Source: Methyloversatilis universalis
GTDB taxonomy: Bacteria; Pseudomonadota; Gammaproteobacteria; Methylococcales; Methylococcaceae
Length of the DNA stretch: 54,356 nucleotides
Direction: 5' to 3'
Assembly: GCA_020723665.1 (NCBI GenBank)
Contig: DYIL01000018.1
Coordinates: forward strand, 1 to 54,356
Under the pieces are notes generated by a model. It searched no databases. It was given only the letters and a program-made list of their open reading frames with translations, and was not told where the DNA came from. This document shows positions 1-54,356 of this stretch, one piece after another; within the stretch, counting starts at the first letter, position 1, and each line of letters begins with the position of its first letter. The translations under genes were made by a program, and so were the position numbers.

Positions 1-52
1 CTGGAGAAGGCTCCGGGCTTCGAACAGAGCATAACTCCTTCTCGGTAAATAA

Positions 53-1789
53 TCACACGAGACGCGACAAGCCGATTGGCTCAACACCTGGACGACCACA
101 CCCCGCGAAAGCGCGGACTGGGGTGCAGGCTGGGTTCACGACTATGTCGATCCGAACACGGGCGTCCTCCTCAACTGGACCCCCGGTCAACCGATGCCGC
201 CCGACGAACCCGGCTACGAAAAAATGCGCGCCGCCTGGATCGCCCATAATCGGATCTACAACATCGATCGCGTGCTGGATGCAGCCCGGCTGTTCCGCCT
301 GACCGGCGATACACGCTACTTCGACTGGGCGGTTTCCCAACTCGATTTTTACGCCGACGCCTACCGCGGCTTTCCCCTGCAAACCTGGAACGGGCAAGTC
401 CAGCTGATGACCCAGAGTCTGGATGAAGCGACACGCGGCCTGGTATTGATCGAAGCCGTCCGGCTGCTTAAGCCCCACGTCCCGGCGGCCCGCGCCGACC
501 ATTGGCGCGAAGGGCTGTTCATGCCGTTGGCGGCCAACCTGATGGCGTCCTCGCGCGAGGTTCACAATATCGCCGTCTGGCATGCCGCGGCAGTGACGCT
601 GATCGGACTCGAGTTCGAACAGCCTGAGTTGATCGACTTCGGCAAGAATTGACCCATGGGCATTCCGTCACTTCTGGCGACGGGCGTATCGCCGGACTGG
701 TTCTGGTACGAAAACTCTTTTTCTTATCAGCATTATATGGTCCGGGCCTTGGTGGAAATGCTGGTCGGCGCGTCGCTGCGCGGGCGGCTGGCCGAGTTCG
801 CGCGGGAGCTCTGGATCGCGCAGAACCTGATGATCGCTCCGGTGACAGTCCGCTTCGCCAACGAGGATGCCCCAACCCTCAACGACTCGCCTCCCAATCG
901 CAAGGCGCCGAACCGCGCTCTGTGGGCGGCGTCCCGCCGGGTCTTGCCGACCTGGATCGGCTTGGACGAAGCGAAGGACCGGCTGAGCTGGGACAACTTG
1001 CTCGATCCGCCCAAGCCGGTCAACTCGGTGCCCGCTCTGCCCGACCTGGTATCGGAGCCAGTGCCGGGCCTGGATGCCGTTCAGATCGTGAAGAACGGCT
1101 GGCACGCTCTGTTGCGCTACGGGCAGAAAGCGAGGTTTCATGCCCAGCAGGAAGTTCTCACCTATGAACTGCAGTACGGCGACACCTGGATTCTCAAAGA
1201 TGCCGGCACCGTCGGCTACGGTTATTCGCTACACCTGAACTATTTCCGCCGAGCGCCGGCCCAGAACGTGCCCTTGGTCGACGGTGACGGACAATCCCCC
1301 TGGCCGTCCGAAGGGCAGCTCGACGACTTTGCGTCGGACGGCTCGTTCGCGGCGGTGTCCCATCCGAGCTACCGCACCGGCGTGACGGCGGCGAGGCGCC
1401 TCACTATCGGAAGCCAGACGTTTACCGACCGGGTGGCGGTAAAAACAGACTCGGACACCCCGCGTGCGATCGGCATGGTCATGAACACGCCTTGCGCCGT
1501 GACCTCCAGCGGCGAGACCTTGCCGGAGGGGGCGTCGCTGCCCGCTACGACGGCTTTCGGTTACTGGAAGGACTGGACCGCCTATTCGGCGCCGGGCACC
1601 TGGAGCGGCACGCTTCGCTGTGCCGGTCAGCAGTTCGCGCTGGCTATATCCGGAGCCGCCCTGCAGCGGGTGTTCGTGGGAACCGTTCCCGATTCCGCAT
1701 CGCCGTATACCCGCCGGGGCATCTATATCGAAGCCCTGGCGCCGGAGGCGCAGTTCTATCTGGTATTCCGCCCGCTCGACTTGCCGTAG
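53..1789 (+). pseudogene. Heparinase II/III-like polysaccharide lyase, broken
   Basis: One reading frame runs from just after a stop at 50-52 to 1789, interrupted by a single in-frame TGA at 650-652. Before the stop lies an alpha-helical toroid-like part (GWVHDYVDPNTG, then NREVHN-type SSREVHNIAVWH). After it come a continuation (DWFWYENSFSYQHYMV) and a C-terminal beta-sandwich of heparinase II/III type (NYFRRAPAQNVPLVDGDGQ). The family cleaves acidic polysaccharides such as heparin or alginate by beta-elimination. No start codon or signal peptide is visible, so the 5' end is also lost or lies in another frame in the first 50 bases. The second part alone (ATG at 656) could give a 377-residue protein lacking half the catalytic domain. 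A sequencing error at 650 (GGA read as TGA) cannot be excluded. The family is likely; the exact substrate is unknown. Confidence 0.7.
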
Positions 1790-1872
1790 GCATATGCCGA
1801 AGTACGGGCGAGGCGCGGAATAAGCCCCGTTCTGCGACCGCTCGCCCGGCCGGTCTGCTCGATAGCCGGACC

Positions 1873-2508
1873 CTATCCGATGCGGCTGAGATCGTGCCGC
1901 CGCTCCTCCGGCTCGGGCAGCAGGGTGTGGCCGTGCAACTTCGCAAGGATACAGGCGAGATTCGCCCCCAAAGCTTCGACGGCCGTATGCTGTTTTGAAT
2001 TCGCCAGCGTGCCGTCGGGCTGAAACGCCTCATGCGCCTTGGCCACCGCCAATTGGTCCGGCAGAACGATGACCCCGATGTTGCCCAGAATGGCCCGCAG
2101 GTGAACCAAGCCGCGGAGCCCCCCAAATCCCCCGGGCGAAGCCGACAGCAGGGCGGCGACCTTGTTCCGGAACGGCGCTAGACCATCCTCGCCGCCGACC
2201 GGTCGCGATACCCAGTCGATGGTATTCTTGAGCAGCGGCGTAATCGAGCTGTTGTATTCGGGAGAGGCAATCAAGAGTCCTTGATGCGCCATCATCAACT
2301 GTCTGAATTTCAGGGCGTTGTCGGGAATGCCGTCGCGATCCTCCAGATCGCCGTCGTAGATCGGCATCGGGAAGTCGCGCAGGTCCGCCACGGTCACTTC
2401 GGCACCGGCGCGGCGGGCGCCTGTCGCGGCGATCCGGACCAGCATCTTGTTGTACGAGCGCTCCCGCGCACTGCCGGCGAAGGCGAGAATTTTCGGCTTG
2501 GTCTCCAT
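1873..2508 (-). CDS. NADPH-dependent FMN reductase family protein
   Basis: A 211-residue flavodoxin-like protein of the NADPH-dependent FMN reductase family (azo-, chromate- and quinone-reductase relatives). The FMN phosphate loop is GSARERSYN at residues 12-19. The flavin-side loop SPEYNSSITPLLKN and the core segment APFRNKVAALLSASPGGFGG are typical, and the length matches the family. It reduces FMN or quinones at the expense of NAD(P)H in the cytoplasm. The ATG at 2508 has a GAGGGAC purine stretch just upstream. It starts 24 bp after the amidohydrolase stop on the same strand, so the two are probably co-transcribed, although no functional link is evident. It converges with the broken heparinase gene. 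The precise electron acceptor cannot be read from sequence. Confidence 0.85.
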   Translation of the reverse strand: METKPKILAFAGSARERSYNKMLVRIAATGARRAGAEVTVADLRDFPMPIYDGDLEDRDGIPDNALKFRQLMMAHQGLLIASPEYNSSITPLLKNTIDWVSRPVGGEDGLAPFRNKVAALLSASPGGFGGLRGLVHLRAILGNIGVIVLPDQLAVAKAHEAFQPDGTLANSKQHTAVEALGANLACILAKLHGHTLLPEPEERRHDLSRIG

Positions 2509-2532
2509 GGATGTCCCTCGAAATTCGATAGC

Positions 2533-3966
2533 CTACTTCGTGCGAAGCTCGTTTTGAAGCCGGGATCGCATCGCCAAGCGTTGCTCGTCCCACGCTTTGG
2601 GATAGAAAACGGCCCCTCCCTTGACCACGCGGAAGATGCGGCGCAAGTGAGTGACATCGGCCAGCGGATCGGCATCGAGCAGCACGAAATCGGCGAGCTT
2701 GCCTATCTCGACGGTCCCGAGTTCGTCGCTTCGACCCATGACGCGCGCCCCGCCCCGTGTCGCGGCGGCCAGAATCTCTTCGGGCGACAAACCGGCCTTG
2801 GCCATCAGCTCGAACTCCCGATGCAGCGCCGGCCCGTGTAGGGTGCCGATATTGCCGGCATCGGTCCCGGCGGCGATCGTGACGCCGCTTTGTTGTAAAC
2901 GCTTCAGATTCCAGAACGCGGTATCCCGGCCGAACCAGTGAAAAGCCCAAAGCCTCTTCCGGACAGGCAGGCGAGCCAGGTCGTCGAAAGACGCGATCGC
3001 ATCAGGATCGCCCAGGCGGCGTTCGATATCGCTCAAGCGGACCTTTTGCCCCAATACCTCCTGGTAACCTTCGTTCACGGCTAAAGTGGTCACGTACACC
3101 ACGTTCCTATCCTTCAAAAGCTTGATGAAGGCATCGTCGACCCGACGGTCATCCACGCTATGAGCGAGAATGTCCGCGCCCGCCTGCACCGCCGCACGGG
3201 CGATTTCGAGCTCGGTCGCGTGTAGGATGACCCGCGTGCCGGCGGCATGGCTGGCTTCGATCGCGGCTTGCACGAGGGCGGTCTGGAACGCTAGGCTTCG
3301 ACCGGGCAGCGGAATGAACCAGATTTTGATGAGGTCCGGCTTGCGCGCCAAAATCTCCCGCACCGCGGCGCGGCTCTCCTTGGCAGAATCGACCTTGATC
3401 AGTGCCGGATCTTCGGCCTTGAGTTCCTGCGGAAAATAAGTCGCGATCAAAGGCCCCGCCACAGCCACGCGCGGCGCCCGTTCGGTCCGCCTCGCGAGAT
3501 CACGCACCTCGAAGGTCCAGAACGGACCGCCGACGTCCACCACCGAGGTCACGCCGCTCGCCACGTATCGAGCCAAGGTGTCGGGGATGCTCTGCCCGAT
3601 CGCGGTGATCTCGTCCGCGTAAGGGCGAACATCCCGCAGATCGATCACATCCGGACGGGTATAAAGCCCGCCCGATTGAAAGAAGTGTATGTGCGCATCG
3701 ATCAAGCCGGGAACGATCCATTTGCCGCTCGCGTCGACTACCCGCGCTTCGGGAGGAATCGGTATCTCGTCCCGGCTTCCCACCGCCGCAATCCGCTCGC
3801 CTTGCACGAGAATTACGGCATCGGCGCGTGGCGCGCCGCCGGTTCCATCGATCAGGGTACCGCCGACAAAAGCCTTCATATCCGCTCCACTCCCGCTGGC
3901 GTAAACCAGGAGCGACAAAATGGTTGCCGATAGCCCGTGCACGCACGGTGATCGGTATCGCTTCAT
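2533..3966 (-). CDS. Exported amidohydrolase family protein
   Basis: A metal-dependent hydrolase of the amidohydrolase superfamily (imidazolonepropionase/prolidase-like branch). From the ATG at 3966 it has 477 residues, beginning with a signal peptide (basic MKRYR, hydrophobic GLSATILSLLVYA, cleavage near residue 28). The frame is open to 4032, but the signal peptide favours 3966. Metal ligands are visible: HIH at about 92-94, a candidate lysine in DLIKIWF, His in ILHATE and ILAHSVDD, and Asp in AGTDAGN. The C-terminal strand KLADFVLLDADPL is the usual return of the composite beta-sandwich. Family members hydrolyse cyclic amides, dipeptides or related C-N bonds; the signal peptide suggests a periplasmic role. 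The substrate is not predictable. It lies upstream of the FMN reductase gene on the same strand. Confidence 0.82.
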   Translation of the reverse strand: MKRYRSPCVHGLSATILSLLVYASGSGADMKAFVGGTLIDGTGGAPRADAVILVQGERIAAVGSRDEIPIPPEARVVDASGKWIVPGLIDAHIHFFQSGGLYTRPDVIDLRDVRPYADEITAIGQSIPDTLARYVASGVTSVVDVGGPFWTFEVRDLARRTERAPRVAVAGPLIATYFPQELKAEDPALIKVDSAKESRAAVREILARKPDLIKIWFIPLPGRSLAFQTALVQAAIEASHAAGTRVILHATELEIARAAVQAGADILAHSVDDRRVDDAFIKLLKDRNVVYVTTLAVNEGYQEVLGQKVRLSDIERRLGDPDAIASFDDLARLPVRKRLWAFHWFGRDTAFWNLKRLQQSGVTIAAGTDAGNIGTLHGPALHREFELMAKAGLSPEEILAAATRGGARVMGRSDELGTVEIGKLADFVLLDADPLADVTHLRRIFRVVKGGAVFYPKAWDEQRLAMRSRLQNELRTK

Positions 3967-4050
3967 CTTCCGATTCACGGACACGCGAACTATTTCTTTC
4001 GACCGCGGCTCGGGCCGTTCATTGCAGCGCAATGAACGGGATCACGCGTC

Positions 4051-4175
4051 TAATTCCATTTTTCGAACAATAGGAAAATTTCTTTAATGGTAGGCCTGGA
4101 TAAGCCTATCCTGAGCAACGTCGAAGGGCTTGTTCCGGCCTACAGCGTTTTCCTTTTGATTGAGAAATGGAATTA
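4051..4175. repeat. Family A MITE-like element, copy 1
   Basis: A 125-bp element bounded by a perfect 11-bp inverted repeat, TAATTCCATTT on the left and AAATGGAATTA on the right. Inside is the shared core ATAAGCCTATCCTGAGCAAC and the arm GTTTTCCTTTTGATTGAG. Related copies lie at 15364-15487 and 44688-44823 in inverse orientation, with a half copy ending at 7696. It carries no coding capacity and sits between the amidohydrolase and the sensor gene. Confidence 0.75.
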
Positions 4176-4279
4176 CGCCTTCCGCATCGGGGAAAAGAGC
4201 CGGGGAGATTTTTCGGTTTGGCGTGGCTCCCTCCTGTTGTCGGCAAAGGGTTGCCGACCTCTTATATCCCGATACGGAC

Positions 4280-5254
4280 TTACGGCAGCAACCACGTCAG
4301 CGGGACAAGGGCAACCAGGATCGAAACGGCCGCGGCGAACAACGGCACATAGCGCTTCGGCTTCGCGAGTTCGTTGGCTCGCAAGGCAAATACGCCGTGC
4401 AGCATATCCATGAGCTGTTCGATCAGAGCGATATTGGCCTCGATTGCCCGGGTCGCCTCGGCAAAATAAGGTTTGAGCTCGAGCTCGATGCGGCTCGGCA
4501 GAATGACGCGTTCATTGAGGAGATGCACGAATTTTCGGGTCGATTCGCGGCTGGTTGCCAAACCCGCTTGCAGATCCCGCCCAGTCGGTGGAGAAAGGTC
4601 CCGCAGCGCAGCCTGAACCTCGTTCAGGAGGCCGTCGATGCGATGGGCCAAAAAACCCAGTTTGATCCGGAACACCGGCGGGCATTTTCCGGACGCAATC
4701 ACACCCGCCCCGAGGCCGCGTCCCTGCCCGATCTGCTCGATCAGTTCGGGAAGTCGGCGTACCAGAATCGCCGCCATGCGCCGATTGGACGGATCGGGAT
4801 CGAACATTATCCCGGAGCTATCCGCCGCCTCCTCCATGAGACACAGAACTTCCCGGATGATCCGCGTATGGACGGCGAAACTTTCGGCGGGAGAGAGGTC
4901 GAAGAGCCCGCGTTTCAACTCCCGCCAGGAATCGTGAATGGCTCGCCAGCGGGACAACTGCCCGGCATGCGCATCGGCACCTTCGTCGGCGAGAGACATT
5001 GTCGCCCGCAACTGCTCTTCGATGTTCTTCTGAACGGACGGCAGACGCTCCCTGAAAGCCGTATCCCCGTTCAAGCAGGAGTTGGCCATGCCCCGATGCT
5101 GCTGAAGACTGATCATCAATTCAGTGGCATGGCGTAAATGGACGATACCCGCCGTCTTGCGGTCGAGCACGGCTCTTTCCAATCGTTGTTCGACGGCAAC
5201 CAGAAGCATCAGAAAAGCCAATAACAGGATAAATCCGGTCAGAATGGGAAACAT
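4280..5254 (-). CDS. Membrane-anchored NIT-type sensor domain protein without an output domain
   Basis: A 324-residue protein with an N-terminal membrane helix (MFPILTGFILLLAFLMLLV) and a C-terminal one (FAAAVSILVALVPLTWLL), so the central helical region should be periplasmic. That region has the pattern of nitrate/nitrite-sensing (NIT) domains: HRGMANSCLNGD, LCLMEEAAD, LIEQIGQGRGLGAG. The same landmarks occur in the chemoreceptor directly upstream ([26 protein letters not shown]), so the pair looks like a duplication in which this copy kept only the input module. No HAMP, kinase, cyclase or chemotaxis output is present. The frame is open further upstream, but ATG 5254 is preceded by GAGGAG at good spacing and begins exactly at the membrane helix. 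It starts 25 bp after the chemoreceptor stop and is presumably co-transcribed. Function beyond sensing is unknown. Confidence 0.7.
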   Translation of the reverse strand: MFPILTGFILLLAFLMLLVAVEQRLERAVLDRKTAGIVHLRHATELMISLQQHRGMANSCLNGDTAFRERLPSVQKNIEEQLRATMSLADEGADAHAGQLSRWRAIHDSWRELKRGLFDLSPAESFAVHTRIIREVLCLMEEAADSSGIMFDPDPSNRRMAAILVRRLPELIEQIGQGRGLGAGVIASGKCPPVFRIKLGFLAHRIDGLLNEVQAALRDLSPPTGRDLQAGLATSRESTRKFVHLLNERVILPSRIELELKPYFAEATRAIEANIALIEQLMDMLHGVFALRANELAKPKRYVPLFAAAVSILVALVPLTWLLP

Positions 5255-5279
5255 GACGATCTCCTCAACGGATGCGGAA

Positions 5280-7304
5280 TCAGATTTGGAATTGATGAAC
5301 CATCGTCCTAAGGTTCGCCGCCAGTTGTTCGAGATGCTTGGCGATGGCCGAGGTCTCCTGGGCGACCGTCCTGCTTTCGCCGGCCTTCCCGGCGATTTGC
5401 TCGACATGCTGGGCGATATCCTGGCTGACCATGCTCTGTTCGTGAGTGGCGGCGGCGATGGTCGTGATGCTCTGCACGGTTTGCAACGCGCCTTCATGGA
5501 TGGAGGCGAGGGAGCTCGCCGCCTCGGTCGCCAGTGAAACCCCGGCCGAGACCTGCTCGCTGCCGGCCCGCATCGCGCTCACGGCTCGGCCGATGCTGTC
5601 CTGGATGGACGCGATGGTTTGCCTGATTTCGTCCGTCGCATGGCGGGTGCGGGCGGCGAGCTGCCGAACCTCGTCGGCGACGACGGCAAAGCCGCGTCCT
5701 TGTTCGCCGGCGCGGGCCGCCTCTATAGCGGCGTTCAGAGCGAGCAGATTGGTCTGGTCCGCGATGTCGGTGATGACCTTGACGATCGCGCTGATCTCGT
5801 CGGATCGCGCGCCGAGCGCCGTGATCAGCTCCGAGGACTGGCGAACCGAGTCGGCCAGCTTTTCCATTTCGCCGGCGGTGCGGCGGACGACGATTTCGCC
5901 TTGCGCGGACAATTCTCTGGCCCGGCTGGAAATCCGCTCCGCTTCACCGGCGTGACGAGCGACCTCGGCGATGCTGACCGTCATCTCCTCCATGGCAGCC
6001 GCCGTACTTCCGGCTGCGTCGGACTGAAGATTCGCGCTGTAGGCGACCCGCTCGGTGGCGCCGGAGAGTTCACTAGCGGCATTGCTCAATTCCTCGGCCG
6101 AAGCGACTACGCTGGCAACAAAGCGGCTGAACTCGCGGGCGACGCCGTTGAAGCCGTCGGCCACTTGCACCAACTCGTCCCGCGAGTTTATGTGAGTTTT
6201 CGCGGTCAGATCGCCGGCGGCCAGACGCCGGCCGCTGCTGACCAGGGTACATACTGTCTGCCGTACCGACACATAAAAGGCGGCGAATAGGTAGACGGAC
6301 ACCAAAACCGTAGTGACGGCGATCACGACGACCAGACGGCTTTTGGCGTCAAAGGCGGCGATACGCTCCTCCAGCAAGCGATCCAGCGTGGGCAGAACCG
6401 TATCGTAGAGGGCGAACTGAGCGTCGATGGCCTGGGTTCCGGCGGCAAAATAGTCGGAAGGCGACAACGTGATGGAATTTTTGGAGATCAGCTCGTTCCA
6501 CTGTAAATCCAGAAAGGTCTTGAGACGAGTGAGACTCTGTTCGAGACCGGCAGCCAGCACGGGCTTGACAGACGAATTGGTCTGGAAAACGACGTCCATG
6601 CCTCGCTCGATGGCGCGCTGATTTTCCAGGATAAGCGTGTTCAGCATGATCAGGCGGGATTTCTGGTCCGGTTCGTTCGCCTGGCGAGCGGCCATTCCGG
6701 TACCCAAGCCCCGCGCCTGTCCGAGGTTCTCCATCAAGGCCGGAAGTTTGACGATTGCGGCATCGGCGAGGTAGGCGCTATCGAGAACGGGATCCAGGAC
6801 CAGATTGGAGGTCTCTCCGATGTGGCCGATCAGCCCCTGCAAGCCGGCGATCAGGGACGTGTGGGCGGCAAAATTATCCTTCGCATCCGCGCCCGCGGAT
6901 TGATTCGCCAGACGATTCCACGCTTGTTTCACGGCATTCCATCGATTTGCGGTGTGCAACGTGGAATCCAGCCGACTGTCGATCTCGTCCACTGCGGCTT
7001 TGGTTTCCTCGATGCGGACTCGCAAGGCCCGAATTTCGTCGTCGAAAGACCGGTCCCCGTTGAGTGCGGCGTAAACCATCCCTCGGTGTTTCGGAAAATC
7101 CTGCAACAATGGCTGCAAAGCCCTCAAATATTCCACGCCGGACCGTTCCTTGCGGGCGAATGCGCTGCCAGCGTTCATCTCGACGATCAGCAGGTACAGG
7201 TAAACGGCCAGCGGCACGACGAAGACCAGACCAATGAACAGGAATTTATAAGGAAAGCGAAGATGGCTCAGCAAAACGATGGCTGGCCGAAGCACGTTGT
7301 ACAT
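5280..7304 (-). CDS. Methyl-accepting chemotaxis protein with NIT-type input domain
   Basis: A 674-residue chemoreceptor. TM1 is at about 20-40 ([19 protein letters not shown]). A periplasmic helical domain of NIT type follows ([22 protein letters not shown]), then TM2 ([19 protein letters not shown]), a HAMP domain ([21 protein letters not shown]) and a long MA signalling domain. The signalling hairpin tip is [20 protein letters not shown] followed by [19 protein letters not shown], which binds CheA/CheW. There is no C-terminal CheR/CheB pentapeptide. The frame is open to 7460, but ATG 7304 has AAGGGA upstream and fits the membrane topology. NIT domains are linked to nitrate/nitrite in characterised members; the ligand here is inferred only. 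It is followed at 25 bp by a stand-alone copy of the input domain. Confidence 0.9.
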
Positions 7305-7586
7305 AAATGTTCCCTTGCAATTAGGCGCTGTTTGAAACCTGAGCAATCGTCGGGCAAAAAAAGCGTCCAGCGGGGTCACGATGACCGCCGATGGACGCCG
7401 TTGTCCGTTGATTCGTGCCCCCTTTAGCACTTTATGACGAAAATACATAATGCATGCCATGTGGAAGCGCAGAGAGCCGGTCGGCCCGATTCACCGGAAT
7501 CGGGCCGATTGCGGGGACTATCTTGTATGCCAAGGACATGCGCCGGCACATCGACCAGGCGCACAAAAATAGGGGAACGCGCACCA

Positions 7587-7754
7587 TAAGGAAGCTCTGA
7601 ATGAGCCCTTTCCCTCTGGGACAAACCTGTCCTGAGCGAAGTCGAAGGGTTTATTCCGGCCTACAACGTTTTCCTTTTGATTGAGAAATGGAATTAGATC
7701 AAACAGTTGCACTGTTCGCTTTGCCCACTGGAAACTTAATCAGAGCGTCCTTAA
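7587..7754. repeat. Family B MITE-like element with a nested family A half
   Basis: The element begins TAAGGAAGCTCTGA and ends TCAGAGCGTCCTTA, the inverted repeat of family B. Inside, positions up to 7696 are the right half of family A (TTGATTGAGAAATGGAATTA). They are followed by ATCAAACAGTTGCACTGTTC, which recurs at 13750-13770. The rest of the 7305-7812 gap holds no gene I can support; the promoters of the flanking genes must lie there. Confidence 0.7.
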
Positions 7755-7812
7755 GCTGGGGCCGAACGGCGTCGAAAAAACGCAATCTTCACATCGACAG
7801 GGATGAGGTCAC

Positions 7813-8934
7813 ATGAAAAAGACTCACGGGACAAGAATCGAATCGTCAGCGATTTTGGCCGGCACAATCGTGCCCCTGGCCTTGCTGGCGTCCCCGCTGT
7901 GCGCAAGGACGCTCGGCATGGTGGCAGACAACACCACGGCTTCGGTCACGATATTCGACGCCGATACCGACACCGTGCTGGGGTCGGTACGCATCGAAAC
8001 CGCCGGCCTCGCGATCGGTGACGTTCTCATCACGCCGGATCAGACGCGGGGATTCGTGACGAATTTCAACAGCGAAGTCTTCGTCATCGACTTGACCGCG
8101 TCGCCTCCCCGCCTCGCCGACGGCACGAATCCGATTCCCATCGCCAACAACGGCGAGGATCTGTCGATCAGCCCGGACGGGAAGTTCCTGCTGGTGTCCG
8201 ATGGCCTCTTCACTCAGCCGATCTCGGTCATCGACATCGCCAAACAGGCCGAAACGAGCACCATGTCCGTAGGCACCGACACCAACTCGATCGACGTCTG
8301 CAGCGACGGTTCGGTGCTGGCCACATCGTCCGCCGACGCAACGGTGCGCCGGCTCGTCCTTAGCGAGGACGGCACCCTGAAAGACACCGGCGAAGTCCTG
8401 TCGCTCGGTTTCGGTGAACCCAACAATGTCCTCTGTGTTCCGGGCGCCATGTCGGGCCTCGTAATCAGCCGCGGCGGCGCCGAAATGACGTCGTTTACCA
8501 TCCCGGGGCTGGAGCGGGTCGACGTGCGCGCGCTATCCGGCACGTCCACCGGGATTTCCGGCTTGGTCGACTCAGCGGAAGAGCGCGTAATCGCCAGAAG
8601 TAACGGCGAATCCTCGGGAAGCACGGGCTTCATAGACATCTTCCGCTACGACGCCCAAAAGGCCACGCTCGACTTCGAACCGCTCCTTGCGCTTCCGATT
8701 TCCGACGCGCCGGAATTCTACGGAACGGATCAGATGGCGCTGCATCCGAACCAGGCCAAATTGTACGTCTCGGAGCCCGATACCCTGCGGGTGTATGACG
8801 CGAACAGCGGAGTTCCGCTGACGTCCATCAGCAATCCGAACATCGTGCGACCGACCGGAGTGACGATAGTTACGGATCGATGCGAAGGTCCTCCGCTCGA
8901 AGGAATGATCTCGGAAGCCTGCGCTCCGCCATGA
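7813..8934 (+). CDS. Exported YVTN/YncE-type beta-propeller protein
   Basis: A 373-residue protein with a signal peptide (MKKTHGTRIESS, then the hydrophobic ILAGTIVPLALLASPLCA), so it should be exported. The mature part is made of repeating beta-propeller blades of YncE/YVTN type: DNTTASVTIFDADTDTVLG, NNGEDLSISPDGKFLLVSDG, VSVGTDTNSIDVCSDGSVL, QMALHPNQAKLYVSEPDTL. Such propellers are found as surface or periplasmic binding proteins and as lactonase-like enzymes; no catalytic motif stands out. Cysteines near the C-terminus (DRCEGPP, SEACAPP) could form a disulfide. ATG 7813 follows GATGAGGT. It stands alone, with 214 bp to the next gene. Confidence 0.75.
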   Translation: MKKTHGTRIESSAILAGTIVPLALLASPLCARTLGMVADNTTASVTIFDADTDTVLGSVRIETAGLAIGDVLITPDQTRGFVTNFNSEVFVIDLTASPPRLADGTNPIPIANNGEDLSISPDGKFLLVSDGLFTQPISVIDIAKQAETSTMSVGTDTNSIDVCSDGSVLATSSADATVRRLVLSEDGTLKDTGEVLSLGFGEPNNVLCVPGAMSGLVISRGGAEMTSFTIPGLERVDVRALSGTSTGISGLVDSAEERVIARSNGESSGSTGFIDIFRYDAQKATLDFEPLLALPISDAPEFYGTDQMALHPNQAKLYVSEPDTLRVYDANSGVPLTSISNPNIVRPTGVTIVTDRCEGPPLEGMISEACAPP

Positions 8935-9148
8935 GGCAAGCTGACGCAGCAGTTTCTCGACATCGGTCCAGATGGAAGCCTGACAGGGCTTCCGCTCTCT
9001 TCAAGGAACCCGTTCACAAACCCGAGCACCAACGCGGCGATGTCCCATGGATTTCCCCTCGGTTCGCCAGTAACCTTAGCCCGAAGCGCGGACCGACCAG
9101 CGCGTATTCGATCAGGCACACTCCACTCGGATTCTGAGGAGACTCACC

Positions 9149-10066
9149 ATGACCGAACCCGCTCCCATACGCGGACTCTGGTGCGCGACGCTGACGCCAC
9201 TCGGACGCGACGGAGATGTCGACCACGCGAGACTCGCGTCGCACGTGCGGCTGCTGCTGGCCAAGGGCGTCGACGGCGTCGTGCCGTTCGGTACGACCGG
9301 CGAAGGTCCTTCCTTTTCCGTCGCCGAGCGCTGCGAGGCACTGGATGCGCTGCTGGCCGCCAACGTCGGTCCGGATCGCCTGCTCGCCGCCACAGGCGCC
9401 GCCGCGTTCACCGACACCCTGGCGCTGACACGGCATGCGCTGGAATCCGGCTGTCCGCGCTGCCTGATCCTGCCGCCGTTCTTCTGGAAACCCTTGACCG
9501 ACGAAGCCTTGTTCCGTTACTACGCTAGCCTGATCGATGCCGTCGGCGACCTGCGCCTGCGCGTCTACCTATACCATATCCCGCAGCTATCGGGCGTGCC
9601 GATCCGTCCCGAAACCGTCGCTCGCCTATCGACCGCCTATCCTGGCATCATCGCCGGCGTGAAGGACAGCGGCGGCGATTTCGAACATACCGCCGAGCTG
9701 TTGCGGCGCGCACCCCAGCTTTCCATACTGGTCGGCCACGAACCTCACCTGGCGCGGCTGATGCGCGCGGGCGGCGCAGGAACGATTTGCGGCATCGCGA
9801 ACCTTTTGCCGGAATTGATCGCCGCCCTATTCGAACCGGACGCGACCGCCGACGACGAAACCCGCGTCCGCACATTCCTGGACTTCGTCCTGCGCTACCC
9901 CTTCGTTCCCGCGTTCAAGGCGATCCGCGCCGCGCAGACCGGAGACTCGGCCTGGCTTGCGCCCCGGCCGCCGCTGTCGCCCCTTACCGAAGGCGAGCGG
10001 GCGGCACTGCTCGCCGCACTTCGAAGCGCCGGCTTCGGCATCGCGCCGGAAACAGACGGATTGTGA
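9149..10066 (+). CDS. Dihydrodipicolinate synthase family aldolase
   Basis: A 305-residue TIM-barrel protein of the DHDPS/N-acetylneuraminate lyase superfamily. These enzymes form a Schiff base with a 2-oxo acid such as pyruvate and catalyse aldol addition or cleavage. GTTGEG at residues 48-53 binds the carboxylate, the catalytic tyrosine lies in YLYHIPQLSG and the Schiff-base lysine in AGVKDSGGD near residue 170. It differs from housekeeping DapA in the tyrosine motif and in the C-terminal half (PFVPAFKAIRAAQTG), which fits a catabolic or specialised member. ATG 9149 is preceded by GAGGAG. No pathway partner is adjacent, so the substrate is open. Confidence 0.85.
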   Translation: MTEPAPIRGLWCATLTPLGRDGDVDHARLASHVRLLLAKGVDGVVPFGTTGEGPSFSVAERCEALDALLAANVGPDRLLAATGAAAFTDTLALTRHALESGCPRCLILPPFFWKPLTDEALFRYYASLIDAVGDLRLRVYLYHIPQLSGVPIRPETVARLSTAYPGIIAGVKDSGGDFEHTAELLRRAPQLSILVGHEPHLARLMRAGGAGTICGIANLLPELIAALFEPDATADDETRVRTFLDFVLRYPFVPAFKAIRAAQTGDSAWLAPRPPLSPLTEGERAALLAALRSAGFGIAPETDGL

Positions 10067-10115
10067 CGCGCCCGGCTGCATGTCCGCCGACTCTCGAACT
10101 CCCGGTTCTTCCGGC

Positions 10116-11510
10116 TCACCGGAAGCGCCGTAGGCCGGTAATCCGTTGCCGACGAACGGTTCTGGTCTGGCCGCGGGACGCCGGCAAACGCACCCGGGCT
10201 TCCAGTCCGCCTTGCGGGCGGTTGTGTAGGCTCAGCGTTCCGCCCTGGACAGCCAGCAGATTCGCGGCGATCGAGAGGCCCAGGCCAGTGCCGCCGGTCT
10301 CCCGCGAGCGCGAGGTTTCCAGCCGGAAAAACGGCTGCATGACCTGATCCAAATGCTCTTCCGGAATGCCGGGGCCGGAATCCGTTATCCTGATCAGCCA
10401 GTCGCCGCCGGAACGCTCCAGGCTGATATCCGCTTTTCCGCCGTATTTCACCGCGTTGTCGATCAGATTGACAAAGCTGCGCCTTAGGGCCTCCGGCCGC
10501 CCTAAAGTCAGCGCGCCATCGGGCCCGTCGAAACGGGCCTCGCCGCCAGAGTCGACGGTATCGTCACAGAGGCTTTGCAACAGGGCGCTCACGTCTACGA
10601 TTTGCGGCGGCGGTCCCGAATCCAGGCTGCGGGCGAGATCCAATCCCTCGTCGACCGACGCCTGCATGGCGGCGACATCCTCCGCCAACCGGGTTCGCAG
10701 CGGCTCGTCCCGGCATTGCTCCAACCGCAGGCGCAAGCGGGTGAGCGGCGTTTTCAAGTCATGGGTGATGGCGGCGAGAATTCGGGTCCGCTCCTCGATA
10801 TGGGAACGCAAACGTTCCCGCATTCGGTTGAAGGTCCGGGCGGCTTGCCTGACTTCGACAGGCCCGGATTCGTCTACCGCGGGATGGTCCGGATCCAGAC
10901 CGAAAGATTCGGCGGCTCGAACGAGGTGCCGCAAGGGTTGCAGAACCAGGCGGACCGCGAACCAGGCCAAGATCGCCAGGAGACCCGCCAAGATCGAAAG
11001 ATTGGCGATGAACCCCTCGGCTCTCGGCTGTCGGAGCGGCGGCAGTTCCCGCCGCGCTTCGATCAGTACGCGTTGTCCATCTGCAAAGCGCACCCGCGCT
11101 CCGAACGTGCGGGACGGCGGACAATCGGCCGACCCGTCGCGGCAGCCGGAGTCCACGGCGCGCCAAGCCGTTTCCACAGTGACCGTCGGTCCCGCCGCTT
11201 CGCTCAGCGCGGCGGTGAACGACGGCTGGCTTTGAACCGTTGCCGCCGTTTCGCCCGCCGCCCGGATACGCCATTGCCCGGACGGCAGGGCTTGAACGGC
11301 GGCCAGGCGTTGCTCGGGCGGTAGAACGGAGAGCAGATGCAGAATATCGGCAATGCGTTCGGCCGCACCTTGTTCCCGAAAACTGCGCACGATGTGACTG
11401 CGTTCCCGCAATGCCAGGCTCAGGGTCACGAATACCGCCAGCAACACGCCGACGAGCAGCAGAAGGAACAGTCGGACGGCGAGCGAACGGGGCGGGAAGG
11501 CGAGACTCAT
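10116..11510 (-). CDS. Sensor histidine kinase, EnvZ/CpxA-like
   Basis: A 464-residue membrane kinase. TM1 is at about 12-32 (VRLFLLLLVGVLLAVFVTLS), followed by a periplasmic domain of roughly 135 residues, TM2 at about 168-188, HAMP (QPLRHLVRAAESFG), the dimerisation box with phospho-acceptor H250 (AAITHDLKTPLTRLRLRLEQ) and the ATPase domain (N box NLIDNAVKYGG, G1 ITDSGPGIP, G2 GTGLGLSIA). The periplasmic part has two cysteines (GCRDGSADCPP), possibly a disulfide. The start overlaps the stop of the response regulator by 4 bp, so they are translationally coupled. The Spy/CpxP-like gene transcribed divergently suggests that it senses envelope stress or metals, as Cpx and Bae systems do; this is inference. 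Confidence 0.9.
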   Translation of the reverse strand: MSLAFPPRSLAVRLFLLLLVGVLLAVFVTLSLALRERSHIVRSFREQGAAERIADILHLLSVLPPEQRLAAVQALPSGQWRIRAAGETAATVQSQPSFTAALSEAAGPTVTVETAWRAVDSGCRDGSADCPPSRTFGARVRFADGQRVLIEARRELPPLRQPRAEGFIANLSILAGLLAILAWFAVRLVLQPLRHLVRAAESFGLDPDHPAVDESGPVEVRQAARTFNRMRERLRSHIEERTRILAAITHDLKTPLTRLRLRLEQCRDEPLRTRLAEDVAAMQASVDEGLDLARSLDSGPPPQIVDVSALLQSLCDDTVDSGGEARFDGPDGALTLGRPEALRRSFVNLIDNAVKYGGKADISLERSGGDWLIRITDSGPGIPEEHLDQVMQPFFRLETSRSRETGGTGLGLSIAANLLAVQGGTLSLHNRPQGGLEARVRLPASRGQTRTVRRQRITGLRRFR

Positions 11511-12229
11511 GGTTCCCGCTCCACCGCGGCGGCCAGCACATAGCCCTCGTTCCGTAGAGTCTTGATCAGGCGCGGCGCCCGTGCGTTGTCACCCAGCTTT
11601 TGGCGCAGACGGCTGACCCGAAGGTCGATGGAGCGATTGAAGGGATCGGCCTCTCGTCCCCGGAGCAGATCCATGAGCTGATCGCGGGTGAGCACCCGGT
11701 TGGGGTGAGAGAGAAATACTTCCAGCAACCGGTATTCCGCCCCCGACAGCGCCACCACCACACCCTCGGGCGAGGTGAGTTGGCGCGTCTGCCCGTCCAG
11801 GGTCCAGCCGGCGAAGCGCCAGCGCTGCACCTGCTCGGAAACACCCCGGATCGAGAGCGAACGGGCGCGGCGCAGAATATTGCGAATGCGCGCCAGGAGT
11901 TCGCGCGGTTCGAACGGCTTGGCGAGATAATCATCGGCACCCATTTCCAGCCCCAGCACCCGGTCGATCGGTTCTCCGCGGGCCGTGAGCATGAGCACCG
12001 GAAGGTCGGAACGGACGCGCAAGTCGCGGCACAGGCTCAAACCGTCCTGACCCGGCAGCATCAGGTCGAGAACGATCAGGTCGATGCCGCTAGTCTCCAG
12101 AATCTCCCGCATCTGCCGGCCGTCGGCGGCCAAACTGACGCGGTAGCCGTGCCGCTTCAGATAGTCGCCGACCAACATCCGGATTTCGCGGTCGTCGTCG
12201 ACGATGAGAATATGTTCGGCGGTAGTCAT
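11507..12229 (-). CDS. OmpR-family response regulator
   Basis: A 240-residue response regulator. The receiver domain has acidic residues D11-D13, phospho-acceptor D55 (LIVLDLMLPGQDG), the switch threonine in MLTARGE and K in YLAKPFEPRELL. A C-terminal winged helix follows (LLEVFLSHPNRVLTRDQLMD, then SIDLRVSRLRQKLGD). It pairs with the kinase that follows with a 4-bp overlap. The tandem TTGTATCG boxes in the 217-bp gap to the divergent Spy-like gene are the obvious candidate binding site, and would also let it control its own operon. Confidence 0.92.
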   Translation of the reverse strand: MTTAEHILIVDDDREIRMLVGDYLKRHGYRVSLAADGRQMREILETSGIDLIVLDLMLPGQDGLSLCRDLRVRSDLPVLMLTARGEPIDRVLGLEMGADDYLAKPFEPRELLARIRNILRRARSLSIRGVSEQVQRWRFAGWTLDGQTRQLTSPEGVVVALSGAEYRLLEVFLSHPNRVLTRDQLMDLLRGREADPFNRSIDLRVSRLRQKLGDNARAPRLIKTLRNEGYVLAAAVEREP

Positions 12230-12270
12230 GGTGGCTTTTTACCGTGCTTGCCGACGGACGTCATGGGCTT

Positions 12271-12350
12271 TTGTATCGCTTTGTATCGACTGCGGCGGAT
12301 GACAAAAAACGATACAAAATCGCGGCCGTTCGGACACATGTCCGATACAT
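12271..12350. promoter_or_regulatory. Candidate response-regulator operator in divergent promoter
   Basis: TTGTATCG occurs twice in direct repeat at 12271-12278 and 12281-12288, 10 bp apart, as expected for OmpR-type dimers on one DNA face. The inverted form CGATACA recurs at 12310-12316 and 12343-12349. GGACACATGTCC at 12332-12343 is an additional near-palindrome. All lie between the regulator gene and the Spy-like gene. Confidence 0.5.
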
Positions 12351-12446
12351 AAGCGCTGTCAAATAGATTCCGAAGACGACGGGATGGTCCCGACGGTCTA
12401 AACAGAATCGGCTTCAGCCGAGATTTCACGAACAGGAGGAATCCAC

Positions 12447-12944
12447 ATGAAATCTTACCCCAAAGCTCTCTTGGTCGGTCTTGCCCTACTGACCCCGGTT
12501 GCCGCGATCGCCGAATCCGGGGAAGCCAAGTCCGAATCCGGCGCATACAGCCAAGGCTCCACCGATTCGCGGCCGGAACGCCGGGAACGCTTCATGGAGG
12601 AGCGGTTGGCAGAGCTACGCAACGAATTGAAGCTTACCCAGGCTCAGGAAGCGGACTGGAACACCTGGTCCGCCAAGATCAAAGAAATCAAGGAGAAGAC
12701 CAAACAATCCCGGCCCGACCAAGAAGCCATGAAGAATCTGCCGGCCCCGGAGCGCCTCGAAAAGATGATCGAACTTCACAAGGCAAAAACGGCTTATTTG
12801 GAACAAGCCCTGGCGGCCACCAAGACCTTCTATGCCACGCTGACGCCGGAACAGCGCAAAGTCTTCGACGAGAAGACGCCGTTCGGCAAGCACGGCCATA
12901 AAAAATGGAAACACGGCGGCCCGCGCCACCCCAGTTCTAAATGA
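12447..12944 (+). CDS. Spy/CpxP-like periplasmic protein with His-rich tail
   Basis: A 165-residue exported protein with a signal peptide (MKSYPKALLVGLALLTPVAAIA). The helical body has two LTxxQ-type motifs (LKLTQAQEADWNTW and ATLTPEQRKVFDE), the mark of the Spy/CpxP/CnrX family of periplasmic chaperones and stress or metal sensors. The tail is rich in His and Lys (FGKHGHKKWKHGGPRH), suggesting metal binding. ATG 12447 follows AGGAGG at good spacing. It is transcribed away from the OmpR-type pair, as CpxP is from cpxRA, and is the likely regulated target or accessory inhibitor of that kinase. A strong hairpin follows at 12984. Confidence 0.8.
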   Translation: MKSYPKALLVGLALLTPVAAIAESGEAKSESGAYSQGSTDSRPERRERFMEERLAELRNELKLTQAQEADWNTWSAKIKEIKEKTKQSRPDQEAMKNLPAPERLEKMIELHKAKTAYLEQALAATKTFYATLTPEQRKVFDEKTPFGKHGHKKWKHGGPRHPSSK

Positions 12945-12983
12945 CGGGCCAGTCCGTAACCCGGAACCTCCATGCCTTGGCGA

Positions 12984-13013
12984 GCGGGTTAGCCGGTAGT
13001 CCGGCTAACCCGC
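12984..13013 (+). terminator. Hairpin downstream of the Spy-like gene
   Basis: A perfect 13-bp stem, GCGGGTTAGCCGG with CCGGCTAACCCGC, and a TAGT loop, 40 bp after the stop codon. No T-run follows, so it is either a factor-assisted terminator or an mRNA 3' stabiliser. Confidence 0.5.
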
Positions 13014-13066
13014 CGAATGCCGCGAACACTGTACATAACACGAGCGAGCTGAACGAGCCTCTTATT

Positions 13067-13097
13067 GGACATGTGGGACCAAAGGACCCACATGTCC
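13067..13097. repeat. Long perfect inverted repeat GGACATGTGGG/CCCACATGTCC
   Basis: Two 11-bp arms are separated by 9 bp, with two further pairs (CC/GG) possible inside. No T-run follows on either side. It could be a protein-binding palindrome or an RNA hairpin; GGACACATGTCC at 12332 has a similar core. No gene is assigned in 13098-13481, which also holds a REP-like stretch (CACCCCAACCCCTCCC) near 13383. Confidence 0.45.
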
Positions 13098-13481
13098 ACT
13101 GAACGCGCCCCTCATCAACCACGAACCCGCACCGTCCCCGGTCTGCCTAGATACACATGCGGCAATACGAAGCGAATGCGACGAATGTCCTCACGATCAC
13201 ACGCCGATCGTAACGAACTGCACCCTCGAGGCCGAACACCGCGCATAGGCGTGTTCGGCACCGACGATGAAAGACGTCCAGCCAAAACAAGCTGATGAGT
13301 AATTCCATTTCTTGATCCCAAAAACCCAGTTGAATTTCGGAGATGACCGGAATGCCCCCACAGCCGCCGAATTCCCTTACCTCACCCCAACCCCTCCCTC
13401 AAAGGAGGGTGTCGTAATGTCGTAAAAGCGGAAAATGGTCGGATCGGGGTGACGAGATTGCGCCCGTCACCCCGCCCCGTA

Positions 13482-13806
13482 AAGGAAGCTCTGAACAAGC
13501 CCTCTCCCTTTTTCCCGCTGGGACAAGCCTGTCGAAGGGCCGTGCTTCGCACGTTGGCGTTCGCTCCCGGCGAACGGAGGCACGGGTAAGCGCCGCTTGC
13601 GGCTCCCAACAGGGAAAGCGCGGCGTGATGGGCTTGGGCGAGGGCCCTTTTAGAGCCTATCCCAACAGGCCGTTCGCCCCGAGCCCTTCGACTTGGCTCA
13701 GGACAGGCTCGTCGAAGGGTTTCTTAAGCCTATTGGGATAGGCTCTTAGATCAAACAGTTGCACTGTTCGCTTTTCCCACTGGAAACTTAATCAGAGCTT
13801 CCTTAA
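13482..13806. repeat. Composite repeat: family B ends around a nested family C element
   Basis: The left end is AAGGAAGCTCTGA and the right end is TCAGAGCTTCCTTAA, both family B. Nested at 13651-13748 is a family C unit whose arms are TAGAGCCTATCCCAACAGGC and GCCTATTGGGATAGGCTCT. After it comes the ATCAAACAGTTGCACTGTTC segment also seen inside the copy at 7587-7754. The right edge is 11 bp from the stop of the bestrophin-like gene. Confidence 0.7.
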
Positions 13807-13816
13807 ACCAAAACGA

Positions 13817-14719
13817 TCAAGGCGTGGAGGCTCTGGATTCGGAAGCGGCGTGTTTCGGAGCGTCCGAACTGACCACCGCCCGTTTTCTCAGCAAGATCGC
13901 CCTCACATTGGCGCCGATCGTCTTCGCCAGTTCTTCCGTGGGGAGGTCGTTGGCATCGTCGCCGAAGGGATTCTCGATTTCTTCCGCGATCAGCTCCAGG
14001 CTGGCCAAGACGAAGAACACGAAAGTCGTGAACAGAATCGTCCAGTAGCCGAATTCGTGTACGAAACAGAACGGCATGGTGACGATATAGACGAAAATGA
14101 ATTTCTTGATGAAGAGACTGTAGGAGTACGGGATCGGCGTTTTTTTGATACGCTCGCAGGCGCCGCAAATGTCCGTCAGCGAGGTCAATTCGCCGTTGAG
14201 ATTCAGATAATGTACGAGGGTCAGATCTCCGTCCCGGTGCAGCCGGTCGATTTCCCCGATCAAGCTATTGGCGATAAGATTCGGCCCGTGCACGCCGGCC
14301 GGTCGGCCTTCCAGCGGTCCGGCCTCGCGCAGGTGGTCGTGGAGTATCGAGGCATAAGCCGCGATATGCCTGGCGATGACGGGTCTGGACGGATGGTCTG
14401 GACGAAGATATGCATTGCACTTCAGTGCCAAATTGCGCGATGTGTTGACCAAAGTCCCCCACTGTCGCCGGCCTTCCCACCAGCGCTCGTACGCGGTATT
14501 GGTTCGAAACACGAGTAGCAGCGAAATCACGAAACCGAGCAGAGAATGCACCTGATTCGTGCCCCTGAGCCCTTCGGGCAACAGGTCGCGATCAACGTAG
14601 GCGACAGCGCCGGTGAACAAAGCCACCGTCGTCATGGCCGGCAACAATCGTCTGAACGTGTCGCTTTTGTGGAACTTGAAAATCAGGCCCCACCACGATT
14701 TGGGATTGTAATTGATCAC
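13817..14719 (-). CDS. Bestrophin-family (UPF0187) membrane channel protein
   Basis: A 300-residue membrane protein of the bacterial bestrophin-like family, homopentameric anion or cation channels of the inner membrane. Diagnostic segments are SWWGLIFKFHKSDTFRRLLP at the N-terminus, LLVFRTNTAYERWWEGRRQW, CERIKKTPIPYSYSLFIKK and the C-terminal ENPFGDDANDLPTEEL. Several hydrophobic helices are clear (TTVALFTGAVAYV, LLGFVISLLLVF, FIFVYIVTMPFCFV, WTILFTTFVFFVLASLELI). Length is normal for the family. It is monocistronic; the next gene to the right is divergent. The ion transported is not predictable. Confidence 0.88.
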   Translation of the reverse strand: MINYNPKSWWGLIFKFHKSDTFRRLLPAMTTVALFTGAVAYVDRDLLPEGLRGTNQVHSLLGFVISLLLVFRTNTAYERWWEGRRQWGTLVNTSRNLALKCNAYLRPDHPSRPVIARHIAAYASILHDHLREAGPLEGRPAGVHGPNLIANSLIGEIDRLHRDGDLTLVHYLNLNGELTSLTDICGACERIKKTPIPYSYSLFIKKFIFVYIVTMPFCFVHEFGYWTILFTTFVFFVLASLELIAEEIENPFGDDANDLPTEELAKTIGANVRAILLRKRAVVSSDAPKHAASESRASTP

Positions 14720-14751
14720 GTTAAGCCCCTTAGCCGCTTTCGGTCTCCGGA

Positions 14752-14949
14752 GTGGATGGCAAGATGTTGAAAACAGTCAAGATGCTATGGCATTGGTTGC
14801 GGGAAATGACGGGCGACGACGCTTATGAAAAATATCTCGCGCATTGGCGCGCCCATCACGCCCACGAGGGCGGGGAACCGTTGAGCCGCAAGGATTTTTT
14901 CGATGCCGAACTACGACGCCGGTGGAACGGCGTCAAGCGCTGTTGCTGA
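14752..14949 (+). CDS. YbdD/YjiX-like small protein
   Basis: A 65-residue protein with the layout of the YbdD/YjiX (DUF466) family: an N-terminal amphipathic helix, Y-x-x-Y-L-A-H-W-R-x-H-H (YEKYLAHWRAHHAHEGG), a DFFDAELRRRWNG block and a terminal Cys-Cys (VKRCC). In other bacteria this protein is usually encoded beside the peptide/pyruvate transporter CstA/BtsT, which is not present here, so it is an orphan in this window. The given start is GTG; an ATG at 14764 with GGAG 11 bp upstream is an alternative and would remove four residues. Confidence 0.7.
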   Translation: MDGKMLKTVKMLWHWLREMTGDDAYEKYLAHWRAHHAHEGGEPLSRKDFFDAELRRRWNGVKRCC

Positions 14950-15008
14950 TGGGGCAGCGCATCCCGCCTATCCGTAGGCGGGATGCGCTGGATTCGTATC
15001 GGCGGCGG

Positions 15009-15269
15009 TTAGATTCGACTCTTGATCCGTTCGTAAGCGCTTTTGATTTCTTCGCCCAGCATTTTCACGCTGGTCCAAACGTCTTCCGATGCGTCCTTGG
15101 CTTCGTCGGCGATTCCGGCAAGCTTGCTCTTGAACTCTTCCAGTTTCTCTTCCGTTTTTTTCCACTCTTCCTCGGCTTCGAGTTTCGCTAGATTGAGCTG
15201 AACGCGCAGCTCGTCGCGTTGCTGTATCAAACCGTCCCGAAATTTTTCCAGTTCTTCACGAATGTTCAT
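15009..15269 (-). CDS. Small coiled-coil protein
   Basis: An 86-residue, highly charged helical protein with no signal peptide or membrane segment. Heptad-like spacing is visible through LEKFRDGLIQQRDELRVQLN, KLEAEEEWKKTEEKLEEFKS and SVKMLGEEIKSAYERIKSR. ATG 15269 follows GAGGAAG at good spacing. I do not recognise a named family; apolipophorin-like and gas-vesicle/stress helical proteins look similar in composition. It converges with the YbdD-like gene 60 bp away. Confidence 0.6.
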   Translation of the reverse strand: MNIREELEKFRDGLIQQRDELRVQLNLAKLEAEEEWKKTEEKLEEFKSKLAGIADEAKDASEDVWTSVKMLGEEIKSAYERIKSRI

Positions 15270-15363
15270 GGTGACTTCCTCAGTGTTGATTCGCCAAGGC
15301 CGCGGGCGGGCGAGGGCTTATTCCGAATCGCTTTCAAAAAAGCATTAATTTTGTTAGGTGAGT

Positions 15364-15487
15364 TATTCCATTTCTCAATCAAAAGGAAAACGTTGTAAGC
15401 CGGAATACGCCCTTCGACGTTGCTCAGGACAGGCTTATCCCGGACTACCATTAAACAAATTTTCTTTTTGTTCGAAAAATGGAATTA
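15364..15487. repeat. Family A MITE-like element, copy 2 (inverse)
   Basis: The element begins TTATTCCATTTCTCAATC and ends AAAAATGGAATTA, the reverse complement of the copy at 4051-4175 over almost its whole length. The core reads TTGCTCAGGACAGGCTTATC. Confidence 0.75.
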
Positions 15488-15499
15488 GGCCGCGAGGCC

Positions 15500-15558
15500 G
15501 TAACCCACCGAGCGACCTCAGACCTGTCCTGAGCCAAGTCGAAGGGTCGGTGGGTTAC
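15500..15558. repeat. Inverted repeat around the shared core
   Basis: GTAACCCACCGA and TCGGTGGGTTAC form a perfect 12-bp inverted repeat enclosing CCTGTCCTGAGCCAAGTCGA, the same core found in families A to C. It directly abuts the family A copy. Nothing else is recognised in 15559-15751. Confidence 0.6.
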
Positions 15559-15751
15559 GCTGCGCTACCCCACCCTACGCTTATCGAAAGCCGAATGGAA
15601 CTGTTTCGAGCTTCCTTGACGTCCGGTTGTCGGGATTCGTCACGCCTTCGGAGTTCATCCAGACGACCGACTAGCGTTTCCAAACCCATGATAGCAAGCT
15701 TGAACGGCACTCTTCCAGTGCGCGCGGCGTGTCTACGGAAATCGACTGAGG

Positions 15752-17569
15752 CTATGTGGAAACCGAGTCCTCCTGGATTTCCATCAACACTTCGTTCGGA
15801 TTCACCCGGTCTCCTTTCGCGACGTGAATGGCGACGACCGTGCCGGAGACGGGAGCTTGGATTTCCGCTTCCATCTTCATCGCCTCGGTGACCAGGACCC
15901 CTTGGCCAGCGCTCACCTTATCCCCGAGCCGCACCAGGATATCGACGATGTTGCCCGGCATCGCGGTCACCACATCGCCCGGCTTGCCAGGAACGGGACG
16001 CCCGCTCGACGTGACGCCACGCCGGTAACCGCTCAGCACCTCGAGGTCGACTTCCTGAGGCACGCCGTCGAGGGTGATGTAGAACCGGCGGTGGCGCTGA
16101 TCGTTGAAATTGGCGCCGGTGATATGCACGTCGTAGACCTCGCCGTGGACGAACACCTTGAACTCGGTGGGCACCTCGCCGCGCTCAGCCGGCTGCGACG
16201 GCGCCTCCGGCAGAGCCAAAGGTTCCGGCTGCAGCCGGCCTTCCCGACGTTCTTTGAGGAATTTCCGTCCGACTTCCGGAAACATGGCGTAGATCATCAG
16301 ATCGGTTTCGCTCTCCGCGAGGTCGCCGATTTCCGCGCGCAGCTTGTCCATCTCCGGAGACAGAAGGTCCGCGGGACGGCATTCGATCGGCTGCTCCGGG
16401 CCGAGGGCGCGGCGCTGCAGATCCGGGTCGACCGGTGCCGGCGGCCGGCCGTAGCCCCCCTGGAGATAGCGTTTGACTTCGTTGGTGATGGACTTGTAGC
16501 GCTCACCGGTGACCACGTTGAGCACCGCCTGCGTGCCGACGATTTGCGAAGTCGGCGTGACCAGAGGCGGATAGCCGAGATCACGGCGCACCCTGGGGAT
16601 CTCGTCGAAAACGTCGAGTATGCGGTCGAGCGCACCCTGCTCTTCCAGCTGCTTGGCCAGGTTCGACATCATCCCGCCCGGCACCTGGTTGACCTGAACC
16701 CGGGTGTCGACGCCGGTGAATTCGCTCTCGAACCGGCGATATTTTTTGCGCACTTCGGCGAAGTAGGCGGCGATCTCCTGCAACAACTCCAGATCCAGGC
16801 CGGTCTCGTACGGGGTGCCGCGCAAGGCGACCACCATGCTTTCGGTCGCCGGGTGGCTGGTGCCGCCGGCAAAGGACGATATGGCCGTGTCGATGTGGGT
16901 ACAGCCGTGCTCCACCGCTTTCAACTCGCACATTTCGGCTAGCCCCGAGGTGGCGTGGGAATGGAGATGCAGCGGCACGCCCAGGCTGGCCGAGAGTGCC
17001 GAAACCAGCTCCGCGGTCGCGGCGGGCGTCAGGAGTCCGGCCATGTCCTTGATGGCGATGCTGTCGGCGCCCATTTCGACCAGAGCCCGGGCTTGCTCCA
17101 CGTAAAGATCGACCGTGTGCACCGGACTCACGGTATAGCAGATGGCGGCTTGGGCATGCTTGCCCGTTTCCTTCACCGCTTTTATGGCGGTCTCCAGATT
17201 GCGAATGTCGTTGAGGGCGTCGAAGATTCGGAATACGTCTATCCCTTCCTTCGCCGAGAGCCGGACGAACTCCTGCACCACATCATCGGAATAATGGCGG
17301 TAGCCCAAGAGATTCTGTCCCCGCAGCAGCATCTGCAAACGGGTATGCGGCAAGGCGCGGCGAAGCTTTTTCAGCCGCTCCCATGGGTCCTCCTTCAAAA
17401 ACCTCAGGCAGGCGTCGAAGGTGGCGCCGCCCCAGACTTCCAGCGACCAATAACCGACACGGTCCAACTGGTCGCAAATGGGCAGCATGTCCTCGGTGCG
17501 AAGGCGCGTCGCGATCAGGGACTGGTGGGCGTCGCGCAGAACGGTGTCGGTAATGTGAACCTTGCTCAT
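15752..17569 (-). CDS. pycB: Pyruvate carboxylase subunit B (carboxyltransferase plus biotin carrier)
   Basis: A 605-residue protein. It starts with a DRE-TIM carboxyltransferase domain (ITDTVLRDAHQSLIATRLRT, metal site DAHQS, ENLLGYRHY-type QNLLGYRHYSDD, HLHSHATSG), followed by the conserved PYC/OADA domain and a C-terminal biotinyl domain with the biotin lysine in EAMKMEAE. It transfers CO2 from carboxybiotin to pyruvate to give oxaloacetate. Sequence alone does not separate it from oxaloacetate decarboxylase alpha, but the biotin carboxylase gene 7 bp upstream and the absence of OadB/OadG genes favour the two-subunit anaplerotic pyruvate carboxylase. The biotinyl domain is preceded by a low-complexity linker (PLALPEAPSQPAERGEVPTE). 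Confidence 0.9.
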   Translation of the reverse strand: MSKVHITDTVLRDAHQSLIATRLRTEDMLPICDQLDRVGYWSLEVWGGATFDACLRFLKEDPWERLKKLRRALPHTRLQMLLRGQNLLGYRHYSDDVVQEFVRLSAKEGIDVFRIFDALNDIRNLETAIKAVKETGKHAQAAICYTVSPVHTVDLYVEQARALVEMGADSIAIKDMAGLLTPAATAELVSALSASLGVPLHLHSHATSGLAEMCELKAVEHGCTHIDTAISSFAGGTSHPATESMVVALRGTPYETGLDLELLQEIAAYFAEVRKKYRRFESEFTGVDTRVQVNQVPGGMMSNLAKQLEEQGALDRILDVFDEIPRVRRDLGYPPLVTPTSQIVGTQAVLNVVTGERYKSITNEVKRYLQGGYGRPPAPVDPDLQRRALGPEQPIECRPADLLSPEMDKLRAEIGDLAESETDLMIYAMFPEVGRKFLKERREGRLQPEPLALPEAPSQPAERGEVPTEFKVFVHGEVYDVHITGANFNDQRHRRFYITLDGVPQEVDLEVLSGYRRGVTSSGRPVPGKPGDVVTAMPGNIVDILVRLGDKVSAGQGVLVTEAMKMEAEIQAPVSGTVVAIHVAKGDRVNPNEVLMEIQEDSVST

Positions 17570-17576
17570 GGCGGTA

Positions 17577-18995
17577 TCAGAGTCCTACATGGGCGGCGAT
17601 GGCGGCGGCGACCGCCAAAGCCGCATCGTCGTGACTGCGTTTCAGTGAATAGTTCAGGAATTCCGGATGATCCTGAAGAAACCCGGTGTCAAAGCGTCCA
17701 GAGATGAAATCGGGATGGTCGAGGATCTCCCGGTAGAACGGCATGGTGGTCCTGACGCCGCTGATGGCCATGTCGCCGAGCACGCGACGGCCGCGGGCGA
17801 GCAACTCGTCCCAGGTCCGGCCGCGCACGATGACCTTGGCGCACAGCGAGTCGTAATGGGGCGGGATTTCGTAGCCGGTATAAATGGCGGTGTCGATGCG
17901 GACGCCGGGACCGCCGGGCGCGTAATAGCGCGTGATGCGGCCGTAGCTCGGAAGAAAACCGTTCTTCGGATCCTCGGCGTTGACACGGAACTGCATGGCG
18001 TAGCCGGCGATTTTGACGTCCTCTTGCGTGAAAGGCAGAGGCCCGCCGTCGGCGATGCGGATCTGCTTCTGCACGATGTCGAAGCCGGTGATTTCCTCGG
18101 TGATCGTGTGCTCCACCTGAATCCGCGTATTCATCTCCATGAAATAAAACTCGCCCTGCTCGGTCAGCAGGAACTCCACGGTCCCGGCATTCCGGTAATT
18201 CGCCGCGCGGGCGGCGCGAACCGCGAGCTGCCCGACGTGCTCGCGCTGTTCTGGCGTGAGCTGCGGCGAGGGGGCGATTTCGATGAGCTTTTGATTACGG
18301 CGCTGGATCGAGCAATCGCGCTCGTACAGATGGACGATGTTGCCATGATGGTCGCCCAGCACCTGCACCTCGATATGGCGCGGCCGTTCGATGCATTTTT
18401 CCAGAAACACCTCGGCATTGCCGAACGCCTTGGTGGCTTCCGAAATGACCCGTTCGTAATTCCGGCGCAGATCCTCGGATGTATCGCAGCGCCGGATACC
18501 GCGCCCGCCGCCGCCCGAGGTCGCCTTGAGCATGACCGGGTAGCCGATACGCTCCGCCTCTTTCAGCGCCACATCCAGGCTCTCGACATTGCCTTCGCTG
18601 CCCGGCGTCACCGGCACGCCGGCGCGGATCATCATCTCGCGGGCGACGGTTTTGTCGCCCATGCGCCGAATGGTGTCGGCGTCCGGGCCGATGAAGACGA
18701 TGCCGCGAGCGGCGCAGGCGGCGGCCAGTTCCGGGTTTTCCGAAAGGAAACCGTAACCCGGATGCACCGCATCGCAACCGGTTTCCACCGCCAGGTTGAC
18801 GATGCGATGGGGATTCAGATAGCCGGCCAGCTCTTCCGAGCCTATGCAATAGGCTTCGTCCGCCTTTTTGACGTGAAGCGCGAAGCGGTCGGCCTCGGAA
18901 TAAATGGCCACCGAGCGAATCTCAAGCTCCGCGCAAGCGCGAATGATGCGCACCGCGATTTCGCCCCGATTGGCGATGAGAATCTTCTTGATCAT
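17577..18995 (-). CDS. pycA: Pyruvate carboxylase subunit A (biotin carboxylase)
   Basis: A 472-residue biotin carboxylase with the full ATP-grasp layout: KKILIANRGEIAVRIIRACA at the N-terminus, the glycine-rich ATP loop KATSGGGGRGIR, EKCIERPRHIEVQVLGD, the RDCSIQRRNQK block and the catalytic FMEMNTRIQVEHTITEEITG. It carboxylates biotin on PycB with bicarbonate and ATP. It could also serve acetyl-CoA carboxylase, but its linkage to pycB argues for pyruvate carboxylase. It is first in the two-gene operon. The next genes upstream on the same strand encode a SulP remnant and a carbonic anhydrase, both connected with bicarbonate, the substrate of this enzyme. Confidence 0.92.
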   Translation of the reverse strand: MIKKILIANRGEIAVRIIRACAELEIRSVAIYSEADRFALHVKKADEAYCIGSEELAGYLNPHRIVNLAVETGCDAVHPGYGFLSENPELAAACAARGIVFIGPDADTIRRMGDKTVAREMMIRAGVPVTPGSEGNVESLDVALKEAERIGYPVMLKATSGGGGRGIRRCDTSEDLRRNYERVISEATKAFGNAEVFLEKCIERPRHIEVQVLGDHHGNIVHLYERDCSIQRRNQKLIEIAPSPQLTPEQREHVGQLAVRAARAANYRNAGTVEFLLTEQGEFYFMEMNTRIQVEHTITEEITGFDIVQKQIRIADGGPLPFTQEDVKIAGYAMQFRVNAEDPKNGFLPSYGRITRYYAPGGPGVRIDTAIYTGYEIPPHYDSLCAKVIVRGRTWDELLARGRRVLGDMAISGVRTTMPFYREILDHPDFISGRFDTGFLQDHPEFLNYSLKRSHDDAALAVAAAIAAHVGL

Positions 18996-19015
18996 TTCGT
19001 TCAGGTAAACAACGG

Positions 19016-19666
19016 CTATTGATGCTTAGGCGGTGGTGGGGCGTCGCTCCGTATGATGATTCCCCCAGGCATGCTGCTGGAAGACAGCATGTAGCTTATC
19101 CCGGTCGATGACCGGTTCGCCGCCGGCCGGTGGACGCTTTCCGAAATTCCTTTCCATACCGCCTGCGGCAATGTCCAGAGATTGATGATGCCGCCGAATT
19201 CCCTGCCCGTTCCGGGAGCCATGTCGTCCACCATGACGTGGAACTGCGCGGCGAAGATCAGAATGCCGATCCCCGCCAGCATGCCCTGGATCAGTGCCGG
19301 CGAAACGGCCCGGAACACTTGGCCCAGCCGCAATAGGCCGGCGGTCAGCTGCATCAGTCCGCCCAGGAGCACGATGATGCCCAAAGTTTCGAAACCGTAG
19401 TTCTGAATGAACAGGGCGACCATTACCGCCAGGCCGGCCGCCGGCCCGCTCATCTGTAGCGTGCAGCCGGACAATGCTCCGGTGACGAGGCCGCCGATGA
19501 TGGCGGTGATGAGGCCCACCGGGGCAGCCTTTTCCATGGGCACGGCGGAAGCGATGGCGATACCCATGGAGAGCGGCATCGCTACCAGGAAGACCACGAT
19601 GGAAGCGAGAAGGTCAGCCTTCCACGTGGCGCGAAAGCCAGCTACCCGCGAGGTTTGTGCGTTCAT
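19016..19666 (-). pseudogene. SulP family anion transporter, truncated
   Basis: About 175 residues match the N-terminal half of SulP transporters (KADLLASIVVFLVAMPLSMG, SGPAAGLAVMVALFIQ, VSPALIQGMLAGIGILIFAA, then INLWTLPQAVWKGI). The rest of the membrane domain and the STAS domain are missing; full-length members exceed 480 residues. After the break the frame continues into an unrelated Ser/Pro-rich tail. Another frame at the same place reads EPVIDRDKLHAVFQQHAWG and looks like coding sequence, suggesting an internal deletion that joined the start of the gene to its end out of frame. ATG 19666 is preferred over 19681. It stands beside a carbonic anhydrase gene, the usual context for bicarbonate-type SulP proteins. 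Confidence 0.75.
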
Positions 19667-19729
19667 AGTGCGAATCCGCATTCGGGCGCTCAGAATTTCG
19701 GAAAAAATTCGGCGGCGGAACGGAAAGAC

Positions 19730-20398
19730 TCAAATTTCCATCGGCACCAGCGTACGTTCCGGAACGGACGGCATGGGTCGCTGCTCGGTCAGCCGCAAAA
19801 ACTGCCCACTTCTCGCGTCATAGCCGAATACTTCGCCGGTCTCGATCTTATAGACCCAGCCGTGCAGTTTGAGTTTGCCCTGTGCCAGCCCGGAAGCCAC
19901 CACCGGATGGGTGCGCAGGCTTTCCATTTGCGACAGCACGTTCTCCTGAATGGCTATATTGAGCAGCGAAGCGCCTTCCCGGTCGGCATACTTATCCCGG
20001 ACGACGCGGCGGGTGGATTCCGCATGGGAAAGCCACTGGCTCAGGGCCGGGAAGTCGCGGGCCGGCGGCGGTTCCAAGAGGCTCTTCATCGCGCCGCAAT
20101 GAGAGTGCCCGCAGACGATGATGTCCTTGACCCCGAGACCGGCCACCGCGAATTCGATGGTGGCGGCTTCGCCGCCCATGACCGCGCCATAGGGCGGCAC
20201 GATGTTGCCGGCGTTGCGCAGAATGAACAACTCGCCGGGTTCGGTCTGGGTGAGCAGATTCGGGTTGATGCGCGAGTCGGAACAGGTGATGAACAATACT
20301 TCGGGCTGCTGTCCTTTTGCCAACCGCTCGAACAGCTCGCGCTGCGAACCGAAAAGGTCGTTCTGAAATCGATGTAGCCCCTGTAAGAGTTTTTGCAT
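19730..20398 (-). CDS. Beta-class carbonic anhydrase
   Basis: A 222-residue zinc enzyme interconverting CO2 and bicarbonate. Zinc ligands C39, H98 and C101 and the D41-R43 dyad are visible in ITCSDSRINP and VCGHSHCGAM; ILRNAGNIVPPYG is the conserved core loop. The frame is open to 20524, but ATG 20398 gives the normal N-terminus (QKLLQGLHRFQ), and the longer form would overlap the start of the divergent regulator gene. It lies upstream of a SulP remnant on the same strand and opposite an NhaR-like regulator. Bicarbonate supply for PycA is a plausible role. Confidence 0.9.
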   Translation of the reverse strand: MQKLLQGLHRFQNDLFGSQRELFERLAKGQQPEVLFITCSDSRINPNLLTQTEPGELFILRNAGNIVPPYGAVMGGEAATIEFAVAGLGVKDIIVCGHSHCGAMKSLLEPPPARDFPALSQWLSHAESTRRVVRDKYADREGASLLNIAIQENVLSQMESLRTHPVVASGLAQGKLKLHGWVYKIETGEVFGYDARSGQFLRLTEQRPMPSVPERTLVPMEI

Positions 20399-20510
20399 CG
20401 TTGATTCACGCTGAAGTTGGCTGACGGAGCATAGCCTATAGATTGAGCTTATTATAATAAAATAGAATGTTTGAAACTCAGCTATAGCTAAAATCAATAG
20501 CTCTGTTCGT
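20399..20510. promoter_or_regulatory. AT-rich divergent promoter region (carbonic anhydrase / NhaR-like)
   Basis: This 112-bp gap is much more AT-rich than its surroundings. It contains the palindromes TTATTATAATAA and AGCTATAGCT and the inverted pair ATTGAGCT with AGCT-N6-TCAAT-type sequence. LysR-type regulators bind such T-N11-A dyads in divergent promoters. Neither start codon has a clear Shine-Dalgarno sequence. Confidence 0.4.
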
Positions 20511-21407
20511 ATGGGACGCCTCAACTATCAACATCTGTTTTATTTCTGGAACGTGGCGCGCGAGGAAAGCGTGACCCGCGCCTCGGAGAAGCTGCACTTG
20601 GCCCAACCTACCATCAGCGCCCAGTTGGCGGTGTTCGAAAAGGCCGTCGGAGAAAAGCTATTCTATAAGAACGGACGCAAACTGGTGCTGACCGACACGG
20701 GCCGCATCGTATTCCACTATGCGGATGAAATCTTTTCCCTGGGCCAGGAACTGAGCAACACGCTCAAAGGCCGACCGACCGGACGGGCGCTTCGCCTGGT
20801 CGTGGGCGTGGCGGATGCTTTGCCCAAGCTGGTCGCCTGCCGCCTGATCGAGCCGGCCTTCCACCTGCCCGAGTCGGTGCAAATCCTCTGCTATGAAGAC
20901 AAGGCGGAGCGCCTACTGGCGGAGATGTCACTGCAGGGCATCGATCTGGTGTTGTCGGACGTCCCGGTCACGCCGCCGAACGGCGCCAAAGCGTTCAACC
21001 ACCTGTTGGGAGAATGCGGCGTTACCGTGTTCGGAACCGCCGAGTTAGCCGCGGCCTACCGTCCGGACTTTCCCCGTTCCCTCAGCGGTGCGCCGTTCCT
21101 GCTGCCGACCGGCAATACTGCGCTCCGCCGCTCGCTGGATCAGTGGTTCGACGCCGAGAACCTCAGTCCGAACATTCAGGCGGAAATCGAGGACAGCGGC
21201 TTGCTCAAGACCTTCGGCGGCAGCGGGACCGGACTGTTCGTCGCCCCCTCTGCGGTCGAGGAGGAGATTCAGCGTCAGTACGATGTGGAAGCCGTCGGTC
21301 GGATCGATTCCGTGCGGGAACGGTTCTATGCCATCACCGAACGCAGGAAACTCAAGCATCCCGCCGTGAGCGCGATCCTCGAGAACGCCGGGAAGAAGCC
21401 GCTCTGA
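20511..21407 (+). CDS. NhaR-like LysR-family regulator
   Basis: A 298-residue regulator. The N-terminal winged HTH (LNYQHLFYFWNVAREESVTRA, then LHLAQPTISAQLAVFEKAVG) closely follows the pattern of NhaR, the LysR-type activator of Na+/H+ antiporter genes. The effector domain carries typical segments (GVTVFGTAELAAAY, EIEDSGLLKTFGGSGTGLF). Because it is divergent from the carbonic anhydrase and SulP genes, control of bicarbonate or ion homeostasis is a reasonable inference. No antiporter gene is in the window. Confidence 0.82.
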   Translation: MGRLNYQHLFYFWNVAREESVTRASEKLHLAQPTISAQLAVFEKAVGEKLFYKNGRKLVLTDTGRIVFHYADEIFSLGQELSNTLKGRPTGRALRLVVGVADALPKLVACRLIEPAFHLPESVQILCYEDKAERLLAEMSLQGIDLVLSDVPVTPPNGAKAFNHLLGECGVTVFGTAELAAAYRPDFPRSLSGAPFLLPTGNTALRRSLDQWFDAENLSPNIQAEIEDSGLLKTFGGSGTGLFVAPSAVEEEIQRQYDVEAVGRIDSVRERFYAITERRKLKHPAVSAILENAGKKPL

Positions 21408-21463
21408 TCCGCAGCCAGTTCCGGCATCGCCGTTTCCTTTTATCGAACGACCAGACAAGGTGG

Positions 21464-21556
21464 TTAAGGAAGCTCTGATTAAGTCCTTCGACAGGCCTGT
21501 CCTGAGCCCTTCGACAAGCTCAGGGCGAACGGCCTACTGGGATAGCCTCTAAAAGG
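21464..21556. repeat. Hybrid repeat, family B left end and family C right end
   Basis: The element begins TTAAGGAAGCTCTGATTAAG and ends in CTACTGGGATAGCCTCTAA, a degraded family C terminus, with the shared core between. Remaining sequence to 21836 holds only a decayed family A end near 21785 (TTTTGGTTGAGAAATGGAGTTA) and no gene. Confidence 0.6.
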
Positions 21557-21836
21557 TAGACGGGGATAAGCCTGTCCCGGTAATTCTCAAGACCCTTCGG
21601 TAGACCCGGCCGCTGGGCCAACGGGTTCGTCGGAAGGGCGGCGTCGGCGCTCCCGAAGACACCGTTTGCGATTGGGAAAGGATTGCCGACCTACGACCGT
21701 GCCGCAGTAGGTCGCGAATCCCTTCGCGACATAACGCCGCTGGGCCCGCGGCTTGCGTCTTGATTTCCAGGACGTATCGACCTGTGCTCTTTTGGTTGAG
21801 AAATGGAGTTACAAGGCATCGCCCTGGTCGAAAGGA

Positions 21837-22082
21837 TCAGCGCCCGCGGTTTACCAAAAATCCCCGCAGCAGCAGGGCCAAAGGCAAACGCTTGAGTTGC
21901 AGCGATTCTTCCAGCGCCTGCCGGGCCGCAGCGGAGTCGCCAGCGCCCAGCCGGGCGACGGCCTGGTGCAGTTTCGCGCACGCCTGTGCCTCGACGGTGA
22001 GCGGCAGGCTCAAATCGGTCCGGCAGCGGGCGCACACCGGTTCGTCCCGCAACCGGGCCTGGCAGGTGGGACAGCGCTCCAT
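21837..22082 (-). CDS. Zinc-ribbon protein at the end of the Hsp70 cassette
   Basis: An 81-residue protein starting with a zinc ribbon of the form C4-x2-C7-x9-C17-x2-C20 (ERCPTCQARLRDEPVCARCR). It is followed by a helical segment that looks like a single TPR-type hairpin (AVARLGAGDSAAARQALEES). Its ATG overlaps the Hsp70 stop as TGATG, so translation is coupled. I do not recognise a named family. The zinc ribbon could bind a client or one of the partner proteins. Confidence 0.65.
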   Translation of the reverse strand: MERCPTCQARLRDEPVCARCRTDLSLPLTVEAQACAKLHQAVARLGAGDSAAARQALEESLQLKRLPLALLLRGFLVNRGR

Positions 22083-23839
22083 CAGGTATCGAGGTAATAG
22101 AGAATGTCGGCGAGGCGTTCCATGGCCGCCTCGACCGCCTGGAGATCGCCCTTGGCGATACCGTCCCTGATCTCTTCGATGAGGTCGATCATGTCCTCGC
22201 GATCTTCCTCGGATGCTTTCTCAAGCATCCGTTCCGCCTTTTCCACCAGCGCCCGGGCGGTGACCTCGGTGTGCTGCTGTTCCTTGACCTCGCTTTGCCC
22301 CAAGGTGGCGACGGTGCCTATCGCCTTCTCGAACAGGGCGTCGATGCGCGCCTTGGCCGCCCCCATCTCCTCCCCCTGGAAACGGGCGATGGCGTTGTTG
22401 ATGGTGATGGACTTGGAAAGGCCGGTGTCCTTCTCCCGCGCCGAGACGTGCAGAATACCGTTCAGATCCAGATCCAGGCTGACCGTGACGGTGTTGCCCG
22501 CGGGCACCTTGCGCAGGCCCTTCACCCTGAATTCACCGATCTCGATGTTGTTCAGGGCGTCCGGATCCTCGCCCTGGTAAATCCGGACATCCACTTCCTG
22601 CTGGCCGTCAAAGCTGGTGTAAAAGGCCTCGGTCTTGCTTACCGGGAGCGGCGTGTTCTTGCGGATGATGGGGACATAGACGTAAGGGTAGAGTTCGCCG
22701 TTGAGTTCGGCTATGGCGGAAGTGCCGTAGGTATAGGGCGTGATGTCGACCAATACTGAGGATACCGATTCTCCCGCGATCATCCCGGCCTGAACGGCCG
22801 CGCCCATGGCGACGCATAGATCGGGGTCGATGTCCCGGTGCGGCTCCTTGCGGAATTCGGCGAACAGCCGCTCGCTGATGACGGGCGTGCGGGTGCTGCC
22901 GCCCACCAATAGGATTTCGTCGATATCGGAAGCGGTCAGGTTGGCACCGCGCAGGGCGATGTGCACCGCTTCCAGGGTCTCGTCGATATAGTCCGCGATC
23001 ATGTCTTCGTATTCGTAACGGGACAGTTCCAGCGACAAATGGATGGGCGCCCCTTCCTTCTCGAACAGATATTCCTCGTCGATGCGCACGAAGGGCTGGT
23101 CGGACAGGGTTCGCTTGGCGCTCTCGGCGGCCCGGTTGATGCGTGCCATGATCTGCCGCGACTCGGTGATGTCGAAGTCGTGCTCGCGCTTGATGTGCTC
23201 GACCAGATGATCGACGATGCGGGCGTCGAAATCGTCCCCGCCGAGGCGGTTGTTGCCGTGGCTGGCCAGGACTTCCACCACATCGTCCTCGATGCTCACC
23301 ACCGACACGTCGAAGGTGCCTCCGCCCAAGTCGTACACCAGAATCCGTTTGCGCGTTTCGGTCTTGGCCTCGTAAGCCAGCGCCGCGGCCGTGGGCTCGT
23401 TGATGATGCGCACCACCTCGAGACCGGCGATCTCCCCGGCTTCCCGTGTAGCCTGGCGCTGAGCGTCCGAAAAATAGGCGGGAACCGTGATCACCGCCTT
23501 GTGCACGCTCCGTCCGAGGTAATCCTCGGCGATCGCCTTGAGACGCTTGAGGATGATGGCGGAGATTTCCTGCGGGCTGAACTGCTGGCCCGCCAGATCC
23601 ACCCTGAGATCTTCGCCCATGTGACGCTTGATGGACTTGACCGTGCGCTCCGGATAGAGGATGTACTGGTTGCGCGCCGGTTCGCCCACCAGGATGTCGC
23701 CGTGCTCGCCGATGCCGACGAACGACGGCAGGATCTTGCGTCCTTCCCGGTCGGGGATGACGGTGACCTTGCCCTCCCTCAGTATCGCCACTTCCGAGTT
23801 GGTCGTGCCGAGGTCGATGCCGATGATGATGTCGTTCAT
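22082..23839 (-). CDS. Hsp70 family chaperone (non-housekeeping, HscC/DnaK2-like)
   Basis: A 585-residue Hsp70. The ATPase domain has the phosphate loops GIDLGTTNSEVAIL and VYDLGGGTFDVSVVS, the hinge NEPTAAALAYE and the adenosine motif ILLVGGSTRTPVI. A substrate-binding beta domain follows (NTPLPVSKTEAFYTSFDGQQ, DLNGILHVSAREKDTG) with a shortened helical lid ending in ADILYYLDT. It lacks the long Gly-rich tail of DnaK and is about 50 residues shorter, placing it with specialised Hsp70s such as HscC. ATP-driven binding of unfolded or specific clients is expected. Its own J-like, GrpE-like, TPR and zinc-ribbon partners are encoded with it, overlapping by 1-4 bp. Confidence 0.9.
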   Translation of the reverse strand: MNDIIIGIDLGTTNSEVAILREGKVTVIPDREGRKILPSFVGIGEHGDILVGEPARNQYILYPERTVKSIKRHMGEDLRVDLAGQQFSPQEISAIILKRLKAIAEDYLGRSVHKAVITVPAYFSDAQRQATREAGEIAGLEVVRIINEPTAAALAYEAKTETRKRILVYDLGGGTFDVSVVSIEDDVVEVLASHGNNRLGGDDFDARIVDHLVEHIKREHDFDITESRQIMARINRAAESAKRTLSDQPFVRIDEEYLFEKEGAPIHLSLELSRYEYEDMIADYIDETLEAVHIALRGANLTASDIDEILLVGGSTRTPVISERLFAEFRKEPHRDIDPDLCVAMGAAVQAGMIAGESVSSVLVDITPYTYGTSAIAELNGELYPYVYVPIIRKNTPLPVSKTEAFYTSFDGQQEVDVRIYQGEDPDALNNIEIGEFRVKGLRKVPAGNTVTVSLDLDLNGILHVSAREKDTGLSKSITINNAIARFQGEEMGAAKARIDALFEKAIGTVATLGQSEVKEQQHTEVTARALVEKAERMLEKASEEDREDMIDLIEEIRDGIAKGDLQAVEAAMERLADILYYLDT

Positions 23840-24489
23840 AGTTTGTTGGCCCTGACTTCCGCTAAACGTAAGACTTCGTCGCCCCAGAGAAATCCCCTGC
23901 GCAGTTCCGCCGTGACGATACCGTTTTCGAGATCGGGCTGCCGATCCAGCTCCACCACGGTCATGGTATGAGGGTCGACGGGCAGCCCCACGACCTCCAG
24001 CGACCGGACCTCGTGGCGCGCCAGGATTTCCTCCAGCCGTCTGAGGCTCAGGCCCTGGCCTTCGCGGATGCTCTCGATGAAGCGCCGGTCCTCCGGACGC
24101 GACTTGATGCGGAACCAGCCCTTGACCGGACGGTAGTTCTTAAGCGCCTTGAGGCCCGCGGAAAGCCGGTCGTGCACATCGAGAAGATCCAGCAGCGCGG
24201 GACGCAGGGCGCTGCGGCGCAGGGTGGAAAACTCGCCTTGAAACCGCTCCAAAGTCCGGTTCAGATTGCTCTGGCTTTCCCGCAGCCATGCGTGCGCCTC
24301 GCCGACCGTATCGAGTGCGGTGCGGAACTGGCGGGACTCGTTACGCACCTCGGTACGTAGCGCCGCCAACTCGCTGAACAAAGTGAAAAGATCGGTTTGC
24401 GTTCCCGCGTCTCCATCCAAACTCACGGGCGTATCGAGATACTGCCGGAACTCTTCCAGCAGACGGATTTTGCTCGCTTCGTCCATCAT
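23836..24489 (-). CDS. GrpE-like nucleotide exchange factor
   Basis: A 217-residue protein. The first two thirds are a long alpha-helical segment (LFTLFSELAALRTEVRNESR, LNRTLERFQGEFSTLRRSAL) like the GrpE dimer stalk, followed by the GrpE beta-wing: EVVGLPVDPHTMTVVELD and GIVTAELRRGFLWGDEVLR. GrpE proteins release ADP from Hsp70. A GrpE-size head domain with an insertion (KNYRPVKGWFRIKSRPED) is unusual. The start overlaps the stop of the J-like gene (ATGATGA), and its stop overlaps the Hsp70 start by 4 bp, consistent with a dedicated exchange factor for that Hsp70. Confidence 0.75.
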   Translation of the reverse strand: MMDEASKIRLLEEFRQYLDTPVSLDGDAGTQTDLFTLFSELAALRTEVRNESRQFRTALDTVGEAHAWLRESQSNLNRTLERFQGEFSTLRRSALRPALLDLLDVHDRLSAGLKALKNYRPVKGWFRIKSRPEDRRFIESIREGQGLSLRRLEEILARHEVRSLEVVGLPVDPHTMTVVELDRQPDLENGIVTAELRRGFLWGDEVLRLAEVRANKL

Positions 24490-24812
24490 GAATCGGTGTG
24501 CGTCTCGGACAAATGCTCGGCCAGCCCATCGGTCAGCGTTCGGATCAGGGTGCCGGCATCCGGCCGTTCCGGCCGGCCCGGCCGCAGAACCCGGCGCAGC
24601 AGCACGGAAATGTCGGGCTTTTCCCGATGGAACAGCCGGTATTCACGGCGCTTCTTGTCGGTCTCGATGAGTTCGTAAGCCTCGCGGATGCGCCGGAACT
24701 CTTCGGCGTTTCGCTCCGGCGGGAATTCCCGGACCTTGCGCAGATAGGCTTTCTTGACCGCCTCGTCGCCGGCGTCTTCCTCGACGTCCAGCACTTCGTA
24801 AGGGGTTTCCAT
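24486..24812 (-). CDS. J-domain-like protein with PPE in place of HPD
   Basis: A 108-residue protein whose first 50 residues follow the J-domain pattern (YEVLDVEEDAGDEAVKKAYL, then EEFRRIREAYELIETD). The catalytic HPD triad between helices II and III is replaced by P31-P32-E33 in REFPPERN. HPD is needed by classical J proteins to stimulate Hsp70 ATPase, so this one either works differently or acts as a recruiter only. The C-terminal half (ISVLLRRVLRPGRPERPDAG) is unfamiliar. It lies 8 bp after the TPR gene and overlaps the GrpE-like gene. Confidence 0.75.
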   Translation of the reverse strand: METPYEVLDVEEDAGDEAVKKAYLRKVREFPPERNAEEFRRIREAYELIETDKKRREYRLFHREKPDISVLLRRVLRPGRPERPDAGTLIRTLTDGLAEHLSETHTDS

Positions 24813-24820
24813 GATCTCTC

Positions 24821-27244
24821 CTAGGAATTTTTCTTGTTCTTGCGTTTCTTACCGCGGCCGGGCAGGGGCAGTCCGTCCAAAATCCGGCTCGCGTCCACAC
24901 CCAGACCTCCCAGCAATTTGTCGAGAATCAGACCCAGCGCATCTTTCTCCGACAGTTTCTCGAGCTGCTCGGGCGGATAGTCGCCCAGCAATTCCTTCGC
25001 TCTCTCTTCGGGGGACAAGCGGTCGAGTTCCTCGATGCGCTCCGCGAACCGTTCCGCCGCCTCCTCGTCGAGCCCCCCCAGCCCGTCCGGAAAAGCCTCA
25101 TGGAAATCGGCCTGCAGGGATTCCTCGTGCTTGCGCAGGAACTGCTCGATCAAGGCCGCGGTACGCCGGTCTCCCTCCTGGTGCGCCTGGTCCAGATTCA
25201 TCTGGAGCCGAATCTGCTCCAGGGGCAACAGCCCGGCCGCATCGCCCCGGCATTTCGCGTAAATCTCGAAATACACGAACACCGGCGGGTAGCGGTATCG
25301 CCTCGCCCCCTGTTTCGCGCATTCGGCCAGGAGCTCGTATTGACCGACAGCGGCGAAGCCTTGGCAGAGGCCGAAGAAATCCTCCTCGGACAGCTCCGCC
25401 TGTTTGAAGCTCCGCTTCAGCATCGGCGTCAGCTTGTGGAGAACTTGCGAGAGATTCTGCCGCCCCTCCTCTCGGTACTGGCCGAGCAGCCTGACCAGGG
25501 CCATGAGTTCCGCCCTGTCCGACGAATGCTGCTTGTCCAGTCTCTGGACGAGCCTATCGGGACCCTTCAAAGGCATATCGGCCGCCAGCACTTCGATCGC
25601 CCACTGGAACCAGGCCGCCGCGCCGCCGCCCGCGGCGGTCCACGCCTCCCGCCACAGACACCGGCAGCGTTCGTTGTCGGCCTGCCAGTAGGCCAACAGC
25701 CCCTCGAGCCAGGGCAGCGCCGCATTGCGCCGCTGGGGATCGAGCTTGCGCGCGGCGGCCAGTTCCGGTTCCGCGAGATCCAGGCGCCTCGCTTTCAACT
25801 GCTTGCGGGCGTGGCCCAGATGGGCTTCCAGCAGAAAGCGGCGGGCATCGCTGTTGATGGGATCGATTTCCAGGAGGGTCTTGGCATAGTTCGCGACTTT
25901 CTTGAACGCCTTGCGGCGCTGCGCCGCCCGCATCGCAGGGAGCAGAATCTCCGGATCCTTGGGATAACGCTTCACGGCGCGGTCCAGCCACGACAGGGCG
26001 GCCTTGGCGTCGTCGAACTGCTCCAATAACCCGATCAGTCTCAGGTAAGTCGCCTTGTCGTCCGGGTCCAGTTCCAGACTCCGCTCCAGGAATTCGATCG
26101 CCAACTCGGGAACTTCCTTTTCGGCCAGATCGGCCACATGACGGAAGATCAGAGCCTGGGTGAGCGGTTCGTCGCGGCCCTCGGGGGCAGTCTTCAAGAG
26201 CTCGATGTATTCGTGCCAATACCGGCTCGCCTCTGGACGATCGTGTATCGCCTCGGCGTGGAGCGCCTTGATGCGGCACTGCTCGATCGGGGTGAGCTTG
26301 CCGAACGCCCGCTCGTAAAACGGGATGGCCTCCGGAGAGTCCACCAGGGCCGCGAGACAGAAGCGGCGGCTCTCGGCCTCCCCCAGTTCGGTGCGGTGAC
26401 GCAGGACCGCTTCCAGTAGCGGCCGAACGCCCTTGGCTTGGGCGGCGTTCTGGATGTCCCGTAACAACGCGAGTTCCTTCTTGCCATAGCCTTTCAGCTT
26501 GTCGACGACGGCACGCCGCTTCGGCGGAAGCTTGAGATAAGCCGCCACGTCCGGCACAGGGGTTACGATCTGTTCGCACAAAATCGCAGCCAACTTCTGG
26601 CAGGCCGAATCCGGATCAACGCGTTCCAGGATTTTCGACGCTTCGGCGGGGTCGCGCTCCAGCGCGAGCAGCCCCTTGAGCAGGGTGCGCAGATTGCGGT
26701 ACGGCGAGCGGGACGGTACCTGCCTCAGGCAGTCCTCCGCTTCGGCGTCCCGGCGCTCCGCATAAGCCGCGAGGGCTTTCCGGAGCAGCGGCTGCTGCCG
26801 GACGATGGCATGCTGCATGGGCAGGGCATCGAGCAGCTTGTCGTTTTCCAGGGCCAGCAAGGCCGCGGCCTCGATCAGACGCCGCCCGGACGCGGAGGCG
26901 GCAAAGTCATCGGGGACCGCTGCCAGCGCCTGGCCGAGCTTCACCATCTGCCCGGCCTTGAGCAGCCAGGTCAGGTACTCCCCGGAAGACAGAGTGCCCG
27001 GGCGAAGGCTGGCGTGGTTCTCCCATAGCATGGCCGCTTCCTGGAACATTCCCTTTCGGGCTAGTTCGCGGGCACGTCCCAGATAAGCCTCGGCCAGCAG
27101 GTCTTCCGACTCCGGCCCGCGCTCCTGTTTCAAAAGATCCTTCAGCACCGCGATCGCGTCCTTGAAATACCCGCTCTGGAGAGCGCGCTGGGCCGCGGCT
27201 TTCAGTGCGGGTACGGATTTCAGCGGTGTAGGTTTGGATTTCAT
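24821..27244 (-). CDS. Large TPR-repeat protein of the Hsp70 cassette
   Basis: An 807-residue, entirely helical protein. Tetratricopeptide-like units are visible throughout: ALQSGYFKDAIAVLKDLLKQ near the N-terminus, LAIEFLERSLELDPDDKATY and KAALSWLDRAVKRYPKDPEI in the middle, and VANYAKTLLEIDPINSDARR further on. The C-terminus is basic (GRGKKRKNKKNS). There is no signal peptide from ATG 27244. A TTG at 27316 would add 24 residues with a weakly hydrophobic stretch, but it has no ribosome site, so I prefer the ATG. TPR proteins commonly dock Hsp70 or clients. It is the first gene of the five-gene cassette and probably the client-specificity factor (inference). Confidence 0.75.
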   Translation of the reverse strand: MKSKPTPLKSVPALKAAAQRALQSGYFKDAIAVLKDLLKQERGPESEDLLAEAYLGRARELARKGMFQEAAMLWENHASLRPGTLSSGEYLTWLLKAGQMVKLGQALAAVPDDFAASASGRRLIEAAALLALENDKLLDALPMQHAIVRQQPLLRKALAAYAERRDAEAEDCLRQVPSRSPYRNLRTLLKGLLALERDPAEASKILERVDPDSACQKLAAILCEQIVTPVPDVAAYLKLPPKRRAVVDKLKGYGKKELALLRDIQNAAQAKGVRPLLEAVLRHRTELGEAESRRFCLAALVDSPEAIPFYERAFGKLTPIEQCRIKALHAEAIHDRPEASRYWHEYIELLKTAPEGRDEPLTQALIFRHVADLAEKEVPELAIEFLERSLELDPDDKATYLRLIGLLEQFDDAKAALSWLDRAVKRYPKDPEILLPAMRAAQRRKAFKKVANYAKTLLEIDPINSDARRFLLEAHLGHARKQLKARRLDLAEPELAAARKLDPQRRNAALPWLEGLLAYWQADNERCRCLWREAWTAAGGGAAAWFQWAIEVLAADMPLKGPDRLVQRLDKQHSSDRAELMALVRLLGQYREEGRQNLSQVLHKLTPMLKRSFKQAELSEEDFFGLCQGFAAVGQYELLAECAKQGARRYRYPPVFVYFEIYAKCRGDAAGLLPLEQIRLQMNLDQAHQEGDRRTAALIEQFLRKHEESLQADFHEAFPDGLGGLDEEAAERFAERIEELDRLSPEERAKELLGDYPPEQLEKLSEKDALGLILDKLLGGLGVDASRILDGLPLPGRGKKRKNKKNS

Positions 27245-27487
27245 CGGCAGGTCTGGAGTTGAAAGAAGCAAAACGCAAGCGGAGATTATCGCAAAAAACC
27301 GCCTCCTTAGATTCAAGGAGATATACGGACATTGAATGAATCCCGTCAGCCGACCAGCTCAGCCGCCACTTCCCGAATCGGACGTCGGTTCGGACCGGCA
27401 TTGCCCCGGCTGGCAGCCGATATCGGGTTCAACGCGCAGGATGGACACAGGCCTTAAGCCATGCCCATCCTCTTTTTTTCGGGAAAG

Positions 27488-27648
27488 TAAAGGAAACTCT
27501 GAACAAGTTGATTCCGTTCACGCCCTTCGACAAGGCTCAGGAGAGCGTTCGACAAGCTCACCGAGAACGGAATCAATAGGTTACCGTTCGTCCTGAGGCT
27601 CAGGACAGGCTTGTCCCAGCGGGAGAGAGCTTATTCAGAGCTTCCCTA
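27488..27648. repeat. Family B MITE-like element ending at the chemoreceptor stop codon
   Basis: Bounded by TAAAGGAAACTCTGA and TCAGAGCTTCCCTA. The last three bases (27646-27648), read on the minus strand, are the TAG stop of the chemoreceptor gene. Inside are GATTCCGTTCACGCCCTTCG and several copies of the shared core. No gene is seen in 27245-27487. Confidence 0.7.
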
Positions 27649-28836
27649 ACGGATCTTGAAGCGGCCGACCTGCTCCTGAAGGTGCGAGGCTAGGCGCGCC
27701 AGTTCCTCGCTCGCGGCCGCGGTCTGCTCGGAACTCTGTGCCGTTTCATGAGAAATCCCACTGATGTTGACCACGTTGCGGTTGATCTCTTCGGCGGTGA
27801 TGCTTTGCTCCTCGGCGGCCGCCGCGATTTGGGTGTTCATGTCCTTGATGGTGTCGATGAAGCGATTGATGATTTCCAGCGATTCGCCGGCGTTGATCGC
27901 TTGATCGACGCTGGTCTTGGCCGCGCTCTTGCCCTGCACCATCGCGGACACGGCCTGATTCGCCCCGGCCTGGAGGCGTTCGATCATGCCTTGAATTTCC
28001 TGGGTCGATTGTTGCGTTCGGCTTGCCAGGGTTCGCACCTCGTCCGCGACCACCGCGAATCCCCGCCCTTGTTCGCCGGCGCGAGCCGCTTCGATGGCGG
28101 CGTTGAGCGCGAGCAGATTGGTTTGCTCGGCGATGCCCCGGATGACGTCCAGAACGGCGCCGATGGCGACGCTGTCCTCCTTCAGCTTGTTGATGGCTTC
28201 GGAGGTTCTTTCCACTTCGGTTGCAAGGCCATTGATGCTTTCGATGGTGTGTTTGACGACCGCAGTACCGTTTTTGGCCTGTTCGTTGGCGTCCTGGGCG
28301 GCCTCGGCGGCGCGGGAAGCGTTCCGGGCGACCTCGTGAACGGTTGCCGACATTTCCGTCATGGCCGACGCGACTTGCCCGGTCTGCTGGTCCTGATTGA
28401 AGACACGCTGCCGGCTTCGTTCGGTGATGGTCGACAATTCTTCCGCCGCCGCGGCCACCTGCTCGGCATCCTTCACGATATCCCGCATCATGCTCGTCAG
28501 ACTCTTGCACACGGTGTTGCACTTCCATGCCATCCAAGCGAACTCGTCCTTGCCATCCAACGAGACTTTCCAGGTGAAGTCGCCGGCAGCCATCGCGCTC
28601 AGCGCATCCACCAGCTTTTCGGCGCGTCTCGCCGAATGCCGGCCTAGATAGACCGCCAAGATCAGCATGATGAGCGATGCCACGACTGCGGTCACGATGA
28701 CGCCGCTCAGGTGGTCATTCTCGCCGGCCGCCTTGATGCTCATGAAAGTCACGGACGCGACGCCGAGGATGCCCACACCCGTGGCCAGATACATCTGGCG
28801 AGACAAATTCAGTTTCTCCACGAAAGATTTCAGCAT
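27646..28836 (-). CDS. Methyl-accepting chemotaxis protein without a periplasmic ligand domain
   Basis: A 396-residue receptor. Two closely spaced membrane helices (YLATGVGILGVASVTFMSI, then VIVTAVVASLIMLILAVYLG) leave only a short loop, so there is no extracytoplasmic ligand domain. HAMP-like (MAAGDFTWKVSLDGKDE) and MA signalling domains follow, with the hairpin tip [38 protein letters not shown]. It may sense membrane state, a cytoplasmic cue or a partner protein. Many GQVASAMTEMSATVHEVARN-type heptads are normal. The gene ends inside a repeat that supplies the stop codon, so the native C-terminus may have been slightly different. It is monocistronic. Confidence 0.88.
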   Translation of the reverse strand: MLKSFVEKLNLSRQMYLATGVGILGVASVTFMSIKAAGENDHLSGVIVTAVVASLIMLILAVYLGRHSARRAEKLVDALSAMAAGDFTWKVSLDGKDEFAWMAWKCNTVCKSLTSMMRDIVKDAEQVAAAAEELSTITERSRQRVFNQDQQTGQVASAMTEMSATVHEVARNASRAAEAAQDANEQAKNGTAVVKHTIESINGLATEVERTSEAINKLKEDSVAIGAVLDVIRGIAEQTNLLALNAAIEAARAGEQGRGFAVVADEVRTLASRTQQSTQEIQGMIERLQAGANQAVSAMVQGKSAAKTSVDQAINAGESLEIINRFIDTIKDMNTQIAAAAEEQSITAEEINRNVVNISGISHETAQSSEQTAAASEELARLASHLQEQVGRFKIR

Positions 28837-28932
28837 GGCTCGATCTCTGAGATGTAGTTATCGTTATGGGACCTGAGTCACAAGTTTAGTCGGAATTTTT
28901 CGAGCCGTTGGAGCTTGCACCAGGCGGTGTCG

Positions 28933-29943
28933 TCACGAGGTTCGGGCAATCTCCCGAATCAAGGCCGGCCCGCGGTAGACGAAGCCGGTGTAAACTTGAA
29001 TCAAGTCCGCGCCGGCTTCGAATTTCCGGTGCGCGTCTTCGGCGCTCAGAATGCCGCCGCATCCGATGACGGGCACGGCGCCCCGCAAAGCCTGGGCAAG
29101 GCGGGACACGACCGCGGTCGACCTGCCGAAAAGAGGGCGGCCGCTGAGTCCGCCGGTTTCACGGCCGTGAAGAAGCCCTTCCACGCCTTCGCGCGAGGCC
29201 GTGGTATTGGTGGCGATCACGCCATCGATGCCGAATCCGACCAAGGCGCCCGCCACCTGCTCGATCTGCCCCGGATCGAGATCGGGCGCGATCTTGATGA
29301 CCAAGGGCACGCGCCGGCCGTGGACCCGGGTCAGACTTTCCCGCTCATCCCGCAGACCGGACAGCAGATGCTCCAGATTTTCGCCAGCCTGCAGGTCGCG
29401 GAGGCCGGGCGTGTTGGGCGAGGAAATGTTGACCGTGACGTAACTCGCACAAGGATAAACCTTGCGCAGGCCAATCAAATAATCGTCCAACGCCCGCTCC
29501 AAAGGCGTGTCGCGGTTCTTGCCGATATTGATGCCCAGAATGCCCCGGTAACGCGCCTTTCTGACCCGCTCGACCAGGTAATCCACACCTTTGTTATTGA
29601 ATCCCATGCGGTTGATGAGCGCCTCGGCCTCGGGCAGGCGGAACAGCCGCGGCTTGGGATTGCCCGGTTGAGGACGAGGCGTCACCGTGCCGATTTCGAT
29701 GAAGCCGAAACCCAACGCGGCGAGGCCATCGATATAATCGCCGTTCTTGTCCAACCCGGCCGCGAGCCCCACCGGATTCGGGAAATCGAGCCCCATCACC
29801 GTTTTCGGACCGACGGCGGCCGGCCGGCCAAGCGGGTTCAGCGGTCCCAACCGGCTCAACGCCTGGAGCGCGGTCAAGCTAAAATCATGGGCGGTTTCGG
29901 GGTCGAGCCGAAACAGCAGGGGACGGAGCAAATCGTAGAGCAT
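28933..29943 (-). CDS. pyrD: Dihydroorotate dehydrogenase (quinone), class 2
   Basis: A 336-residue enzyme that oxidises dihydroorotate to orotate in pyrimidine synthesis and passes electrons to quinone at the inner membrane. The N-terminal membrane-associating helices ([20 protein letters not shown]), the FMN-binding [33 protein letters not shown], the catalytic-loop [15 protein letters not shown] with the class 2 serine, and [15 protein letters not shown] are all present. Length and start match the E. coli type. The start codon lies inside the upstream mfnB reading frame with a 59-bp overlap, so pyrD is co-transcribed with C1-cofactor genes. Confidence 0.95.
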
Positions 29944-30655
29944 CGATGTCCTGAACTATAGTGGTGGTTTTGGGCGAAGCTTCGCCGCGAACCAGGTTCG
30001 AGATGGTGAGCACGGATTCGGGGTCCAAGGCATCGGTACGGTCCCCGCCGCACAGAGCGCCGCGGAAGCCCAGGTAATCCGGTTTCAGCGCCAGGAGCGG
30101 CGCGATATCGGGTACTCGCAGCGATCCCGCCAATCCGCACAAGAGTCCCCGGCCACGGGTTTCCGAAACGAAGGCACGGAGAAGATCGTCCGGGCAGGCT
30201 TGCCGCAGCGATCCTTTCCTTTTGTCGCGTGTGTCGAGCATGGCTCCGACGAAACCCGCCGCCGCGAACTCTCCGACCCAATCGAGTTCCGGCGATTCGT
30301 CGCCGAACAGGACGGCGACCAGCCGGATGCCGCGGCCGGCGAGGGGGGATAAGCCACGGATGACGCCGTCCCAGTCTCCGCCGGAGAAAAAGCCGATTTT
30401 CACGTAGTCGACGCCGGTCGCCGCCATCGCTTCCACGGCGGGCAATACGACATCGGGGTCCATCGGCAGATCGCCGACGGTGGCGCTGACCGGCCGTGCG
30501 CCATCCAAGCGACCGACGATGCGGCCGACTTCGACGACGGGCAAAGCGCCCAAGGCGCCTTGGGCCGGATTTTTCAAATCGATGATATCGACGCCGATTT
30601 CCCGAACCTGCAAGACTTCGGCAAGGCCCGAGACGCTCGCGAGCATGCCGGTCAT
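29885..30655 (-). CDS. mfnB: (5-formylfuran-3-yl)methyl phosphate synthase
   Basis: A 256-residue TIM-barrel protein of the MfnB (DUF556) family, which condenses two glyceraldehyde 3-phosphate molecules in the first step of methanofuran biosynthesis. Methylotrophic bacteria need a methanofuran analogue for tetrahydromethanopterin-linked formaldehyde oxidation. Lysine-bearing motifs are visible: [19 protein letters not shown] (Schiff-base lysine) and [23 protein letters not shown] and [12 protein letters not shown] are conserved strands. About 30 residues after ISNLVRGE have no family counterpart and are encoded in the stretch overlapping pyrD. ATG 30655 overlaps the DUF447 stop by 4 bp; the frame is open upstream, but the family N-terminus starts here. 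Confidence 0.88.
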
Positions 30656-31230
30656 GTGCGAACCGCCTTGTTGGAGCGGGTCCGTTCGAACGCTTCGACC
30701 GCTTCCATGAGCCAGCCCCAGGCTTCGAGCTCGGCCGGTCCCGCCGTTTTGTCCAAGCCGATGCGGAGATAGGCGAGTTCGGATTCGATCTTGTCCCACG
30801 GCAGCATGTGCAAACGGCTGACCAGAATCGCCGCTTCCAGTATCGAATATTGCGCCCGGTTGAAGCCGCGGAACGGGGCGTGATTCACTTCGTGGACGAC
30901 CCGGCAGTAAAGCTTCGGCCGCTGTTCGTCCTCCTCCCAACGCAGGAGTTCCAGTTCGGCATGGGAGAGGGTCTCCGCGAGCCGCTGCCCGGGAACGCGT
31001 TCCGCCGGACAGAGAGGCCAATCGCGCCGGCCGGTCAGGCAGCCGGCGAACACGCGCACGTCGTCGGTGTAATTGACGACGGCGACACGGGTGGCCAGAA
31101 CGTTATCCAGCGTCGTGGACGGCCGGAACGGCATGATGAGCAATTCGCCGTCCAGGACGTGCACGCCCATGGGCGCGATATGCGGCACGCCCATGGGCGA
31201 ACAGCTCGTGATGATGGTTTCGCGAATCAT
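30652..31230 (-). CDS. DUF447 family protein (tetrahydromethanopterin-linked)
   Basis: A 192-residue protein with a flavin-reductase-like split-barrel fold typical of DUF447: SCSPMGVPHIAPMGVH, LDNVLATRVAVVNYTDD, YCRVVHEVNHAPFRGFNRAQ. This family occurs in methanogens and in bacteria that use tetrahydromethanopterin, and in methylotrophs it is encoded with cofactor genes. Its exact step is not established to my knowledge. It overlaps both neighbours by 4 bp, so it is translationally coupled in the operon. Confidence 0.82.
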   Translation of the reverse strand: MIRETIITSCSPMGVPHIAPMGVHVLDGELLIMPFRPSTTLDNVLATRVAVVNYTDDVRVFAGCLTGRRDWPLCPAERVPGQRLAETLSHAELELLRWEEDEQRPKLYCRVVHEVNHAPFRGFNRAQYSILEAAILVSRLHMLPWDKIESELAYLRIGLDKTAGPAELEAWGWLMEAVEAFERTRSNKAVRT

Positions 31231-32777
31231 TCTTCGTCTTTCGTATCGGCAGTTCCCTCTCCTTCTAGGAAGGGTCGTCCCGGTACTCCCAGGACGACCG
31301 GTTGCGATTGGAGAGGGTCAGGGTGAGGGTGATCAGTTTTTGAACGAAGGCTCTCTACTCCTGCAGAGCGGGTATCGTCCTGAACGCCCGGCGCTTTTTG
31401 CAAAGTCGACCCCGCCGGCTTGTAGGCGTGCGGATCGACGGTCGGCTCGGGCTCGTCCAGGTGACAACCCCATCGCAGCGGCTCGTCCTGGGCGTAGCGC
31501 TTGCCGAGCTGCCAGGCGATCTGGGCCCGCGCCAGCTCGACCCCGAGGTAAAAGGCGTGACCGCCGTCGGTTTCCACGCCCAGCTTCGGATAAAGCTCGA
31601 AGGGATCGGTCGCCGTGTGAAAGCCGTCTCGGTTGAAGACATGCACGCCCTCCGGGCTGATCAGGATGCGGTAGCTCGGGTCCTTGATTTGCCGGTAGAT
31701 TTCGTCGATTTCCTCGCGGCTGAGGGGAAACGGCGCGCGTTCGTGCAGGGCCATCAGCCCGTCGTCGATATGCTTGGGCAGGGTGTTCAGCTCACGAGCG
31801 GCGAACAGGATGCGACGCGCCAGATCGGCTTCGCGCACCGCCTTGCGCGCGTGCTTGCTGACCTGGGTGGCGAGAATCTGTTTGATGCGCAACTCCGAGC
31901 AAATGCCCAATAGGATCGCATTGATGCCGGCGGTGTCGGCATGGGTGAGTTCGGTCAGATTGCCGACGCCCATCATGATCTCGACGTCGGGGTGGCGTTT
32001 CCGGACTTCGTGGTAGCGCACCAGCGACTCGGTGAATCCGAAATGGATGGGATCCAGGATCGGATCGACGATGAATTCCCGGCACTTGACGCGCATGGCT
32101 TCGATCGCCCGATCCAGCGAATCCAGGTCGCCGTGCTTGGCGGGAATCAGAATCGGGATCGAGGACACCTGATCGGCTATCCACAACGAGTCTTCATGAA
32201 GGCTGAGCAGGTAGTCGGCGCCCGCCTTTCCGCCCCGCAGCAGATCGTCGTTTTCCAGCGAATCGACGCTGACCTGAAACCCCTCGGCCTTGAGCGCGCG
32301 GACCGCTTCCTCCAGATGCGGAAACGGCGTCTCCGGCAAACAGCCGACATCGATCACGTCGGCGCCATCCTTCCGGTAGTCCCGCGCCTGGCGCAGAATG
32401 CCGTCGATATCCAGCCGGGGGGCGTCGACGATTTCCGCGAAGATGCGGAGTTCGTAGCGCGTAATGTCCGGCTTTTTCTTCTTCTTGCCGAAAAACTCCG
32501 GAAGATCGTGCAGTTCTTCCGGCCCCCGTTCGATGGTGATGCCCATGTCCTTGGACAAGGCTTCCAGGTCCCCTCGGCAGCGCCCCGGCACCAGCACCCG
32601 GTCGGCCCCGAACGTGTCCTTGAGCCGTCGCCGGATCATGTCCGCCGTCATCAACGCCGCCACCGTCAGCCCTAGCTGGTGCACCGTATACCCAAACTCC
32701 GGCTCCATCTCCTCCAGAGTGCGGCGCAACTGCTTTTCCGCCAGCTTGCCGGTGAGAAACAGGATGTGCTCGGGCAT
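31227..32777 (-). CDS. Dihydropteroate synthase-like protein of the tetrahydromethanopterin pathway
   Basis: A 516-residue protein. An N-terminal domain (PEHILFLTGKLAEKQLRRTL, ADMIRRRLKDTFGADRVLVP) is followed by a dihydropteroate-synthase-like barrel (DGADVIDVGCLPETPFPHLE, GFQVSVDSLENDDLL, MMGVGNLTELTHADTAGINA) and a C-terminal extension. This arrangement is the archaeal/methylotroph protein thought to act in condensing the pterin with its arylamine during tetrahydromethanopterin synthesis. ATG 32777 matches the family start; the frame is open to 32873. The last 40 or so residues (HPHPDPLQSQPVVLGVPG and onward) come from an intergenic-type repeat, so the stop has been extended into it. It is first in the operon. 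Confidence 0.83.
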   Translation of the reverse strand: MPEHILFLTGKLAEKQLRRTLEEMEPEFGYTVHQLGLTVAALMTADMIRRRLKDTFGADRVLVPGRCRGDLEALSKDMGITIERGPEELHDLPEFFGKKKKKPDITRYELRIFAEIVDAPRLDIDGILRQARDYRKDGADVIDVGCLPETPFPHLEEAVRALKAEGFQVSVDSLENDDLLRGGKAGADYLLSLHEDSLWIADQVSSIPILIPAKHGDLDSLDRAIEAMRVKCREFIVDPILDPIHFGFTESLVRYHEVRKRHPDVEIMMGVGNLTELTHADTAGINAILLGICSELRIKQILATQVSKHARKAVREADLARRILFAARELNTLPKHIDDGLMALHERAPFPLSREEIDEIYRQIKDPSYRILISPEGVHVFNRDGFHTATDPFELYPKLGVETDGGHAFYLGVELARAQIAWQLGKRYAQDEPLRWGCHLDEPEPTVDPHAYKPAGSTLQKAPGVQDDTRSAGVESLRSKTDHPHPDPLQSQPVVLGVPGRPFLEGEGTADTKDEE

Positions 32778-32988
32778 TGAAGGTGGGACGGATGATGGAA
32801 CGGAGGCGTTAGGGGATTGGGTCGCGCGATTATAACAAAGATCGGAGCAAGGCTCGTCGAATGCGCTCGGCACTTCGGCGCGTCGCGACGATCCGGAAAA
32901 TGCTCCCGGAGGAGTGAGGCGGGGATGAATTGAAGGTCGATGCCCACGTATGCAGAGCAGACGCGCCGACCCGTTGCCTCAATGCCGT

Positions 32989-33155
32989 CAAGGAAGCTCT
33001 GATTAAGTCCTTCGACAAGCCTGTCCTGAGCTTGTCGAAGGGCGTGAACGGAATCAACTTGTTCAGAGTTTCCGTAAGAAAGCTCTGAATAAGTCCTCTC
33101 CCACTGGGACACGACCTACCAAAAGATACTTTCCGTTGTTTCGATAAATGGAATA
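32989..33155. repeat. Family B element plus adjoining partial B/A hybrid
   Basis: The first unit is 32989-33077, bounded by CAAGGAAGCTCTGA and TCAGAGTTTCCGTAA. A second unit begins immediately (AAGAAAGCTCTGAATAAGTC) and ends in a decayed family A terminus (GTTTCGATAAATGGAATAA) near 33155. It lies in the 422-bp gap between the cofactor operon and the methyltransferase gene; nothing else is recognised there. Confidence 0.65.
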
Positions 33156-33199
33156 AGGCCCGTGCACAGCGGTACCTGCCGCGGATAGAGGCCTCCGTC

Positions 33200-34114
33200 C
33201 TACTTTTTCGCGCGAAAAATGCAATAGCGGACCAAACCGTCCCGGAATACCTTGTACTGGGCGAGCGCCACCTTGAAGTTCGCGGTTTGGGCCTTGCTGC
33301 GGAGTCCCAGCCATTGCATGGTCAACTGCATGGGATAGGTCCACAAGGCGGTCAGGTACATCCTGCGGGACGAGGGCATGGTTTCGGCCGTGGCTTCGGT
33401 GATGTGCACGTCGCGGAATCCGCATTCTTCCATGCCGGCCTGGTACTCCTCGACGCTGGCTAGATTCGGTACGGCCCATCCGTTCAGGCAGTCCATGACC
33501 GCGCGCCATTCCTCCTCGTTGAACTCCCGGCGCGTCGTATAGCCGTCGCAGGCGATCAGGGTGCCGCCTTTACGCAGCAAGCGGTATGCCTCCTTGAAAA
33601 AATCCCGTTTGTCGGTCGCATAGCAACTGCTCTCGACCGCCCAAACCACGTCGAAGGATTCGTCCGGAAACGGCGTCTTGCAGAAATCGGCCTCATGGAA
33701 ATCCACCTTGGCGGAAACGCCGTGACGCTTGGCGTTGCGCTTCGCGTGCTCGACCTGCTTGGCGCTGACGGTGATGCCGGTAGCCCTGCAACCCACGTGC
33801 TTCACCAGCCAGATCGAACTGCCGCCGATGCCGCATCCCGCATCCAGAACATGATCCTCGGGCTTGATGCCGGCGATTTCGGCGAGGATGCGATTCTTGT
33901 TCAATAAGGCCTGGGCATGGGTCTTGGTGTTCTTGTCCCAATAGCCGTAATGCAGGGCCAGATTTTCGTTGTCGAACCACGCGGTCCGGTAATCCCAGTA
34001 ACAGTCGTCGTAATGCTTCGCGGTATCGATGCGAATGTCTTCCGCGGAAAACTCGGCGCCGTGGCGCAGGCTATCGTTTCTATAATCTTTGTTCGGTTCG
34101 AGGTAATACAACAT
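33200..34114 (-). CDS. SAM-dependent methyltransferase, sterol/tocopherol methyltransferase-like
   Basis: A 304-residue class I methyltransferase. The N-terminal HYDDCYWDYRTAWFDNENLALHYGYW is the substrate-side region seen in sterol C-24, gamma-tocopherol and related small-lipid methyltransferases. The SAM site is DHVLDAGCGIGGSSIWLVKH, followed by ATGITVSAKQVEHAKRNA, DVVWAVESSCYATDKRDFFK and LLRKGGTLIACDGY. The fold and length fit this branch well. The substrate is unknown; an isoprenoid, quinone or lipid is plausible. It is 125 bp downstream of a second, shorter methyltransferase on the same strand. Confidence 0.8.
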   Translation of the reverse strand: MLYYLEPNKDYRNDSLRHGAEFSAEDIRIDTAKHYDDCYWDYRTAWFDNENLALHYGYWDKNTKTHAQALLNKNRILAEIAGIKPEDHVLDAGCGIGGSSIWLVKHVGCRATGITVSAKQVEHAKRNAKRHGVSAKVDFHEADFCKTPFPDESFDVVWAVESSCYATDKRDFFKEAYRLLRKGGTLIACDGYTTRREFNEEEWRAVMDCLNGWAVPNLASVEEYQAGMEECGFRDVHITEATAETMPSSRRMYLTALWTYPMQLTMQWLGLRSKAQTANFKVALAQYKVFRDGLVRYCIFRAKK

Positions 34115-34239
34115 CGGTTTTTTTTAGTATCGGTCGGAAACGGAAAAATCGGTTCGGGCGCCCGGCAGGTTCGATCGGCGCTAGGGCCCCGGCCGGGGAG
34201 CGGGCGTAATGATAACCCGAAGGGCTTCGGGCCGATCGA

Positions 34240-34989
34240 TCAGGCGCGCTTGACCGCGCGGCAATAGAGCCCGCCCCGAAGGGAAGGGATGTGTAGGAGA
34301 CGTCCGACGCCGTCCAGCAGTGTCAGTACCCGGCCGAGATGAACCGGCATGTCGCCGCGCGGGATGAACGTCCAACAGCCGACGCGATCGACCTCGAATC
34401 CGGCGGAATCCAGCAACTCGCTCAGCTCCTTGCGGCCGAGAAATCGGTCCGTGCTGAGATGCCGGGTGTCGAGCTTCAGCCGAGGCGCCAAGCTGACGTA
34501 CCAGACGTAATCGCCATTCGGCGTGAGACACACGAAGACGCCGCCGGGCTTGAGCACGCGGAAGGCTTCGCGCAATGCCCGACCTTGGTCGAGCATGTGT
34601 TCCAAAGCGCCGACGCAAAGTACCGCATCCGCTTCGGCATCGCCCACCGGGGTCAAGCTTTCCGCGGGCGCGACGCTCAAACGGATATGCTCCGCCCGTG
34701 GATGCCGGAGGCGGAAATTCTCCGCCTGCTCGATCATGGCGGGAGACAGATCGGTGCCGTGCACGCGTTCGAACCTGTCGGCCAAAGGAAACAGGTGCAT
34801 CCCGGTGCCGCACCCGATTTCGACCAGGACGCCGCGCCCGGTGCTTTCCAGCAGACAGGCGATGATGCCGAGCCGGTAGCGCAGAAGCTTTTCCGCCTTG
34901 CCGTGGGAGTCGCGATAAGCCGGTGCGAGACGATCGAAAAACACCCGGACGTCGTCCAAGTTTTTTATCGGCGTGGTGCGGAGACGCAT
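34240..34989 (-). CDS. Class I SAM-dependent methyltransferase
   Basis: A 249-residue methyltransferase of the UbiE/BioC-like type. Motif I is VLVEIGCGTGMHLFPLADRF; then RVHGTDLSPAMIEQAENFR, DAVLCVGALEHMLDQGRALR and VLKPGGVFVCLTPNGDY. The C-terminal part (GRKELSELLDSAGFEVDRVG) is usual for the fold. ATG 34989 is chosen because the upstream extension is arginine-rich and overlaps the next gene. The start is 4 bp after the stop of the CDP-alcohol phosphotransferase gene, so the two are co-transcribed and probably act on the same lipid product. Confidence 0.85.
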   Translation of the reverse strand: MRLRTTPIKNLDDVRVFFDRLAPAYRDSHGKAEKLLRYRLGIIACLLESTGRGVLVEIGCGTGMHLFPLADRFERVHGTDLSPAMIEQAENFRLRHPRAEHIRLSVAPAESLTPVGDAEADAVLCVGALEHMLDQGRALREAFRVLKPGGVFVCLTPNGDYVWYVSLAPRLKLDTRHLSTDRFLGRKELSELLDSAGFEVDRVGCWTFIPRGDMPVHLGRVLTLLDGVGRLLHIPSLRGGLYCRAVKRA

Positions 34990-34993
34990 GACA

Positions 34994-35683
34994 TCACTCC
35001 GGGAGTCGGGGCCGATAAAGTTGAACCAGGGAATATAGGAAAGAGGCGCATAAAGCCGCCGTAGCCGTCGCCGCCGTGCCGGCACGGTATAGGTCGATGG
35101 GCAGCAAGCACAGGATGAAGACGATGATGGCGATCAGCGAAACGGAACGGGTGAACCGGTTGCCGGCCGCGACGCGTCGGGGCGGCCCCGCGACTCTGAT
35201 GTACAGTACGAACAAATAACGCAAGGCGCCCGGAAATAGCACCCAGGCGCCGAGATCCGCGCGCTTGTGGACGAGCACGCATAGACTTAAGAAAAAGAAG
35301 GCGTCCACTTCGTTGTCGAAACGCTCGCCGAAGGCGGAAGACAGGCCGCGACGCCGGGCCAGCCAGCCGTCCACGCCGTCGGCACACAGGATGATCAGCG
35401 CGAGGGCCGCCAAATACCAGCCGTTCCCGATCGGAAAGAGCAGCAAAAAAAACGTGCCGGCCAGCCGAGCCAGCGTGACCGCATTGGCCGCGCCGAACGC
35501 CGGGCCGGGCGTCCATTCGCGATGGAACTGCCGGATCAGACCGAGGAACGAGGCGGCGGCCATCGCTGCGAGGAGTTCGGGCGGCACCTCGAACCACAGC
35601 CCCCCGATTGCAAGGAGCATCAGCATCGCATGGCGGTCGCTCCATTCGACCAATCTGGATTCAAGAGATAACGTATGGTTCAT
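34994..35683 (-). CDS. CDP-alcohol phosphatidyltransferase family membrane enzyme
   Basis: A 229-residue polytopic membrane protein with the complete CDP-alcohol phosphotransferase signature D-G-x2-A-R-x8-G-x3-D-x3-D, here in VDGWLARRRGLSSAFGERFDNEVD. Several membrane helices flank it (LARLAGTFFLLLFPIG, WYLAALALIILCA, VSLIAIIVFILCLLPI). The family joins a CDP-activated alcohol to an acceptor alcohol in phospholipid or inositol-lipid synthesis. ATG 35683 is preferred over the longer frame. It is co-transcribed with a methyltransferase and divergent from a glycosyltransferase with only 17 bp between start codons. Confidence 0.87.
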   Translation of the reverse strand: MNHTLSLESRLVEWSDRHAMLMLLAIGGLWFEVPPELLAAMAAASFLGLIRQFHREWTPGPAFGAANAVTLARLAGTFFLLLFPIGNGWYLAALALIILCADGVDGWLARRRGLSSAFGERFDNEVDAFFFLSLCVLVHKRADLGAWVLFPGALRYLFVLYIRVAGPPRRVAAGNRFTRSVSLIAIIVFILCLLPIDLYRAGTAATATAALCASFLYSLVQLYRPRLPE

Positions 35684-35700
35684 TCTGGTTGTTTCGGTTG

Positions 35701-36759
35701 ATGAGGATGAGACTCGTATTTCTTCATCCGCCGCTCGACGCCCGCCCATCCGGCGGCAATGTCTTCAATCGCCGGATGATAGCCCAGGCGCGAGAAAGCG
35801 GCTTTCCGCTCGAAAGCGTCGAGGTCGCGCCGAACGGCAGCGTCCCGCCCTTGCCTCGGGATGCGATTGTGCTGTGGGACAGCCTGCTTTTGGAAGACTT
35901 GCCACATTGTCCGACGGCTCCGGACGGCCCGATTCATGGGCTTTTGGTGCATTATGTCCCGTTTCTGAACCCGCTGCTCGATGCGGACCGGCGCAATGAA
36001 CAGAGAGACCCGTTCGAGCGGGCGGCGGAACGCATCCGGTTTTTCATCGCGACCGGACTATCGATTCGACATCTGCTCGAACGGCGCTACCCCGGTAAGC
36101 CGGCTTTCCTGTGCGAACCCGCAGTCGACGCGGCGTTTCTTGCCGCGAGACAAGCATCGGGCAAGCGGTCAACGAACCAACCGGTTCAAATCGCGACCGT
36201 CGCCAATCTGCTTCCCGCAAAAGGGCTGACTGAACTGCTCGAAATCCTGGCCGGACTCGGACATTGCGACTGGGCTTGGCACGTTGCGGGCGACGACCGG
36301 ATCGACCCGAACTATGCCCGGCGCTTCCGCTCACGCGTCGCGGATCTCGGACTGCAAACCCGGATTTTCCTTCACGGCGTTCTGGATACGCCGGAACTGG
36401 CGCGGTTGCTCGGCGCAATGGATGTTTTCGCCTTTGCCAGCCGATATGAAGCTTACGGTATGGCTTTGGCGGAAGCGGCGGCCGTGGGCCTTCCCATCGT
36501 GACCACGGACGTCGGGGAAGCTGCGCGAATCGTGCGGCACGGAGAGACCGGTTTCGTTGTACCCCTCGCGGACCGCGAGGCTTTTCGGAATGGCCTGGAG
36601 CGACTGCTGTCGGAGCGCGACTTGCGACGCCGTTACCGCTCACGGCTGTTGCGGAATACGCCCCGTACCTGGGACGCCGCTTTCGTTGGCTTCCGGAATG
36701 CCGTCGAGGCTGTTGCACTCCGATTGCGGGGCAGAACAGCCTATGTCCAAGACATCTAG
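35701..36759 (+). CDS. Glycosyltransferase, GT4-like
   Basis: A protein of about 352 residues with a GT-B fold. The C-terminal nucleotide-sugar domain has QIATVANLLPAKGLTELLEI, RIFLHGVLDTPELARLLGAM, DVFAFASRYEAYGMALAEAA and IVTTDVGEAARIVRHGETGF, where E-x7-E of retaining GT4 enzymes is visible (EAYGMALAE). The N-terminal acceptor domain is short (LVFLHPPLDARPSGGNVFNR). Start choices are ATG 35701 or 35707; the frame is open to 35608, but that would overlap the divergent gene. The stop TAG lies in the terminal inverted repeat of an inserted element. With the opposite phosphotransferase and methyltransferases it suggests a glycolipid pathway (inference). Confidence 0.82.
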   Translation: MRMRLVFLHPPLDARPSGGNVFNRRMIAQARESGFPLESVEVAPNGSVPPLPRDAIVLWDSLLLEDLPHCPTAPDGPIHGLLVHYVPFLNPLLDADRRNEQRDPFERAAERIRFFIATGLSIRHLLERRYPGKPAFLCEPAVDAAFLAARQASGKRSTNQPVQIATVANLLPAKGLTELLEILAGLGHCDWAWHVAGDDRIDPNYARRFRSRVADLGLQTRIFLHGVLDTPELARLLGAMDVFAFASRYEAYGMALAEAAAVGLPIVTTDVGEAARIVRHGETGFVVPLADREAFRNGLERLLSERDLRRRYRSRLLRNTPRTWDAAFVGFRNAVEAVALRLRGRTAYVQDI

Positions 36760-37231
36760 AGCGTTTTCTAATCAGGTGTACGGCATTGCTGAATTTTCCC
36801 GTATGGCGCGCCCGAGCATCGTCGGCTGGAGGTGGAATCGCCCGTAGGGGCACGCGAAGGATCGCGTGCGGCGACAGAGGCACAAGGAAGTGCCTTCTGT
36901 CGCCCCCGGCGTAAGCCGGCGACGCGCAGGATCAGCGCGCCATCCGGGTGCCCGCTGATTCGCACCATCCCTAGCGCGAACCCTTCGGGCGCACTGCGTG
37001 CGTCCAAATCGGCTCCAGGCCGATTTGTCTTTTGGTTACTTTTCTTTGGGCAAGCAAAGACAAACTCGCCGGGAGCGAGTTTGGACAGCCGATAGCTGGC
37101 CCGAAGGGCAAATCCCAGGGATGGGGTTTGCACAAGTAACTCGCCCGCGGGGCGAGACCCGCTTCAAACCGACTTGCTGCCGAAGGCCGCTTCCTTATTG
37201 GAGCGTACATCAGAGATGAAAACGCTCTAGA
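36755..37231. mobile_element. Family D non-autonomous element with TA target duplication
   Basis: A 477-bp element with perfect 14-bp terminal inverted repeats, TCTAGAGCGTTTTC and GAAAACGCTCTAGA; similarity continues inward (GTGTACG against CGTACATC). The termini lie in CTAG at both ends, fitting a TA duplication as made by IS630/Tc1-type transposases. Internally it contains TTTTGGTTACTTTTCTTTGG and GC-rich direct stretches but no transposase frame, so it would be mobilised in trans. Confidence 0.65.
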
Positions 37232-37264
37232 TTATCCATTAAATGCATCGTTCAGGGGGGTGAT

Positions 37265-38461
37265 ATGCATTGTTTTCCGTGGCCAGCCAGGCTGGGTCAG
37301 TACGCTCTGGTCGCCCTCGCAGTCGGAGGTCTTGCCGGTTGCGTGTCTCCGGTCACACTCAATCACGCGGTCATGGCCTACGACGAGGTCACAACCGATC
37401 TCCTCTCCCGGCAGTTGCTTTTGAATATCGCTCGGGCGCGCCATCATCATCCCATTCACTTTACAGGGGTCTCGAACATCGCAGCGACCTTCAATTTTCA
37501 GGTGAACGCCGGCGTTACGCCGGCCTTGACCGGCAATAACGGGGGCTTGCTAATGCCCCTCTTCGGAGGCAGTGCCGCGGAAAATCCGACCATCAGCATC
37601 GTGCCGATCGAGGGCGAGGAATTCACCAGACGGCTGCTGACGCCCATCCAGGAAAACAAGCTGACCATGCTCCTACGGCAAGGGACAGACATCGATCTCG
37701 TACTGCGGCTCATCACCAGCGAATTCCGAATGTATCGCCAAGGCGAGGTCGTTGCGTTTTCCAACCGGCCGTCCGACCGGGGCTATGCGACATTCCGACG
37801 CCTCGTTCTCCATCTGTCCTCGATTCAGGATCGCAATGCGCTTTACGTAGAACCTTTACAGTTCAGACAAAGCTTTGAGTATCCGGCCGATCAGGTGACG
37901 CCGGAAGCGCTGGCCGCGTTGCAGAAGGAGTTCGCGGTAGATTATGACGCCTCGAAACAGTTGTACCGTCTGTCGAAGCCGGTGACCGGACGGATCGTGA
38001 TCACGAACTATGATCCCAATCTTCTTTCAAATGACGAGCGCATTCGCCTCAACGAAGCGGCGGAGACCAGCGCGTCCGACGAACTGACCGTCGATATTCG
38101 CGCCGATTATCCCGGCGGCGAATATCCCATACACGGGAAGTTCCGGTTGCGCAGTTTCCACAATATCCTGAATTTCCTGGGACGCGGGATCGCGGAAGAG
38201 CAGGAGTATGACGTACCCAAGGACCCTAGGACGCCGGAGGTAGCGGAGAACCCGGTCAGCGCCATGGGCGTATTGGAGTCGGAGAGAGCGCCCTCGGGTG
38301 CGGATTTGGCGGTCAAATACCAGGGCCACTATTATGCCGTGCGTCCGGACACGGGTTATCCCTGGAACCGGGAAGCTTTTCGCTTGCTGTCCCAATTGTT
38401 CCAAATGACGGTAACGGAACTGCCCCAATTAGGCGTACCCAGCATCACGATTGCCAAGTAA
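37265..38461 (+). CDS. Lipoprotein of unknown function
   Basis: A 398-residue protein with a lipoprotein signal (hydrophobic YALVALAVGGLAGC, lipobox cysteine at 26), so it should be membrane-anchored, probably in the outer membrane. The mature part begins VSPVTLNHAVMAYDEVTTDL and contains LSRQLLLNIARARHHHPIHF, VPIEGEEFTRRLLTPIQENK and a C-terminal SREAFRLLSQLFQM-like segment (NREAFRLLSQLFQMTVTELP). I do not recognise a named domain, but the pattern resembles a family of large hypothetical lipoproteins in proteobacteria. ATG 37265 has a GGGGGG purine run at good spacing. It directly follows the family D element, which probably separated it from its old promoter. Confidence 0.7.
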   Translation: MHCFPWPARLGQYALVALAVGGLAGCVSPVTLNHAVMAYDEVTTDLLSRQLLLNIARARHHHPIHFTGVSNIAATFNFQVNAGVTPALTGNNGGLLMPLFGGSAAENPTISIVPIEGEEFTRRLLTPIQENKLTMLLRQGTDIDLVLRLITSEFRMYRQGEVVAFSNRPSDRGYATFRRLVLHLSSIQDRNALYVEPLQFRQSFEYPADQVTPEALAALQKEFAVDYDASKQLYRLSKPVTGRIVITNYDPNLLSNDERIRLNEAAETSASDELTVDIRADYPGGEYPIHGKFRLRSFHNILNFLGRGIAEEQEYDVPKDPRTPEVAENPVSAMGVLESERAPSGADLAVKYQGHYYAVRPDTGYPWNREAFRLLSQLFQMTVTELPQLGVPSITIAK

Positions 38462-38543
38462 TGTAGCTGGGTTGGCAAGGGGCTTGGTCGGCAAAGGATT
38501 GCGGACCTACGAATTTCCCGATCATCACCGCCGAACTAACGTT

Positions 38544-39254
38544 CTAATACCAGGCCCTTATACCCGCCACCGCCCTTACGCTGTGCTTGTGCTCTCTGAG
38601 CGACTGTTCCTCGACGTAATCGAAGCCGATATAAGGCGCGAACTCCCGCACGATTTCGTAGCGCAGCCTGAGTCCCGCTTCCAGTTCGGTGATGCCCGCC
38701 TTCACGCCGCGGTTCTCGATGTCGTCCGCGGACACGTTGATTTCGACCCGGGGCTGAGCGATGAGCCGTTGGGTCAGCAAGAGCTCGTAGGCGAGCTTGA
38801 AGCGGCCGAGGACGTTGCCGTTTTCGCTGACGAACATCGCCGCTTCGGTTTCGAAGAAATAAGGCGCGAGTCCCTGGATACCGATGACGCCGTCGAAGGT
38901 GCGTTCCGGCTCGAACGCGCGGCGGATGCCGACCTGGGCGTCCCAGAAGGTGGCGATGTTTCGGCTGTAGAGCAACTGGAGATCGGCCCGCCCGAAGATA
39001 TTCTGATCGAAGACGTAGTCGCCCTCGCTCTTTACCCACAGCTTGTTGTAGTCGCTGCCGGTCCAGCCCTCGATATCCCATTTGAAAAGGTGAATGTCGC
39101 CATTCCCCTCGTACTCGAACCGTTCGAACCCGAGATAGTTGTAGATCGCGTCGTCCATTTGAGCGGCCGCATGGCCACTGGCGAGCATGGCCAAGACAGC
39201 CGCGGCGCAAGCTGGCATTCGATGCCGTTCGAGACTCGGGATCACGTTCGTCAA
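38544..39254 (-). CDS. copB: Copper resistance protein B (outer-membrane)
   Basis: About 236 residues. A signal peptide (MPACAAAVLAMLASGHAAAQ) precedes a mature domain of the CopB/PcoB family: NYLGFERFEYEGNGDIHLFK, WDIEGWTGSDYNKLWVKSEG, YSRNIATFWDAQVGIRRAFE and RLRYEIVREFAPYIGF, ending in aromatic AGIRAWY as expected for an outer-membrane barrel. The Met/His-rich N-terminal stretch of classical CopB is missing. Start choice is uncertain: TTG 39254 overlaps the copA stop (TTGA) and gives a charged n-region, while ATG 39218 is the first ATG. Its role is copper sequestration or export, in an operon with copA. Confidence 0.85.
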   Translation of the reverse strand: MTNVIPSLERHRMPACAAAVLAMLASGHAAAQMDDAIYNYLGFERFEYEGNGDIHLFKWDIEGWTGSDYNKLWVKSEGDYVFDQNIFGRADLQLLYSRNIATFWDAQVGIRRAFEPERTFDGVIGIQGLAPYFFETEAAMFVSENGNVLGRFKLAYELLLTQRLIAQPRVEINVSADDIENRGVKAGITELEAGLRLRYEIVREFAPYIGFDYVEEQSLREHKHSVRAVAGIRAWY

Positions 39255-40978
39255 GCGCCCTTTTTCGCAGCCGTATCGGAAGTCTCCACGATGATCTTGC
39301 GGAACATCCCGGTTTCCATGTGATAGACCAAATGGCAGTGAAACGCCCATTCGCCCGGTGCATCCACCGGCACGTCGACGCGCACGGTTTCGCCCGGCCT
39401 GACGTTGACCACGTGTTTGCGCGGGTTGAACGGCCCCTTGCCGGTATCGAGGTCCTGCCACATGCCGTGCAGGTGTAGCGGGTGATTCATCATGGTCTCG
39501 TTGATATAGGTGAACCGCACCCGCTCGCCGTACTTGAGGCGTATCGGCTCGGCCTCGGAGTATTTCTTGCCGTTGACGGACCAGATATAGCGGTTCATCG
39601 TACCCGTGAGGCGCAGAACGATTTCCCGATCGGGCTCGCGCCAGTCCGCATGCTTCTCCGCGCTCTTGAGATCGGCATACGATAGCACCCGATGCCCCGT
39701 GCCGGCGCGTTCTTCGATAGGCTCCGCCAGGGCATGGCCTTCGTGGCCGGCATGCGGAGACATCGAGTGGTTCATCTCCGGCATCGCGGAATGATCCATG
39801 CCCGCCATATCGTGAGCTTCATGACCGCCATTCGTCCGGGTTTCCGTTTGCGGCGGATGCGTCATGGCCGCATGCGGACCAGTTCCGGAGCCGTGATCCA
39901 TACCGTGGGCCGCCGCCATCTCGGCCAGCGTCACCAAGGGCCTGGGCCGCAGCGGCGGGACTTCCGCCTTCATGCCCCGGCGCGGAGCCAGGGTCGCTCG
40001 GGCATAGCCGCTCCGGTCCATGGCTTCCGCGAAAACGGTGTAAGCCTTCGCTTCGCGGGGCTCGACCAGCACATCATAGGTCTCCGCGACGGCGATACGG
40101 AACTCGTCCACGTCGACCGGCTCCACGTCCTGTCCGTCCGCCTGGACGACCCGCATCCTGAGTCCCGGTATTCTCACGTCGAAATGGGTCATCGCCGCGC
40201 CATTGACGAAGCGAAGCCGGATGCGTTCGCCGGGCTTGAACAGAGCCGTCCAATTGGCATCGGGACCTTGACCGTTGACCAGGAAGGTGTAGGTGTAGCC
40301 GGTGACGTCGGCGATGTCGGTCGGGTCCATCCGCATTGCGCCCCAGGCCAAGCGATCGGCCATGGTCTCCTTGAACCCCTTGTCGGAGAGATCGCGGAAG
40401 AAATCGAACACGGTGCGCTTCTGAAAGTTGTAATAGTCGCTCTGCTTTTTCAGCTTCGAAAGCACCCGATACGGGTTCTCGTCCGACCAGTCCGACAGGA
40501 TCACCGTGTATTCGCGATCGTAGGTTTCGGTTTCGCCCTTCGCGGGATCGACGACGATCGCGCCCACGAGTCCCAGTTGTTCCTGCAGCGCCGAATGTCC
40601 GTGATACCAGTAGGTTCCACTCTGTCCGAGCTTGAAGCGGTAAGTGAAGGTTTCGCCGGGCGGAATGCCGGGAAAACTGATGCCGGGCACGCCGTCCATG
40701 TCGTAGGGGAGCACGATGCCGTGCCAGTGAATCGAAGTCGGCTCGTGCAACCGATTGGTCACGCGCAATATCACATCTTCCCCCTCCCGCCAGCGCAAGG
40801 TAGGCGCCGGAAACGAGCCGTTGACCGCGATGCCGGTGCGCTCCCGGCCGGTCAGATTCAATGTCTTCTTGTCTATGGCCAGGTCGTAAGTCCCGGCCTG
40901 GACCGACAGGGCGGCCAAAAGGGCGATCCAGAGACCTGCGATTCGGCAGAACCGGACAACGGCATTTACGGTTTGCAC
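39251..40978 (-). CDS. copA: Multicopper oxidase CopA
   Basis: A 575-residue multicopper oxidase of the CopA/PcoA copper-resistance type. Copper-binding motifs: HWHG at 84-87, YWYHGHSA, HPLHLHGMW and HCHLVYHMETGMF, which holds the type 1 Cys, His and Met. A Met/His-rich stretch between cupredoxin domains (MDHGSGTGPHAAMTH, HDMAGMDHSAMPEMNHSMS) is the usual Cu(I)-binding tether. The signal peptide (VVRFCRIAGLWIALLAALSV) has no twin-arginine pair, whereas CopA homologues normally use Tat; export of this one may go through Sec with copper loaded in the periplasm. It is first in copA-copB. No CusR/CopR regulator is adjacent. Confidence 0.93.
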   Translation of the reverse strand: MQTVNAVVRFCRIAGLWIALLAALSVQAGTYDLAIDKKTLNLTGRERTGIAVNGSFPAPTLRWREGEDVILRVTNRLHEPTSIHWHGIVLPYDMDGVPGISFPGIPPGETFTYRFKLGQSGTYWYHGHSALQEQLGLVGAIVVDPAKGETETYDREYTVILSDWSDENPYRVLSKLKKQSDYYNFQKRTVFDFFRDLSDKGFKETMADRLAWGAMRMDPTDIADVTGYTYTFLVNGQGPDANWTALFKPGERIRLRFVNGAAMTHFDVRIPGLRMRVVQADGQDVEPVDVDEFRIAVAETYDVLVEPREAKAYTVFAEAMDRSGYARATLAPRRGMKAEVPPLRPRPLVTLAEMAAAHGMDHGSGTGPHAAMTHPPQTETRTNGGHEAHDMAGMDHSAMPEMNHSMSPHAGHEGHALAEPIEERAGTGHRVLSYADLKSAEKHADWREPDREIVLRLTGTMNRYIWSVNGKKYSEAEPIRLKYGERVRFTYINETMMNHPLHLHGMWQDLDTGKGPFNPRKHVVNVRPGETVRVDVPVDAPGEWAFHCHLVYHMETGMFRKIIVETSDTAAKKGA

Positions 40979-41236
40979 GGGTTTTAGTCTCCTAAACAGG
41001 ATTTTTCGGAATTGCAGACAAATCAGGATATGGCGTTCAAGCGCGCCGCATTCAACTGGTACAGGATTCTCCGTAGACCGGCCATCGGCTATGAATCAGG
41101 CCCGCAGCTACCCTCCCGGTATTTACGGGCCGTCGTCCGGGCCGGTACACGCTTAGGTCTCGGCGCACGCGGCTTGTTGCCGCGCCGGGGCATCCCCGTC
41201 CCGGATCAACCCGGCCGATATTCATAGACCCGGTTA

Positions 41237-41638
41237 ATAACGGATAACGGCAAGGAGTTCACCGATCGCTCCATCACCCAATGACGAGCGCACCCCAACG
41301 GGGCAGCACGCCTTCGATGCGCTGGGTGCTGGGCGCGGCATCGAGCATCGGTTCACGCGCGTGCGCCGCCCGCAGACCGACGGAATGGCGGAGTGCTTCA
41401 ACGGCCGCATCGAGGAGGTGTTGCGCTCGCACCGCTTCGTCAGCGGCTAGATCCGGAGACGGCGCTCAAGCGCTATGTTCGGCTGTATAACCACCGCTTG
41501 CCCCGGTCGGCGCTCAACGGCCGAACGCCCATACAAGCGATGAAACGGTGGTTCCGGGACAGGCCGGAGCAGTTCCCCAAAAGCCCTATCGATCAGCCGG
41601 GACATGACAAGCCAATGGCGGCCGTGAGGCGGCCCTGA
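41237..41638 (+). pseudogene. IS481-type transposase remnant (C-terminal part)
   Basis: Three frames in succession give TDNGKEFTDR, then HRFTRVRRPQTDGMAECFNG with RIEEVLRSHRFVSG, then ALKRYVRLYNHRLPRSALNG and FPKSPIDQPG. Together these match the last 130 or so residues of IS481-family DDE transposases. At least two frameshifts and stops separate them and the N-terminal part is gone. No terminal repeats were identified. Sequence from 40979 to 41236 holds nothing I recognise. Confidence 0.75.
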
Positions 41639-41822
41639 TCGGACGGGATGCCCATCGAGAGTCCATCGATGGCGAACGATGCCGGTGCTGAGCTACGAAG
41701 AAGGAGGCACCCGACGGTCAACAACGGTTCCTTGCACCGAAACGATAAAAACGACGAACACGGAGCAGAACTCGAGCAGCCCAAAAGCAGCCCAAAATAT
41801 GTGTGACAACGGAGAATGAGAT

Positions 41823-42245
41823 ATGAAACCAGCCACTGGATTGATCGTTTTGGCATTCGTGGCCGCTTTGGGGGGCTGTGCTACCGCGAGGCCGGTGCTT
41901 TACCCGAACGAGCATCTGCAGAGCGTAGGCCAGGCCGGCGCCGACCGGGATATCGCCGACTGCAAGACCCTGGCTGAAGCCGCCGGCGCCGACGCGGGCG
42001 AGACCGGTGCCGGCCGGGCTGCCAGAAGCACCATCGGCGGCGCCGCCGTCGGTGCGGCGAGCGGTGCGGTCGGCGGCGCCGTGGTCGGATCGGCCGGCGC
42101 CGGTTCGGCGATCGGCGCGGCGAGCGGCGCGGTAGCGGGACTGATTCGATCGATGTTCGGCCCCTCCGGTCCGGACCCCACTTATAAGGCGTTCGTAAAC
42201 CGCTGCTTGCAGGAACGCGGTTACGACGTCATCGGATGGGACTGA
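41823..42245 (+). CDS. Glycine-zipper lipoprotein
   Basis: A 140-residue protein with a lipobox (LAFVAALGGC, cysteine at 19). After ADRDIADCKTLAEAAG there is a long Gly/Ala stretch of glycine-zipper type (GGAAVGAASGAVGGAVVG, GAGSAIGAASGAVAGL) expected to span or associate with membrane. The C-terminus YKAFVNRCLQERGYDVIGWD is a motif of this envelope protein family. The two cysteines outside the lipobox could form a disulfide. ATG 41823 has GGAGA upstream. It probably sits in the outer membrane; its function is unknown. Confidence 0.75.
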   Translation: MKPATGLIVLAFVAALGGCATARPVLYPNEHLQSVGQAGADRDIADCKTLAEAAGADAGETGAGRAARSTIGGAAVGAASGAVGGAVVGSAGAGSAIGAASGAVAGLIRSMFGPSGPDPTYKAFVNRCLQERGYDVIGWD

Positions 42246-42294
42246 TCTCCAGGAGGGAGGATTGACCCTGAGCTCCGATTCGACCTTAATACTT

Positions 42295-42736
42295 ATGAGT
42301 TACTCATATTTTTTGCCCTGGGCTCCGTCCAAGGATTTTCGTCTAAATGAGTAACTAATGAGAGATCGACATGCGTGGACTCAAACCCGAGAAATACACG
42401 GCAGCGCTACTTTATTTGCGGCGCGTGCTCAAGGAACCCGACAAGGTCCGAAAAATATTAGTAACTCACGAAGCCGATGCGGCCGAACAGCTCGACGGTT
42501 GTTCCGACCTTGATCGCCTGAACGCTTGGATCGAACGGCATCTGAACGATACCGGCTGGAAACGCTTGCAGAATGCGCTGAACCAGCGCCGGTGCTCGGC
42601 CAAATTGCAGCGGCTGAGCCTTAAGAAGAGTACTTACGCCGCCTTGGCCAAGCTGGCCAAAGAACAGCGAATGACGATCAACGAGACCGTCGAGCATCTC
42701 CTGCAATCGCATGAAACGAAGACATTAGTTACTCAT
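42295..42736. promoter_or_regulatory. Four copies of a 13-bp palindrome around a MatP-like gene
   Basis: ATGAGTTACTCAT at 42295-42307, ATGAGTAACTAAT at 42347-42359, ATTAGTAACTCAC at 42457-42469 and ATTAGTTACTCAT at 42724-42736 share the consensus AT(G/T)AGT(A/T)ACT(C/A)AT, with one mismatch at the end of the third copy. Two lie upstream of the start codon and two inside the coding sequence. I did not find this full motif elsewhere in the window. They are probable binding sites of the encoded DNA-binding protein. Confidence 0.6.
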
Positions 42737-42823
42737 ACGGCAGCCGGCGTCCCGGAAACCGAAGACGTCAGCGAAGAAATGCTGATCCGGATGATGGCAC
42801 GCGCCTCGGGGTCCGATGCTTAG
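42371..42823 (+). CDS. MatP-like DNA-binding protein
   Basis: A 150-residue cytoplasmic protein. The middle (LNAWIERHLNDTGWKRLQNA, LNQRRCSAKLQRLSLKKSTY) and the ribbon-helix-helix part (AALAKLAKEQRMTINETVEH) resemble MatP, which binds matS palindromes and condenses the terminus region: MatP has an equivalent NGWIDKHM block and a ribbon-helix-helix C-terminal to it. MatP's coiled-coil tail is replaced by an acidic end (EDVSEEMLIRMMARASG). Four copies of one palindrome surround and enter the gene; both internal copies encode LVTH (residues 31-34 and near 120). Autoregulation is the simplest reading. The stop TAG is the first triplet of a family C repeat. It could be a site-specific regulator rather than a chromosome organiser. 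Confidence 0.6.
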   Translation: MRGLKPEKYTAALLYLRRVLKEPDKVRKILVTHEADAAEQLDGCSDLDRLNAWIERHLNDTGWKRLQNALNQRRCSAKLQRLSLKKSTYAALAKLAKEQRMTINETVEHLLQSHETKTLVTHTAAGVPETEDVSEEMLIRMMARASGSDA

Positions 42824-42919
42824 AGCCTATCCCAATAGGCTCAAGAAACCCTTCGACAAGCCTGTCCTGAGCCAAGTCGAAGGGCGTGAACGGAATCCAC
42901 TTGCTCAGAGCTTCCTTAA
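42820..42919. repeat. Hybrid repeat, family C left end and family B right end
   Basis: Starts TTAGAGCCTATCCCAATAGG and ends CTCAGAGCTTCCTTAA, with the shared core CGACAAGCCTGTCCTGAGCC between. Its first bases form the stop codon of the MatP-like gene. Confidence 0.7.
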
Positions 42920-43068
42920 GCGTCCGCACGAAGCGCCGTTGACGCGAGATGGAAATGCTCTGGTCGGGATTCAACCGGGGCGCTGTCGAGAAACGCTTCA
43001 GCCAATCATCACCGACAGGGTAAGACACACGCCTTACCCGCTCTTGGAATCGTTGCCGGCGCACATCC

Positions 43069-44091
43069 TCACGCTTCCTCCATCCCGGGATCGTATTGGC
43101 CCAGCGCCGCAGCCCCGTTGAAGCGCGCGCGCCGGACGAGGGCCTGCTGAGCCGCGGCCTTGTTTTCCGTCTGACCGCGCCAGATGGACATGGGTGCTGC
43201 CTGCAACGCCCGGCTGAACGAGAAAGTCAGCGTCCACGGTGTTTTCAGGGCCTTGGCTTTGACGTTGATGGCGTTCAGGTTGGCGGTGGCCGTGGCGTCG
43301 CTCTGACCGCCGGACAGAAAGGCGATGCCCGTGACCGCCACCGGCACCGTCCGCCTGAGGCAGGCCAGCGTCATCTCCGCGACCTCGTCCGGCGGCGCCT
43401 GGCTCGGGCAATCCGTGCCGGATACCACCATATTCGGCTTTAGGATCATTTCCTTGAAACCGATGCGGTACCGGGTGAGCGCGTCGAATACCTCATGCAG
43501 CGCCGCCTCGGTCGCCCACCGGCAAGTCTTGATGTCGTGCGCGCCGTCCATCAGCACTTCGGGCTCGACGATGGGCACCAACCCGTGCACCTGGCAGAGT
43601 CCTGCATAGCGGGCCAGCGCGTCGGCATTTGCACGCAGACACTGAGATGTGGGGATGCCGTCGCCGATTGCGATCACCGCACGCCACTTGGTGAAACGCG
43701 CCCCCATCTTGCGATATTCCTCAAGGCGCTCCGAGAGCCCGTCGAGCCCCTGAGTGAATCGTTCTCCAGGAAAGAACGGCAGATCCACCAGCCCCTTGTC
43801 GACTTTGATTCCCGGAATGATTCCTTTACCCGCGAGAAGCTCCGGGATGGGCGTGCCGTCGGACGCACGCTGGCGAATCGTTTCATCGAACAGAATCACG
43901 CCGCTGATGTATTTTTCCAAGTCCGGCGCGGTGAATAACATCTCGCGATAGGCGATACGCGTCGCTTCGCTGCACTCGATACCGAGCTTCTTGAATCGCT
44001 TCTCGATGGTACCGGTACTCTCGTCGGCGGCGAGCAGTCCCTTGCCCGGAGCAACCAGGTTCGCGGCAATTTGGATCAACTCGTCAGACAT
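43069..44091 (-). CDS. Fructose-bisphosphate aldolase, class I
   Basis: A 340-residue class I aldolase of the eukaryote-like type, cleaving fructose 1,6-bisphosphate to dihydroxyacetone phosphate and glyceraldehyde 3-phosphate. The N-terminal GKGLLAADESTGTIEKRF, the substrate-binding KWRAVIAIGDG, EPEVLMDGAHD, the Schiff-base lysine in FKEMILKPNMV and TGIAFLSGGQSDATATANL are all as in the family. In methanotrophs it can serve glycolysis, gluconeogenesis and the ribulose monophosphate cycle rearrangements. ATG 44091 follows AGGAGGG. It is monocistronic, flanked by repeats on both sides. Confidence 0.95.
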   Translation of the reverse strand: MSDELIQIAANLVAPGKGLLAADESTGTIEKRFKKLGIECSEATRIAYREMLFTAPDLEKYISGVILFDETIRQRASDGTPIPELLAGKGIIPGIKVDKGLVDLPFFPGERFTQGLDGLSERLEEYRKMGARFTKWRAVIAIGDGIPTSQCLRANADALARYAGLCQVHGLVPIVEPEVLMDGAHDIKTCRWATEAALHEVFDALTRYRIGFKEMILKPNMVVSGTDCPSQAPPDEVAEMTLACLRRTVPVAVTGIAFLSGGQSDATATANLNAINVKAKALKTPWTLTFSFSRALQAAPMSIWRGQTENKAAAQQALVRRARFNGAAALGQYDPGMEEA

Positions 44092-44687
44092 AAGCCCTCC
44101 TTTTTCTCAAAAAACCATGTTCGGCTATATCAGGATCCGTTCTGACCGGCAGACTCCGACGGGAGGTCGGCCGCACGTAAAAAATTTGACCAAACGCGAA
44201 GCGCCGAGTGCCGCGTAGCGACGGCCGTATGCGCCCGAACGCACGCTCCGGCCGGTCCTGTAGCTGCTCGACACTGGCAGGAAACTCTCCGTATCAATGA
44301 CGCGACACCCTGTCGCACGGATTGTCGAACAGGTTTGACGAATCGACTGAGGGGGGAATCTCGAACACTCCTTCTCGTTCGCCCTCCGCCACCTTCGGGC
44401 GGCTACTACGGCCTCTGCCGACGTCTCGCTCCGTGTTGGCACGTCGGCCTTTCAGCCGTATGGCGAGATCTCGCCGGGTAAGAACGCACTCCTTCACCGC
44501 ACAACCGCCGGATTTACGCCACTCCGCCTTGATCACGAGAGCTTCGCGGAATTTCGCCCGCTCGCCCTGCTCGGCAGCCCCTTCTATCCGGTTCTTGGTC
44601 CCAGGCTCGCAGCTTCGCTCCACGCTTCCTCCCCCACACTCGGTCACCCTCATGCAGTTGCGCTTCGCTTCCTTCGCTGTGATCAAC
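44092..44687. other. Gap without a supportable gene
   Basis: About 600 bp between aldolase and a family A repeat. A minus-strand frame of 137 codons (44294-44707) begins inside the repeat, is very rich in Arg, Glu and Gly and shows no recognisable domain; I do not call it. The region looks like decayed sequence plus the aldolase promoter. Confidence 0.4.
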
Positions 44688-44823
44688 TTATTCCATTTCT
44701 CAATCAAAAGGAAAACGTTGTAAGCCGGAACAAGCCCTTCGACTTCACTCAGGACAGGCCTGTCGAAGGACTTAATCAGAGCTTCCTTAAAGAAATTTTC
44801 TTTTTGTTCGAAACATGGAATTA
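44688..44823. repeat. Family A MITE-like element, copy 3, carrying a family B end
   Basis: Starts TTATTCCATTTCTCAATC and ends GTTCGAAACATGGAATTA, like the 15364 copy. Between them, ACTTAATCAGAGCTTCCTTA is the right terminus of family B, so the two families have recombined or nested here. Confidence 0.75.
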
Positions 44824-44877
44824 CGGTGGGACTTCCAACTTTAAGTGAGTGCGCCGTGCCTGGCGCTACAAAATAAA

Positions 44878-44903
44878 GGCCTGCCAGAAAGCAGGCCGTT
44901 TTT
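44878..44903. terminator. Rho-independent terminator, probably bidirectional
   Basis: GGCCTGC and GCAGGCC form a 7-bp GC stem with loop CAGAAA, followed on the plus strand by GTTTTT. On the minus strand the hairpin is followed by TTTATTTTG, so it may terminate the CHRD gene to its right. Confidence 0.65.
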
Positions 44904-45080
44904 CTAGCGGTTTAAATCGAGGTCAGTTTCCGTGCTGGCCGATACTCAGTTTAAGTCGTCAGGCTAATCCGAGCTTTACGCTCGAATTCTCTCGTCGACC
45001 AAGTCCAATGGACTGCGGTCTTTACTGGCAAGCGATCGCTCTTCACGGCGCTCCGCTCGACCATGTAACTCTCCACCCGG

Positions 45081-45692
45081 CTACTGAGCCGGCTGCTCAC
45101 CCGGTGGTTGCTCTCCCGGTGGCTGTTCACCCGGCGGTTGCGCACCCCTGGTAATGGACGTGAGTTGCCCGCGGATTTCTCCGGGGGGATTTTGCTCCGA
45201 GTGCACGTTTACATAGATATTTCCGGCATCCATTGCCTGAACCAGCTCAGCCAAGGTCGTGATCGGAGTACCGAGTACGTCGGCGCAAGTCTGATTGTCG
45301 GCGTTTGGATCCGGCTCCTGAATAATATTGGCGTCCGCCAGAGTTGCCCGGACCTCGAGCGGTGCTGCCACGCCACCCCTGATCATTCCCAGCAAGTCCA
45401 CGACTACCGGGCCGGCTACCCCTTCCTGACCGCAGTGCAGATGCGCCTGAGTCAGCCTTGTTCCATCTTCGGCGGCTTGTTGCAACTGGTGCACGATGAG
45501 GTGATAGGTCAATTGTGTCGAATCCTGATTGAGTGTAAAAATCCCCACTCCTCCGACTGTGGACTCAACCGGCGGAACTTCTCCCTGGCCCGTCAAATTC
45601 GCGACAAAGGGTCCCGGCCCTTCCTGACTATAGACAGCGCCGGAAAATAATCCGGCCAACAGAATCGATATCGCTTTTTTGCGCATGATCAT
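45081..45692 (-). CDS. CHRD-domain secreted protein with PPGEQ repeats
   Basis: A 203-residue protein with a signal peptide (MIMRKKAISILLAGLFSGAV) and a CHRD domain: FVANLTGQGEVPPVES, GVGIFTLNQDSTQLTYHLIV, AHLHCGQEGVAGPVVVDL, NIYVNVHSEQNPPGEIRGQL. CHRD domains occur in secreted and surface proteins from bacteria to chordin; their ligand is unclear. The C-terminus is a short repeat of PPGEQ units, which could be a flexible or surface-exposed tail. ATG 45692 is chosen because GGAGG lies 8 bp upstream; the frame is open to 45734. Confidence 0.8.
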   Translation of the reverse strand: MIMRKKAISILLAGLFSGAVYSQEGPGPFVANLTGQGEVPPVESTVGGVGIFTLNQDSTQLTYHLIVHQLQQAAEDGTRLTQAHLHCGQEGVAGPVVVDLLGMIRGGVAAPLEVRATLADANIIQEPDPNADNQTCADVLGTPITTLAELVQAMDAGNIYVNVHSEQNPPGEIRGQLTSITRGAQPPGEQPPGEQPPGEQPAQ

Positions 45693-46011
45693 ATCCCTAT
45701 CCTCCATGTAAATCCTCTGCTCCCCGTCAAGCAACCTGCGGAGAGCGGTTTCGACGCTTAAGAAAATCCAGACTAACGGAACAGACCTCTTGCTTTTCTG
45801 TGATTCGATGCCGCTACAGGTGATTCCGTTCCGACACAGATTTGCTTATCCGTGAAACGGTGAATTTCCCTTTTGAATGCATTCTTGGGAGGAGGGATGC
45901 ATAACGTTGATCCAAAGAGAAATGTTCCTGCATATCCCGAATAGGTGACACGGAGAGCGGTGTACACTGTACCGCCGAGTTTTCATCGACAGTCTTGTGA
46001 GAGATTGATTC
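45693..46011. other. Intergenic region
   Basis: No gene is supported. It holds the promoter side of the CHRD gene and a short inverted repeat ATGCAT/ATGCAT around a GGGAGGAGGG stretch near 45877-45902. Confidence 0.35.
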
Positions 46012-46812
46012 GTGACGAGCGGATTGATCCAACCCAGGCAAACTTCTTCCGGTGCATGGCGAACCTGGATCACGCAAGGATTCGAATTGGTTTCGCGGAA
46101 ATGGCCGGCATGGATTGCCGTAATGACCGCATGCTGTCTGGCGACCGGGTGCGCAAAACGTCGCCGAGCCAATCGCGGAATATCTGACGCTGGCGCTCGG
46201 CTTCAACCTCGCAGTGGCGGTGGATCACGAGCCGGACTGGGCTGAAATGGCGTCGCGCTTCGCTTCCTTGCTCCAAGATGCGGCGACATTTGCCATTCAG
46301 GTGGGCATTTTCGTCTTTCTGACGACGATTCCTCCGAACATGGCCAATAACTACCGGCAAAGCGGCTGTCGCGGCCGCTGAAAGCGATCAGACACGTACT
46401 GCCGAACTGGCGAAGGCTCAGGATCAAAGCAGTTTTTCGAACCCACTCGCGCGGCTACGAGAAAGGCGGGGACAATCTTATCGAATGGGCAATGGTCCTG
46501 CCGGTCGGCCTAAAATTTCTTTATCCTTTACGGAGCCTCGGCGCAGGCTTCGTCCGAACGCTGGCGTATGGACAACACGGCGCCACACTGAACCGAAATT
46601 CGATTCTTGTCATCGCTGCCTTCTCCTTCGCGAGCGTGTCGGCTGCCATGGCGCTGAGCCTGTATCCGCTCATTCCTCTCATTCAAGGTTTTTGGATGGC
46701 CGTGAATTACGTGATGTTTCGGGATATTTTCCTGGGCATTTCCGAAAACCGGCGCACCCGGGCCAGGGCCGCAGTTCGATTTTCTCGAATCGGAACGATC
46801 TCGATTGAGTAA
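46012..46812 (+). pseudogene. Frameshifted membrane protein of unknown family
   Basis: A single ancestral reading can be followed through at least two frame changes. Frame 1 from GTG 46012 reads WITQGFELVSRKWPAWIAVM, frame 2 from about 46163 reads PIAEYLTLALGFNLAVAVDH and VGIFVFLTTIPPNM, and frame 1 again from 46381 reads NWRRLRIKAVFRTHSRGYEK, FLYPLRSLGAGFVR and GFWMAVNYVMFRDIFLG. Hydrophobic segments suggest three or more membrane helices. The start resembles small multi-pass proteins with a W-x-x-x-G-F membrane entry, but I cannot name the family. The last segment alone (ATG 46492) could be translated as 106 residues. Confidence 0.5.
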
Positions 46813-46898
46813 AGCAGCGACCGTAGCTGTCTCATTTAGTGTTTCAGCACTTCGATCGTTCCGAGAAGTGCAGCAAATCCAACCCAGGAGGATACGCC

Positions 46899-47063
46899 AT
46901 GATCGGTTGGGCAGTAACCTTTCTCGTCATCGCCATTATCGCCGCACTTCTTGGATTTAGCGGAATAGCCGGCACTGCGGTCAATATCGCCTGGATACTG
47001 TTCGTCGTAGGCTTAATTTTGGCCTTGCTCTTTTTTCTGATGGGCCGACGTCCCCCTATCTGA
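46899..47063 (+). CDS. DUF1328 family small membrane protein
   Basis: A 54-residue protein made of two membrane helices with a Gly-containing turn ([39 protein letters not shown]) and a short basic end. This is the DUF1328/YtjA pattern; the family is widespread in proteobacteria and often stress-induced, with no defined biochemical role. ATG 46899 is preceded by AGGAGG at ideal spacing. No clear T-rich terminator follows. Confidence 0.85.
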
Positions 47064-47327
47064 CTATCGACTATCTAAACAAGAGAAACCTCAGTGCTCT
47101 TAGCTGGCGGCGGTTTTCCATGTAGCCGCCGCCTACGCATCCACTATTGCTCAGCGTAACGTGGTCGCGAAGGTCACGCGCGATATAAACAACCTGCATT
47201 TACAGTCAGTAGCGATATCATGCGCGCGGCCGCACCGAGCACAGGGATCTAAGGCCATGAGATAGCCTCCAGCGCCACATAGCGCCAACATTCCTGCTAA
47301 ACTGGCATCCGCCAGCTTCCGCCGAAC

Positions 47328-47491
47328 TTAAGGAAGCTCTGATTAAGTCCTTCGACAAGCTCAGGACAGGCTTGTCGAAGGGCTCAGGACGAACGGTAAC
47401 CTATTGATTCCGTTCACGGTGAGCTTGTCGAACGCTCTCCTGAGCCCGTCGCAGGGCATGAACGGAATCCACTTGTTCAGAGCTTCCTTAA
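47328..47491. repeat. Family B MITE-like element, full copy
   Basis: A 164-bp element bounded by TTAAGGAAGCTCTGA and TCAGAGCTTCCTTAA, a perfect 15-bp inverted repeat. The interior holds the shared core in both orientations and GATTCCGTTCACGGTGAGCT. It is nearly identical to the copy at 48461-48646. Between 47064 and 47327 no gene is seen. Confidence 0.8.
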
Positions 47492-47760
47492 CGCGTTTCG
47501 GCACCGAAAAACAGAAATTGCGACGTCTCGCTTTGGGCATCGCCCTGATTATCGGCGAACTCATGCTCTTGAATAATCCGGCCAAGGAAGATCACTTCAA
47601 GAAAGCGCGCGAACTCGATCGCATACCCAGTTCGTTTACAATTGAACACGATTTGGAACTCTACGACTATCACGATTATTACTTATTCTCGGCACTTAGC
47701 GTCGGCCGGGAAGGGCACAAAACGCTGCTTACGTTCGGGTTCCTTTCGCTTGTGATATAG
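47404..47760 (+). CDS. Hypothetical protein whose N-terminus is read from a repeat
   Basis: The frame gives 118 residues, but the first 30 or so codons lie in the family B element. The native part, from about 47494, reads KLRRLALGIALIIGELMLLN, a membrane helix, then NPAKEDHFKKARELDRIPSS, YDYHDYYLFSALSVGREGHK and TLLTFGFLSLVI. This is reminiscent of DUF4359-type small exported proteins (membrane helix, N-P-x-x-x-D, then YxxFS and a final strand). The insertion has probably removed the original start codon and promoter, so this is a truncated gene or a new fusion; ribosome sites are not obvious. Confidence 0.4.
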   Translation: MIPFTVSLSNALLSPSQGMNGIHLFRASLTRFGTEKQKLRRLALGIALIIGELMLLNNPAKEDHFKKARELDRIPSSFTIEHDLELYDYHDYYLFSALSVGREGHKTLLTFGFLSLVI

Positions 47761-48004
47761 AGCTCCGCAACGGCGTTTCATTGCAATTCGGCGAGACTCG
47801 TCCCGGGTAACACGGTAGGGAACTCGCCGAATGCCCAAGAGTGCGATATCGCGTTTCCCACCTCGATGCCAAGAACGCCGGTCGATTTTGCCTTCGTAGT
47901 AGTCTCAGGTGGTATCCAATGGTACTCATTCCGGCGTACTACACCGTTAGCCGAGTTCAATCCGGCGAGTTCCCGCGCAAACGGTTCAAGCGTATTTCGA
48001 TGGT
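47761..48004. other. Intergenic region with unassigned reading frames
   Basis: Short frames exist on both strands (for instance 47778-48038 on minus), but none has a ribosome site, a domain or a signal peptide that I can support. It could be decayed coding sequence. Confidence 0.3.
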
Positions 48005-48034
48005 CAAAAAAGGACCCGCCGTAAACGGCGGGTC
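48005..48034 (-). terminator. Rho-independent terminator of the small lipoprotein gene
   Basis: Read on the minus strand: GACCCGCCG, loop TTTA, CGGCGGGTC, then CCTTTTTTG. A 9-bp GC-rich stem with a T-run, 43 bp after the stop codon at 48077. Confidence 0.8.
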
Positions 48035-48076
48035 TCAATGTGGCGGATTCTGGTCTTAATACATCGATGTGTCGGG

Positions 48077-48214
48077 CTAACGCTGACCTGGGACTTGTTC
48101 TGGTGGCGGCTCGGAAGGCGTGCCGCCGCCCGGACCACTTGGAGTCGTCTCTTTCTCACAGCCGCTGGAAGCGAGCGCGAGCCAAAGTAAACTAAAGGCA
48201 ATCACTTTTTTCAT
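48077..48214 (-). CDS. Small proline-rich lipoprotein, 45 residues
   Basis: ATG 48214 is preceded by AAGGAGAT at good spacing and the frame ends in TAG at 48077. The product begins MKKVIAFSLLWLALASSGC, a complete lipoprotein signal with the lipobox cysteine at 19, leaving only 26 mature residues rich in Pro, Gly and Glu (PSGPGGGTPSEPPPEQ). A good terminator follows. The arrangement resembles small entericidin-like lipoproteins in design, but the sequence is not theirs. It is a probable real gene that standard length cut-offs would miss. Confidence 0.7.
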   Translation of the reverse strand: MKKVIAFSLLWLALASSGCEKETTPSGPGGGTPSEPPPEQVPGQR

Positions 48215-48460
48215 AAGCTTATCTCCTTTCATATTCAAGATGCCGAAACTCCATTCTTTAAAAGCGATGCAATGCCTCTCTTAAACTGACAGAGACGGGC
48301 TCATTAAGTTCTTGTATCCCAGCCCAAAACAACGCGCATTCGGCATTTCGATATCAACGCTGCTGGATTATAGAAATTCGATGTAATCTGTTGCTCAGCG
48401 TCCTGCCTTTTTCGGTTTGGTCGTTTTTTGCGATTTCCCACAAATAGGCAGGCAAGATCT

Positions 48461-48646
48461 TTAAGGAAGCTCTGATTAAGTCCTTCGACAGGCCTGTCCT
48501 GAGCCCTTCGACAAGCTCAGGACAGGCTTGTCGAAGGGCTCAGGACGAACGCTAACCTATTGATTCCGTTCGCGGGGAGCTTGTCGAACGCTTTCCTGAG
48601 CCCGTCGCGGGGCGTGACGGAATCCACTTGTTCAGAGTTTCCTTAA
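48461..48646. repeat. Family B MITE-like element, full copy
   Basis: Bounded by TTAAGGAAGCTCTGA and TCAGAGTTTCCTTAA. Compared with the 47328 copy the left arm carries an extra unit of the shared core (CCTGTCCTGAGCCCTTCGAC). Confidence 0.78.
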
Positions 48647-49152
48647 ACGTAATTTCGCGGCATGCCAGATTCAGGGTGTGAAAGGGGGGACACCGTGGGC
48701 GGGAACAGGAGGATTGAGCCCGCTGGCTGCTGAATCGGCTGACGGAAAACAGCACCTGCATCGGTTCGATGCTTGGTTTCGCTTCGCTGCTTCGTTGTCT
48801 GGAGAGCAGCCAATGTGCGGAATCGCACGTGAGTAAATGGACTAAACTAACGGCCTCGATTCGATGTTTTCGACCGATTAGCTGAGAGAGTAGCAAAACA
48901 CCTCCGCCATTCCCCGAGAAATCAAGCTCGCTGGCTGCGACCGACATCGCCTTCACCGACGAACCCCTGAGCTGACATTCGAAGAGACCGCAGGAATTTT
49001 CATCCGCATCCGAGTGACGTAAGGAATTCTACTTAGTTGCATCGCAGCGGATTCCGTAGGGTAATAGACATTACGACCCGAAAAGGGCGAGGCGAATTAC
49101 GCATGGAGTGATTTACCCCTAAGATGTTTCTGCCGTATCGGAGGTTAACAAG
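48647..49152. other. Gap without a supportable gene
   Basis: About 500 bp with no frame that has a ribosome site and a plausible product. A minus-strand frame over 48552-48956 crosses the repeat and is not believable. The last 60 bp should hold the promoter of the small membrane protein at 49153. Confidence 0.35.
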
Positions 49153-49347
49153 ATGGCACAACAACCAGGACAAGGGCAACCGGAACAACCCAAGAAGGAT
49201 TATTTCTGGTTCTATATCGGTGGATTGATTGTTGTCGTGATCATTGGAGTTTTTCTGCTGAAAGGCCGAGAGATGGCGAGCGTACCTTACGAGGCTTACG
49301 AGGAAACAAAAAAGGAAGTTGAACAACAGATAAAAAAAGAAAAATAG
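49153..49347 (+). CDS. Small single-pass membrane protein
   Basis: A 64-residue protein with a Gln/Pro-rich N-terminus (AQQPGQGQPEQPKKDYFW), one membrane helix (FYIGGLIVVVIIGVFLLKG) and a charged helical tail (YEAYEETKKEVEQQIKKEK). ATG 49153 follows GGAGG. A strong terminator lies 47 bp after the stop, so it is a complete monocistronic unit. I do not recognise a family. Confidence 0.7.
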   Translation: MAQQPGQGQPEQPKKDYFWFYIGGLIVVVIIGVFLLKGREMASVPYEAYEETKKEVEQQIKKEK

Positions 49348-49393
49348 CCGTGAAATGCTGCCGTTCAGATCTTTTCGCTTTGATCTCTACAAA

Positions 49394-49417
49394 AACCCGG
49401 TTACAACCGGGTTTTTT
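49394..49417 (+). terminator. Rho-independent terminator
   Basis: AACCCGGTT, loop AC, AACCGGGTT, then TTTT. A perfect 9-bp stem and T-run just after the small membrane protein gene. Confidence 0.85.
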
Positions 49418-49474
49418 GTGAGCCGCGTAGTTCGCGCAATAGCTCTAGAATTTGCTAAGAAATCATTATCTACC

Positions 49475-49556
49475 GGAAGCTCTGAACAAGTTGATTCCGT
49501 TCACGCCCTTCGACAAGCTCAGGACAGGCTTGTCGAAGGACTTAATCAGAGCTTCC
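49475..49556. repeat. Family B MITE-like element, short copy
   Basis: Bounded by GGAAGCTCTGA and TCAGAGCTTCC, 82 bp. It is flanked on both sides by TACC (49471-49474 and 49557-49560), the best candidate target-site duplication for this family; most other copies are flanked by TTAA-like sequence. Confidence 0.72.
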
Positions 49557-49629
49557 TACCGGGAATTCGATGAAACGCTAGACACCCAGCGTGTTGCAGG
49601 TCCAAGATATACCCGGATAGGCTCATCGC

Positions 49630-50991
49630 TCATCGACTGGCCAGCTCCACCCTTGCCTCCAGTCCTCCTCCGTCCCGATTCCGTAGCACTAACCGCCCGC
49701 CGTGCATGCGCGCAATGCGCTCGACGATAGCCAGGCCCAGACCTGAGCCCCGAGCGCCACTACGGGCGGCATCCAAACGCTTGAAGGGCTGCTTAAGCCG
49801 TTCCAGCTCCGATTCGGGGACACCGGGACCCCGGTCGAGGACGCTTAACACCGCATGGCCGTCCTCCAATCTGGTGCGTAGGGTGATTTGCAGGCCGGCA
49901 TAGGCCAAGGCGTTTTCGATCAGATTTCTGAGCGCCCGGCGCAGGGCCGCCGTCCGAACCGGAATCAGAGGGAGCGGATCGAGCTCCAGCGTTGCGCTGA
50001 CGCCCCTCTTGCCGTACTGTTCGGCGAGCTCCGCTACTAACGCATTGAGGTCGGCTGGTTTTGGCTGCACCGTTTCCGGCCGCGCGAAATCAAGAAACTG
50101 GTCGATGACGTGTTCCATGTCCTCCAAATCCTGGATCATGGCGAGCTTTTCCTGTTGATCCGGGCAAGTGATTTCTATTCCCAGGCGCAGGCGGGAGATA
50201 GGAGTGCGCAGGTCATGGGAGATGCCGGCCAATAATAGTGCTCGATCCGCCTCTTGGCTCTGCAACTCGGCCGACATACGGTTGAAGGCACTGCTTAGAG
50301 CCTGGATTTCAGCCGCTCCCTGCTCTTCCAACACAGGCGGCGTCTCGCCCTTGCCCACCGCCTCTGCCGCCGCGGCTACGGCTTGCAACGGCCGGTTGAT
50401 CCGGGCCACGACTGCCCACGCTCCGAGGATAGACATTCCCAGCACCAACCCTCCCCATCCCAGCCATTGCCAGGGAAAATCGCGGTTAACCTGAGCTTGA
50501 GGCATGACCACCCAATATTCATCATCGTCTATGGCGAAGCTTACCCACAATCCTTCTACATCATCCTGACGGAACATTACCTCGGTCGCCGGCCCCAACT
50601 CGCGCTGAATCTCCTCGGCCACCATGCGGAGCAGGGCTTTTTCCGGCAACGGGACAGCAAGTTCTAGGGGATCGAGAAGGTAGACACGAATGCCTTCCCG
50701 CCGGTTAAGCTCTTGTAACAGGGCTGGCCGTTTGTCCGGGTGAGCGGCCAATAGTGCCGCTCGGGTGAGATTGACCACACTGGCAGCACGGTGGGCGATC
50801 TGCTTCGCGCGCGGTTCCCGCTCGTATAGTTCGAACAAGGTGATCCAGGCGATCTGGCCGGCGACGAGCAGAACGGCGATTAGAATGACAGTGCGAGCCA
50901 GCAGTGTACGCGGCTTGAGGCGAAATCGAGTAGCGGTCCCGGCTTCCTTTCGCCCCCTGAAAGATGGATAGGAAAGGGGAGTGGTCGTCAT
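49630..50991 (-). CDS. Sensor histidine kinase, EnvZ-like
   Basis: A 453-residue membrane kinase. TM1 is near 32-52 (LARTVILIAVLLVAGQIAWI), followed by a periplasmic domain of about 120 residues (REGIRVYLLDPLELAVPLPE), TM2 near 175-197, HAMP (NRPLQAVAAAAEAVGKGETP), the phospho-acceptor H259 in LLAGISHDLRTPISRLRLGI and an ATPase domain (LIENALAYAG, LDRGPGVPESE, ARGSGLGLAIVERI). It follows the EnvZ pattern closely, including the LAGISHDLRTP box. Its start overlaps the stop of the regulator gene as ATGA. The stimulus is unknown. Confidence 0.9.
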   Translation of the reverse strand: MTTTPLSYPSFRGRKEAGTATRFRLKPRTLLARTVILIAVLLVAGQIAWITLFELYEREPRAKQIAHRAASVVNLTRAALLAAHPDKRPALLQELNRREGIRVYLLDPLELAVPLPEKALLRMVAEEIQRELGPATEVMFRQDDVEGLWVSFAIDDDEYWVVMPQAQVNRDFPWQWLGWGGLVLGMSILGAWAVVARINRPLQAVAAAAEAVGKGETPPVLEEQGAAEIQALSSAFNRMSAELQSQEADRALLLAGISHDLRTPISRLRLGIEITCPDQQEKLAMIQDLEDMEHVIDQFLDFARPETVQPKPADLNALVAELAEQYGKRGVSATLELDPLPLIPVRTAALRRALRNLIENALAYAGLQITLRTRLEDGHAVLSVLDRGPGVPESELERLKQPFKRLDAARSGARGSGLGLAIVERIARMHGGRLVLRNRDGGGLEARVELASR

Positions 50992-51713
50992 GTGCAAGCT
51001 TCGTCATCGGGCACGAATACGTATCCGAAGGCCCACACGGTCTGAATATAACGAGGACGGTTGGGATCCTCTTCTAGTAGTTTGCGCAGTCGCGAAATTT
51101 GCACATCGATGCTGCGGTCGTAGGCTACGTGCTCCCGCCCCCTTGCCAGCTCCATCAGCCGGTTACGTGACAAAGGATAACGTGGATGGGTGACCAATGC
51201 CTTGAGCACCGCGAATTCGCCGCTCGTCATCGGCAAGATGTCATCTCCCTTCCGGAGTTCCCGTCGACCCAGGCTCAACCGGTATGCTCCGAAGCTTATG
51301 ACCTCATCCTCGATTGTAGGGGCGCTAGGGGGCGGCAGCGGTGTCCGGCGACGCAGCACTGCCTTGATTCGGGCCAGCAGTTCGCGGGGACTGAAGGGTT
51401 TGGGTAGATAGTCATCAGCGCCCATCTCCAGTCCAATAATGCGGTCCACCTCATCGCCCTTAGCGGTGAGCATGATCACAGCGGGCTCTGTCCCCGCAAT
51501 CCGCAATCGCCTCAGGATAGAAAGCCCGTCCTCTCCGGGCAGCATCAGGTCCAGGACGATCAAGTCCCAGCGCTCTCTGCTCAGACGCAGATCCATAGCG
51601 GCGCCATCGCCGCATGCGGCTACTTTGAATCCCTGCTCCGACAAATAACGGTTGAGGAGGTCCCGCAGACGCAGGTCGTCGTCTACGACCAGAATCTTGA
51701 TTGGCTGTTCCAT
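50988..51713 (-). CDS. OmpR-like response regulator
   Basis: A 241-residue response regulator very close to OmpR in pattern: receiver with D11-D13, D55 in LIVLDLMLPGEDGLS, the switch threonine in MLTAKGDEVDR and K in YLPKPFSPRELL; then a winged helix with FAVLKALVTHPRYPLSRNRL, the AYDRSIDVQISRLRKLLEED recognition region and QTVWAFGYVFVPD. It pairs with the downstream kinase. It is divergent from genes for a repetitive secreted protein and an EF-hand protein, which are candidate targets. Confidence 0.93.
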   Translation of the reverse strand: MEQPIKILVVDDDLRLRDLLNRYLSEQGFKVAACGDGAAMDLRLSRERWDLIVLDLMLPGEDGLSILRRLRIAGTEPAVIMLTAKGDEVDRIIGLEMGADDYLPKPFSPRELLARIKAVLRRRTPLPPPSAPTIEDEVISFGAYRLSLGRRELRKGDDILPMTSGEFAVLKALVTHPRYPLSRNRLMELARGREHVAYDRSIDVQISRLRKLLEEDPNRPRYIQTVWAFGYVFVPDDEACT

Positions 51714-51818
51714 GATGCTCCGGCCACAACGGCTTCGCTTCGCATTGTTATCATGGGGGAGTCCTATCCGGCAGTCTCGCGAACAAAAAAGCCAGACCCG
51801 GGCGATGTAGTAACACGA

Positions 51819-51910
51819 TGTTTCCGCCTGAAACCATAGAAATAAAAATTTACACTTTTGTCATGGCGGGAAACATTCGCCTTACAAGATCACAGTAAGC
51901 TAATTACACT
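51819..51910. promoter_or_regulatory. Candidate operator/promoter between OmpR-like regulator and secreted-protein genes
   Basis: TGTTTCCGCC at 51819-51828 and GGCGGGAAACA at 51865-51875 form an inverted pair with one extra base. TTACA recurs at about 51850, 51882 and 51904 (TTACACTTTTG, TTACAAGATCA, TTACACTGCC). The region is AT-rich relative to its surroundings. Assignment to the OmpR-like regulator is inference. Confidence 0.35.
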
Positions 51911-51951
51911 GCCGTGATCGTTATCGGCAGGATCTTCAACCTCTTGGGGAG

Positions 51952-52389
51952 ATGATCGTGAAGTCGAGTACATTAGTTCCTGCGAAGACAAACCCGTTTG
52001 TTGATGATACCGCAGCCAAATCGATCAGGCCGCATCGCTGGTCGGTACTGCTGTGCGTGGTTGGCATGATAGCTATGTCCGCCCACGCTGCGGACGAGGA
52101 CCACAACCCGCCCGGACCGGCAGGCGGTGCCGGCACCAACTGGGAAAACCCACCCGGCCCTGCCGGCGGACCCGGCGCCAGCCCCGACCGACGGCGCTGG
52201 CGCGATCGGGACAATAACCCGCCCGGACCGGCAGGCGGTGCCGGCACCAACTGGGAAAACCCACCCGGCCCTGCCGGCGGACCCGGCGCCAGCCCCGACC
52301 GACGGCGCTGGCGCGATCGGAGCCACAACGCAGTCGGACCGGCAGGTACCCATAGTCCAAGCTTGGGCCGGCGCGACCGGAGGCATTGA
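51952..52389 (+). CDS. Secreted Pro/Gly-rich protein with 37-residue tandem repeats
   Basis: A 145-residue protein. After a long n-region, a signal sequence is visible (WSVLLCVVGMIAMSAHA, cleavage near AHA-AD). The mature part consists of two nearly identical 37-residue units, each with NPPGPAGGAGTNWENPPGPA and GGPGASPDRRRWRDR, plus a decayed third (AVGPAGTHSP). The collagen-like GPAGG content and the basic RRRWRDR blocks suggest an extended, surface-associated or nucleic-acid/polyanion-binding protein. GTG 51958 has better ribosome-site spacing than ATG 51952. It is transcribed away from the OmpR-like pair and just before an EF-hand protein. Confidence 0.6.
   Translation: MIVKSSTLVPAKTNPFVDDTAAKSIRPHRWSVLLCVVGMIAMSAHAADEDHNPPGPAGGAGTNWENPPGPAGGPGASPDRRRWRDRDNNPPGPAGGAGTNWENPPGPAGGPGASPDRRRWRDRSHNAVGPAGTHSPSLGRRDRRH
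52105..52348 (+). repeat. 111-bp tandem DNA repeat inside a coding sequence
   Basis: Unit 1 is 52105-52215 and unit 2 is 52216-52326, almost identical; about 22 bp of a third unit follow (CAGTCGGACCGGCAGG). The period is a multiple of three, so copy-number change keeps the frame. Within each unit a shorter half-repeat (CCCGGCC/CCCGGACC blocks) is also visible. Confidence 0.85.
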
Positions 52390-52472
52390 TCAGCCGAAAT
52401 CCGGTCGACTGCGAGCGCGGACCGCCAGATTACCGGGGTGTCCCTTGCCATCATGTGACGAAATCCAAGTCG

Positions 52473-52925
52473 ATGCTTAAACATCGCGGTAAGCACCGAA
52501 CCCGGGTGCAAGGAGCTTGGCTGCTGGTTTTCCTGTTTTCCCAGGTTGCCTGGGCTGAGCCGTTGGCGGGTCGACGTCACTTGATGGCTCCGCCTTTCGC
52601 TCAGGAGAGAGAGTCGCGCCGTTTCAATCTGGAAGGCAGCCTAACCCCGGAAGAGCGCCATCAATTGCGGCGGGATCTGGATTCGCTGTCACGCGAAATC
52701 TACCCCCGCCGCCCTGCTCTGGAGCGGCATTTGCAGGACTCCCGGCGTCGGGCTGTGGAACGCTTCGGCCACGCCGATGTGGATGGCGACAGGGCTCTCA
52801 ACCGAGCCGAGATGGAACATTTCGCCCCCCGTGCTGCCCGCCACTTCGACCGTATCGATAGCGACGGCGACGGACGGGTGACCGAGCAGGAATTGGCCGA
52901 CTCCTTCCGCAGGCGACAGGAATAG
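52473..52925 (+). CDS. Exported EF-hand protein
   Basis: A 150-residue protein. A signal peptide (RVQGAWLLVFLFSQVAWA) precedes a helical region with an LTPEERHQLRRDLDSLSREI block reminiscent of Spy-type LTxxQ segments, then two EF-hands whose calcium loops are DVDGDRALNRAE and DSDGDGRVTEQE. Both loops have acidic ligands at positions 1, 3, 5 and 12, so calcium binding is likely. Starts ATG 52473 or GTG 52455 are possible. It lies 83 bp after the repetitive secreted protein and is presumably co-transcribed with it under the OmpR-like regulator. Confidence 0.75.
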   Translation: MLKHRGKHRTRVQGAWLLVFLFSQVAWAEPLAGRRHLMAPPFAQERESRRFNLEGSLTPEERHQLRRDLDSLSREIYPRRPALERHLQDSRRRAVERFGHADVDGDRALNRAEMEHFAPRAARHFDRIDSDGDGRVTEQELADSFRRRQE

Positions 52926-52974
52926 CGGCGGGAACGGTTTTTGGAACGCTCCGAATCATTTTCGGACCGTAAAA

Positions 52975-53023
52975 AACCCTTCGACAGACTCAGGGCGAAC
53001 GGCCTATTGGGATAGGCTCTTAA
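52975..53023. repeat. Family C right-end fragment
   Basis: Core AACCCTTCGACAGACTCAGG followed by GGCCTATTGGGATAGGCTCT, matching the right arm of the family C unit at 13651-13748. The left end is missing. Confidence 0.6.
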
Positions 53024-53160
53024 CCCCTTCAAACGCCTCGACATCACGCGAAAAAAAGTCCCCCTACGACCCCAAGAAAAATCACCCGGAGCATCAAGCC
53101 CAAAACGAGCACGATCACCACGTCGTCGATGCCATCCCCCTCGACCGGCTATAAGAGTGG

Positions 53161-53219
53161 GTGGGTGTCCTTTTTGGTCTGGTTATAAGTGGGTCTGGTT
53201 ATAAGTGGGTGTCCTTTTT
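53161..53219. repeat. Short direct repeats
   Basis: GTCTGGTTATAAGTGG occurs twice in tandem (53177-53192, 53193-53208). The pair is flanked by two copies of GTGGGTGTCCTTTTT (53161-53175 and 53205-53219). It looks like replication slippage or an element footprint. The remaining sequence from 53024 to 53293 holds no gene. Confidence 0.6.
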
Positions 53220-53293
53220 AGGCGGCGGCACCTTTTGGGTGGCTCAGGATGCTGTGCTCAGTGTGGCGCATCGGGCAGTTTTTTGCCTCCGCT

Positions 53294-54356
53294 TTACCCG
53301 AACCACCCGTCATCATCGAGAATGGTACGTACTGCCGTCAGCTTGAGCACGCCCTCACCAAAGCTGCCACCGACGGGGTTGAAAACATCGAGGTAAAAAT
53401 ACTCGTTTGGCTCGGGCGTGCTGTCGCCAATGATCTCCACCGGTATCACCGCCTGGTTCTCATCGGGATACAGCTTCAGGGTGCCACTGGTGGGAAGGTA
53501 GTCGCTGTCGGCGATGGCCGTGCCGTCTCGCGTGGCATAGCCCACGCTCGGAATCTCATTGGGGTCACTGCGCACGCCGGTGAACCGCAGCAGGAAGTAG
53601 ACATAGCTGGTGCCGCTGTTGCCCTCAGCGACTTCCTTTTCGACCTCCTCTGGCCTACTCGGGACATTCGGGTAGTTGGCCCGCAGGCTCTGGTCGATCC
53701 ACTGCTCATAGGCACTCACCCGCTGCCAGGCGGCGATTTCACCAAAACTGCTGTCTGTACTGCTATCGATATCCGGGTTGACATTGCCCCGAATCAGACT
53801 CGCGGTATAACTGGCGACACCGGCAAGCTTGTTCTGTAAGAATGCTGGGCCACCACTATCCCCTTGGGCAAGAAAACCCTCATCCAGACCTTGCCCCAGG
53901 TCGTTGCGATCGATCAGGCGACCCAGAGCATCGTTGGCGGGGGTGCCATTGTCGAAGTCAGCAATCAGTTGTGTTCCCGCGAGCGGCGTCCAGGCCATCC
54001 CAGAGCCGAGGTGGCTCTTCAACGTCGCGGCATCGGCGTCGAACCGGTTGGCGGCCTTGAGGCGGATCGGCGTGCTGGTATCGCTGCGGGTGGCGCCTGC
54101 GCTTCCTATACCAGTCAGACCATAGCCCGTGAACGTGAACGCTTGTCCGATTTCGTCGCTGTCGCGGTAGATGTCATAGCGATCGGCCGCCACCGACGCA
54201 GTGTGTGACAGCCAAACGAGAGCAAGGTCGTTGTTGCTGTCTGAGTCATACCCCTGGTGGATCAAGATCTTAGATACGCTCGCCGTCAGCGTGCCGTCGC
54301 GCGTCTCAAAGGTCACACTGGCCGATCCCGTCCGCCCCGCGAACAAGTGAGCAGCC
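53294..54356 (-). CDS. Trypsin-like serine protease with Calx-beta-like tail, partial
   Basis: The gene runs off the right edge; 354 codons are visible. The catalytic His is at the edge (AAHLFAG, codon at 54347-54349), the Asp is in SNNDLALVWLSH and the Ser in AQGDSGGPAFLQNKLAGVAS, so the chymotrypsin-fold triad is complete. After SAYEQWIDQSLRANY comes a Calx-beta-like domain (VEKEVAEGNSGTSYVYFLLR, SVGYATRDGTAIADSDYLPT, PVEIIGDSTPEPNEYFYLDV), ending LDDDGWFG. The missing N-terminus would carry a signal peptide. Calx-beta modules in bacteria occur in secreted, calcium-dependent surface proteins. The gene stands apart from the genes to its left and could be part of an acquired region. Confidence 0.85.
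   Translation of the reverse strand, partial: AAHLFAGRTGSASVTFETRDGTLTASVSKILIHQGYDSDSNNDLALVWLSHTASVAADRYDIYRDSDEIGQAFTFTGYGLTGIGSAGATRSDTSTPIRLKAANRFDADAATLKSHLGSGMAWTPLAGTQLIADFDNGTPANDALGRLIDRNDLGQGLDEGFLAQGDSGGPAFLQNKLAGVASYTASLIRGNVNPDIDSSTDSSFGEIAAWQRVSAYEQWIDQSLRANYPNVPSRPEEVEKEVAEGNSGTSYVYFLLRFTGVRSDPNEIPSVGYATRDGTAIADSDYLPTSGTLKLYPDENQAVIPVEIIGDSTPEPNEYFYLDVFNPVGGSFGEGVLKLTAVRTILDDDGWFG

Follow-up and report, generated by a model that had tools for sequence, protein, structure and literature searches.

A MatP-like gene of Methylocaldum carries matS-like palindromes, two of them in its coding sequence, that likely serve its own regulation

We found that a gene encoding a MatP-like ribbon-helix-helix protein, located in the window (the whole stretch of 54,356 nucleotides that was analyzed), carries four copies of a palindrome whose geometry resembles that of matS. 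Two copies precede the start codon and two lie within the coding sequence (Table 1), and in Methylocaldum the sites are almost confined to this gene and are conserved as DNA. The sites likely serve autoregulation of the gene that carries them and not organization of the chromosome terminus. Autorepression is the likeliest function, with binding by the encoded protein a prediction. The first-pass annotation, made from the letters of the window alone, had placed palindromes at 42295, 42347, 42457, and 42724 and had stated that the two intragenic copies share a reading frame and both encode LVTH. All four palindromes are present, the one at 42457 with a mismatch at one end, and both intragenic copies are in frame and read LVTH.

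Table 1 Features of the MatP-like locus in the window
Feature	Position	Strand	Remarks
Promoter-like block, TTGACC ... TTAATACT	42262..42293	+	Directly before site 1
Site 1, ATGAGTTACTCAT	42295..42307	.	11-mer at -75 bp from ATG
Site 2, ATGAGTAACTAAT	42347..42359	.	11-mer at -23 bp from ATG
Gene for the 150-aa MatP-like ribbon-helix-helix protein	42371..42823	+	
Site 3, ATTAGTAACTCAC, intragenic	42457..42469	.	One end mismatch; codons 30-33 = LVTH
Site 4, ATTAGTTACTCAT, intragenic	42724..42736	.	Codons 119-122 = LVTH

The four palindromes are the sole matches in the window when up to 2 mismatches are allowed. Dinucleotide shuffles of the window had a mean of 0.65 matches, with four attained in 1 of 100, in a count that takes matches irrespective of clustering. 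Between species, it is the 11-mer TKAGTWACTMA of the palindrome that stays constant. In the genome to which the window belongs (3.93 Mb of assembly searched, 94% complete), exact copies of this 11-mer occur at four places, all at the MatP-like gene, and the reversed control pattern occurs at three. The 13-mer with one mismatch is found at six places, the four at the gene and two elsewhere (contigs 13 and 89). Across the four Methylocaldum genomes compared (this genome, Methylocaldum marinum, Methylocaldum sp. 14B, and G007), 17 of the 18 exact 11-mers are at the MatP-like gene, and the only other one falls within an open reading frame of Methylocaldum sp. 14B; the reversed control pattern has 19 matches in the same genomes. 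The first-pass annotation had tied a concentration of the motif at this gene alone to autoregulation and a cluster near the replication terminus to a MatP role, and the genome-wide scan yielded the former outcome.

The arrangement of the sites is also conserved. In all four Methylocaldum loci, the 11-mer of site 1 begins 75 to 78 bp before the ATG and that of site 2 begins 23 bp before it, while the intragenic 11-mers begin at +87 and +354; sites 1 and 2 are 52 to 55 bp apart, sites 2 and 3 are 110 bp apart, and sites 3 and 4 are 267 bp apart. The G007 locus has a fifth site, an additional intragenic copy at +372 that arose via an 18-nt repeat. Over the 17 sites, the consensus is ATKAG-N3-CTMAT, with A at position 1 in 16 sites and T at position 13 in 10. 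The site at +87 is also present in Methylogaea oryzae, as TTAGTTGCTCA.

To evaluate whether the intragenic copies are kept as DNA or as peptide, we examined their codons. At every intragenic site LVT is written TTA GTW ACT, although TTA accounts for 1.7% of leucine codons in 24 long open reading frames of the window and for 2.4% in 71 open reading frames from six stretches. In the four Methylocaldum genes, TTA is used at the sites only, with a single exception at codon 16 in M. marinum. Among degenerate codons whose residue is invariant, identity across the four genomes holds for 34 of 81 outside the sites, as compared to six of the seven that overlap them. These six lie wholly inside the 11-mers; in the seventh (codon 33), variation is limited to the third base, which is outside the 11-mer. 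The first intragenic site encodes LVTH in all 12 full-length Methylocaldum-type proteins, and the second encodes LVTH in eight, LVTN in three, and LVTQ in one, all of which are compatible with TTA GTW ACT MAN. The codons of the second site belong to a variable linker modeled with low confidence (predicted pLDDT below 50 at residues 122-133). The coding copies are thus kept as DNA in the four Methylocaldum genomes, and on this codon test we rejected conservation driven by the peptide. Loss of the palindrome from homologues that keep the peptide had been named in advance as an outcome that would refute the proposal; within Methylocaldum we found the reverse, namely, a palindrome that stays while the last residue changes among H, N, and Q. 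Operators placed in the coding sequence for the protein that binds them would be a clear case of a DNA-binding constraint that dictates both codons and residues.

Judged by its sequence, the encoded protein is a remote homologue of MatP, and the initial description of it as MatP-like was borne out. The NCBIfam MatP model NF003471 matches it with an E value of 2.5e-5 and 24.4 bits, far below the cut-off of 165; PF17414 scores 19.4 against a cut-off of 24, and PF06303 is absent from the listed matches, so that the protein falls short of the curated MatP cut-offs. MatP models are nonetheless the only ones in Pfam and NCBIfam that reach an E value of 1, and MatP chains are the top matches in the PDB both by sequence and by fold. 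The predicted structure is a monomer model without a ribbon strand, and its Foldseek matches to MatP have E values of 0.025 to 0.19; residues 83-125 match chains of the AtaR, KacA, and TacA2 type. In the ribbon region, where MatP has RKKSIDL, the MatP-like family has an invariant LQR[LM]SLKK. The C-terminal tail is conserved and differs in sequence from that of MatP, which serves tetramerization in a protein that contacts ZapB and MukBEF; a different tail had been noted in the first reading of the sequence. Homologues were detected in six of the 38 family genomes searched. An alignment-based search of 311 genomes of the order returned the same six (four Methylocaldum and two of another genus), and a scan of genome contigs gave two loci, both already among the known homologues. 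A mobile-element or phage origin was rejected, as homologues are absent from the plasmids and viral contigs searched; a tRNA search of the window returned none.

Comparison with known matS sites (E. coli GTGACATTGTCAC and P. thracensis GTTACNNNGTAAC in the available portion of PMC8669397) shows the same layout. GTKAC-N3-GTMAC and ATKAG-N3-CTMAT share the TKA/TMA core, the G/T wobble, a 3-bp spacer, and a length of 13 bp, but they differ at bases 1 and 5 of the half-site, which are A and G here and G and C in matS. While matS sites are distributed across Ter, the sites described here are at one locus, two of them within the coding sequence.

The upstream region offers a plausible point of action. 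The TTGACC hexamer and CTTAATACT are identical in all four Methylocaldum loci, and the rest of the upstream region has diverged. Because a consensus promoter and terminator scan found nothing, we treat this block as a putative promoter. On balance, we favor a model in which the MatP-like protein binds all four sites and likely represses its own transcription at the promoter and ribosome-binding region, with the intragenic pair acting through looping or as roadblocks. A dimer of the protein would occupy each of the four palindromes. Since site 1 directly follows the promoter-like block and site 2 is at the ribosome-binding position, occupancy would repress either the start of transcription or translation. 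Sites 3 and 4 may be joined to the upstream pair by a bridging loop or may block the passage of RNA polymerase. The roles of the protein as the binder, in repression, and in bridging are what we infer. A point against this model is that the spacings between sites (52 to 55, 110, and 267 bp) do not fit a common multiple of a helical turn. A further argument against autorepression is that it posits a repressor with a single target and without an evident output.

A site before the start codon is also found in canonical matP genes. In E. coli K-12, GTTACACGGTAAC is located 25 bp before the matP ATG (L074:13461-13473; K-12 position 1,018,460). In K. aerogenes and K. pneumoniae, matP is preceded by GTTACACGGTCAC at -25, matP of P. 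mirabilis has GTTACGTTGTCAC at -23, and a metagenomic contig from a viral collection, whose MatP is 57% identical, has GTTACGCTGTCAC at -39. The matP copy on a Photobacterium toruni plasmid has no upstream site. Overall, five of the six canonical matP loci examined have an exact GTKACNNNGTMAC that starts 23 to 39 bp before their own ATG; from the plasmid collection, 4 of 14 records were examined, and most of the remainder are from E. coli. For any one gene, the 88 positions that precede it would contain a match by chance with a probability of ~4e-4. In 225 kb of K-12 sequence, GTKACNNNGTMAC occurs twice, once before matP and once as a true matS, and the 80-bp stretch before E. coli matP is present in 5,374 of 5,426 E. 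coli genomes. A ChIP-seq study counts, in its available portion, 21 matS among the 26 strongest MatP places (PMC4738335). The open-licence literature searched, including the available portions of PMC4738335 and PMC4177673, contained no report of MatP autoregulation or of the gene described here. The palindrome before matP of E. coli, and likewise of Klebsiella, Proteus, and the metagenomic contig, is likely an undescribed candidate self-operator. Given that five of six canonical matP genes have an upstream GTKACNNNGTMAC, a self-operator looks ancestral, and we suggest that MatP genes probably had it ancestrally and that Methylocaldum extended it into the coding sequence. MatP is a textbook chromosome organizer, and the comparison points to an overlooked operator before its E. 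coli gene.

The two homologues outside Methylocaldum, in Methylogaea oryzae and in the metagenome-assembled genome (MAG) DP16D_bin.30, have different arrangements. We searched these genomes with the relaxed pattern TKAGNNNCTMA. In every genome examined, this pattern has fewer matches than its reversed control (26 versus 89, 35 versus 199, 84 versus 242, and 32 versus 149); because of this, the counts say little, and we used clustering alone, which for G007 was judged among the matches listed. In M. oryzae, 6 of the 26 places in 4.02 Mb are within 587 bp at the gene, a cluster for which ~5e-14 are expected by chance (off-locus density, Poisson approximation). One of these sites is at +87 in the Methylocaldum coordinate, one is in the linker at +393, and four are past the stop codon, in the convergent gap before a MacB-like gene; within 600 bp upstream there is none, even with one mismatch allowed. 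At the first site, six of eight Methylogaea-type proteins have LVA followed by Q or K and two do not, and the DNA of the site was inspected for P0015 and P0014 only. The gap 3' of the Methylogaea gene contains four TTAGTNNCTAA repeats (L036:10336-10466), which are in one orientation as judged by the spacer T.

In the MAG, there are 32 TKAGNNNCTMA places, one of which is upstream of the gene, with its 11-mer starting 34 bp before the ATG. The gene itself has no intragenic site, and the conservation of intragenic copies does not extend to this relative. Four sites are instead clustered within 423 bp on another contig (contig 229, L043:8451-8873), away from the MatP-like gene, in the intergenic region flanked by a secreted-protein gene and a HigBA-type pair, and a fifth site with one mismatch is at 8889. 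At the secreted-protein gene, the presumed ribosome-binding region and the first site of this array overlap. Homologues of the secreted protein are present in 24 of the 38 family genomes, and of 29 loci of this family in other genomes, 26 have no match and three have a single match. With no common array in these 29 loci, a conserved regulon at the secreted-protein family is unsupported. In the two genomes together, the TKAGT half-site is found in 11 of 11 sites at the loci versus 13 of 47 elsewhere, in a test chosen after the sites had been seen. Because Methylogaea has no upstream site and the MAG has no intragenic site, neither repression at the promoter nor the presence of intragenic sites holds for the whole family. 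In this lineage the self-operator would have been multiplied, with additional copies upstream and in the coding sequence in the case of Methylocaldum and in the coding sequence and 3' flank in that of Methylogaea.

Since the lack of upstream sites in Methylogaea and the remote cluster in the MAG indicate that promoter repression is not the whole story, we keep as the main rival the possibility that the cluster is an anchoring or nucleation site. The protein would load at its own gene and tether, condense, or position the locus, and any effect on expression would be secondary. One dense locus per genome has the look of a nucleation site; four of the six Methylogaea sites are after the gene in a convergent gap, where there is no promoter; and the dense MAG cluster is elsewhere in the genome and is not shared by the 29 homologous neighborhoods. 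A precedent is MaoP, whose one cis site beside its gene, maoS, acts in this way for the Ori region of E. coli (available portion of PMC5023128), and in the two complete Methylocaldum chromosomes, where dnaA and dif-like sites were located, the MatP-like gene is 110 kb (M. marinum) and 116 kb (G007) from dnaA. However, the Methylocaldum loci are syntenic, and the common distance to dnaA therefore amounts to one observation. The position is not conserved beyond the genus, with the Methylogaea gene at distances of 1.55 Mb to dnaA and 0.38 Mb to dif, and the Methylocaldum upstream sites are exactly where a repressor would act. We regard anchoring as the primary role as a minority possibility. We would also only tentatively advance a reading that joins the two functions, in which an ancestral self-operator of MatP genes gave rise, in methanotrophs, to a one-locus system with the gene, its sites written twice into its own codons, as the chromosome's loading platform and the array as both a relocatable anchor and the protein's own repressor. 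The anchor would then be at the gene itself in Methylocaldum, at the gene and its 3' flank in Methylogaea, and at a separate locus in the MAG. The family comparison also points to a branch that lacks the dispersed matS set and in which self-targeting alone remains.

It is improbable, in our view, that a different protein binds the palindromes or that they are kept for the peptide or for translational control through rare codons. Binding by the encoded protein is a prediction, and TTA is indeed rare here, but two of the copies are noncoding, the peptide varies while the 11-mer stays, the clusters accompany the gene in two genera with unrelated neighbors, and the geometry of the site is that of matS. 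A canonical terminus macrodomain system with a diverged site appears very unlikely. It would agree with the MatP homology and the matS-like geometry, and GTGACRNYGTCAC with one mismatch occurs at 30 places on many contigs of the window's genome, versus seven for the reversed control. Exact matS (GTGACRNYGTCAC) is nevertheless absent from this genome, PF06303 has no match in any of the 311 order genomes, the Methylocaldum gene is near dnaA, and the one off-locus 11-mer in four genomes leaves no dispersed set. No spread of matS through the terminus was found, and the lineage's own type of site is at one locus. We rejected a canonical terminus role on the distribution of sites and the position of the gene, with the caveat that the distribution of the 30 one-mismatch matS places relative to the terminus is unmapped.

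Autorepression through an array of this kind has partial parallels in other systems. Among RHH antitoxins and plasmid centromere binders, small RHH proteins act on repeated palindromes beside their own gene. PurR has a second operator within purR, on which our literature search found no paper. The present case differs in that the repeats enter the coding sequence and in the surroundings of the gene. Adjacent to it in the window are genes for a glycine-zipper protein and for fructose-bisphosphate aldolase, and the neighbors checked include neither a toxin gene nor a ParA-like partner. In M. marinum, AAA_22 and T2SSB genes follow the MatP-like gene.

The first-pass annotation knew of no described system in which the operator is written twice into the coding sequence of its binder. 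The sense that a binder's site within its own gene is without parallel is too strong, as the available portions of two papers describe parS-359 inside parB of Bacillus subtilis (PMC4442127) and LacI, which when bound at O3 acts as a roadblock to transcription of its own gene, and whose operators engage in looping (PMC3711431). Together with MaoP and its single maoS, these are precedents for parts of the arrangement. They differ from it in several respects. ParB has another fold, a ParA partner, and a 16-bp site that occurs once in the gene; the MatP-like protein matched no ParB model in Pfam or NCBIfam at an E value of 1, and ParA is absent among the neighbors checked. O3 mainly serves the lac operon, whereas in Methylocaldum we identified no distinct target gene. 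Like the present cluster, maoS is a lone cis-acting locus next to the gene for its protein, but it is one intergenic site of 17 nt, whereas the present array is partly intragenic. The open-licence literature searched contained no description of two in-frame operator copies conserved across a genus.

The neighborhood of the gene is partly syntenic in Methylocaldum, and the neighborhoods in Methylogaea and the MAG are different. The glycine-zipper protein gene is directly upstream (window positions 41823-42245), and its counterparts in the three other Methylocaldum loci are 83 to 89% identical. Genes for CopB and a multicopper oxidase (window positions 38544-40978) are on the opposite strand, ~1.4 kb upstream of the MatP-like locus.
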